This document shows, one piece after another, positions 1 to 37,518 of a stretch of DNA of 37,518 bases. The stretch comes from Lawsonibacter sp. (lineage in GTDB: Bacteria > Bacillota > Clostridia > Oscillospirales > Oscillospiraceae). The translations under genes and the position numbers were made by a program. Position 1 is the stretch's first letter, and every line of letters starts with the position of its first letter. The stretch is from the NCBI GenBank assembly GCA_022796195.1, contig JAAWIE010000014.1:1-37518 (forward strand), in the 5' to 3' direction. The notes under the pieces are model-generated. The model had not been told where the DNA came from, made no database searches, and was given only the letters and a program-made list of their open reading frames with translations.

Positions 1-1074
1 CCACTGGGCCTCCATGTCGGCCACCAGCTTGAACTGGGTGCGGCAGCGGTCCAAATTCTGCTTCTCCCGGCTGATATGGAAGTACTCATCCCCCACCAGA
101 TAGTCGGTCAGAAAACGGATGCCGCACTCCAGCGTCATCAGCTTCGCCCCCCAGGGGAGATAGGCAATCTCCTCATTGGTGAGAGACCCGCCGGTGCCCT
201 CTATAAAGGCGGCGGTGTAGGCGGCAAAGAGGTCTATGTCCAGATTCACTTTGGACAAGTCCGTCTCGTCCTCCGCCGAGTGGTTGGCCCCGAAGCGGAT
301 GGAGTCGCCGAAATCGTAAATCACCAGGCCGGGCATAACCGTGTCCAGGTCGATAATACACACGCCCTCGCCGGTGATCTCATCCATCAGGACATTGTTC
401 AGCTTGGTGTCGTTGTGGGTGACCCGGAGAGGAAGTTTTCCCTCCCGCATGGCATTCAGTGCCACGGAACAGTCCGCCGCATGGGCCAGGACAAAGTCGA
501 TTTCCGGCTTGCATTCCGCCGCGCGGCCCAGCTTGTCCGCCTCCATGGCGGCCTTGAACTTGGCCAGCCGGTCTTCGGTGTTATGGAAGTTCGGGATGGT
601 CTCATGGAGGGTTTCAGCGGGGTAGTCCTTCAGCAGCTGCTGGAAGCGGCCAAAGGCCCGCCCGGAGGCGGCAAACAGCTCCGGGGTGTCCGCCGACTGG
701 TGGCAAATGGTGTGCTCTACAAAGGGATACAGCCGCCATGCGCCCCCCTGGCTGTCGGTGTAGTAGGGTTGGCCGTTTTTCAGCGGGATAACCTCCATGG
801 CCTCTCGGGTGCGGTCTCCCCCCCGCTCCAAAATCTGCTTTCCCAGATACTCGGTAACGCCGGTGATATTTTCCATCAGCTGGTCGGGCCGCTTAAAGGC
901 GGCGGCGCTCATCCGCTGTAGGATAAACCGGCGGCAGCAGCAGTCTTCGGGCTGGGTATGGACCACAAAAGTGTCGTTGATATGTCCGCAGCCGTAACGG
1001 ATGGCCCCCACCACGGCAGCGCCAAAGTCAAATGCCTCCAGAACCTCCTGGAGGGTCTGTTCTGCCTGTGCCAC
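1..1074 (-). CDS. NahK/LnpB-like N-acetylhexosamine 1-kinase (phosphotransferase family), 3' end cut by window edge
   Basis: Aminoglycoside-phosphotransferase-fold sugar kinase; 358 codons lie in the window with no stop, so only the last few residues can be missing. Visible motifs are an N-terminal nucleotide loop (YGCGHINDTF), the catalytic loop THNDTKLNNVLMD and the metal-binding IDLDTVMPG segment, all typical of N-acetylhexosamine 1-kinases, which phosphorylate GlcNAc/GalNAc at C1 in lacto-N-biose/galacto-N-biose use. The start is GTG at 1074: an in-frame TGA (the stop of the upstream gene) lies only two codons before it. It is the third gene of galE-nucleotidyltransferase-kinase, separated by 3 bases from the second, which fits conversion of a hexosamine 1-phosphate to a UDP-sugar. 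Family is secure; the exact sugar is inferred from motif and context. Another sugar or choline-type kinase is the alternative. Confidence 0.75.
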   Translation of the reverse strand, partial: MAQAEQTLQEVLEAFDFGAAVVGAIRYGCGHINDTFVVHTQPEDCCCRRFILQRMSAAAFKRPDQLMENITGVTEYLGKQILERGGDRTREAMEVIPLKNGQPYYTDSQGGAWRLYPFVEHTICHQSADTPELFAASGRAFGRFQQLLKDYPAETLHETIPNFHNTEDRLAKFKAAMEADKLGRAAECKPEIDFVLAHAADCSVALNAMREGKLPLRVTHNDTKLNNVLMDEITGEGVCIIDLDTVMPGLVIYDFGDSIRFGANHSAEDETDLSKVNLDIDLFAAYTAAFIEGTGGSLTNEEIAYLPWGAKLMTLECGIRFLTDYLVGDEYFHISREKQNLDRCRTQFKLVADMEAQW

Positions 1075-1077
1075 AGG

Positions 1078-1998
1078 TCACACCCCCCACAGATTGTCGG
1101 GATAAAGCCCCGAGGCGGTCTTTTCCGCAATGGCGGCGGTCACGGCTGGCTTGTCCTCCCGGTAGGTGACGCCGTACCACTTGTCTTCACTGCGCAGCAC
1201 CTTCACCCGGGCCTTTCCCTCGTCGATGAGCTGGCTGACCACAGTGGGCAGAAAATACTCCCCTTTCTCCGGGTTCTCCGCCAGCGCCTTATCCAGGAAA
1301 GCAGGGAACCGGGCCATGGCCTCATCCAGGAAGCTGCGGGTAAAGCCCCACATATTCATGGACACGATGGTCTCTCCGGGCAGTTCGGTCCAGGTCTCGC
1401 CATCGTCCTCCGTATAGCGGGGCGGCTCACCCTTTTCAATCTTGGTGCGCTCGGTGACTTGGGTGAGATAGTGGTCCGCCGTCTCTTCACACACACCCCG
1501 CGCCACGGTGCCGTTTTCGGTGACGGTGTTTTTCAGCAGGTAGCCCACCATCACATATTCATACAGTTCCCCGTCCTCGTGGGCGGACAGGTAGGTGTAG
1601 ATCGCCTGAAACGCCTCGGGGCCGTAGTAATCGTCCGCGTTGATGATGGCGAAGGGACCGTCCACCACCTTCCGGGCGGACAGGGCGGCGTGGGCCGTGC
1701 CCCAGGGCTTGGTCCGCCCAGCGGGGACGGTATAGCCCTCGGGCAGGTCCTCCTTCAGCTGATAGGCGTATTTCACCTCCATCATCTTAGACACCCGGTC
1801 GCCGATGGCGGCCTTGAAGTCGGCCTCAATTTCCGGTTTGATGATAAAGACCACCGTCTCAAAGCCCGCGCGGCGGGCGTCGTAGATGGAGTAGTCGATA
1901 ATCAGCTGACCGTGATTGCCCACGGGGTCCAGCTGTTTCAAGCCGCCGTACCGGCTTCCCATACCGGCGGCCATAATGACTAAAACAGGTTTGTTCAC
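1078..1998 (-). CDS. sugar-1-phosphate nucleotidyltransferase (NTP_transferase family)
   Basis: 306-residue cytoplasmic enzyme of the NDP-sugar pyrophosphorylase type. The N-terminus carries the nucleotide-binding signature MAAGMGSRYGGLKQ, followed by a metal-site region (INADDYYG near residue 120) of Rossmann-like GT-A nucleotidyltransferases. Start is GTG at 1998, with AGGAGGA about 5 bases upstream. It lies 57 bases after galE and 3 bases before the NahK-like kinase, so it probably makes the UDP- (or other NDP-) sugar from the kinase product, which GalE could then epimerise. It is not the UGPase-like LnpC of bifidobacteria in visible sequence, so it may be a different solution to the same step. 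Sugar and nucleotide specificity cannot be read from sequence. Confidence 0.8.
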   Translation of the reverse strand: MNKPVLVIMAAGMGSRYGGLKQLDPVGNHGQLIIDYSIYDARRAGFETVVFIIKPEIEADFKAAIGDRVSKMMEVKYAYQLKEDLPEGYTVPAGRTKPWGTAHAALSARKVVDGPFAIINADDYYGPEAFQAIYTYLSAHEDGELYEYVMVGYLLKNTVTENGTVARGVCEETADHYLTQVTERTKIEKGEPPRYTEDDGETWTELPGETIVSMNMWGFTRSFLDEAMARFPAFLDKALAENPEKGEYFLPTVVSQLIDEGKARVKVLRSEDKWYGVTYREDKPAVTAAIAEKTASGLYPDNLWGV

Positions 1999-2055
1999 TG
2001 TGATCCTCCTAAAAATTTTGTATGGTAAGGACGGATACCACCCGCCCTTACTAAA

Positions 2056-3075
2056 TCATCCCTTGTATCCGTTGGGATTCTGAGACTGCCACTTCCAGGA
2101 GGAGGCGCACATCTCCTCAATGCCCAGCTTAGCTTCCCAGCCCAGCTCGTCCCGGGCCTTGGCAGGGTCGGCATAGCAGGCGGCGATATCGCCGGGACGG
2201 CGGGCCTCAATGACGTAGGGCAGCGCATGGCCGCAGGCTTTTTCATAGGCGTGTACCACATCCAGCACGGAGTAGCCATTGCCGGTGCCCAAATTGCAGA
2301 CGAACAGACCGCAGTTGGTATCCAGCTTTTTCAGTGCGGCAACATGCCCCTTCGCCAGGTCCACCACATGGATATAATCGCGCACACCGGTACCGTCGGG
2401 GGTGTTATAGTCGCTGCCGAAGACGTGGACCTTCTCCAGCTGGCCCACCGCCACTTTGGCAATATAGGGCACCAAATTGTTGGGGATGCCGTTGGGGTCC
2501 TCGCCAATCGTGCCCGACTCATGGGCGCCGATGGGATTAAAGTAGCGCAGAAGGGCTACGTTCAGCTCTGAATCAGCGGCGCAGATGTCCATAAGCATCT
2601 TCTCCTGGAAGAGTTTGGAGGTACCATAGGGGTTGGTGGTGCCGCCAGTGGGGAAGTCCTCCCGGATGGGCACGGTGGCCGGGTCGCCGTACACCGTGGC
2701 GGAGGAGGAGAACACAAAATTCTTGACCCCATGGCGGCGCATGGCCTGGAGCAGGTACAGTGTGCTGATCAGGTTATTGGAATAATACTCCAGAGGTTTG
2801 GCTACGCTCTCGCCCACGGCCTTCAGGCCGGCAAAGTGAATCACCGCTTGAATGTCCTTATGCTGGGCAAAAAGGGCCTCCACCTCGGCTTCGCTGCACA
2901 GCTCCGTCTTGACAAAGGGGATCTTCTTTCCTGTGATTTTCTCCACCCGGCGAAGGGCCTCTTCGCTGGAGTTGTAAAGATTGTCGGCCACTACGATATC
3001 GTAGCCCGCCTCAATCAGCTCCACACAGGTATGGCTGCCGATATAGCCGGCGCCGCCGCAAACCAAAATAGACAT
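2056..3075 (-). CDS. galE: UDP-glucose 4-epimerase
   Basis: 339 residues, the usual GalE length. It has the N-terminal NAD-binding GGAGYIGSH (residues 7-15), the VIHFAGLKAVGES segment, the SSSATVYG motif and the catalytic YGTSK (YxxxK) of extended short-chain dehydrogenases, then the GalE C-terminal GDIAACYADPAKA region. I start it at ATG 3075 rather than the upstream in-frame start at 3102, because AAAGGAG sits 8 bases before 3075 and the protein then opens directly with the NAD fold (MSILVCGG). It interconverts UDP-glucose/UDP-galactose and in some relatives the N-acetyl forms. First gene of a three-gene operon with the nucleotidyltransferase and NahK-like kinase, suggesting hexosamine/galactose salvage. 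Confidence 0.95.
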   Translation of the reverse strand: MSILVCGGAGYIGSHTCVELIEAGYDIVVADNLYNSSEEALRRVEKITGKKIPFVKTELCSEAEVEALFAQHKDIQAVIHFAGLKAVGESVAKPLEYYSNNLISTLYLLQAMRRHGVKNFVFSSSATVYGDPATVPIREDFPTGGTTNPYGTSKLFQEKMLMDICAADSELNVALLRYFNPIGAHESGTIGEDPNGIPNNLVPYIAKVAVGQLEKVHVFGSDYNTPDGTGVRDYIHVVDLAKGHVAALKKLDTNCGLFVCNLGTGNGYSVLDVVHAYEKACGHALPYVIEARRPGDIAACYADPAKARDELGWEAKLGIEEMCASSWKWQSQNPNGYKG

Positions 3076-3124
3076 TTGAACCGCTCCTTTATTTGAATTC
3101 ATACAGGTTGCCTTCGGTACCCCT

Positions 3125-3153
3125 ATTGTAGTCCCTCCGGCGGAAAATAGGAA
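3125..3153 (-). promoter_or_regulatory. possible promoter for galE operon
   Basis: On the minus strand TACAAT (3130-3125) lies about 50 bases before the galE start. The matching -35 position (3153-3148, TTCCTA) is weak. Offered only because the position is right. Confidence 0.35.
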
Positions 3154-3251
3154 TAGACGATTTCACCAATAATCTGGAATATCGTTCGTTTCTTTGACTA
3201 TTTTTATAGTGGCGTACCTGGCAAAATTTTGCTTCCAACATGATTTATCCG

Positions 3252-3280
3252 TTGCCTTTCCGCACATTTTATATTATACT
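3252..3280 (+). promoter_or_regulatory. sigma-A-like promoter for transporter operon
   Basis: TTGCCT (3252-3257), 17-base spacer, TATACT (3275-3280). Transcription would start near 3287, about 60 bases before the NSS transporter start. Divergent from galE. Confidence 0.6.
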
Positions 3281-3346
3281 CACGTTAGGGGAGAGAATCC
3301 GCGCGGCAAATACACAGCGCCGCTGGAAAAGTAAGGAGAACAATTT

Positions 3347-4678
3347 ATGAGTCAAGAAAAAAAGAAACATCAATTTACCAGCGGATGGGGGTTTGTGCTT
3401 TCGGCGGTCGGTTCCGCAGTTGGCATGGCCAACGTCTGGGGGTTCCCGGCCAAGATGGGGAGCAACGGCGGCGGGGCTTTCCTGCTGGTCTATCTGTTTT
3501 TCATCCTGCTGTTTGGAACGGTGGGCCTGTCTGCCGAGTACGCTGTGGGCCGGCGGGCCCATACAGGTACGCTGGGCTCCTACCGCATGGCCTGGAGCAG
3601 CCGGAAAAAAGAACTGGGCACGGCGGGCGGGGCCTTGGGCTGGCTGCCCCTGGCCGGGTCCATGTGCATCGCCATCGGCTATGCCGTTATCATCGCCTAT
3701 GTGCTGAAAGCCTTTTCCGCCTCGGTAACCGGCTCGCTGATGACCGCCGACACCAAGGTCTGGTTTGACAGCTTCTCTCAGTCCGACTACTCCGTGGTGC
3801 CCTTCCATGTCATCGTGGTGGTAGGCACTCTGCTCACTCTGCTGCTGGGGGCCCACAGCATTGAGAAGAGCAACAAGATCATGATGCCCCTATTTTTTAT
3901 CATTTTCCTGATTCTGGCCGTCCGGGTTGCCTTCCTCCCCGGAGCTGCGGCGGGCTACCGGTATATGTTTACCCCCCGGTGGGCCGACCTGCTCAACCCT
4001 ATGGTGTGGATCTGGGCCATGGGGCAGGCGTTCTTCTCCCTGTCCATCACCGGCAGCGGCATGATCGTCTACGGCGCCTACCTCCAGCCGGAGGAAGATG
4101 TGGTCGCCCTGGCCAAGCAGACTGCCCTCTTCGACACCATCGCCGCCCTGGTGGCCGCCCTCGTAATTATCCCCGCCTGCTTCGCCTACGGGCTGGACGT
4201 GGGAGCCGGTCCTTCTCTGCTCTTTGACACACTCCCCCGCATTTTGCAGGACATCCCCTTGGGCCAGCTGTTTGCCGTCATCCTGTACACCGCCATGGTA
4301 TTCGCTGGAGTCAGTTCCCTGCAAAATATGTTCGAGGCAGTAGGAGAGTCCCTGCTGCACCGCTTCCCCAAGCTGAACCGCAAGGCCATGCTCGCTCTGC
4401 TGTGCGCCATATGCCTGGGGCTTGGCCTGAACATGGAGCCCATCTCAAAGTGGGGCCCCTGGATGGACATCGTCTCCATTTATATCATCCCCATCGGGGC
4501 CACGCTGGGGGCGCTGTCTTGGTTCTGGGTCATGAAGCGTGAGGAGCTGATGGAGGAAATCAACCGGGGCGCGAAAAAGCCCTCGGGCCAGCTCTGGTAC
4601 AGCGTGGGGCGGTATCTCTATGTCCCCTGCGCTATGATCCTGTGCGGCGTAGCTCTGCTGCTCAAGGTGGCGTTTTAA
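3347..4678 (+). CDS. sodium-dependent transporter, NSS/SNF family
   Basis: 443-residue polytopic inner-membrane protein of the neurotransmitter:sodium symporter family, which uses Na+ to import amino acids or amino-acid-like solutes. The family signature sits at the N-terminus: a GSAVGMANVWGFP segment in TM1 (unwound Na+/substrate site; most homologues have NIWRFP, here Arg is replaced by Gly) followed by NGGGAFLLVYLFF in TM2. About 11 hydrophobic segments, consistent with shorter bacterial members. Start ATG has AAGGAG 8 bases upstream. First of four co-directional, closely spaced genes; the other three do not obviously share its substrate. Substrate unknown. Confidence 0.88.
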   Translation: MSQEKKKHQFTSGWGFVLSAVGSAVGMANVWGFPAKMGSNGGGAFLLVYLFFILLFGTVGLSAEYAVGRRAHTGTLGSYRMAWSSRKKELGTAGGALGWLPLAGSMCIAIGYAVIIAYVLKAFSASVTGSLMTADTKVWFDSFSQSDYSVVPFHVIVVVGTLLTLLLGAHSIEKSNKIMMPLFFIIFLILAVRVAFLPGAAAGYRYMFTPRWADLLNPMVWIWAMGQAFFSLSITGSGMIVYGAYLQPEEDVVALAKQTALFDTIAALVAALVIIPACFAYGLDVGAGPSLLFDTLPRILQDIPLGQLFAVILYTAMVFAGVSSLQNMFEAVGESLLHRFPKLNRKAMLALLCAICLGLGLNMEPISKWGPWMDIVSIYIIPIGATLGALSWFWVMKREELMEEINRGAKKPSGQLWYSVGRYLYVPCAMILCGVALLLKVAF

Positions 4679-4725
4679 CTTGGTTCCTTTATCCCCAATC
4701 ATAATCATAAAAAGGAGGCAGCAAC

Positions 4726-5601
4726 ATGACATTTGAACTGAAAAAGGGCGAACTGCGTGCCACTGCCCAAACAAAAGGCGGGGAACTGGTCTCCCTGCGG
4801 GACGGCGAAGGCCAGGAGTATATTTGGCCGGGCGACCCAGCCTTCTGGGCGGGCCGCAACCCCATCCTCTTCCCCATTGTGGGCACGCTGAAGGATGGCA
4901 AAGTAGAGCTCGCCGGCCAGGTCTGCGAAATGGGCCGCCACGGCTTTGCCCGGGAAATGGAGTTTACCCCAGTGGAACAGGGCGAGGACTTTATCACTTT
5001 AGAACTGCGGGAAACTCCGGACACGCTGGTCCGTTACCCCTTCCCCTTTGCCCTGCGGGTGACCCACCGGCTGCTGGACGACGGCTTCTCCACCACTTTT
5101 GCCGTGCAAAACCCTGGCTCCAGTTCCATGCCTTTCTGCATCGGGGGACACACCGCCATCCGCTGCCCCCTGCGTGAAGGGGAACGGTTCGAGGACTACG
5201 AACTGCTCTTCGATGTCTCAGAACAGGCGGACAGCCATCTGCTCAGCCCTCAGGGCATTATCCTCCAAGGCCGTATGGAGCCCATGCTCCGCGAGGGGGC
5301 GCGGCTCCCCCTAGATTACAGCGTCTTCCAGCGGCTGGATACCATTATTTTCAGCATGCTCCGCTCTGGAAATGTGTCGCTGCTCCACAAAGAGACCGGT
5401 CATGGGGTTCGGCTGGATTTTCACGAGTTCCCCATGGTGGCTTTCTGGACCAAGCCAGGCGCACCCTTCCTGTGCATGGAACCCTGGCAGGGCTGCGCCG
5501 CCCTGGACAACGAAACTGGAAGGTTTGAAGACAAACCCTTCTGCACCACCCTCGCCCCTGGAAAGGAAAAAATTCTGACTTGTTCCTTCCACATCGACTG
5601 A
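4726..5601 (+). CDS. aldose 1-epimerase family protein (LacX/GalM-like)
   Basis: 291 residues, cytoplasmic, mutarotase fold. The N-terminus shows the family pattern of a GGELVSL strand followed by WPGDPAFWAGRNPILFP, then MGRHGFAR, and a central GGHTAIRCPL in which the His is the likely substrate-binding/catalytic residue; the C-terminus has CMEPWQGCAA. This is the LacX-type branch, distinct from classical GalM. Start ATG is preceded by AAAGGAGGC at good spacing. It lies 47 bases after the transporter and 34 before exonuclease III. A role in interconverting anomers of a sugar or sugar phosphate is known for the fold; the actual sugar is not evident. Confidence 0.82.
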   Translation: MTFELKKGELRATAQTKGGELVSLRDGEGQEYIWPGDPAFWAGRNPILFPIVGTLKDGKVELAGQVCEMGRHGFAREMEFTPVEQGEDFITLELRETPDTLVRYPFPFALRVTHRLLDDGFSTTFAVQNPGSSSMPFCIGGHTAIRCPLREGERFEDYELLFDVSEQADSHLLSPQGIILQGRMEPMLREGARLPLDYSVFQRLDTIIFSMLRSGNVSLLHKETGHGVRLDFHEFPMVAFWTKPGAPFLCMEPWQGCAALDNETGRFEDKPFCTTLAPGKEKILTCSFHID

Positions 5602-5635
5602 ACCGGACTGAAATCCCAAGGAAAGAAGGGTTGAA

Positions 5636-6394
5636 ATGGTATTTATTTCCTGGAATGTCAATGGCCTGCGGGCCTGCATGAAAAAAGGATTTGAGGACTT
5701 TTACCAAAGCCGCAGGCCCGACTTCCTCTGCCTCCAGGAGACCAAGATGGAGCGGGGACAGGCGGACATTCCCCTTGGCGAAGGCGTGCTGGAGTTCTGG
5801 AACTCCGCGGAGAAAAAGGGGTACTCCGGCACAGCTGTCTTTACCCCCCACCCTCCTCTGGCGGACGCCTGCGGCATGGACATAGAGCGCCATGACCACG
5901 AAGGCCGTCTCATCACCCTGGAGTATGAAACATTCTACCTGGTCTGCTGTTACACCCCCAACGCCCAAAACGAATTGAAGCGGCTGGACTACCGCATGGA
6001 CTGGGAAGACAGCCTGCGGGAGTATCTGACGTCTCTGGACAAAACAAAGCCGGTGGTCTACTGCGGCGACCTGAACGTGGCCCACCAGGAAATCGACCTA
6101 AAAAATCCCAAAACCAACCGGGGCAATGCCGGATTCTCCGACCAGGAGCGGGAAAAAATGTCGGTCCTGCTCTCCTCCGGATTTACCGACACCTTCCGCG
6201 CCCTCTACCCGGACCAGGAGGGGGCCTACTCCTGGTGGTCCTACCGGTTCAACGCCCGTAAAAACAACGCTGGATGGCGGATTGACTACTTTATCGTCTC
6301 TGACCGGCTGAAAGACAAAATTCTCCGGGCGGAGATCCTGTCGGACATAGAGGGCAGCGACCACTGCCCAGTGCTGTTGGAGCTGGATATTTGA
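5636..6394 (+). CDS. xth: exodeoxyribonuclease III / AP endonuclease
   Basis: 252-residue DNA-repair nuclease of the ExoIII (ExoA/Xth) family, which cuts at abasic sites and trims 3' ends. All family motifs are visible in order: ISWNVNGLRA at the N-terminus, LQETKM with the metal-binding Glu, YCGDLNVAH with catalytic Asp and Asn, SWWSYRFNARKNNAGWRIDY near residue 200, and the C-terminal SDHCPV with the catalytic Asp-His pair. Length is typical. The ribosome site is AAAGAAGGG before the ATG. Third of four genes in the plus-strand cluster; no functional link to the neighbours is apparent. Confidence 0.96.
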   Translation: MVFISWNVNGLRACMKKGFEDFYQSRRPDFLCLQETKMERGQADIPLGEGVLEFWNSAEKKGYSGTAVFTPHPPLADACGMDIERHDHEGRLITLEYETFYLVCCYTPNAQNELKRLDYRMDWEDSLREYLTSLDKTKPVVYCGDLNVAHQEIDLKNPKTNRGNAGFSDQEREKMSVLLSSGFTDTFRALYPDQEGAYSWWSYRFNARKNNAGWRIDYFIVSDRLKDKILRAEILSDIEGSDHCPVLLELDI

Positions 6395-6436
6395 CGGTAA
6401 AGACTGCATCACACCTTGAGAAAGAAGCGATTTTGT

Positions 6437-7303
6437 ATGAAATTGTGTGAACTGTTCGGCAAAGACCGGACCGTATTTTCCTGCGAAGTGTTCCCACCCA
6501 AAAAGAACGACCCAGTAGACAGCATCTACCAGACCCTGGACGGTCTGAAAGACATCCGGCCCGACTTCATCAGCGTCACCTTTGGGGCGGGCGGATCCCA
6601 GGTCAATCAAACCACCCGAGAGATCGCCTCTCTGATTGAAAACCAGTACCACATTCCCGCCATGGCCCACCTCACCTGTGTGGCCGCGGGGCGGGAGGAT
6701 GTGGACCGCCTGCTGGCCGATCTGAAAGCGGACGGGGTGGAAAATATCCTGGCCCTGCGTGGGGACGTCAACCCGGACTATCCCCCGAAAACGGATTTTC
6801 AATTCGCCAGCGAGCTGGTGGGCTACATCCTGGCCAGGGGGGACTTTGGGGTGTCCGCCGCCTGCTACCCCGAAGGTCATTTAGAAAGCCCCGACCCAGT
6901 CAGCGACATCCGCCATCTGAAAGAGAAGGTGGACGCTGGGGCCCAGCATCTGGTCAGCCAGCTGTTCTTTGACAATGAGGACTTTTTCCGCTTTCTGGAG
7001 CGGGCCCGCATTGCCGGAATTAACGTCCCCATTGAGGCAGGCATCATGCCGGTACTCAGCGCCAAGTCCATCCAGCGTATGGTGTCCATGTGCGGGGCCA
7101 GCCTGCCCGGAAAACTGACCCGCATCCTGGCCCGGTACGGCGACCACCCCGACGCCCTCCGTGAAGCGGGAATCGCCTACGCCATCGACCAGATCTCCGA
7201 CCTCATCGCCGGCGGGGTAGAGGGCATCCACCTGTACACCATGAATAACCCCGACGTGGCCCGGCAAATTGCCAACAGCATTTCCTCCATCCGTAAGGTA
7301 TAA
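6437..7303 (+). CDS. metF: methylenetetrahydrofolate reductase (NAD(P)H)
   Basis: 288 residues if started at ATG 6437; an in-frame TTG at 6416 exists but adds an unlikely Arg/Lys-rich leader, and AGAAAGAAG lies at usable spacing before 6437. TIM-barrel flavoprotein that reduces 5,10-methylene-THF to 5-methyl-THF for methionine synthesis or, in acetogen-like anaerobes, one-carbon flow. Family signatures: SCEVFPPKK with the key Glu near the N-terminus, SVTFGAGG, AHLTCV, ILALRGD (the flavin-loop Asp), AACYPEGH and QLFFDN. No C-terminal regulatory domain, as usual in bacteria. Last gene before the terminator at 7306. Confidence 0.95.
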   Translation: MKLCELFGKDRTVFSCEVFPPKKNDPVDSIYQTLDGLKDIRPDFISVTFGAGGSQVNQTTREIASLIENQYHIPAMAHLTCVAAGREDVDRLLADLKADGVENILALRGDVNPDYPPKTDFQFASELVGYILARGDFGVSAACYPEGHLESPDPVSDIRHLKEKVDAGAQHLVSQLFFDNEDFFRFLERARIAGINVPIEAGIMPVLSAKSIQRMVSMCGASLPGKLTRILARYGDHPDALREAGIAYAIDQISDLIAGGVEGIHLYTMNNPDVARQIANSISSIRKV

Positions 7304-7305
7304 AG

Positions 7306-7339
7306 AATCCCTGACGCTGCATCAACAGCGTCAGGGATT
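7306..7339. terminator. strong intrinsic terminator between convergent metF and serpin gene
   Basis: Perfect 14-bp stem (7306-7319 with 7326-7339), 6-base loop, followed on the plus strand by TTTTCTT and on the minus strand by an A/T-poorer end. It starts three bases after the metF stop, and its T-run touches the serpin stop codon. Confidence 0.9.
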
Positions 7340-7342
7340 TTC

Positions 7343-8740
7343 TTACATCTGGTTCACCACCCCGATAAACAAAGGGATATTTTCGCTGCGGATGACGAAC
7401 AGGAAGGGCCGGTTCAGGTCCATCACACAAATTTCCGGATTGATTGGAGCACTGAGGCATCTCTCCATCAACATCGTAACGGCGGCCGCCTCCACCCCTT
7501 CCTCGTCCACCTTCACCCGGGCCAGCTGCACAGCGTCGGACAAATATGCACTCAGATTGGTCAGGGCGGAAAGGTCGGCCTTGTCCGGGTCCTGCAGATC
7601 GGTAATGCCCAATTCCTTCAGCATCTCCAGCAAGTTCAGCTGGGAGTCCACATCGAACTTAGGCACCGACCACTGCACTTCGCCTATCCGGCGATCCTCT
7701 CCGTTCAGGTCCAGGCGGCTCAAAAATTCCGGGTCCTCCAGCAGCGATTCGGGGGTAATCCCCTCGTCGGGCAGAACAAAGACCATCTCCCCCAGATGGG
7801 TGGACAGCGCCGCAGCCTGATACCTCTCCCGGCGCAGGAATTTAGCGGTGCTCCGGTTGGCGTGCATAAAGTCCACCCGGCTCTCCTGTCCGGCGGCGTC
7901 AGTAAAGGTACCCTCTTCCGTCCCTTCGGGCGCAAATTCCTCCAACCACCCCGCCCGGTAGTACAGGGAGGAGGCCAGCAGAGCCAGCACATCCCCTGCC
8001 GTCTCCACAATGGGGCTGTCTCCACCAATCAGGCCGTTGGTCTGCTCCTTCGCCCAGTCGGTAATGGCTTGGTCCGCTTCAGCGGTCCCCATAGGGACGG
8101 TGTAAGTTCCGGCGTAGTGCTTCTGAGCCAGCGTGTCCAGCGTCTCCTGGACATACTCGCTCTCCTTGGCATTGTTGAGCCAGATGGAGTTTGCAAGGAT
8201 CAGGGAATTTTGTCCATCATCGGTATACAGCGTGTTCCATATGTGCTCCACCAGCTCCGGAAGGCCGTCCATGCTGTCCACACCGAGGGCGTCCAACACC
8301 TGTTGGCGGCTGTTCCCATTGGCGCACTGGGCCTCCATCGCCAGCGCGGACCACAGGGACAGCGGCGAAAAGACGGTATTCTCTCCCTCCCGGTCCGCCA
8401 GGGCCAAGGGGATGCTCTTGGCCGCAAAGCCATTCAAAAGGTTTCTCTCCGCCTCTTCCAGTCCGCTTCCCGCCCCACGGAGCGCGTCAAGCGTGTCCAG
8501 ATACTTGTTATAGGCGTCGTGATAGGCGTTCCATTCCTTCAAGCCATCCCCCTCCGGCGCCGCAGGCCGCTTGGGAAAATCCGGATAGACCGGCTCTGAC
8601 AGTACGCGGCTTGTCTGGGCTGGCATTCCTTCACCCCCCTTGTTCTGCCCTTCCAGTGTGGACAATCCGGCTCCGCTTGGACCTCCACAACCAGTCAGCA
8701 CCAGTACTCCGGCCAGCATGATAGCAAATATTCGTTTCAT
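7343..8740 (-). CDS. serpin-family protease inhibitor, predicted lipoprotein
   Basis: 465 residues from ATG 8740; the ATG six bases upstream is too close to the AAAGGAG. A signal peptide ends in the lipobox LTGC (Cys18), so the protein should be lipid-anchored outside the membrane. After a charged linker (about 20-110) comes a full serpin domain. The C-terminal third shows the hinge EEGVEAAAVT (consensus of inhibitory serpins is EEGTEAAAAT) before the reactive loop, then the terminal LNRPFLFVIR and IPLFIGVVNQ strands. Small hinge residues suggest an inhibitory serpin that traps serine or cysteine proteases, perhaps host or competitor enzymes in the gut. It stands alone, divergent from the recombinase gene. 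The protease target cannot be read from the loop. Confidence 0.93.
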   Translation of the reverse strand: MKRIFAIMLAGVLVLTGCGGPSGAGLSTLEGQNKGGEGMPAQTSRVLSEPVYPDFPKRPAAPEGDGLKEWNAYHDAYNKYLDTLDALRGAGSGLEEAERNLLNGFAAKSIPLALADREGENTVFSPLSLWSALAMEAQCANGNSRQQVLDALGVDSMDGLPELVEHIWNTLYTDDGQNSLILANSIWLNNAKESEYVQETLDTLAQKHYAGTYTVPMGTAEADQAITDWAKEQTNGLIGGDSPIVETAGDVLALLASSLYYRAGWLEEFAPEGTEEGTFTDAAGQESRVDFMHANRSTAKFLRRERYQAAALSTHLGEMVFVLPDEGITPESLLEDPEFLSRLDLNGEDRRIGEVQWSVPKFDVDSQLNLLEMLKELGITDLQDPDKADLSALTNLSAYLSDAVQLARVKVDEEGVEAAAVTMLMERCLSAPINPEICVMDLNRPFLFVIRSENIPLFIGVVNQM

Positions 8741-8912
8741 CCTCATTCTCCTTTCTATTTGCTTCTACTGGTATAGACGTATGATATCAAAAAAAGTTTC
8801 AGAAAAAAGATTTTTCCCGGCCCGCCGGCACAAACAGGCCGTGTGTCATGGACCTTCTTTTGGTAAAGTATAGGGTGGAAACTACTCGTATTTTACAAAA
8901 GGAGGTCAAAAT

Positions 8913-9536
8913 ATGACAGGAATCATTTATGGCTATGTGCGGGTGTCCACCTATGAACAAAATGAAGCCCGCCAGCTTGCCGCTATGCGGGAATTCGGGG
9001 TGGCAGAGGAAAATATCACCATCGAAAAACTGTCTGGAAAGGATTTCAACCGGCCCCGCTACCGGAGGCTGATCAGGCGGCTTCAGCCAGGTGATGTGCT
9101 GGCTGTTAAGAGCATTGACCGGCTGGGCCGAAACTATGATGAGATTTTGCAGCAATGGGGAACCATTACAAAAATCCGAAAAGCCGCTATTGTAGTGCTG
9201 GACATGCCTCTGCTCGACACCCGGCAGGGGCGCGATTTAACTGGCACTCTGATTGCAGACATAGTACTCCAACTGCTCAGCTATGTCGCCCAAACCGAAC
9301 GGGAAAACATACGTCAGCGGCAGGCGGAGGGAATCGCAGCGGCAAAGGCCCGAGGCGTTCACTTCGGGCCGTCCCCCAAGCCTCTGCCAGACTGTTTTGA
9401 AGAACTGCGGCGGGCCTGGCGCGGTGGGGAAATCACGCTTCGAGATGCCGCAGACGCCTGTGGTATTCCCAAGTCCACCTTTCGAGACGCCGCCCTCCGG
9501 GCGGAACTGTCTTTCCGCTGTACAGGGACGGAATAA
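8913..9536 (+). CDS. serine recombinase (resolvase/invertase family)
   Basis: 207 residues, the size of small Tn3-resolvase/DNA-invertase enzymes. The N-terminal catalytic domain has YGYVRVST with the nucleophilic Ser12, the SIDRLGRNYDE motif, and the long E-helix region (TERENIRQRQAEGIAAAKARG). A C-terminal helix-turn-helix (about 165-195, ITLRDAADACGIPKSTF) binds DNA. A canonical AAAGGAGG precedes the ATG. It has no transposase, cargo or recognisable invertible segment next to it, and both neighbours are transcribed away from or toward it as ordinary genes. It may be a remnant of a mobile element or a domesticated recombinase. Confidence 0.9.
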   Translation: MTGIIYGYVRVSTYEQNEARQLAAMREFGVAEENITIEKLSGKDFNRPRYRRLIRRLQPGDVLAVKSIDRLGRNYDEILQQWGTITKIRKAAIVVLDMPLLDTRQGRDLTGTLIADIVLQLLSYVAQTERENIRQRQAEGIAAAKARGVHFGPSPKPLPDCFEELRRAWRGGEITLRDAADACGIPKSTFRDAALRAELSFRCTGTE

Positions 9537-9599
9537 GCGCCTGCCGCTGGTTTCTTGTACATCATGTTGTCGTTCCACATTAGCACACAAAATCTAAAA

Positions 9600-9633
9600 A
9601 ACCGCGCCGCTGGGAGGGACCAGCGGCGCGGTT
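9600..9633 (-). terminator. intrinsic terminator of the chemotaxis gene
   Basis: Perfect 14-bp GC-rich stem (9600-9613 with 9620-9633), loop of 6. On the minus strand it is followed by TTTTTAGATTTT. The plus side has no T-run, so it serves the minus-strand gene ending at 9681. Confidence 0.88.
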
Positions 9634-9680
9634 CTCAGTATCCTTCGGTTTTACCCAGATGGTCTGTTTCAAGACGAGAT

Positions 9681-11561
9681 TCAGCGCAAGCCCTCCCGGT
9701 CTTCTGAAAGGCTTCTAAGCTGTTGGACCTCTCCCAAAAGCCGGGCGCCGCCCTGTCTGGACTCGTCGGCCAGCTGAGAGTTCTGCTGAATCACCTGCTC
9801 CATACGTCCGCTGGACTCACGAATCCCCCGAACTGTGTCGTTCTGCTGGTGCGACGCCTCCACAATCGTATCGGTCAATACACTGGCCTGCTTGGCTTTG
9901 TCCATGGCCTCATAGATCATCTCCCGCGTCTGGACCGAAAGACGGCTGCCCGACTGCATAATTTCGATGGTCTGTCCAATCATCTGCTCCGTCTGTTGGG
10001 CAGACTCGGCGCTCCGACCGGCCAAACTGCGCACCTCGTCCGCCACTACCGAGAAGCCCTTCCCAGCGGCTCCAGCCCGCGCCGCTTCCACCGCCGCGTT
10101 CAGGGCGAGAATATTCGTCTGAAAGGAGATATCGTCAATGGCTTTGACCACATTTTGAATCTCCGCCGACATCTTGTTCATTTGCTTCATCACATCTGCC
10201 AGCTTGTCACAGGCATCCGCACCCTGGGCAAGGCTCTCGCCGGCTTTTGTTGTGGCCTCCCCCGCCTGCACCGCAGTCTGGTTATCCGTCTTTAACTGTT
10301 CCGCTAAAGCATCGATTCCTCGGGTCAGCTGTTCCACCGCAGCGGACTGTTCCACTGCGCCGTCAGCCAATCTGTCCGCAGTCGTCATGTTGACACCCGC
10401 CAGATCATGCAGCTTGTAGGCGATCTGGTTCATTTCACCGGACACCGACTGCTGATGGGCCAACAAGTTTTGGCTCTCGTCGATTCGCTCCCGAATACGG
10501 TCCAGCATGCGATTGATTCCGTCTGAGAGCATACTGAACTCGGGACAGGTGTAGACATTCACACGGACATCCTGCTCGCCCGCCTCAATTCTCCGGAATT
10601 CTGCGGCAATCTGTTGAATGGGCAGAACGATCTGCCGTTTCAGCAATCCGTTGATGGACACCACCATGACCACGACCACCAGAATATCGCTGATCAGCAG
10701 TAAAAGCAGCTGAGTATTTCTGGAAGCCAGCATGGCAGAGCTGTATTCATAGGCCACAATGATGTACTCATCCATAACGCGGGCAGACATGCGGCAGGAT
10801 TTTCCATTCACCCGGTCATTCCACGACACCCCCGAAACGGCGGATACATCCTTTTTTAAATTCAGCTCGCCAGCCTGGGCTCCAATCAAATCTCCGTTTG
10901 GATGCCACGCAACTGTACGCTCCGCCCGGTTCAGCGCAAACAGGCCCTGATCCGACACAATATAGCGGTTCAGCACCACTCCAATCTCGTTATTCTTTAA
11001 GGAATTTTCCAGCCGGACTGGCTGAAGCCCCACCTGCACCACACCGGTACTGTCTGTGCGGCTCACGCCAATATATTGATACAGAATGTTCTTTGCGCCA
11101 TTTGGCTGAGGCTCCTGTACAATTTCTAGTCCAGGGTTGCTCAGCAGTTCCATAAAAGGCCTGGACTGATCCGAGCCATCCATATCAAAGCCGTAATATT
11201 CCGGCTCAGTACCCCAACGAATGATACCGTGTTCATCCGTAATATTTACTTCATCTACATTGAAAAGGAGCTTGAGGGCGCGGAGTTGAGAGGGAAATTG
11301 CAGAATATCAGGTTCCGCCTCTATCAAGGCCGCCAGAGCGTGGGCGCGGATGAGATAGTCAGCGGCGGTATTTTCTTTCAGATGTACAATCTCCTGATCG
11401 TTCTCTTGCAGCAGGCTTTCGATGTTATCCAACAGGCTGTTCAGGCTCTGGTCCGCATTTTGGTAGGCAATAAAGGTTTGAAAGCAAAATACTACGACAA
11501 GCGTAATGACCATTGCCGACGCTATGATGCCTCCGGTTCTGTTGATAAACTTTTTCTGCAT
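9681..11561 (-). CDS. methyl-accepting chemotaxis protein
   Basis: 626-residue transmembrane chemoreceptor. Order: short cytoplasmic N-terminus, TM1 (about 11-32), an extracellular sensor of about 245 residues (PAS/Cache-like by size and position; ligand unknown), TM2 (about 283-304, [17 protein letters not shown]), a HAMP segment ([20 protein letters not shown]), then the cytoplasmic coiled-coil signalling domain. The hairpin tip is the near-invariant [20 protein letters not shown], with [13 protein letters not shown] after it, which binds CheA/CheW. Gln/Glu-rich flanks could be methylation sites. GAGGGGA lies before the ATG. Monocistronic, with its own promoter and terminator; no che genes are nearby. 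Confidence 0.95.
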
Positions 11562-11715
11562 AATGTATTCCCCTCTCTACGTCTCTGTTTTGGTTCTGCT
11601 TCTGAAACCCCCACCTTGTCACTGTCCGCGCTTTCACCAAAAAAAGCGAAAGAAACGCGGCCGGATGTTGAAAATCTTCCGCTAATTCACAGAAAACATC
11701 CCAATTCCAATTATT

Positions 11716-11744
11716 AGAATAGCATGGCACTTTCGGAATGTCAA
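11716..11744 (-). promoter_or_regulatory. promoter of chemotaxis gene
   Basis: Minus strand: consensus TTGACA (11744-11739), exact 17-base spacer, TATTCT (11721-11716). The leader to the gene start is about 150 bases. Confidence 0.65.
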
Positions 11745-11797
11745 CAAGAAAATGAATTTTCACTCCGTTTTTCTCGAGCTTTGCTTTTCAAGTAAAA

Positions 11798-11822
11798 ACC
11801 CCCGCCGTTCAACGGCGGGGGT
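11798..11822 (-). terminator. intrinsic terminator of hydrogenase gene
   Basis: 10-bp stem of mostly G-C pairs (11798-11807 with 11813-11822), 5-base loop, followed on the minus strand by TTTTTACTT. It begins 9 bases after the hydrogenase stop. Confidence 0.88.
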
Positions 11823-11830
11823 CGGTAAAT

Positions 11831-13318
11831 TTATGCCTTGTCAGCCTTGCCCTCGGTCTTTGCTGCTGCTTTTGCAGGGGCGGCAGGCTTAGGCGCCTCC
11901 ACACCCTTTGCGGTGCTGACCGCCTGAACCACGCCGCGGCCCTCAGCCTCTTTGGCGTGCTTCTCAACATCCAGCTTATTTCTGGGACTCCGAATCAGAC
12001 AGCCGGCGCCCTGGACGCAGCCGCCGTCGCAAGCCATACCCTCGATAAAGTTGCCCTCCAAACGGCCCAATTTCAACTTCATCAGAGCCGCCTCACAGGC
12101 TGCGGTGCCGCTGCACGGGACAGCCTTCAGGTCAAAATTAGCATTCTTTTCCTTCAAGGTCTGGGCAACGGCCTCTGCTACGCCGCCGCTGCGGGCGAAG
12201 TTGCGGCCATAGCCGCTGGCCTCGTCCAGAGAAGCAGCCTCCAACTTCTCCAGGTCGATGTCCCGGGACTGGAACAGGGCAAACAGTTCCTCATAAGTCA
12301 GCACGCAGTCGATGGCATTCATGGTGCGGCCCAGCTGGAATTCCTTCTTTTTCGCCACACAGGGGCCGATAAAGACCACCTTGGCGTCGGGCTCCTTCTC
12401 CTTCAGATGCAGGCCAATCATGACCATGGGGGAGGGCGTATGAGAGACATACTGGTTCAGCTCCGGATGCTTCTTCTTCACATAGCCCACAAAGCCGGGA
12501 CAGCAGGAGGAGGTGAGTACCCCTTTCTCTACCAGCTCGTCCGACTCCCGGTCAGCCACCATATCCGCGCCCAGCGCCACCTCGGCCACGCCGGAGAAGC
12601 CCAGCTGTTTGATACCAGCTACGACCTGGCCGTAGCTTGCGGGGGCAAACTGGCCGGCAATAGAGGGCGCGATGACCGCATAGGTCTTGTAACCCCAGTG
12701 GGCTCCGCCCTGGATCATCTGAATTGCGTCCACAATCCAGGACTTGTCCTGAATGGCGCCGAAGGGACACTGATACACACAGTTGCCGCAGGAGATACAC
12801 TCGTTGATATCAATGGACGCCTTCTTATTCGGCCCCATAGAGATGGCCTTGGCGGGACAGCCTTTTTCGCAGGGCCTCTGGTTCTTCACAATGGCGCTGT
12901 ACTGGCAGGCGCTGACGCACTTGCCGCAGGTAATACACTTGCTGTGGTCAATGCTGGCCCGGTGGTTGACGATGGTGATGGCGTCCTTGGGGCAGGCGTG
13001 GACACATCGGGTTGCCAGACAGCCCCGGCAGGAGTCGCCCACCGTCATCTCGGTAACCGGGCACTCGTCGCAGGCGATGGGCAGAACCTCAACCACGCTG
13101 GGATTGGTCTTGTCGCCGCCCATAGCCATCTTTACGCGGCTGTTGATGATGGCGCGTTCCTTATAGATGCAGCAGCGCAGGCTGGCCTCAGGGCCGGGGA
13201 TGATCTTCTCAGGTACGTCCAGAATACCGGTCTGGAGCCGGTCCTCCCAGGTCAGCCGGGCCACCTCGGTGAGAACAGAGGTTTTCAACTCCTGAATTTT
13301 TGTCTCAAACGTGTGCAT
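11831..13318 (-). CDS. monomeric [FeFe] hydrogenase, group B-type
   Basis: 495 residues from ATG 13318 (GGAGAGG about 8 bases upstream; an earlier in-frame ATG at 13360 lacks such a site). Ferredoxin-like part: Cys97/100/105/109, then two classical 4Fe-4S motifs at Cys128/131/134/138 and Cys174/177/180/184, with an extra Cys pair at 150/154. The H-cluster domain shows L1 TSSCCPGF (Cys272/273), L2 GPCVAKKKE (Cys320) and L3 MACDGGCVQGAG (Cys430, Cys434), the variant signature of group B enzymes rather than the MACPGGC of bidirectional group A. An Ala/Lys/Pro-rich tail covers about 475-495. It probably evolves or senses H2 in fermentation with ferredoxin. No maturase or partner subunit is nearby; it has its own promoter and terminator. 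Confidence 0.92.
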   Translation of the reverse strand: MHTFETKIQELKTSVLTEVARLTWEDRLQTGILDVPEKIIPGPEASLRCCIYKERAIINSRVKMAMGGDKTNPSVVEVLPIACDECPVTEMTVGDSCRGCLATRCVHACPKDAITIVNHRASIDHSKCITCGKCVSACQYSAIVKNQRPCEKGCPAKAISMGPNKKASIDINECISCGNCVYQCPFGAIQDKSWIVDAIQMIQGGAHWGYKTYAVIAPSIAGQFAPASYGQVVAGIKQLGFSGVAEVALGADMVADRESDELVEKGVLTSSCCPGFVGYVKKKHPELNQYVSHTPSPMVMIGLHLKEKEPDAKVVFIGPCVAKKKEFQLGRTMNAIDCVLTYEELFALFQSRDIDLEKLEAASLDEASGYGRNFARSGGVAEAVAQTLKEKNANFDLKAVPCSGTAACEAALMKLKLGRLEGNFIEGMACDGGCVQGAGCLIRSPRNKLDVEKHAKEAEGRGVVQAVSTAKGVEAPKPAAPAKAAAKTEGKADKA

Positions 13319-13426
13319 ATGTTCCTCTCCTTCCAAGTATGTCAGGTTTTCATGCGGCAAAAGGGGATTCTTGCAATTTTTGGCAGTTCACCCTGCATTT
13401 TGCAGGATTTCCTTCATATCCATAAC

Positions 13427-13455
13427 ATTTTACTCGGGACAGCGGGAATTGTCAA
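13427..13455 (-). promoter_or_regulatory. strong promoter of hydrogenase gene
   Basis: Minus strand: TTGACA (13455-13450), 17-base spacer, TAAAAT (13432-13427). About 110 bases before the chosen start. A short CCTGCA/TGCAGG inverted repeat (13392-13406) lies in the leader. Confidence 0.78.
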
Positions 13456-13578
13456 GAGACATTTTACACCATTCCGGTCATTTTGACCAGTTCTTTTTCG
13501 CGTTTGTCACAGTTCGTTTCGGTAAACCAGCCAAAAATTCTTCAAACAGGCGAAAACTGCCACCAGAGGCTGTGCGGC

Positions 13579-16203
13579 TCACTTTTTCTTCGTGATTTTT
13601 GCTGTGTACTTCAAGTTCCGCTGTCCCATATCCCGCCGGTTCAGCTTGGACACCAGCGCGGAGATCTCCCCTTGGGCCTGCTCAATTTCTACCTTGAAGG
13701 AGCGGGCGGACAGGCGAAGGGCTCCGTGTCCCAGGATAATAAGCTGTTCCAACCCATCGGAGGTGGCTACCCTGACCCGGTGATTTCTGCCCAAATCGTA
13801 AGTGGCTTTCTCAATGTAAGCGTCCGCTGTCTCGGCCTCTTTGGTGTAAACCACATAAATGTTGTTCTTTTTCTCCACGGAACCGGGGCTGCCCTTCACC
13901 TTGTAGGCGTCAAACACTAAAATTACGATGCACCTGCGGTACCCCTGATAGTTGGACAAAATGTCCTCCAGCGCCGCCCGGGCCGCAGCTACGTCCTGCT
14001 TTGCCAGTTCCTTCAGCTCGTCCCAAGCAAAGATGATGTTGTAGCCGTCCACCAGCAGATATTCCGGGCCGCTGTACTGTTCCCGGATGTTGTACTTCCC
14101 TTCGTCCAAGCTGGTACGGGCAGGCTTCTTCTGGGGTTGAAAGGCTGTCTCACGCTCCACCTTGCCGTAGGTTCGCTCAAAGACGGCAAGCAGCTCCTTG
14201 TCCTGCTCCAAACTGCCCCCCCGGCAGGTCCGCTCCCCGCCCGAGGGGGTGGATGGTTCCGGGACGGGCGGTTTTTCCTCCAGACGCAGGCCGCTGTCCA
14301 CGTGCATATGGTCTTTGACTTCGTGCCACTTTACCGTCACCCCCGCCCCGTGGGAACAGAAGACAGAGTCCGGCGTATTTTCCAAGTCCCGCTCTGGGTC
14401 GTAGGCAAATTGAGCCACAACCGCCTCTTGATTGGCGCAGGGCTCATATCCCCGGAGGGAACAGGACAGCCGCCCTCGGCCCCGGGTATAGGCGGTCACC
14501 TCCCGCCAGTAATCCCGCAGTCCGGCCACCGGGGCATGTCCGGTGAGAAGGGACAGCTCCCCTTCCGGTTCCGGCCCCTCCACCGCCCCGCCCATGGTCT
14601 GCAAATCGTTCATAGCCCGTCCCACACAGTCGTGGGGCAGCTCCAGCTGAAAGTCGTAGTGGGGCTCTAGTAAAATACTCTCCGCCTGCATCAGGCCCTG
14701 GCGCACCGCCCGATAGGTGGCCTGCCGGAAGTCGCCCCCCTCAGTGTGCTTCACATGGGCGCGGCCAGCCGCCAGCGTGATTTTCAGGTCGGTGATGGGG
14801 GAACCGGTAAGCACACCCCGGTGCCGCTTCTCCATCAGGTGGGTAAAAATAAGTCGCTGCCAATTCAGGTCCAACTGATCGGTGGGACATACGGAAGCCA
14901 ACCGCAGCCCGCTCCCCCGTGGACCGGGCTCCAGCAGGAGGTGAACCTCGGCGTAGTGGCGCAGAGGCTCAAAGTGGCCCATCCCCTCCACAACGTTGGC
15001 GATGGTCTCTCGATAGACAATGCTCCCCGCGCCGAAGGACACCTCGGCTCCGAACCGCTCCTGGATCAACCGGGTCAGCACCTCCAGCTGGACTTCCCCC
15101 ATAAGCTGGAGGTGGATTTCTCCCAGCGCCTCATTCCAGACCACCCGAAGCTGGGGGTCCTCCTCCTCCAACTGCCGGAGATTCTTTAAAAAAGCGTGGA
15201 CGTCGCAGGCGGGGGGCAGAATCACCTGATAGGTGAGTACCGGCTCCAGCTCCGGGTCCAGAGCGGGCGCTTCCGCCCCAAAACCGTCTCCAGGCCGGGT
15301 TCGGGTCAGTCCGGTGAGCGCACATACCGCCCCAGCGGAAACCTCGTCCATGGTCTGGTACTTGGTTCCGGAGTAGACGCGGATTTGGTTTACTTTCTCC
15401 TGCCAGCCCTCCCCCTCCAGCACCGTGCGCACCTTGAGAGAGCCTCCGGTCACTTTTAGATAGGTAAGGCGGTCGGTCCCATCCCGTGCGATTTTAAACA
15501 CCCGGGCGGCAAACTCCGGCGGATAGGCAGGGGGCTGGGCGTATCGAGCCAAGCCGTCCAGCAGCTCTTCCACCCCCTCCAGCTTCAGGGCCGAACCGAA
15601 AAAGCAGGGAAATATCTCCCTTCGGGCGGTCAGAGCGGCAATATCCCCCTCGGTAATCTCTCCTCCCTCCAGATACCGGTCCATCAATTCTTCGTCACAG
15701 GAGGCCAAATCCTCCTGAAGGGACTCCGGTCCGGCACTGAAGTCCAGACAGCCGCTGTCAAATTTGCTCTGCAACTGGCCCAAAAGAGCGTCATGGTCAC
15801 TGCCCGCCAGATCCATTTTGTTCACAAACAGAAAGACGGGGATTTTATGCCGGGCCAGCAGCTGCCACAGAGTCCGGGTGTGCCCCTGAATCCCGTCTGA
15901 ACCGCTGACCACCAACACCGCGCAGTCCAGCACTTGCAGTGTACGCTCCATCTCCGCCGAGAAGTCCACATGTCCCGGGGTATCCAGCAAGGTAAATGCG
16001 GTTTCTCCCCAAACCAGCTCCGCCTGTTTTGAAAAAATGGTAATGCCGCGCTCCCGCTCCTGCGTGTCGGTGTCCAGAAAGGCGTCCCGATGGTCCACCC
16101 GGCCCAGCCTGCGCACGGTTCCGCTGAGGTATAACAGCCCCTCTGACAAGGTTGTCTTACCCGCGTCTACGTGGGCCAAAATTCCAATCACCAGCTTTTT
16201 CAT
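13579..16203 (-). CDS. Tet(M)/EF-G-like translational GTPase fused to C-terminal YacP/Rae1-type NYN endoribonuclease domain
   Basis: 874 residues against about 640 for Tet(M). The GTPase part has G1 AHVDAGKTT (10-18), RGIT (52-55), DTPGH (74-78), NKMD (128-131) and EF-G domains II-V to about 640. After a 70-residue linker containing ELLAVFERTYG, residues about 715-860 form a YacP/Rae1-like NYN domain: LLVDGYNIIFAWDELK (Asp719), ILVFDAYKV (Asp765), the TKEAETADAYIEK acidic site (Asp794) and RVRVATSD...GHGALRLSAR. Rae1 of Bacillus subtilis is known to cut mRNA in the ribosomal A site, where EF-G/Tet(M)-type factors bind, so the fusion may deliver a nuclease to the A site. The domain IV tip reads HVKHTEGGDFRQ where Tet(M)/Tet(O) carry Tyr-Ser-Pro, so tetracycline release is doubtful. 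It has its own promoter. Confidence 0.9.
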   Translation of the reverse strand: MKKLVIGILAHVDAGKTTLSEGLLYLSGTVRRLGRVDHRDAFLDTDTQERERGITIFSKQAELVWGETAFTLLDTPGHVDFSAEMERTLQVLDCAVLVVSGSDGIQGHTRTLWQLLARHKIPVFLFVNKMDLAGSDHDALLGQLQSKFDSGCLDFSAGPESLQEDLASCDEELMDRYLEGGEITEGDIAALTARREIFPCFFGSALKLEGVEELLDGLARYAQPPAYPPEFAARVFKIARDGTDRLTYLKVTGGSLKVRTVLEGEGWQEKVNQIRVYSGTKYQTMDEVSAGAVCALTGLTRTRPGDGFGAEAPALDPELEPVLTYQVILPPACDVHAFLKNLRQLEEEDPQLRVVWNEALGEIHLQLMGEVQLEVLTRLIQERFGAEVSFGAGSIVYRETIANVVEGMGHFEPLRHYAEVHLLLEPGPRGSGLRLASVCPTDQLDLNWQRLIFTHLMEKRHRGVLTGSPITDLKITLAAGRAHVKHTEGGDFRQATYRAVRQGLMQAESILLEPHYDFQLELPHDCVGRAMNDLQTMGGAVEGPEPEGELSLLTGHAPVAGLRDYWREVTAYTRGRGRLSCSLRGYEPCANQEAVVAQFAYDPERDLENTPDSVFCSHGAGVTVKWHEVKDHMHVDSGLRLEEKPPVPEPSTPSGGERTCRGGSLEQDKELLAVFERTYGKVERETAFQPQKKPARTSLDEGKYNIREQYSGPEYLLVDGYNIIFAWDELKELAKQDVAAARAALEDILSNYQGYRRCIVILVFDAYKVKGSPGSVEKKNNIYVVYTKEAETADAYIEKATYDLGRNHRVRVATSDGLEQLIILGHGALRLSARSFKVEIEQAQGEISALVSKLNRRDMGQRNLKYTAKITKKK

Positions 16204-16235
16204 CCGGTATCCGCCTTTCTGCGTCTGCTTTCTAA

Positions 16236-16265
16236 AGGATACATGTTCACGGCCCCTTCTGTCAA
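16236..16265 (-). promoter_or_regulatory. promoter of the GTPase-NYN fusion gene
   Basis: Minus strand: TTGACA (16265-16260), 18-base spacer, TATCCT (16241-16236), leaving a leader of only about 25 bases. There is no room for the leader-peptide attenuator typical of tet(M) genes. Confidence 0.55.
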
Positions 16266-16272
16266 GGCGGCA

Positions 16273-16303
16273 AAGGAGAGACGGCCTTCCACCGTCTCTC
16301 CTT
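16273..16303 (-). terminator. probable terminator of HAD gene
   Basis: 12-bp stem (16273-16284 with 16292-16303) and 7-base loop in the gap between the HAD gene and the GTPase gene. The T-run on the minus side is short (TTT), so termination may be partial. Confidence 0.5.
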
Positions 16304-16348
16304 CTTCAACCCTTCAAAAGCTCCCGTCCACTGCGGGGTGATAATCTG

Positions 16349-17173
16349 TCATGGTTCAGAAAAGTCCGAGTACAGCCGGTCCAGAATGTCTACAACATCA
16401 CCAATCACACCATCGTTGCAGTGGCAGAGGACCTGCGCCCCCCAGTCCTTGACCTCCTGGGCGCAGTTGGCGGGGGCAAAGGGGATGGCCGACCGCTCCA
16501 GCATCGGAATATCATTTTGATTGTCTCCCACACAGTAAATATGCTCGGGAGTCACATTCAGCATTTGAGCCACTCGGGCAATCCCGCCGCCTTTACTGCT
16601 CCCCTTTCGGGTCAGCTCCAGATAACGGGGATTGGAGAAAATGGCCTCATACCGGTCTGGATACTGGTCCAGCAAGCGGGTCTGAACGGGGGCCAGCACC
16701 TCCCGCTCCTGGTGGAGGATGGCCTTTACCCAGGGAGTAGGCATGTCCGCTATGGCGCACTGGGTATAGTCGCAATTGACCTTTTCCAAATGGGCAAAGG
16801 TAATCTCGTTTGGGTTGCAGACGTAAATATCCTCTCCATGGTAGACCTCCAGCGACAGAGAGGAAAATTCCTCCATCAATGTCTCCAGGTCCTTTGGGGC
16901 CGTGTCAGGCAGACAGGTCTGCTCCAGACATTGGTCCGCCGCAAAGTCGTAGATGCAGGCTCCGTTGGACAGTACCGCCGGAGCGTTCAGCGGTACCGAC
17001 GGGGCGTGAGGGGCGAAGGTGCGGTGGGCCCGGCCGGTAGAAACCGTAAAATACCCGCCTTGGCGGATGAAATACCGGATTGCCTCCAAATTTCGCTCTG
17101 GAATACGCAATTCCCAGCTGTACAGCGTGTCGTCAAAGTCGCTGGCCAGCAGCAGACCGTCAAATTTTCCCAT
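16349..17173 (-). CDS. HAD-superfamily (Cof-type) sugar-phosphate phosphatase
   Basis: 274-residue cytoplasmic hydrolase. Motif I is DFDDT (Asp12 nucleophile, Asp14 acid/base) in place of the more common DLDGT. Motif II is the STGR segment, motif III Lys occurs in the KGGGIARV stretch, and motif IV is GDNQNDIPML. The large insertion between motifs II and III is a type C2 cap, as in Cof/YidA-like phosphatases of sugar phosphates, nucleotides or cofactor precursors. AGGAGC precedes the ATG. It has a near-consensus promoter and lies upstream of the GTPase-NYN gene in the same direction, with 145 bases and a hairpin between. Substrate unknown. Confidence 0.9.
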   Translation of the reverse strand: MGKFDGLLLASDFDDTLYSWELRIPERNLEAIRYFIRQGGYFTVSTGRAHRTFAPHAPSVPLNAPAVLSNGACIYDFAADQCLEQTCLPDTAPKDLETLMEEFSSLSLEVYHGEDIYVCNPNEITFAHLEKVNCDYTQCAIADMPTPWVKAILHQEREVLAPVQTRLLDQYPDRYEAIFSNPRYLELTRKGSSKGGGIARVAQMLNVTPEHIYCVGDNQNDIPMLERSAIPFAPANCAQEVKDWGAQVLCHCNDGVIGDVVDILDRLYSDFSEP

Positions 17174-17233
17174 AGCAGCTCCTTTCGCCCTCTCTCATTA
17201 AGAAGACAGCGGCCAGCAGCCGCGATTTTCTCT

Positions 17234-17262
17234 ATTGTAGGGGCCGGAGCCGGGTTTGTCAA
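17234..17262 (-). promoter_or_regulatory. strong promoter of HAD gene
   Basis: Minus strand: TTGACA (17262-17257), 17-base spacer, TACAAT (17239-17234). About 60 bases before the start codon. Confidence 0.78.
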
Positions 17263-17330
17263 CCCCTCTGAGACATGGGGAAACATCTCGCCGCCCATTT
17301 TCCCCGTTGACCCAGACGCTGCGCCGCCCG

Positions 17331-17365
17331 CCAGGGGAGCAGATGGTAAACATGTACTCCCCTGG
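17331..17365 (-). terminator. inverted repeat, possible terminator of the GntR-ABC operon
   Basis: 9-bp arms CCAGGGGAG / CTCCCCTGG (17331-17339, 17357-17365) with a 17-base loop, 20 bases after the last small gene of the operon. No T-run follows, so its role as a terminator is uncertain. Confidence 0.35.
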
Positions 17366-17384
17366 AAGTCAGGGACGCCCGAGG

Positions 17385-17546
17385 CTACGGCTTGGCGTGG
17401 GGCTGGTGACAGCTGGAAGCGGCAAGAGCCATAACAGCCAGCACGGCCAGCTTCCGCCAGGGGCTGGCTGCCAATATAAGGTACAGCACATCCTGGAACA
17501 TTAGCCACAGACAGCCAGCCCACAGGAGAATCACAGCGCCCCTCAT
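17385..17546 (-). CDS. small membrane protein of unknown function (53 aa)
   Basis: Too short for most gene callers. ATG at 17546 lies directly after the stop of the ABC permease, with AAGGA inside the permease's last codons at good spacing, which suggests translational coupling. The 53-residue product begins MRGAVILLWAGCLWL and is almost wholly hydrophobic, with two likely membrane segments (about 4-24 and 29-46) split by a short SPWRK loop, ending in a polar CHQPHAKP tail. It might be an accessory subunit of the ABC exporter, but I recognise no family. The alternative is a chance open frame over GC-rich DNA. Confidence 0.5.
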   Translation of the reverse strand: MRGAVILLWAGCLWLMFQDVLYLILAASPWRKLAVLAVMALAASSCHQPHAKP

Positions 17547-17547
17547 A

Positions 17548-18198
17548 TCAGAATTCCTTGCCCGCCGCAATGCGGCAGGCGACGAGGTAAGAGAGAAACA
17601 GTCCGGCCAGACCGCCCAGGGGCAGCAGAACGGCGCTGCCCGCCAGTGCAGCGGGAGCAAGCAGGTCCATTCCCTTCAGCAAGGAGACGTCCAGGACCCC
17701 AGCCCTGGCCAGCAGTACCACAGCGACGACCGGAATAAAGATAATGGCGTACAGATAGGGCCGGGCCCGCTCCGCCCCCAGTTTGTAGCTCAGAGGCAGG
17801 AGAATGGCGGGGATGATCAGACCGATGGCAGAGGATACCATCAGGGTGATGAACATCTCCAGGGGGTCGGCCTGCCGGACCAAATACAACAAACCAGTGC
17901 CCGCCAGTCCAAGGGCCATCGTGAGAAGTGCCAGTACCAGCACAAAGAGATACCGAGCCCTTACCACCCCGCGCCGCCCCAGGGGAAGCGCCATGGCATA
18001 CCGGTCCCACTTGGCCTGTTCGTCGTAGGCAAAAGCGGTGATAGGCAGTACGGCCAGAACCACCTGAACGAAGGTGATAATAAAGCTGTAGTCAAAGAGA
18101 TCCAGATAGGCGAGAAAGATGTAAAAGCCAACAAGAAGCAGATAGGATTTCAGGGCCTTGCGCATCACAAGAAAATCTTTCCGAATTAAACCCGTCAT
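17548..18198 (-). CDS. ABC-2 type transporter permease
   Basis: 216-residue membrane protein with about six hydrophobic segments. It starts with the MTGLIRKDFLVMRKALKSYLLL pattern usual in ABC-2 permeases encoded beside YtrA-type regulators, where a short amphipathic N-terminus leads into TM1. Its start overlaps the ATPase stop by 4 bases (ATGA), so the two are translationally coupled. With the ATPase it would form an exporter, in related operons linked to envelope stress, bacitracin-like or lantibiotic peptides. The substrate is not evident from sequence. Confidence 0.85.
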   Translation of the reverse strand: MTGLIRKDFLVMRKALKSYLLLVGFYIFLAYLDLFDYSFIITFVQVVLAVLPITAFAYDEQAKWDRYAMALPLGRRGVVRARYLFVLVLALLTMALGLAGTGLLYLVRQADPLEMFITLMVSSAIGLIIPAILLPLSYKLGAERARPYLYAIIFIPVVAVVLLARAGVLDVSLLKGMDLLAPAALAGSAVLLPLGGLAGLFLSYLVACRIAAGKEF

Positions 18199-19055
18199 TT
18201 TGCCTCTCCTTTCCCAACAAAAAGCATGATGTCCTCCAAGGTGGTCCGCTCCACCATGAGCTCGGGATATTTCCGGGCGAAGGCAGCCCGGTCCTGCACC
18301 AGGGCCTCACAGCCAAAGGCCCCCCTCCGGGTCCGCAGTACGTCCTGGGGCGCGATGGCCGCCAGCTGAGCCGCCGTACAGCCCACCCTTCCATAGCTGT
18401 CCAAAATGTTGTCCTTGCTGTCGGACAGGACTACCTGTCCCTGATGGATGTAAGCGATGTAATCTGCCACCTTCTCCAGGTCGGAGGTAATATGGCTGGA
18501 CATAAGGACGGCATGGTCCTCATCCCGGATAAATCCTAAAAACTCATCTAAAATTTCATCCCGGACCACTGGGTCCAGCCCGGCGGTGGCCTCATCCAGT
18601 ATGAGCAGCTTAGGCCGGTGGGCTAGGGCTGCGGACAGGGACAACTTCATTTTCATTCCTCGCGAAAACTCCTTGATGAGCTTTTTCTCCGGCAGGCCGA
18701 ATTTATCCAGATAGTTTCGGAACAGCGCCTCGTCCCAGGTATGGAAGGAGGGGGCCAGAATCCGGCCCACATCCCGGGGGCGGAGGTTGTCATGGAAAAA
18801 GCACTCGTCCAATACGATGCCCACATCCTCCTTCGCCAGCCGTTCCTCCTTGACGTTGTCATAACCCAGCAGGCGGATCGTTCCAGCGTCCCGGTGAATC
18901 AGGTTCAGGATACATTTGATAACGGTCGTCTTGCCTGCGCCGTTTTCACCGATCAGCCCTAGAATCGAACCGCCGGGGAGCGTCAGGTCAACGTCTTTCA
19001 GGGCAAAGTCCCCATAGGACTTGCAAAGCCCCCGGACTTCAATACAATTTGTCAT
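18195..19055 (-). CDS. ABC transporter ATP-binding protein
   Basis: 286 residues. A standard nucleotide-binding domain fills about 1-225: Walker A GENGAGKTT (about 37-45), signature FSRGMKMKLSL (replacing LSGGQ, as in ABC-2 export ATPases of the YtrB/YhcH group), Walker B LLILDEAT, and the H-loop SSHI. The C-terminal 60 residues (GRVGCTAAQLAAIAP onward) form the extra domain common in this group. It overlaps the GntR gene by 4 bases at the start and the permease by 4 bases at the end, so regulator, ATPase and permease are one coupled operon. Confidence 0.93.
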   Translation of the reverse strand: MTNCIEVRGLCKSYGDFALKDVDLTLPGGSILGLIGENGAGKTTVIKCILNLIHRDAGTIRLLGYDNVKEERLAKEDVGIVLDECFFHDNLRPRDVGRILAPSFHTWDEALFRNYLDKFGLPEKKLIKEFSRGMKMKLSLSAALAHRPKLLILDEATAGLDPVVRDEILDEFLGFIRDEDHAVLMSSHITSDLEKVADYIAYIHQGQVVLSDSKDNILDSYGRVGCTAAQLAAIAPQDVLRTRRGAFGCEALVQDRAAFARKYPELMVERTTLEDIMLFVGKGEAK

Positions 19056-19432
19056 AAATCTTCACCTCTATACAAAACGTCCAGCATTTCGTGCAAATCT
19101 TCCAGCGGGAAAGCGCCCTTGCGCGCTTCCTCCACCGCCTGCACCAGCTTTTCTTCCACCTTACGCAGCTGGGCCTCCCGCACAAGTTCACGGTTCTGCG
19201 CAGCCACAAAACAGCCCTTACCCGGAACATTCTCCAAAAATCCGTCCCGCTCCAATTCCTCGTAAGCCCGCTTGGTAGTGATGACGGAGATCCGCAGTTC
19301 CTTAGCCAGGAGCCGCATGGAGGGCAGCGCCTCCCCCGCCGGAAGGGAACCGGACATAATCTGCTCCTTTACTTGGTCGGCAATTTGCTCATAAATAGGT
19401 TTCCCACTGGCGTTACTCAATATAATATCCAT
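19052..19432 (-). CDS. GntR-family transcriptional regulator, YtrA subfamily
   Basis: 126 residues. An N-terminal winged helix-turn-helix opens with the subfamily signature GKPIYEQIADQVKEQI, followed by GSLPAGEALPSMRLLAKEL and ITTKRAYEELERDGFL. The C-terminal part is only about 50 residues of helix, as in YtrA-type regulators that dimerise without a large ligand domain. First gene of the ABC operon; its promoter carries a palindrome overlapping the -10 box, so autorepression relieved by an envelope signal is the likely logic (inferred from the subfamily). Confidence 0.93.
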   Translation of the reverse strand: MDIILSNASGKPIYEQIADQVKEQIMSGSLPAGEALPSMRLLAKELRISVITTKRAYEELERDGFLENVPGKGCFVAAQNRELVREAQLRKVEEKLVQAVEEARKGAFPLEDLHEMLDVLYRGEDL

Positions 19433-19518
19433 TTAGCCTGCCTTTCAACAGCGGCGGAGCGGACTGCAAGCCTGCGCGCCGGTCTTACGCCGAAGCTCTA
19501 CTGCTGTCATGTTGGATT

Positions 19519-19545
19519 TACTGTATATACACTATATGCACAGTA
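19519..19545 (-). promoter_or_regulatory. probable GntR operator
   Basis: 27-base imperfect palindrome with outer arms TACTGT / ACAGTA and an AT-rich core containing ATATAGTGTATAT. It overlaps the -10 box and the start point, the position expected for repression by the gene just downstream. Confidence 0.7.
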
Positions 19546-19569
19546 TATCACTTTTCTCCTATTTGTCAA
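19542..19569 (-). promoter_or_regulatory. promoter of GntR-ABC operon
   Basis: Minus strand: consensus TTGACA (19569-19564), 16-base spacer, TATACT (19547-19542). Confidence 0.78.
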
Positions 19570-19599
19570 GGGGAAAGTTCAAATGCTATAACAAACAAA

Positions 19600-19629
19600 A
19601 AGCCTGCACCCTTCAAGCGGCGCAGGCTT
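19600..19629 (-). terminator. intrinsic terminator of EamA gene
   Basis: Arms AAGCCTGC / GCAGGCTT (19600-19607, 19622-19629) with further pairing inside. On the minus strand TTTTTGTTTG follows. About 15 bases after the EamA stop. Confidence 0.8.
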
Positions 19630-19644
19630 ACTTGCGGCATTGCA

Positions 19645-20538
19645 TCACAAGACTTTTGATCGTTTATGCAGAAAGGAAAATTTGGTCTCCGAACACACCA
19701 CAGCGACAAAAATTAGGGCAAATCCGGCCAAGAGCTGGACGGTGACCTCGTCTCCATAGAAAATGACGGAGGAGGCCACACCAAATACCGACTCCAGGGA
19801 GAGAATTACCGAGGCCGAAGCGGGGTCAGACCAGAACTGGCCCACATTCTGGAACAGCAGAGCCACGGTGGTAGCCATCACGCACAGGTACGCCATAGGC
19901 AGAAGGAGCGCCGGGTCGGTGAGGGCGGCAGCGGGGAAGGTTTCGGTACACACCCCGCAAATCCAGGCATAGAGAGCGGCAAAGGCGAACTGGAACACAG
20001 TAAGCAGCGTGATATCCTTCCCGGATGACACCTTGGCAACCGCCACGATATGGCTGGCATAGAACACGGCGCACAGCAGGGTAAGCAGATCGCCGGCATT
20101 AACGACTAGTTCTCCGTTGAGGGATACCAACCCCACGCCCGTGATGCACAGCAGGGCGGCGGCGATGTTGTATCCGTCGGGCCGGATTCTCAGCACGGCC
20201 CAAGTGAGAAAGGGCACGATAACGCAGTAGACCGCCGTCAAAAAGGCGTTTTTAGAGGGCGTAGTCAGGGACAGGCCGAAGGTCTGAATGGAGTAGGCCA
20301 AAAAGAGAAATCCGCCGATGACCGCCCCGCGCCACAGATAGTCGGGGGTAAACTCCCTCCACTTCTTCCAGCAGACCAGGGCCAGCAGCCCCGCGCCAAC
20401 AGTAAAGCGGACCGCCAGCAGGTAGAAGACCGGCATGACGTCCAGCGTATTTTTCATGATAAAAAACGAGGTGCCCCATATCAGGGCGGCGGCAAAGAGC
20501 ATCGGTTTTGCAAGCAGTTTCATGGTTTTCGGAGACAT
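19645..20538 (-). CDS. EamA/DMT-family transporter
   Basis: 297 residues from ATG 20538; the alternative TTG three codons earlier overlaps the spacing of the CTGGAG ribosome site. About ten membrane helices in two homologous EamA halves. The first opens with AAALIWGTSFFIMKN and the second contains the LLFQNVGQFWSDPASASVILSLE region with the conserved Pro/Glu helix ends. Drug/metabolite-transporter superfamily, typically exporting amino acids or other small metabolites. The substrate cannot be told. Monocistronic, divergent from the glycosylase. Confidence 0.92.
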   Translation of the reverse strand: MSPKTMKLLAKPMLFAAALIWGTSFFIMKNTLDVMPVFYLLAVRFTVGAGLLALVCWKKWREFTPDYLWRGAVIGGFLFLAYSIQTFGLSLTTPSKNAFLTAVYCVIVPFLTWAVLRIRPDGYNIAAALLCITGVGLVSLNGELVVNAGDLLTLLCAVFYASHIVAVAKVSSGKDITLLTVFQFAFAALYAWICGVCTETFPAAALTDPALLLPMAYLCVMATTVALLFQNVGQFWSDPASASVILSLESVFGVASSVIFYGDEVTVQLLAGFALIFVAVVCSETKFSFLHKRSKVL

Positions 20539-20555
20539 GGATATCAACTCCAGAT

Positions 20556-20584
20556 TTGAAATTCAGGCTTTGGTATGGTATGAT
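20556..20584 (+). promoter_or_regulatory. promoter of DNA glycosylase gene
   Basis: TTGAAA (20556-20561), exact 17-base spacer, TATGAT (20579-20584). About 47 bases before the start codon. Confidence 0.7.
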
Positions 20585-20631
20585 CCAAATAGGGGCGGCG
20601 CAAAAGCCGCCTGAGAATACGGAGGGGCATT

Positions 20632-21228
20632 ATGGACATTCTCACAAGCGATTTTTATGCCCGGGACACCGTCATCGTGGCCCGGGACCTTCTGGGCCGG
20701 GAGCTTGTCCGGGTCCTGGAGGACGGAACCCAGCTTGTCTGCCGCATTACAGAGACAGAGGCTTACATTGGCCGGATGGACAAGGCTTGCCACGCCTATG
20801 GCTACCGGCGCACAGCCCGGACCGAGACCCTATTCGCACCGCCTGGAAGGGCCTATATCTATCTGATTTATGGCATGCACCACTGTCTCAACTTCGTCAC
20901 CGAGGAGGAGGGCGAGCCCGCCGCTGTTCTGATTCGCGGGGCAGTCCCAGTGGCAAACGGAGATATTATAGCAAAAAATCGCTTTCATTGCAAGGAAAAC
21001 GATATGACCGCTTATCAGCGGAAAAATTTTCTCAACGGTCCGGGCAAACTTTGCCGCGGGCTGGAGCTCACACGAGCGCAGAACGGACTGGACTTGACAC
21101 GCACCTCCAGCCAGCTCTACGTCTGCGAAGGAACTCCTCCGGCCCCTGCTGATGTCCATACAAGCCGGCGCATCGGCATCGACTACGCAGAGGAGGCGGT
21201 CCATTTCCCGTGGCGTTTTTATGTTTGA
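20632..21228 (+). CDS. DNA-3-methyladenine glycosylase (MPG/AAG type)
   Basis: 198 residues, the usual bacterial length of the AAG family (single domain, not the helix-hairpin-helix type). Motifs: LLGRELVR near the N-terminus, ITETEAYIG with the catalytic Glu, HAYGYRRTARTETLFAPPGRAYIYLIYGMHHCLN with the base-flipping Tyr region, a PAAVLIRGAVP segment, and NGPGKLCRGL near residue 135. It removes alkylated purines to start base-excision repair; exonuclease III at 5636 could act downstream. GGAGG precedes the ATG. Confidence 0.95.
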   Translation: MDILTSDFYARDTVIVARDLLGRELVRVLEDGTQLVCRITETEAYIGRMDKACHAYGYRRTARTETLFAPPGRAYIYLIYGMHHCLNFVTEEEGEPAAVLIRGAVPVANGDIIAKNRFHCKENDMTAYQRKNFLNGPGKLCRGLELTRAQNGLDLTRTSSQLYVCEGTPPAPADVHTSRRIGIDYAEEAVHFPWRFYV

Positions 21229-21252
21229 CATGGTCAGGCTTGACCCAAACCC

Positions 21253-21301
21253 GCCAGGGCTTTGCCCTGGCCCAACCACCCTTCGCCCTTTTGAAAGGGC
21301 G
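21253..21301. repeat. intergenic hairpin repeat
   Basis: Two adjacent hairpins: GCCAGGGC-TTT-GCCCTGGC (21253-21271) and CGCCCTTTTGAAAGGGCG (21284-21301). The CCAGGGCTTTGCCCTGG unit resembles scattered intergenic repeats that I recall from gut Clostridia. No T-run, so probably not a terminator. Confidence 0.55.
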
Positions 21302-21346
21302 GCCTCAAACTTTGCCGCCATACCAACCGGAATTTACTCAATCGGA

Positions 21347-21380
21347 CAGGCTCCCCCCGGCTTACGCCAGGGGGAGCCTG
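21347..21380. terminator. terminator-like hairpin between convergent genes
   Basis: 11-bp stem CAGGCTCCCCC / GGGGGAGCCTG (21347-21357, 21370-21380) with a 12-base loop, lying between the convergent glycosylase and SLH genes. Plus side continues CTTCTT. It could end transcription from either side. Confidence 0.6.
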
Positions 21381-21394
21381 CTTCTTGGTCCCAA

Positions 21395-23722
21395 TCAATT
21401 TGCCACAATGATCCGCACTTGCTGTCCGACAGAGTCCACATAGAGGGTGAAACTATCGGAGTAGGTCTGGATATCGGTCAGGCGGTTTGCACCGGTGAGC
21501 CAGTTCTCCTTAGAGACCTTGCTGCCGGTCCGGTTATAGTAGCACTCCACATTACCGGCAATACGGTAGGTCCGTCCGGCGACGGTAACGTAGGGATCGC
21601 CCTGACTGTCGAAGAAGTCAGATGCCTTTACGTTCTTCACTTCTGTGAGCCGCGCCGCCTCTTTGATGGTATTAGCGCCCGTCCGGTCTTTTCCGACGAC
21701 CACGCCCACCATATCGCCGCTGTTGCCGTAGTAGTGGCTGACAGGGCTGAAGGAAATTTCCTGATCTCCGCTGCGCAGATACCAGATGTACTGATCCTTT
21801 CCGCTGCTGTTTGTCTGATAGCCGCCCACCATCATGCCGTAGATGTAGGCGCTGCCGGTGACATTGCTAAGCACAATGTAGTCAACCACATTGGCGCTGT
21901 TCACGTGATAGGAAAGGATGTTCTCCGAGGGGATGGTCTCCATAGCCAGATCGCCCCGGTCGATGACCGCCATGTTTCCACTGCTCACCTTTTCGTAAAC
22001 CCGCACACCTGCGGAGACGGTGAGATCGCCCAGCTTCATCTTGGTGACATGGAAGGCGCCGGGGGCCCGGTTTTCGGGCAGACGGTTGACATTGAACCCG
22101 TCCTTGCCCGCAGAAACAATCACCGGCTGGTTATCCATGACACTGGAGGAATTGGTCACACTGCCCAGCGCCATTGTGGAACCGTTGGGCAGATAGAGGG
22201 ACACGCTTCCGCCGCTGACGATGCCCACAGCGGTGGAACGGGTCTGGGAGGTAGCGGGCACAATACCGCCCACTTTGCCGTCAGCGGTGAGCAGCAGGGA
22301 AACGGAGTCCCCAGGCTTGATATCGCCGATGGTATCCCATGCGCTTTTCAGCACGTCGAACTTGACACCCGCCGCTTTCAGTTCTGTGGGAGTCTTGGGG
22401 CTGGGCGCAGGGTCGGAGTAGATGGCGGTCATACGCAGGTCGGAGACCACCAGGGTGTTGCTGAGCTGATCATAGGTGACCACGTCGTAGGGCTTGATCT
22501 GGGACAGGCGGATGGTCTGCCGGTCCTTTACAATATTGAAACTGGTCACTCCGCCGGTCAGGCCGTGGAAGGTGGCGGCGGTGGCGTTGCCCATGACTAC
22601 AACCGCATCCGAGTCGATGGTTGTGGAACTGGTGGTGGAGTAAATGGCCACAATCTTGCCCTTCTCCGAGTACATGGTAACTTGGGTACCCGAGGTAAGG
22701 GTCCTGTAGGAATCCAGCCAGTTTTTCCCCTCGCCGCCGGTGCCGGTGTAGACCAGTGCGTCGCTGGAGATGGTGTACTGTTTACCACCGGATGCCTTGA
22801 TGTAGGACGCCTGCGCGTCGCCGTTTAAGACGATGGTGGTAGCGGTGCTGTCGTCGGGGACAAAGGTGATGATCTCGCCGTTTTCATCCAGGACCAGGTC
22901 GCCCCGGCGGCCCTGGAGGGCGGCGGGATTGCCGTCCCCGCGGGCGGGGAGGTATGCCTCAGAGTTGGCGTTGCTGGTGGTGCGGATGGCCCCGGAGGTG
23001 CTTCCGTCATCGGTGGTCACTCCCACCGCCAGCACAATGGTCTGCTTCTTGATGTCGGAGCCCAACGTTTCGTAGTAGACCTTGCCTCCCGCCGTCTTGC
23101 ACTTGAGGGCGTTGACAAACAGCTGAGCGGCCTGGGCCCGGGTGATATTTTCATAGGTTCCAGAGGACACGCCCTCTGTCAGGCCAATGGACTTGGCCAG
23201 TTCCATATAGCCCTGAGGCCACACGGCTCCAGCCTGTTTGCTGGTGTATTCCAGCGCCCGAAGCAGAATGGTCACCGCCTCAGCGAGGGTAATCTGGTTG
23301 TCCGGGAGGAAACGGCCGTCTCCCACGCCGGAGACCAGGGGGATAGAGGTGCTGTTCTCCCCATCTCCGTCTTTTATCATGGTCGCCGCTGCCAAATTGA
23401 TGTAGCTGCGTGCCCAATGACCGCCGCGCACGTCCGAGAAAATGGTCCGGGTGGCGTACCTGGGGGCGTCGTCCCCCTTCTGGATAAAGTTGACCAGCAT
23501 CACGCAGAACTGCGCTCGGGTCAGGGTATCGCCGGGGTTGAAGCGGTTTCCGCCGGTACCGCTGACCACCCCCATCAGTCGGAGGATGTCCGCATTGACG
23601 GCGGTATTTTTGTCGGACACATCGCTGAAAGACCCAGGCGCAGCGGCGGCGGGCAGGACGATCAGCGAAGCGAGCAGGGCCATCGAGAGGACAGCCGCAG
23701 CCAGACGTTTGCACAATCTCAT
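21395..23722 (-). CDS. secreted SLH-domain surface protein
   Basis: 775 residues. A Sec signal peptide (1-28, ending VLPAAAA) is followed by three S-layer-homology modules in about 30-215. Each has the FSDV...A...LGVVSG...FNPGDTLTRAQF pattern, for example FSDVRGGHWARSYINLAA and FLPDNQITLAEAVTILLRAL, which anchor proteins to pyruvylated cell-wall polymers. The remaining 550 residues are a Ser/Thr/Val-rich beta-type region with no family I recognise (repeated strands such as GKIVAIYSTTSST and DVVTYDQLSNTLVVSDLR). GGAGAG precedes the ATG. It lies 72 bases after the MacB-like permease on the same strand and may be the last gene of that operon. Confidence 0.88.
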   Translation of the reverse strand: MRLCKRLAAAVLSMALLASLIVLPAAAAPGSFSDVSDKNTAVNADILRLMGVVSGTGGNRFNPGDTLTRAQFCVMLVNFIQKGDDAPRYATRTIFSDVRGGHWARSYINLAAATMIKDGDGENSTSIPLVSGVGDGRFLPDNQITLAEAVTILLRALEYTSKQAGAVWPQGYMELAKSIGLTEGVSSGTYENITRAQAAQLFVNALKCKTAGGKVYYETLGSDIKKQTIVLAVGVTTDDGSTSGAIRTTSNANSEAYLPARGDGNPAALQGRRGDLVLDENGEIITFVPDDSTATTIVLNGDAQASYIKASGGKQYTISSDALVYTGTGGEGKNWLDSYRTLTSGTQVTMYSEKGKIVAIYSTTSSTTIDSDAVVVMGNATAATFHGLTGGVTSFNIVKDRQTIRLSQIKPYDVVTYDQLSNTLVVSDLRMTAIYSDPAPSPKTPTELKAAGVKFDVLKSAWDTIGDIKPGDSVSLLLTADGKVGGIVPATSQTRSTAVGIVSGGSVSLYLPNGSTMALGSVTNSSSVMDNQPVIVSAGKDGFNVNRLPENRAPGAFHVTKMKLGDLTVSAGVRVYEKVSSGNMAVIDRGDLAMETIPSENILSYHVNSANVVDYIVLSNVTGSAYIYGMMVGGYQTNSSGKDQYIWYLRSGDQEISFSPVSHYYGNSGDMVGVVVGKDRTGANTIKEAARLTEVKNVKASDFFDSQGDPYVTVAGRTYRIAGNVECYYNRTGSKVSKENWLTGANRLTDIQTYSDSFTLYVDSVGQQVRIIVAN

Positions 23723-23794
23723 AGATGTTCACTCTCCAATCTTGCGTTTGTGGAAGATACACTCCATACGGGGGCGGCGTGCGCCCGCCGGTTC

Positions 23795-25087
23795 TTAATC
23801 AGCCCGCAGGGCCACCACCGGCTGGAGTCCGGATGCCTTGATGGCGGGGTACATACCGAAGATCACGCCCAGCACCACGGAGAACAGGAACGCGCCGAGG
23901 GCGATCATGGGTTCGGGCATAAGGATGATACCTTCAAACACGTCCCCCATCAGTTTTCCTGCGATCATGGTGCCCACATAGCCGATGGCAATGCCGATCA
24001 GTCCGCCCAGGGAGCAGATCACCGCGGCCTCAATGAGGAACTGGGTAATGATGCTGGAGCGTTCCGCGCCGATGGCCTTTCGGATTCCGATTTCCCGGGT
24101 CCGTTCGGTGACGGTGACCAGCATGATATTCATAATGCCGATACCGCCCACCAGCAGGGAGATCCCGGCAATGGCTCCCATGACCAGCGACTGCATCAGA
24201 TTGGCTTTCTGGGCATTTTCCACATAGCTGTCATCGCTGCCTACGTTGTAGTCGCCGTTGTCCCGGTATCCCTCGGCGTTTTTGGGAAACATGCCGTTGA
24301 GAAACGCGTCAATTCTGGTCTTGGCCTCGATGGTGGAGGGGCCGTCCCTGCCTTTGATGACATAGCTGTTCATACTGCCGTTGTTGTTCATGGTGCGGTT
24401 AAAGGTGTAGGGAATCACGACCACGTTATCCATCCCGCTCCACTCCAGATTCATGGACTCATAGTAGCCCACCACCTGGAAGGGTTCGCCGTTGATGTTG
24501 ACCGTCTCGTTCACCGGGTCGGTAAAGCCGAAGAGCTGTTCCTTGGCCACGGAGCCCAGCACGCATACCGGCAGGGCCTTCTCCACCTCCAGATAGGTGA
24601 ACTCCCTTCCCCCGGCCAGGGTCATGTTGTTGCACACGCCGTAACTCTCGGAGCCCAGCTTGAAGCGGAGCATTTTGTTATAGGCGTCTCCGTCCATCAT
24701 CATGCCGCCTCCGCCGGTGGGGGTGGCAAAGGCCTCCCAGTCGTTGACGGGGATCAGCTTGGAGCCATACTGGATGGTACCCTTGTCATTGATCTCGGCG
24801 TCGGGGGTGACCCCCAGAATCAGGTCGTTCAGGGTCAGACAGTAGTCAAAGATCTGCTGTCCGGTTTCATTGTCCATGTCGTAATTGGCATAAGCCCACA
24901 GGTTGATCTTGTTGTCGCCCATTTTATCAAAATATTCCATGTTCTTTTTGGCCTGGCCCTGCATCACCGACACCATGATGACCACCGACGCCACGCCGAT
25001 GATAATGCCCAGCATGGTAAGAAAGGACCGGGTTTTTTTCATGGCGATGGACTTGAACGCCATTTTAAAAGCCTGCCAGAGATTCAT
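23795..25087 (-). CDS. MacB-like ABC transporter permease (FtsX/MacB_PCD)
   Basis: 430 residues from ATG 25087, overlapping the ATPase stop by 4 bases, with AGGAGG upstream; a TTG two codons earlier is possible. N-terminal TM1 (SFLTMLGIIIGVASVVIMVSVMQG), then a 250-residue extracytoplasmic MacB-type periplasmic-core domain (about 45-295), then three C-terminal helices with the FtsX signature GGIGIMNIMLVTVTERTREIGIRKAIGA. Such permeases couple ATP hydrolysis to movement of an outside domain that extrudes peptides or lipids (mechanotransmission) rather than classical transport. Together with the HlyD-like adaptor and the ATPase it forms a tripartite-like exporter in a single-membrane cell. Confidence 0.93.
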   Translation of the reverse strand: MNLWQAFKMAFKSIAMKKTRSFLTMLGIIIGVASVVIMVSVMQGQAKKNMEYFDKMGDNKINLWAYANYDMDNETGQQIFDYCLTLNDLILGVTPDAEINDKGTIQYGSKLIPVNDWEAFATPTGGGGMMMDGDAYNKMLRFKLGSESYGVCNNMTLAGGREFTYLEVEKALPVCVLGSVAKEQLFGFTDPVNETVNINGEPFQVVGYYESMNLEWSGMDNVVVIPYTFNRTMNNNGSMNSYVIKGRDGPSTIEAKTRIDAFLNGMFPKNAEGYRDNGDYNVGSDDSYVENAQKANLMQSLVMGAIAGISLLVGGIGIMNIMLVTVTERTREIGIRKAIGAERSSIITQFLIEAAVICSLGGLIGIAIGYVGTMIAGKLMGDVFEGIILMPEPMIALGAFLFSVVLGVIFGMYPAIKASGLQPVVALRAD

Positions 25088-25779
25088 TCCCAATCCACCT
25101 CCTGAGGTTTGTCCGAGATGATTTTTCCGTCGGACAGCCGGACCACCCGTTTGGCGGTCGCGGCGATGCCGTCGTCGTGGGTGATGAGCAGGATGGTGGT
25201 CCCGCCCCGGTACAGGTCCCGCAGAATTTCAAGCACATGCTTACCCGTTTTGGAGTCCAGTGCGCCGGTCGGCTCATCGGCCATGATGATGGGGGGCGCG
25301 GTGGCGATGGCCCGGGCAATAGCCACCCGCTGCTGCTGTCCGCCGGACATCTCGCCGGGGCGGTGGTGGGCACGGTCATCCATACCCACCTTAGCCAGGG
25401 CCTCCATGGCCATGTCCTCCCGGTCGAAGACGGACACGCCCCGGTAAATCAGGGGCAGGGTCACATTTTCCAGCGCATCCAGCTCCTGAATCAGGTTGTA
25501 GCCCTGAAAGATGAACCCGATTTCCCGGTTGCGGATACGGGCCAGTTCCTTATCGGAGAGGGAGCCGATGTCGGTGCCCTCCAGGAAGTACTCGCCGTAG
25601 GTGGGGATATCCAGACAGCCCAGCACATTCATCATGGTAGACTTGCCCGAACCGGACTGGCCCACAATGGCGACAAACTCGCCCCGGTCAATTTGGAGGG
25701 AGACGCCGTCCAGTGCCCGGACCTCGCTTTCCTTCCCCTCGTTGTAAATCTTGTAGAGGTCTCGAATGTCGATCAGCAT
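25084..25779 (-). CDS. MacB/LolD-like ABC transporter ATP-binding protein
   Basis: 231 residues from ATG 25779, with GAGGTG 5 bases upstream; the earlier in-frame TTG overlaps the end of the adaptor gene. Complete nucleotide-binding domain: Walker A GQSGSGKST, Q-loop IFQGYNLI, signature MSGGQQQRVAIARA, Walker B IIMADEPTGALD and H-loop LLITHD. The DEPTGALDSKTG stretch is diagnostic of the MacB/LolD/FtsE branch. Between the adaptor and permease genes, overlapping the latter, so one operon. Confidence 0.95.
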   Translation of the reverse strand: MLIDIRDLYKIYNEGKESEVRALDGVSLQIDRGEFVAIVGQSGSGKSTMMNVLGCLDIPTYGEYFLEGTDIGSLSDKELARIRNREIGFIFQGYNLIQELDALENVTLPLIYRGVSVFDREDMAMEALAKVGMDDRAHHRPGEMSGGQQQRVAIARAIATAPPIIMADEPTGALDSKTGKHVLEILRDLYRGGTTILLITHDDGIAATAKRVVRLSDGKIISDKPQEVDWE

Positions 25780-25787
25780 AACGCACC

Positions 25788-27509
25788 TCACCAACCGGCG
25801 TAATCGGTGACGGTGTAGTTGTAGAACACCGTATCCCCCTCGTTTACGCCGGAGATAATCTCCACATTCTGGGTGTCGGCAATGCCGGTCTCCACAATGA
25901 CGGGGTAGTAGCCCTCCTCCTGAGACGGGAAGGTGCGTTTCTGGCCCGGCTCAAAGGTGGGATACTCCAGCTCAGGCAGATCGTCAGGCTTTTCGTCCCG
26001 CTGGACGAAGACCACAGCGCAGCGGTTGCCCTCCTTGTCGGGGAAGTACTGCACACAGGCGGTAGGCACCAGCACGCAGTTTTCCGACTCGCTGGTGACG
26101 AAGGAGTATTGCAGATACGCGCCCTCCATCAAAGAGCCGTCAAAGTTCTCCACCGTCAGGGTGACGGGGTAGTTGGTCATCCCCTGGCCGCTCTCCGCCT
26201 TGGACATATCAATGGAGGTAACCTTTCCCTGATAGATGTTGCCATTCCAGTTCAGGTCCACGAAACTGTCCGGCTTGATGAAGGAGATGTTCCGGTCGTC
26301 CACCGTGATGGTGACCAGCATGGTCACATTGTTGGAGATCATGACCACGGTGTCGCCGCTCTTGACCTCCTGTCCCTCACTGATGGAACAGGAGGTGACC
26401 GTACCGTCGATGGGGGCCACGGCGTTAAAGTCGGCTAGGGCTTTTACCGCCTCGTCCAACTTGGTCTGAGCTTGGTTGATCTCCTCCTGTTTGGCCCGGA
26501 TGTCCGAGTCGATGGTAGTGGAACCTAAGTACAGCAGGACCTCGCCGGCCTCCACATTGGCGTAGTTGAGCAGATTGCCTTGTCCCACCACCGGGCCTGC
26601 GGCTTTGGTCTCAATGGTACGGGTCTCGTAGAATTCGGTCTGTCCATTTTTATAGGGGTACATCTCGCCGCCGTCCCCGTCGGTGAGCATGGCCGATGCG
26701 TCCATCTTTTCGGTGAGGGTACCTGGGTTGTCGAAGACGATGACCACTTCAAAGTGGACCGCCCCCTCTGGTGAGATAAAGCTGACCTTGTTGATCTTCT
26801 CCACCCGGCCTTTAAAGGGGCGCATCACCGCCGGGACGGACACATCCACCTCCTGGCCCACATAGATGTCGTCCTCGTAGGCGTAGCTGAAGTAGAGGGA
26901 CAGCTTCAGTTTTTTATCGTTGACCAGGGTTGCCACCTTGGTCCCAGTGGACACGTCCTGATCGGGCTGAAATTCCACCACATCCTGAAGTTTCCCGGCA
27001 AAGGGGGCCTGAACCGTTAGGTTATTGGCCTGTTCCAGCAGGTCGGTCAGGTCCTTATTCAGGTCCTCCACCTTTTTCTGGGCGTCGGTCACAGCGTCCT
27101 CCGCCGCCTGACTGTAGATGGTGTACAGCGGGTCCCCAGCCATAACGGTCTGGCCGCCGGTGACAAAGACCTCCTGCACCGTGCCGCTCTGGGTCAGGGT
27201 GATGGCGGCGGATTCCTTGGCCTTGGCGGTACCCCGTCCGGACACCTTGCTCTGGATGGTGCCCATCGACGCGGTAGCGGGGAAAATCTCACCCACGGCC
27301 TCGTCGGTGTCGGTCAGAAAACGGTACAGGGCAAAGCCGCCGCCCCCAAAGATTGCAGCGGCAATCCCCAGCGCAATCAGCCGTTTGACCAATTTCTGCT
27401 TCGCCTTTCCCGCCGGCTTTTTGGCCGGAGGCTTGGGCGGTGTGCCGGCAGGGGCCGCAGGTGCGGCCGCTTCCTGTACGGCGGTCTGGTTTTCTTTTAC
27501 TTCTGGCAT
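25788..27509 (-). CDS. HlyD/RND-type membrane fusion (adaptor) protein
   Basis: 573 residues. A Pro/Ala/Lys-rich cytoplasmic N-terminus (about 1-42) precedes one membrane helix (about 44-64). Outside it has beta-barrel and lipoyl-like modules. There are two lipoyl-type segments: SGTVQEVFVTGGQTVMAGD...TVQAPFAGKLQDVVEFQPDQDVSTGT, and a second, APIDGTVTSCSISEGQEVKSGDTVVMIS, each with a short coiled-coil (VTDAQKKVEDLNKDLTDLLEQ; IRAKQEEINQAQTKLDEAVKA). Most relatives have one such lipoyl/coil unit, so this looks like a duplicated adaptor. AGGAGG precedes the ATG. First gene of the adaptor-ATPase-permease operon. Confidence 0.9.
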   Translation of the reverse strand: MPEVKENQTAVQEAAAPAAPAGTPPKPPAKKPAGKAKQKLVKRLIALGIAAAIFGGGGFALYRFLTDTDEAVGEIFPATASMGTIQSKVSGRGTAKAKESAAITLTQSGTVQEVFVTGGQTVMAGDPLYTIYSQAAEDAVTDAQKKVEDLNKDLTDLLEQANNLTVQAPFAGKLQDVVEFQPDQDVSTGTKVATLVNDKKLKLSLYFSYAYEDDIYVGQEVDVSVPAVMRPFKGRVEKINKVSFISPEGAVHFEVVIVFDNPGTLTEKMDASAMLTDGDGGEMYPYKNGQTEFYETRTIETKAAGPVVGQGNLLNYANVEAGEVLLYLGSTTIDSDIRAKQEEINQAQTKLDEAVKALADFNAVAPIDGTVTSCSISEGQEVKSGDTVVMISNNVTMLVTITVDDRNISFIKPDSFVDLNWNGNIYQGKVTSIDMSKAESGQGMTNYPVTLTVENFDGSLMEGAYLQYSFVTSESENCVLVPTACVQYFPDKEGNRCAVVFVQRDEKPDDLPELEYPTFEPGQKRTFPSQEEGYYPVIVETGIADTQNVEIISGVNEGDTVFYNYTVTDYAGW

Positions 27510-27594
27510 TCTGTATTCCTCCTATCCAATCCAAAACAGTCTTGCCCGGGACCATGCGCTTCCGGGACCAGCCTGCGGTTGTCCATAGAACCTT

Positions 27595-27624
27595 ATTATA
27601 TGCCCTGGGTACGGCAGCAAGCAA
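27595..27624 (-). promoter_or_regulatory. promoter of the adaptor-MacB operon
   Basis: Minus strand: consensus TATAAT (27600-27595) with an 18-base spacer to TTGCTT (27624-27619). The weak -35 fits a promoter needing an activator. Confidence 0.6.
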
Positions 27625-27640
27625 TTACAGAGTGATTACA

Positions 27641-27665
27641 ATTTCTTAAGGAACCCTTAAGAAAT
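27641..27665 (-). promoter_or_regulatory. probable response-regulator binding site (CTTAAG repeat)
   Basis: Two CTTAAG hexamers at 27645-27650 and 27656-27661, exactly 11 bases apart, inside a perfect 10-bp inverted repeat (27641-27650 with 27656-27665). It lies just upstream of the -35 box of the adaptor operon, the position and helical spacing used by OmpR/PhoB-type activators. The regulator is not in this window. Confidence 0.5.
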
Positions 27666-27715
27666 CACTTTGGAGCGCCCGCCGTCCGGGGACATGCTTT
27701 TCTAATATAGACGCA

Positions 27716-27740
27716 GAGGACGGAAAAAAGTTCCGTCCTC
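27716..27740. repeat. 10-bp hairpin in the 27510-27964 gene-free stretch
   Basis: Perfect arms GAGGACGGAA / TTCCGTCCTC (27716-27725, 27731-27740). Followed by CAAAGAAAAA on the plus strand, with no proper T-run either way. It may insulate the adaptor promoter from spoVM or be a leader structure. Confidence 0.45.
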
Positions 27741-27964
27741 CAAAGAAAAATCCTCTTAATCGATGTCAGTGAACCCGCCGCTCTATGCTATATAGTGCTT
27801 CCAGTATACACGCTTTCTGAAAAATTTGCAATGCTTTGCCCGAAAAATTCCGAGTCTGACCCCTGATTCTCCCTGCACAAAGTTTTTTCTGCACACTTCT
27901 TCCAACGCCACATAGGATGGTACAGCCGTCAACGGCGAATTCAACAGGGAGGGGAGGCGTTTTC
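27741..27964 (+). other. gene-free leader upstream of spoVM
   Basis: No credible reading frame on either strand. It should hold the mother-cell (sigma-E-type) promoter of spoVM, but I find no convincing -35/-10 pair. The best -10-like string is CATAGGAT in its last 60 bases, without a matching -35. Confidence 0.4.
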
Positions 27965-28036
27965 ATGGGTATCGTGGTGGTACGTTCCCCCCGGTGCCTG
28001 CGGGGGCTGCTGCGCAGGATTTTTAAGGTGAAATAA
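27965..28036 (+). CDS. spoVM: SpoVM-like sporulation peptide (23 aa)
   Basis: Micro-gene missed by length cut-offs. The 23-residue product starts MGIVVVRSPRCL, then RGLLRRIFKVK. Set against Bacillus subtilis SpoVM (26 residues) without gaps, the helix-breaking Pro9, Leu12, Gly14 and Arg17 fall at the same positions, and the rest is the same amphipathic, basic helix. SpoVM senses the curved forespore membrane and anchors SpoIVA, the coat's basement layer. A strong GGGAGGGGAGG lies 8 bases before the ATG. The next gene, 75 bases downstream, is SipL, whose C. difficile homologue binds SpoIVA, which supports the assignment. Confidence 0.85.
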   Translation: MGIVVVRSPRCLRGLLRRIFKVK

Positions 28037-28111
28037 GCGGAATACATAGCAGCTCCCAGGCATATAGTGTCAACAAAGCCAGGCTGATACTATAACAAGG
28101 GAGAGGAAACC

Positions 28112-29638
28112 ATGGAACTGGAATTTGAACGCGATACCATCATCAGTTACGACACCGCAGCGGAGGTTACTCTTTGCCAAGAGGAGACTTTGGAGAGCAT
28201 TGTACCCGACGCCTGCCCGGATATTCTGCGGATTGTGGACGTGTGCGGTCAGGCGACGCTCAGCGGCAAGCAGGCCCGGGAGGGGGCCGCCCAGGTTACC
28301 GGAATGGTCCGGGCGTCCATTCTCTACCAGCCTGAGGGCGGAGGTGGACTGCGGCGGATGGAGGCGGGACTGCCCTTCACCTGTCAGGCCGAGGCCCCCG
28401 GCCTGACCGAGCGGGGAACCGTTCTGGCACGTCCCCGTCTGCGCCGGGCGGAAGCCCGGGCACTGAACCCCAGAAAGGTGCTGCTGCGGGTGGACTTGGC
28501 GGTGGACGTCATCGCCTGCCAGCCGGTGGAACAGCCGGTATGCTGCGGCGTAGCCAATCCGGAAGAGGGGGCGGTATGCCAGCGGCAGTTCCAAGGAGAG
28601 CATTACCAGCTGTGTACTGTACAGGAGAAACCCTTCACCTTCTCGGATCAAATCAGGCTTCAGTCTGGTACTGGAGAGGCGCCTATGCTGCTGGCCGCCC
28701 GGGTTCAGCCGGAATGCAGCGAGAGCAAGCTCATCGGTTCCAAGCTGATCTTTAAAGGAATGGTAGAGGTGTTTCTCCTCCTCCAGGAACCGGGTGGAGG
28801 ACTGACCGCCTGCCACGAGTCACTGCCCTTCTCCCAAACTGTGGAGGCGGCGGGGACCGACGGCGAGGGGGACTGTCAGGTGGAAGTGGAGGTCGCCTCC
28901 TTCCGCTGCGAGCAGGACCCGGCGGACAGCCGGGAAATGGACATCGAACTGGAACTGCTGGCCCAGGCCCAGGTGCGCTGTCACAGACCGGTGACGCTTC
29001 TGCAAGACCTGTACAGCACCAGCAATCTTATGGAGGTCCAATGCGAAAGCCAGCCGCTCTGCCGCCTTGGAGAGCAGTCGGTACGGCCCCAAGCCGTTCG
29101 GGAACTGCTGGAAACGGGGGAGATGGTCCGCTCTGTTGTGGATGCCCGGCTGTCTCTGGGCCAAGTCCGCCAAGCTATGGAGGGCCGTGAACTGGTTTTG
29201 ACGGTGGATGCCTGTGTCACCGCGCTGTATCTGGACGAAAATGAGTTGGTTCAGTGCGTCCAGCGGTCGATTCCCGTGTCCTGCCGCTTGGAGTGTCCGG
29301 AACATGCCCGATGTTCCTGCCACTGCGCCTGCCCTGGGGAAGTCTTTGCCGCCCCCGCCGCAGGCGGGGTGGAGGTGCGCTTTACCGTAGAGTTCCACTG
29401 TCTGACCACCGAGACCATTCCAGTTCCAGCGGTGACCTTCGCCCAGCTGGGCGAGGCACGCAGCGCAGGAGAAGGTCTGCGCCCTTCCGTGGTACTGCGT
29501 ATGCCGTCTCCCGGCGAAGAGCTGTGGGATATTGCCAAGGCCCACGGCACTACAATGGAACAGATCCTTCAGGCCAACGAGCTGGAGGAGGACGCCCTGC
29601 CTGCGGGGCGGATGCTCCTGATCCCCAGCGCACGGTGA
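28112..29638 (+). CDS. sipL: SipL-like spore coat assembly protein (DUF3794/SPOCS domains plus LysM)
   Basis: 508 residues. Repeated DUF3794 (SPOCS) modules fill about 1-455; the first contains EETLESIVPDACPDILRIVDVCGQA and a later one RPVTLLQDLYSTSNLMEV. A C-terminal LysM domain (about 460-507) reads MPSPGEELWDIAKAHGTTMEQILQANELEEDALPAGRMLLIP. The same order occurs in SipL of C. difficile, which binds SpoIVA through its LysM domain and is the clostridial counterpart of SpoVID. No signal peptide, as expected for a mother-cell cytoplasmic protein. AGGGAGAGG precedes the ATG. Adjacent to spoVM, so two basement-layer factors are encoded side by side. Confidence 0.9.
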   Translation: MELEFERDTIISYDTAAEVTLCQEETLESIVPDACPDILRIVDVCGQATLSGKQAREGAAQVTGMVRASILYQPEGGGGLRRMEAGLPFTCQAEAPGLTERGTVLARPRLRRAEARALNPRKVLLRVDLAVDVIACQPVEQPVCCGVANPEEGAVCQRQFQGEHYQLCTVQEKPFTFSDQIRLQSGTGEAPMLLAARVQPECSESKLIGSKLIFKGMVEVFLLLQEPGGGLTACHESLPFSQTVEAAGTDGEGDCQVEVEVASFRCEQDPADSREMDIELELLAQAQVRCHRPVTLLQDLYSTSNLMEVQCESQPLCRLGEQSVRPQAVRELLETGEMVRSVVDARLSLGQVRQAMEGRELVLTVDACVTALYLDENELVQCVQRSIPVSCRLECPEHARCSCHCACPGEVFAAPAAGGVEVRFTVEFHCLTTETIPVPAVTFAQLGEARSAGEGLRPSVVLRMPSPGEELWDIAKAHGTTMEQILQANELEEDALPAGRMLLIPSAR

Positions 29639-29644
29639 AACAGC

Positions 29645-29670
29645 GAGGCAGACCCATTTGGGTCTGCCTC
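29645..29670. terminator. hairpin terminator between sipL and the RCC1/SLH gene
   Basis: 12-bp stem (29645-29656 with 29659-29670, innermost pairs probably open in the loop), 6 bases after the sipL stop and 15 before the convergent gene's stop. T-runs are weak on both sides. Confidence 0.6.
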
Positions 29671-29684
29671 AACTTGTTGCCGCT

Positions 29685-31472
29685 TCAATCCGGCTGAACC
29701 ATGTGGTAGAGATTCATAATGGTAGCGACGCTCTGCTCACGGGTATAAGTATCCTGGGGGGCAAAGCGTCCGCTGCCCACACCGCTCATGATTCCTGCAC
29801 CCTGCACCCGGCCTACCGCGTCCAGGGCCCAGCCGCCGATGTCGCCGGCGTCGGAAAAACTGGCGGAGGATGCAGGCAGTGGGGAACCGATGGCCCTGGC
29901 AAGATTGGTAAGGATCAGCGCGGCCTGTTCCCGGTTGAGCGGGTCGTTGGGGGCAAACAGCTCCGAACTGATGCCGCTGACAATGTTCAGATAGGCGGCT
30001 TTTCCCACGTTGGGGTCGGCGGTATCGAAGAAGGAGACCCGGCCCTGCACCTCAGTCCAAGTGTAACTCTCATAAAACTGGACCGCCAGCGCACAGAACT
30101 CCGCCCGGGTGATGGCCTCGCGATAATTCCTCCGCAGCGGGACCGGAAGGAAGCGGTTGGCGATGGCTTCATCCACAGCGGATTTGGCCCACTGGGACGG
30201 ACTGCTGTCCGCAGGCTGGGCGGTAACGGATGCACGGCCATCCAGGCCCTCCATCACCTGAATGGGGAAGGCCGAAAACCGGGGGACATAGTTTCCGTAA
30301 AACAGATTCTCCCCGTTGCCCAGCTGGCCGCTGACGTTGCCGCCCCAGGTCCAGAGGGTGCCATCGGTACGGCGGGCCAGAACGTGGTCCCAGCCCACAG
30401 CAATCTGTTCCACCTGGTTCAGTACTGGAACGGGATGAAGGCGGTCCTCTGTTGTGCCGTCGCCGATATCGCCGTAGCTGTTATTGCCCCAGGCCCAGAG
30501 AGTGCCGTCTTTCCGGAGGGCATAGGTATTATTGTTGGAGGCATGGACCGAAACCACCTGGTCCAGCACCTGAACCGGGATGGAGTGGTCCCGGCTGGCC
30601 CATTCCCCCCACTTGTCAATCCATGCAGCCAGGGTCTCCTGAAGAAGGGCGTTCTCCTCTGAGTCGGGGGAGTTCCACTCCCAGTTGGGCCCCCAAGTCC
30701 AGGTGGTGCCGTCGCCCAGCTCCCCCTGCCAGTTGCGGCCCCAGGTCCAGAGGGTGCCGTCCGTCTTGACTGCGGCGCTGAATCCGTAGCCCGCGCTCAT
30801 GCAGGCCACATTGTCCATCACCTTGACTGGGGAGACCCGCTCGCGGCCCGAACCGTCGCCAATCTCGCCTTCGTTGTTCTGGCCCCAGGCCCACAGAGAG
30901 CCGTCCTTTTTCAGCGCCATGCTGTGGCCAAAGCCGGTACAGGCGGCGGTCACGTTGTCCATAATCTGCTGGGGCGTGCTGACCTGCTTGTTGGTCTTGT
31001 TGCCGATGTACTTGCCCCACGCCCAGAGGGTGCCGTCCGTCTTCACCGCCAAATGGGTCACCACCCCCGTGCTGACCGACGCCACATCGTCCATAATTTT
31101 GATAGGGGTGGGGCTGTTCACCAGATCGTCCATGCCGGGAAAGGCGTTGCTCACGTTGCGGCCCCACGCCCAGAGGGTGTTATCCTCCAGCACCGCATAG
31201 GTGTGGCCCTCCCCCGCGCTCACCGACCGGACATTCTCCAGCACCTTCACCGGACGGGTGTGGTCCTCCGTCCCGCCGTCCCCCAGCTGGCCCCACAGGT
31301 TGTCCCCCCAGGCCCAGAGCGTCCCGTTTCCGTCCACGGCAAAACTCTCCGCCGCGCCGCCGCTCATGGTGCGCTCCACCCCGGGCGCCGCGCTGTCGTA
31401 GGCGGCTGCGGAAAGAGGGGTTAATGTCAATGCCGCCAGCAGCACGGCGGCAGCGGCAGTTTTGATTTTCAT
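29685..31472 (-). CDS. secreted RCC1-repeat protein with C-terminal SLH domains
   Basis: 595 residues. Signal peptide (1-24, ending TPLSAAA), then seven RCC1-type beta-propeller blades (about 40-400), each with GTLWAWG...GQLGDG-like cores and VxSVSAGxxHTYAV strands. The fifth blade is followed by an insertion (WTWGPNWEWNSPDSEENALLQETLAAWIDKW). About 415-595 holds two to three SLH modules (AITRAEFCALAVQFYE; FAPNDPLNREQAALILTNLA; FAPQDTYTREQSVATIMN). A propeller displayed on the cell wall is the picture; the ligand is unknown. AAGGAGG precedes the ATG. It lies 83 bases after the AraC gene on the same strand. Confidence 0.92.
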   Translation of the reverse strand: MKIKTAAAAVLLAALTLTPLSAAAYDSAAPGVERTMSGGAAESFAVDGNGTLWAWGDNLWGQLGDGGTEDHTRPVKVLENVRSVSAGEGHTYAVLEDNTLWAWGRNVSNAFPGMDDLVNSPTPIKIMDDVASVSTGVVTHLAVKTDGTLWAWGKYIGNKTNKQVSTPQQIMDNVTAACTGFGHSMALKKDGSLWAWGQNNEGEIGDGSGRERVSPVKVMDNVACMSAGYGFSAAVKTDGTLWTWGRNWQGELGDGTTWTWGPNWEWNSPDSEENALLQETLAAWIDKWGEWASRDHSIPVQVLDQVVSVHASNNNTYALRKDGTLWAWGNNSYGDIGDGTTEDRLHPVPVLNQVEQIAVGWDHVLARRTDGTLWTWGGNVSGQLGNGENLFYGNYVPRFSAFPIQVMEGLDGRASVTAQPADSSPSQWAKSAVDEAIANRFLPVPLRRNYREAITRAEFCALAVQFYESYTWTEVQGRVSFFDTADPNVGKAAYLNIVSGISSELFAPNDPLNREQAALILTNLARAIGSPLPASSASFSDAGDIGGWALDAVGRVQGAGIMSGVGSGRFAPQDTYTREQSVATIMNLYHMVQPD

Positions 31473-31555
31473 GATGTTCCTCCTTATAATAACGCTATAA
31501 CGTTCAATTCATTTTCCGTTCGATCAGACATCCGGCCGGTTATGAATCCAGGTTC

Positions 31556-32392
31556 TTACAGTTCCCCCCGCAGAAGAACCTGGTCCCCCGACTGGTACTC
31601 TTTGGCGTAGCGGCCCGGGGTAAGCCCTGTGAGGTGTCCAAAGGTGCGGATAAAGTGGGAGTTGTCGGAAAATCCCGAAAGTTCCCCCGCCCGCTGGACG
31701 CTGACCCCCTCCTGAAGCAGCTGGCGGGCCTTCAGCACCCGGCTGTAGATGATGTACTCCATCACGGAAAAGCCGGTTGCCGCCTTGAACACCCGGCACA
31801 GATAGTGCTTGCTGATATAAAACCGGCCCGCGATATGGTCCAGCGTCAGCGGTTCGGACAGGTTATCCCGAATGTAGTCCAGAATGGGAGACACCCGGAG
31901 AAAATCCCGGTTCTGGATGGACTCCCCCGGGGTGGCCGCGCTCAAAACCGGTGCGAGGCGGATGAGCAGATTGAGCAGCGCCACCATCTGGCGCACATCG
32001 CTGCCGAAGGAGCCGTCGTTTTTGTTGCGCTCCAGGGCCTGAAACAGCTCAATGACCTCGGTCATCTCCCCGCTTTTCAGCTCCGAGCGTCGGAACGGGG
32101 TGTCGCACAGGCCAGTCAGGTCGGTCTGGGGGGTCGAGAGCTGGGCCAGCGATTTTTTGCTGATGTGAAGCACATACCGGGCGTGAAATCCCTCGGCCAT
32201 GGTGCGGTGAAGGGTATTTTCCCCGATGAGATACAGCGTTCCCCGGCGCAGGGGGTAGACCTGATCGCTGACAAAGATGTTTCCTGGGCTGACCAGCGGC
32301 AGCAGCAGTTCGCAGTGGTCATGAAAGTGCAGCCGGCTCATGTTCCACGTCTCGTTGTGGTTTAACTGCAGGTGAAATTCCACGTTTGTCAA
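31556..32392 (-). CDS. AraC-family transcriptional regulator
   Basis: 278 residues, starting at TTG 32392 because AAGGAGG lies 9 bases before it (a GTG at 32383 is the alternative). The N-terminal cupin-like sensor (about 1-100) has HFHDHCELLLPL and RRGTLYLIGENTLHR. The C-terminal part (about 170-275) has the two AraC helix-turn-helix motifs: LTLDHIAGRFYISKHYLCRVFKAATG, and SVQRAGELSGFSDNSHFIRTFGHLTGLTPGRYAKEY. It is divergent from gctA with facing promoters, so it is a candidate regulator of the glutamate-fermentation operon; it could instead control the RCC1/SLH gene just downstream. The effector is not evident. Confidence 0.93.
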   Translation of the reverse strand: MTNVEFHLQLNHNETWNMSRLHFHDHCELLLPLVSPGNIFVSDQVYPLRRGTLYLIGENTLHRTMAEGFHARYVLHISKKSLAQLSTPQTDLTGLCDTPFRRSELKSGEMTEVIELFQALERNKNDGSFGSDVRQMVALLNLLIRLAPVLSAATPGESIQNRDFLRVSPILDYIRDNLSEPLTLDHIAGRFYISKHYLCRVFKAATGFSVMEYIIYSRVLKARQLLQEGVSVQRAGELSGFSDNSHFIRTFGHLTGLTPGRYAKEYQSGDQVLLRGEL

Positions 32393-32439
32393 TGGGAAAT
32401 ACCTCCTTCGCCGGAAACGGCAGGGCGCCGCTGCGCACC

Positions 32440-32468
32440 ATTATACCACGGCAGGTCCAGATATGCAA
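32440..32468 (-). promoter_or_regulatory. promoter of AraC gene
   Basis: Minus strand: TTGCAT (32468-32463), 17-base spacer, consensus TATAAT (32445-32440) with an extended -10 TGG before it. Confidence 0.65.
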
Positions 32469-32489
32469 ACTTTATGCTAAATTTCAGGC

Positions 32490-32518
32490 TAGACCAATTG
32501 TAGGAATTGTGGTAAAAT
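32490..32518 (+). promoter_or_regulatory. promoter of gct-gcd-hgd operon
   Basis: TAGACC (32490-32495), 17-base spacer, TAAAAT (32513-32518) with an extended -10 TG (32510-32511). A direct repeat AATTGT (32496-32501 and 32505-32510) fills the spacer and is a candidate regulator site. A leader of about 80 bases follows. Confidence 0.6.
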
Positions 32519-32605
32519 GGCTATCGTGAAATAGCGCGTTACGGCACCTTGACAATTTGCGAAGACAGAGAAACCCAAAAATCTTTTTGTAACGGGGGTA
32601 TTACC

Positions 32606-33703
32606 ATGAACAAAGTATATTCCTTGCACGACGCCGTGGCGAAATTCGTCGAGAGCGGAGACTGTGTCTGCTTCGGCGGTTTTACCACAAACCGCAAGCC
32701 CTACGCCGTGGTGAACGAGATCCTGCGTCAGGGACAGAAGGACTTCACCGTCTGGGCCGGTCCCGCCGGCGGTGACTGGGACATGATGATTGGCGAGGGC
32801 CGCGTGAAAGCGTACATCAACTGCTATACCGCAAATTCCGGCTATACCAACGTCTCCCGCCGCTTCCGCGCTGCCATCGAAAAGGGACAGCTGATCTATG
32901 AGGACTACTCTCAGGACGTGCTCATGCTCCAGCTCCACGCCGCCTCCCTGGGCCTGCCCTTCCTGCCCGTCCGGCTGATGCAGGGTTCCGGCCTGATGAA
33001 ATATTGGGGCATTAGTGAGGAACAGCGCAAGACCCTGGAAAAGGTGGACGATCTGAAGTGCGTAGAGATTGACAACCCCTTCAAGCCCGGCGAGAAGGTG
33101 GTCGCCGTCCCCACCCCCAAACTGGATCTGGCTGTAATCCATGTACAGAAGGCCAGCCCCGACGGCACCTGCATCATCGAGGGCGACGAGTTCCACGATG
33201 TTGACGTAGCCGTTGCCGCCCGCAAGGTGATTGTCACCTGCGAGGAACTGGTCAGCGACGAGTACATCCGCCGCGATCCCACCCTGACCCGCATCTTCGG
33301 CGAGTGCATCTCCGCCGTCGTCCACGCCCCCTACGGCGCATGGCCCTCTCAGTGCTACAACTACTATGACAACGACTCCCACGCTCTGAAGGAGTACGAC
33401 AAGGCCTCCAAGTATCAGGATGCTGAGGATGCCAAGGCCCAGCTGGCAAAGGCCGCGGACAAGGCCGCCAAGGCCGCTGCCGCCAAGCCCGAGGATGCCA
33501 AGCTGGCCGACGCTGCCGCTCGGGCCAAGAAGGCCGCGGATGACGCTGCCGCCGGCACCGCCATCCCCGAGACCTTTGCGGATTATCTGGAAAAGTGGGT
33601 CTACAGTGTGAAGGACCACGACGAGCTGCTGGATAAAGTCGGCGGTTCCCGTCTGATGCGGCTGAAGAACGAGCCCCACCTGGGCTACTCCACCCGCCAC
33701 TAA
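32606..33703 (+). CDS. gctA: glutaconate CoA-transferase subunit A
   Basis: 365 residues from ATG 32606; the longer frame starting at 32549 lies over the leader and lacks a ribosome site. Cytoplasmic class I CoA-transferase alpha subunit, which with GctB moves CoA from acetyl-CoA or glutaconyl-CoA to 2-hydroxyglutarate in glutamate fermentation. Family features: YSLHDAVAKFVESGDCVCFGGF at the N-terminus, WAGPAGGDWDMMIGEG, and RLMQGSGLMKYWG in the middle. The Acidaminococcus protein has 320 residues; the extra length is an Ala/Lys/Asp-rich low-complexity helix at about 271-318. The ribosome site is only GGGGG. Codon use is extremely GC3-biased, as in highly expressed genes. Confidence 0.93.
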   Translation: MNKVYSLHDAVAKFVESGDCVCFGGFTTNRKPYAVVNEILRQGQKDFTVWAGPAGGDWDMMIGEGRVKAYINCYTANSGYTNVSRRFRAAIEKGQLIYEDYSQDVLMLQLHAASLGLPFLPVRLMQGSGLMKYWGISEEQRKTLEKVDDLKCVEIDNPFKPGEKVVAVPTPKLDLAVIHVQKASPDGTCIIEGDEFHDVDVAVAARKVIVTCEELVSDEYIRRDPTLTRIFGECISAVVHAPYGAWPSQCYNYYDNDSHALKEYDKASKYQDAEDAKAQLAKAADKAAKAAAAKPEDAKLADAAARAKKAADDAAAGTAIPETFADYLEKWVYSVKDHDELLDKVGGSRLMRLKNEPHLGYSTRH

Positions 33704-33723
33704 GTTTAGGGAGGTACATAGAA

Positions 33724-34524
33724 ATGGCTGAATATAAGATTACCAAACAGGAGCGTCAGGCTTACGCCATCGCCAAAAATATCAAAGAGAATCAGATTGT
33801 CATTGTGGGCACCGGCCTCCCCCTCATCGGAGCGTCCCTGGCTAAGCGGGTGGTGTGCCCCTCCTGCCATCCCATCGTAGAGAGCGGCCTGATGGACTGC
33901 TCCCCCGTGGAGGTCCCCCGCTCCGTGGGCGACAACCGCTTTATGGCCCACTGCGCCGTGCAGTGGCCCAACGTCCGCTTCATCGGCTTCGAGGCCAACG
34001 AGTGGCTTCACGATGAGGACCGGCTCATCGCCTTCATCGGCGGCGCCCAGATCGACCCCTACGGCAACGTAAACTCCACCTGTATCTACGGCAAGGGCGA
34101 CTATGTGAAACCCATGACCCGTTTCACCGGCTCCGGCGGCGCCAACGGCATCGCCACCTACTGCAACACCATTATTATGATGCAGCACCAGAAGCGCCGC
34201 TTCATGGAGAAGATCGACTACATCACCTCCTGCGGCTGGATGGACGGCCCCGGCGGACGGGAAAAGGTGGGCCTGCCCGGCAACCGCGGCCCCCAGATGG
34301 TGGTCACCGACCTGGGCATCATGAAGTTTGACGAGCAGACCAAGCGCATGTACTGCGCCTACATGTTCCCCGGCGTCACCCCCGAGATCGTTCAGGAGAA
34401 CACCGGCTTCGAAATCGACTGCTCCAAGGCCGAAGTCTTCCCTGACCCCGACCAGGAGATCCTGCGCATCATCCGCGAGGAGATCGACCCCGGCCAGGCG
34501 TTTATCAAGATCCCCAAAGAATAA
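33724..34524 (+). CDS. gctB: glutaconate CoA-transferase subunit B
   Basis: 266 residues, the same length as Acidaminococcus GctB. The catalytic glutamate is expected at Glu53 in PIVESGLMDC, matching Glu54 of that enzyme, which forms the glutamyl-CoA intermediate. Further family blocks are FIGGAQIDPYGNVNST and GSGGANGIATYCNTIIMM. GGGAGG lies before the ATG, 20 bases after gctA. The pair forms the transferase heterodimer. A 193-base gap with an inverted repeat separates it from gcdA. Confidence 0.95.
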   Translation: MAEYKITKQERQAYAIAKNIKENQIVIVGTGLPLIGASLAKRVVCPSCHPIVESGLMDCSPVEVPRSVGDNRFMAHCAVQWPNVRFIGFEANEWLHDEDRLIAFIGGAQIDPYGNVNSTCIYGKGDYVKPMTRFTGSGGANGIATYCNTIIMMQHQKRRFMEKIDYITSCGWMDGPGGREKVGLPGNRGPQMVVTDLGIMKFDEQTKRMYCAYMFPGVTPEIVQENTGFEIDCSKAEVFPDPDQEILRIIREEIDPGQAFIKIPKE

Positions 34525-34564
34525 GGAACAATCCCCCTGTCCGAAAGGGAGCGGGACCATTGGG

Positions 34565-34676
34565 CCTCTCAGCCGGCTTCGCCGGCAGCTCCCCCACAAG
34601 GGAGGGAGCCATAAGGAGCGCACCCCAAAGCCTCCCTCTTTATGGGGGAGGCGGCTGGCCGAAGGCCGGACGGAGG
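34565..34676. repeat. two-armed inverted repeat inside the gct-gcd operon (MITE-like)
   Basis: Left arm 34565-34610 and right arm 34629-34676 are imperfect reverse complements of about 45 bases around an 18-base centre. Each arm folds alone too: GCCGG-CTTCG-CCGGC on the left, GCCTCCC/GGGAGGC and GGCC-GAA-GGCC on the right. Sequence of this type (GGGGGAGCTGCCGGCGAAGC on the opposite strand) is, from memory, widespread between genes of gut Oscillospiraceae. No reading frame. Confidence 0.75.
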
Positions 34677-34717
34677 GGACATATAAGAAACCAACCAAAC
34701 ATTAGGAGGAGTTTACA

Positions 34718-36433
34718 TTGGGTAATTATTCCATGCCCCGGTATTTCCAGAACATGCCCACAGTGGGCAAGGCCGTGAAGGCCAACGCCGAGAACGTTAA
34801 CGAGCTGCGGGCTATTGAGGACGACATCCACGCCCACATTGTGGACGCGCTCAACTCCGGCAAGGCCGACGAGGACATGAACGCCAAGGGCCAGCTTACC
34901 GCCATGCAGCGCATCGCCCTGCTGGTGGACGAGGGCACCTGGTGCCCCCTCAACAGCCTGTACAACCCCGAGCACAACAAGAACGGCTCCACCTCCATTG
35001 TGAAGGGCCTGGGCCGGGTCAACGGCAAGTGGTGCTGCATCATCGCCTCCGACAACAAGAAGCACGCCGGTACCTGGGTGCCCGGTCAGGCCGACAACCT
35101 GCTCCGGGGCAGCGACACCGCCAAGCGCCTGCGCATCCCCCTGATCTATCTGCTGGAGTGCGCCGGTGTGGAACTGGACAAACAGGAGAAGGTCTACCCC
35201 AACCGCCGGGGCGGCGGCACCCCCTTCTACCGCAACTCCGAACTCAACCAGATGGGCATTCCCGTCATCGTGGGCATCCACGGCACCAACCCCGCGGGCG
35301 GCGGCTACCACTCCATCTCCCCCACCGTGCTGGTGGCCCACCAGAAGGCCAACATGGCCGTGGGCGGCGCGGGCATCGTGGGCGGCATGAACCCCAAGGG
35401 CCTGCGCGCCGATCCTCCCGGGTCCGTGTCCATCCACTACGGCGAGACCGGCTTCTTCCGCGAGGTGTACACCGAGCAGGAGGGCGTGATTGCCGGCATC
35501 AAGAAGTATGTGGACATGCTGCCCACCTTCGATCTGGAGTTCTTCCGGGTGGACACCCCCCAGTCTCCCGCCATGTCCGACGTGGAGCTGTACGATCTGG
35601 TCCTGAACAACAAGAACCGCCCCTACGACATGTACTCCGTTCTGGGCCGCCTCTTCGACGGCAGCCAGTTCATGGAGTATAAGAAGGGTTACGGCCCCGA
35701 GATGATTACCGGCATTGCCAAGGTGGACGGCCTTCTGGTGGGCGTGGTGGCTAACCAGCAGGGCATTTTCCCCAACTACCCCGAGTATAAGATGGCCAAG
35801 TACGGCCAGGCTATGGGCGCGGGCGGCAAGCTGTACCGCCAGGGCCTGATTAAGATGAACGAGTTCGTCACCCTTTGCGCCCGTGACCGCCTGCCCATGG
35901 TGTGGATTCAGGACACCACCGGCATCGACGTGGGCGACGACGCCGAGGTCGCCGAGCTGCTGGGCCTGGGTCAGTCCCTGATCTACTCCATCCAGTCCTC
36001 CGGCCTGCCCATGATGGAGATCACCCTCCGGCGCGGCACCGCCGCCGCCCACTACGTCCTGGGCGGCCCTCAGGGCAACGACAACAACGCCTTCTCCCTG
36101 GGCACCGCGGCCACCGAGATCAACGTCATGAACGGCAAGACCGCCGCCAACGCCATGTACACCGGCCGTCTGGCTAAGGACCAGAAGGCGGGCAAGGACC
36201 TGCAGCCCACCATCGACAAGATGAACGCCCTCATCGACGACTACAACGTGAAGTCTCAGCCCCTGTTCTGCGCCCAGGCCGGTCTGGTGGACGAGGTGGT
36301 TGACATGCCCATGATGCGCAACTACATCGTGGCCTTTGCCGACTCCTGCTACCAGAATCCCGCCTCCATCTGCCCCTTCCATCAGATGCTGCTGCCCAGG
36401 ACCATCAAGGACTACGAGGACGGGCATAAATAA
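34718..36433 (+). CDS. gcdA: glutaconyl-CoA decarboxylase alpha subunit (carboxyltransferase)
   Basis: 571 residues (587 in Acidaminococcus). TTG start at 34718, chosen because AGGAGGAG lies 8 bases upstream; ATG 34733 is the fallback. Two crotonase-fold halves of biotin-dependent carboxyltransferases: the first has GGGYHSISPTVLVAHQKANMAVGGAGIVGGM, the second HYVLGGPQGNDNNAFSLGTAATEINVMNGKTAANAMY. It moves CO2 from glutaconyl-CoA to biotin; the membrane Na+-pump beta and the biotin gamma/delta subunits are not in the window. The operon order gctA-gctB-gcdA-hgdC matches the hydroxyglutarate pathway. Codon use is extremely biased (mostly C- or G-ending codons), implying abundant product. Confidence 0.95.
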   Translation: MGNYSMPRYFQNMPTVGKAVKANAENVNELRAIEDDIHAHIVDALNSGKADEDMNAKGQLTAMQRIALLVDEGTWCPLNSLYNPEHNKNGSTSIVKGLGRVNGKWCCIIASDNKKHAGTWVPGQADNLLRGSDTAKRLRIPLIYLLECAGVELDKQEKVYPNRRGGGTPFYRNSELNQMGIPVIVGIHGTNPAGGGYHSISPTVLVAHQKANMAVGGAGIVGGMNPKGLRADPPGSVSIHYGETGFFREVYTEQEGVIAGIKKYVDMLPTFDLEFFRVDTPQSPAMSDVELYDLVLNNKNRPYDMYSVLGRLFDGSQFMEYKKGYGPEMITGIAKVDGLLVGVVANQQGIFPNYPEYKMAKYGQAMGAGGKLYRQGLIKMNEFVTLCARDRLPMVWIQDTTGIDVGDDAEVAELLGLGQSLIYSIQSSGLPMMEITLRRGTAAAHYVLGGPQGNDNNAFSLGTAATEINVMNGKTAANAMYTGRLAKDQKAGKDLQPTIDKMNALIDDYNVKSQPLFCAQAGLVDEVVDMPMMRNYIVAFADSCYQNPASICPFHQMLLPRTIKDYEDGHK

Positions 36434-36450
36434 TTTAGGAGAAGAACCAT

Positions 36451-37242
36451 ATGAGTATCTACACCCTGGGAATCGACATCGGTTCCACCGCGTCCAAGTG
36501 CATCATGCTGGAGGACGGCAAGGAGATCGTGGCCAAATCCCTCATCGACGTGGGCGCCGGCACCAGCGGGCCGCAACGGGCCATCGAGCAGGTGCTGGAG
36601 GAGGCCGGGAAAAAGCGGGAGGATATGTCCTTCATCCTAGCCACCGGCTACGGCCGCAACTCCCTGGAGGAGTTCGCCGACGACCAGATGAGCGAGCTGA
36701 GCTGCCACGCCAAGGGGGCCGCGTTCCTCTTCCCGGAGGTGCGCACCGTCATCGACATCGGCGGGCAGGATGTGAAGGTCATGCGGGTGGAAAACGGCAT
36801 CATGACCAACTTCCAGATGAACGACAAGTGCGCCGCCGGAACCGGCCGGTTTCTGGACGTGATGGCCCGGGTGCTGGAGGTGGACGTGGAGGACCTGGGC
36901 GCTCTGGGCGCTGAGTCCACCAAGTACGTGGGCATCAGCTCCACCTGTACCGTGTTCGCCGAGAGCGAGGTCATCAGCCAGCTGTCCAAGGGCACCGATA
37001 AACGGGACATCATCAACGGCATCCACCAGTCGGTGGCCGGCCGGGTGGCCGGTCTGGCCCACCGCATCGGCATCCAGGACCAGGTGGTCATGACAGGCGG
37101 CGTGGCGCAGAACGCCGGCGTGGTGGGCGCTCTCCAGAATGCCCTGGGCCATGAGGTCCACACCTCGCCCCTTACCCAGTACAACGGCGCCCTGGGCGCC
37201 GCCCTGTTCGCCTGTCAGAAGTACCTGAAGGCCCAGAAGTAA
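36451..37242 (+). CDS. hgdC: (R)-2-hydroxyglutaryl-CoA dehydratase activator (component A)
   Basis: 263 residues, ASKHA ATPase fold. The N-terminal phosphate loop is GIDIGSTASKCIML, the second IDIGGQD, and the adenosine site VMTGGVAQN. The two cysteines that ligate the dimer-bridging 4Fe-4S cluster are at 127 (NDKCAAGTGRF) and 166 (SSTCTVFAESE), the same numbers as in the Acidaminococcus protein. It uses ATP to inject one electron into the dehydratase. TAGGAGAAG precedes the ATG. Followed by a small gene and then hgdA. Confidence 0.96.
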   Translation: MSIYTLGIDIGSTASKCIMLEDGKEIVAKSLIDVGAGTSGPQRAIEQVLEEAGKKREDMSFILATGYGRNSLEEFADDQMSELSCHAKGAAFLFPEVRTVIDIGGQDVKVMRVENGIMTNFQMNDKCAAGTGRFLDVMARVLEVDVEDLGALGAESTKYVGISSTCTVFAESEVISQLSKGTDKRDIINGIHQSVAGRVAGLAHRIGIQDQVVMTGGVAQNAGVVGALQNALGHEVHTSPLTQYNGALGAALFACQKYLKAQK

Positions 37243-37255
37243 AGGAGAAGTCGGA

Positions 37256-37420
37256 ATGGATCGCTTTCAAAAGATTTACAGCCAAGGTGTTGTAAATACC
37301 ATTGAGGTTTGGGTTGACCGCGAAACCGGCGTGAACTATGTCTGGCGTAAGGACGGGTATGCCGGAGGAATGACGCCCCTTCTGGACGAGAACGGCAAGC
37401 CCGTTGTGACGAAAATCTAG
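37256..37420 (+). CDS. small DUF6440-like protein (54 aa)
   Basis: Short gene between hgdC and hgdA. ATG 37256 has AAAGGAGAAG upstream, 13 bases after the hgdC stop. The 54 residues include NTIEVWVDRETGVNYVW, a GYAGGMTPLLDENGKP stretch and a VTKI end, matching the pattern I recall for DUF6440. These are small beta-rich proteins that are usually free-standing. It looks like a compact beta fold with no signal peptide or membrane segment. Its place in a catabolic operon is unexplained; function unknown. The family match is from memory and should be treated as likely, not proven. Confidence 0.75.
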   Translation: MDRFQKIYSQGVVNTIEVWVDRETGVNYVWRKDGYAGGMTPLLDENGKPVVTKI

Positions 37421-37436
37421 TTAGGAGGAATTTACC

Positions 37437-37518
37437 ATGGCAAAAGAAGTTAGCCCCGGCGTAAAGGCCCTTCGCAAGGTGGTGGACGACGTCCACGCCG
37501 ACGCCCGTCAGGCCGCCA
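37437..37518 (+). CDS. hgdA: (R)-2-hydroxyglutaryl-CoA dehydratase subunit alpha, 5' fragment
   Basis: Only the first 27 codons are in the window; the gene continues past the right edge. The start MAKEVSPGVKALRKVVDDV closely follows the known HgdA N-terminus (pattern xSPGVxALRxVV). AGGAGG stands 8 bases before the ATG, 16 bases after the DUF6440-like stop. Position directly after hgdC is the usual arrangement. The enzyme dehydrates 2-hydroxyglutaryl-CoA to glutaconyl-CoA using 4Fe-4S clusters; none of the catalytic residues is visible here. Confidence 0.8.
   Translation, partial: MAKEVSPGVKALRKVVDDVHADARQAA

Follow-up and report, generated by a model that had tools for sequence, protein, structure and literature searches.

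A translational GTPase fused to a Rae1/YacP-type nuclease is common in gut Clostridia and apparently stands in place of free Rae1

EF-G and Tet proteins bind the factor site of the ribosome. In the available excerpts of PMC4342817, GTPases of the EF2 family are described as acting by prompting some other molecule to leave its place on the ribosome, and Tet proteins as using their domain IV loops to displace the drug. Rae1 of Bacillus subtilis is described, likewise in excerpts, as an endonuclease that cleaves mRNA in the A site and depends on translation to do so (PMC6613710, PMC10100781, PMC12320835), and PMC12320835 counts it among the bacterial enzymes known to cleave mRNA on the ribosome. 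The two families meet in Atkinson 2015 (PMC4342817), the available text of which reports that the Tet proteins of ten Clostridiales species acquired a YacP-like NYN domain and suggests RNase-based resistance. The fusion architecture has therefore been in print since 2015; in the open-licence literature we found no account of the breadth of the fusion, of its exclusion of free Rae1 or of the emptied operon slot, and no experiment. What is documented here is the apparent replacement of free Rae1 by the fusion.

We analysed a 37,518-nucleotide stretch of Lawsonibacter sp. DNA (the window), whose minus strand carries an intact frame of 874 residues with an ATG start at 13579..16203. A sequence-only reading had taken this frame for a GTPase joined to an NYN nuclease; the frame, Pfam and the relatives described below confirm a fusion of a translational GTPase with a Rae1/YacP-type NYN domain and supply the strand, which that reading left unstated. 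The G domain (residues 1–226, 15526..16203; all features given here are on the minus strand) bears the AHVDAGKTT P-loop and the DTPGH, NKMD and SAL motifs and matches GTP_EFTU at residues 4–223 (E = 1.3e-51). EF-G domains II–V follow at residues 231–592 (14428..15513), delimited by Pfam and alignment (EF-G_D2 231–308, EFG_III 321–391, EFG_IV 394–507, EFG_C 511–592), and all features of the EF-G/EF2 family are present, namely domains G, II, III, IV and V with the P-loop, DTPGH and NKxD. Loop III of domain IV reads HVKHTEGGDFR in the alignment. Domain V is followed by a cap (residues 593–634, 14302..14427; SVFCSHGAGVTVKW), delimited by conservation and alignment, that is common to unfused relatives and not present in the aligned Tet and EF-G rows. 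A linker (residues 635–712, 14068..14301) leads to the NYN_YacP/Rae1 nuclease (residues 714–874, 13582..14064), which ends in a C-terminal helix and matches NYN_YacP at residues 716–860 (E = 3.9e-47, 160.7 bits against a cut-off of 24.6); the Pfam search that the sequence-only reading had proposed thus recovered NYN_YacP along with EF-G_D2, EFG_III and EFG_IV.

AlphaFold2, run on a 64-row alignment, predicts two folded blocks joined by a low-confidence tether (mean pLDDT 83.6, pTM 0.60). The tether is the linker, which in this model is probably disordered: pLDDT falls below 50 at residues 643–665 and 680–709, with a conserved helix at 666–679. As the pTM is modest, the relative placement of the GTPase and NYN blocks is not predicted. 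The named factors among the best 50 Foldseek rows are EF-G, EF-2 and mitochondrial kin.

The NYN half is homologous to B. subtilis YacP/Rae1 (PDB 5mq8, E = 6e-25), and D719, D765, D794 and D816 align with Asp7, 53, 81 and 104 of 5mq8 (numbering counted on the alignment). From the NYN fold, we take these four residues to be the active site; the acidic residues picked out beforehand from the letters (D719, D765, D794 and the T814-S815-D816 run) were correctly placed. Degeneration of these residues across homologues was looked for in an alignment of the window with 63 of the 80 best loci from the genome scan described below (17 were omitted for contig ends or unsettled starts, and the start is also unsettled in 13 of the 63), where D719, D765 and D794 are kept in 64 of 64 rows and D816 in 63. 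Domain IV and the NYN domain are the best-conserved parts of the protein in these 64 rows, with mean identities to the window of 78% and 71%, against 32% for the linker and 27% for the tail. The helix region of the linker is a conserved stretch (L671 in 64/64, E670 in 61/64, I or V674 in 64/64, G680 in 63/64). Pfam and alignment agree with the earlier proposal that one polypeptide, distinct from separate Rae1, holds a GTPase and a Rae1-type nuclease, both intact.

Upstream of the start lies a candidate sigma-70-like promoter (TTGACA-18-TATCCT, 16236..16265, minus strand), recognized purely by its match to the consensus, and an Rfam scan of the window gave no match at gathering scores. Around 119 copies of the gene, a simple ORF caller followed by clustering found no conserved neighbour gene and no operon partner or pathway; the largest neighbour cluster, which contains the ABC-transporter ATPase of the window, occurs in 8 loci and the next in 6. 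Elsewhere on the minus strand the window encodes a protein with an iron-only hydrogenase large-subunit domain and several 4Fe-4S domains (11831–13360, downstream of the fusion), a serpin-family protease inhibitor (7343–8746, E = 1.9e-57) and an RCC1-repeat propeller protein with S-layer homology domains (29685–31472).

The fusion is real, common and conserved in many gut Clostridia. A scan of GTDB genomes with the C-terminal half returned at least 596 relatives among at least 598 pattern matches, Intestinimonas and Pseudoflavonifractor among them, and the best 80 of these relatives all match through the NYN half. From 40 loci fetched, we dropped one with a 100-base filler region (L065) and one with a split gene (L056); 38 of 39 loci picked for long NYN-bearing frames carry the same full-length fusion, 48–62% identical to that of the window. 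In a draw of 291 genomes from the class of the window, taken to be Clostridia from the names of relatives in the scan, an NYN_YacP match was found in 189 (102 without), and in its order in 43 of 147 (104 without), so the function is dispensable in the genomes that have no match. All but one of the 43 NYN-bearing genomes of the order have a long frame, the exception being a short frame of 160 aa (G386). A draw of 249 genomes from the phylum gave 18 with a match to the protein at E ≤ 1e-120, sixteen of them with fusion-length and two with GTPase-length frames. Fusion-length frames also occur in single-contig genomes (G152, G222 and G278), and the assembly of the window itself has one NYN match.

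Several individual copies differ in state or in the kind of record that holds them. In the 39th locus, L056 (genome G221), an in-frame stop splits the fused gene into frames of 288 and 618 residues. Two records filed as plasmids hold the fused gene, one of 251 kb from Agathobacter rectalis (L103, 7974–10775) and one of 518 kb from Monoglobus (L105, 6001–8589), and one of these two copies is labelled as TetM/TetW/TetO/TetS resistance. Most or all of the fused gene is also found, unannotated, in two gut records named 'Bacteriophage sp.' (L102, MT835563.1, 5418–8021; and MT835514.1, 15276–17762); the matches cover 96% of the query, and these may be host contigs within a phage collection.

Where the fusion occurs, it apparently stands in place of a separate Rae1. 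The sequence-only reading had suggested surveying fused genomes for a missing yacP, and among the matches listed for the class (the best 150 by score) this absence holds: of 149 genomes, 88 have a fused frame, 56 a short one, five a frame of intermediate length and none both, a count uncorrected for kinship of the genomes. Frame length, not a per-frame domain search, defines these classes (at least 700 aa for fused, at most 220 aa for free), and the 40 weakest-matching of the 189 genomes were unclassed. Also unclassed are the five frames of 221–699 aa, found in G180 (running off a contig end), G221 (the split L056), G215, G051 and G139; G224, counted among the 56 short frames, is cut off by the end of its locus and is possibly a truncated fusion. 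More than one NYN match occurs in only four of the 189 genomes: in three, all of one genus, the second match is partial and below the family cut-off, and the fourth (G133) has two long frames.

The gene order around free rae1 points the same way. Seven of nine genomes with free Rae1 have the gene flanked by rlmB and sigH, six of the seven also having an RNase III-domain-type gene before rlmB; in the remaining two it lies about 3 kb from rlmB (G179) or on another contig (G110). All 13 fused genomes checked, the window's own included, have rlmB with no adjoining rae1, and in four of them (G136, G021, G097 and G279) sigH directly follows rlmB, leaving the rae1 slot empty. Five sigH frames scored 396–406 (three frames), 210.6 and 206.1 against NCBIfam NF006148 (cut-off 208), and Pfam confirmed the RNase III domain in the three tested and one free NYN domain. 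We read this arrangement as rae1 having left its operon slot beside rlmB in fused genomes; given both the exclusion in the listed genomes and the emptied rlmB–sigH slot, the fusion appears to have replaced Rae1. A tree of NYN domains almost separates fused from free rows, with a weak deep split (72) and two rows, L046 and L017, on the opposite side. L017 is a free NYN domain in genome G243 that is 61% identical to that of the window and falls among the fused rows; the same genome carries an unfused GTPase (L078) elsewhere, and the pair is possibly the product of a fission.

The GTPase half belongs to a clade of its own. A tree built from 78 rows by a short search, with SH-aLRT as the sole support measure and a program warning on long branches to EF-G, places 42 fused and 13 unfused rows together in a clade (support 100) and 11 resistance-type rows in a separate one (87). 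Within the first clade, all 42 fused rows group with one unfused Ligilactobacillus row (99), a pattern consistent with a single fusion that was lost once afterwards. In the aligned rows, members of the whole clade have HT.GGDFR at the core of domain IV loop III, and their cap follows the pattern S..C..G......W. The fusion scores 289.9 bits against the EF-G model TIGR00484, below its cut-off of 659.4, and the genome of the window has another, EF-G-like match at C7. One unfused member, L104 on a megaplasmid of Ligilactobacillus salivarius (NZ_CP117984.1, 4402–6920), is divergent to rpsN (S14) and a 'putative metal homeostasis protein', neighbours that hint at a metal-starvation response.

From its parts and its distribution, the protein is probably the Rae1 of its host delivered by a translational GTPase of its own, acting as a ribosome-targeted, GTPase-assisted A-site mRNA endonuclease, which may let it cleave mRNAs on stuck ribosomes. 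In its GTP form the GTPase half would dock at the factor site when the A site of the ribosome is either open or obstructed, and domain IV, through its HVKHTEGGDFR loop, would probe the decoding centre. GTP hydrolysis would move or release the GTPase half, whereupon the nuclease, on its flexible linker of about 80 residues, could enter the A site or reach the entry-side mRNA and cut. A docked Rae1 would occupy the A site that domain IV would also need, so on steric grounds the halves are expected to work one after the other and not at once. The truncated mRNA would be handed to tmRNA–SmpB. smpB was found in 11 of 11 genomes, the window's own included (G000:C160:944-1369), and tmRNA in 10 of 10 relatives; in the assembly of the window no tmRNA scored above threshold, with sub-threshold short matches only, perhaps because smpB there lies near a contig end. 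A tighter coupling is possible, and we put it forward tentatively: a GTP-licensed A-site endonuclease, in which an EF-G-like motor would test the stalled ribosome, clear the A site and hydrolyse GTP, the tethered Rae1 cutting only then, and which would have displaced free Rae1 over much of Clostridia. Such a protein would do in one chain, in bacteria, what no-go decay does in other organisms with a separate motor and cutter.

Alternatively the tether could be loose, the GTPase being a separate housekeeping or stress translation factor with which Rae1 rides along at ribosomes, its GTP hydrolysis uncoupled from cleavage. Unfused clade GTPases occur in 10 of 55 genomes with free Rae1 and in 2 of 15 genomes without an NYN match, so the GTPase can exist without Rae1; these proportions show no association of the unfused GTPase with free Rae1, and the two, when separate, do not track each other, which argues against a strict partnership. 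The length, variability and low confidence of the linker, and the GTPase-only Ligilactobacillus member inside the fused clade, are also what uncoupled halves would lead one to expect. The conserved residues of the linker helix and the want of any listed genome with both fused and free Rae1 speak for coupling, although both are still compatible with a loose tether. We regard this alternative as considerably less likely, and keep to delivery of Rae1 by the GTPase as the preferred reading.

That the protein is instead a ribosomal protection protein against tetracycline or another drug, with an RNase added, is the proposal of Atkinson 2015 (PMC4342817, available excerpts), and NCBI indeed labels some clade members TetM/TetW/TetO/TetS; in the GTPase tree the clade lies next to the resistance proteins, and two fused copies sit on the plasmid-filed records described above. 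Against the resistance model NF012153 (cut-off 775), however, the fusion scores 405.9 bits, as a clostridial EF-G control does (404.9), with two Tet(M)/(W)-type controls passing the curated cut-off at 880.5 and 852.6 bits. Five unfused clade members score 380–450 bits on this model; L084 and L085, which group with a tetB(P)-like gene and fall in the resistance-type clade, reach 606 and 557. In the aligned rows, loop III of Tet(M/O/W/36) reads YYSPVSTPADFR and EF-G has another loop, both without the cap; because drug release by Tet proteins is ascribed to their domain IV loops and the fusion has a different loop, we place little weight on tetracycline protection. The distribution is also broad and mostly single-copy, with only 2 of 1,389 matching plasmid records covering at least 80% of the protein. 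Tet(M)-type membership was accordingly rejected on the model score, the separate clade and the missing YYSPVSTPADFR loop. Of the earlier description of a Tet(M)/EF-G-like GTPase, the intact five-domain EF-G-type enzyme stands and the Tet(M) assignment falls; the suggestion that the protein recognizes drug-bound ribosomes finds no support. We consider a drug-protection function unlikely. This has a bearing on resistome counts, since the resistance label TetM/TetW/TetO/TetS is probably wrong for some of the genes that carry it in Clostridia and Ligilactobacillus.

More improbable still is that the nuclease targets rRNA or tRNA, in maturation or in ribosome inactivation, and not mRNA. PMC4342817 cites, in its available text, a role in rRNA/tRNA maturation for YacP-like NYN domains, and free rae1 adjoins rlmB, of a 23S methyltransferase family, often with the RNase III-domain gene; yet the NYN half of the fusion is a typical YacP domain and carries the acidic residues of Rae1, and B. 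subtilis Rae1 is described in the excerpts cited above as a translation-dependent mRNA cutter. An artefact joining two genes by misassembly or frameshift is refuted: the assembly of the window is fragmented (197 contigs, 7.88% contamination), but no such fault, which the sequence-only reading had said to look for at the linker, was found, 38 of 39 loci being full length, the best 80 all reaching the NYN domain and 88 of the 149 listed genomes having fusion-length frames, single-contig genomes included.

A GTPase fusion in place of free Rae1 would offer a possible recruitment factor already joined to its nuclease, and its relation to the known systems can be set out part by part. With Rae1/YacP of B. 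subtilis (PDB 5mq8 and 5mq9) it shares the NYN_YacP domain and the four aligned acidic residues. Rae1 of B. subtilis is, by the available descriptions, a free small protein co-transcribed with yacO/rlmB, whereas the window has it as the C-terminal portion of a GTPase fusion of 874 residues, away from rlmB. EF-G shares domains G, II, III, IV and V and the GTPase motifs and provides the best Foldseek matches, at 26–29% identity and with other domain IV loops, and the fusion adds the cap, linker and nuclease. Tet(M), Tet(O) and Tet(W) share the five-domain EF-G-like GTPase at about 30% identity, and differ from the fusion in model score, tree position, domain IV loop III and C-terminal cap. Closer are the unfused proteins annotated as 'translation factor GTPase family protein' (for example, L104), members of the same clade with 40–53% identity, the HT.GGDFR core and a similar cap, which at 639–724 aa lack the linker and nuclease. 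The clostridial Tet–NYN proteins of Atkinson 2015 have the same architecture, as compared by their description in the available text, and the protein of the window evidently belongs with them; that text files the fusions in the Tet subfamily, whereas the GTPase half described here forms its own clade and scores below the resistance cut-off.
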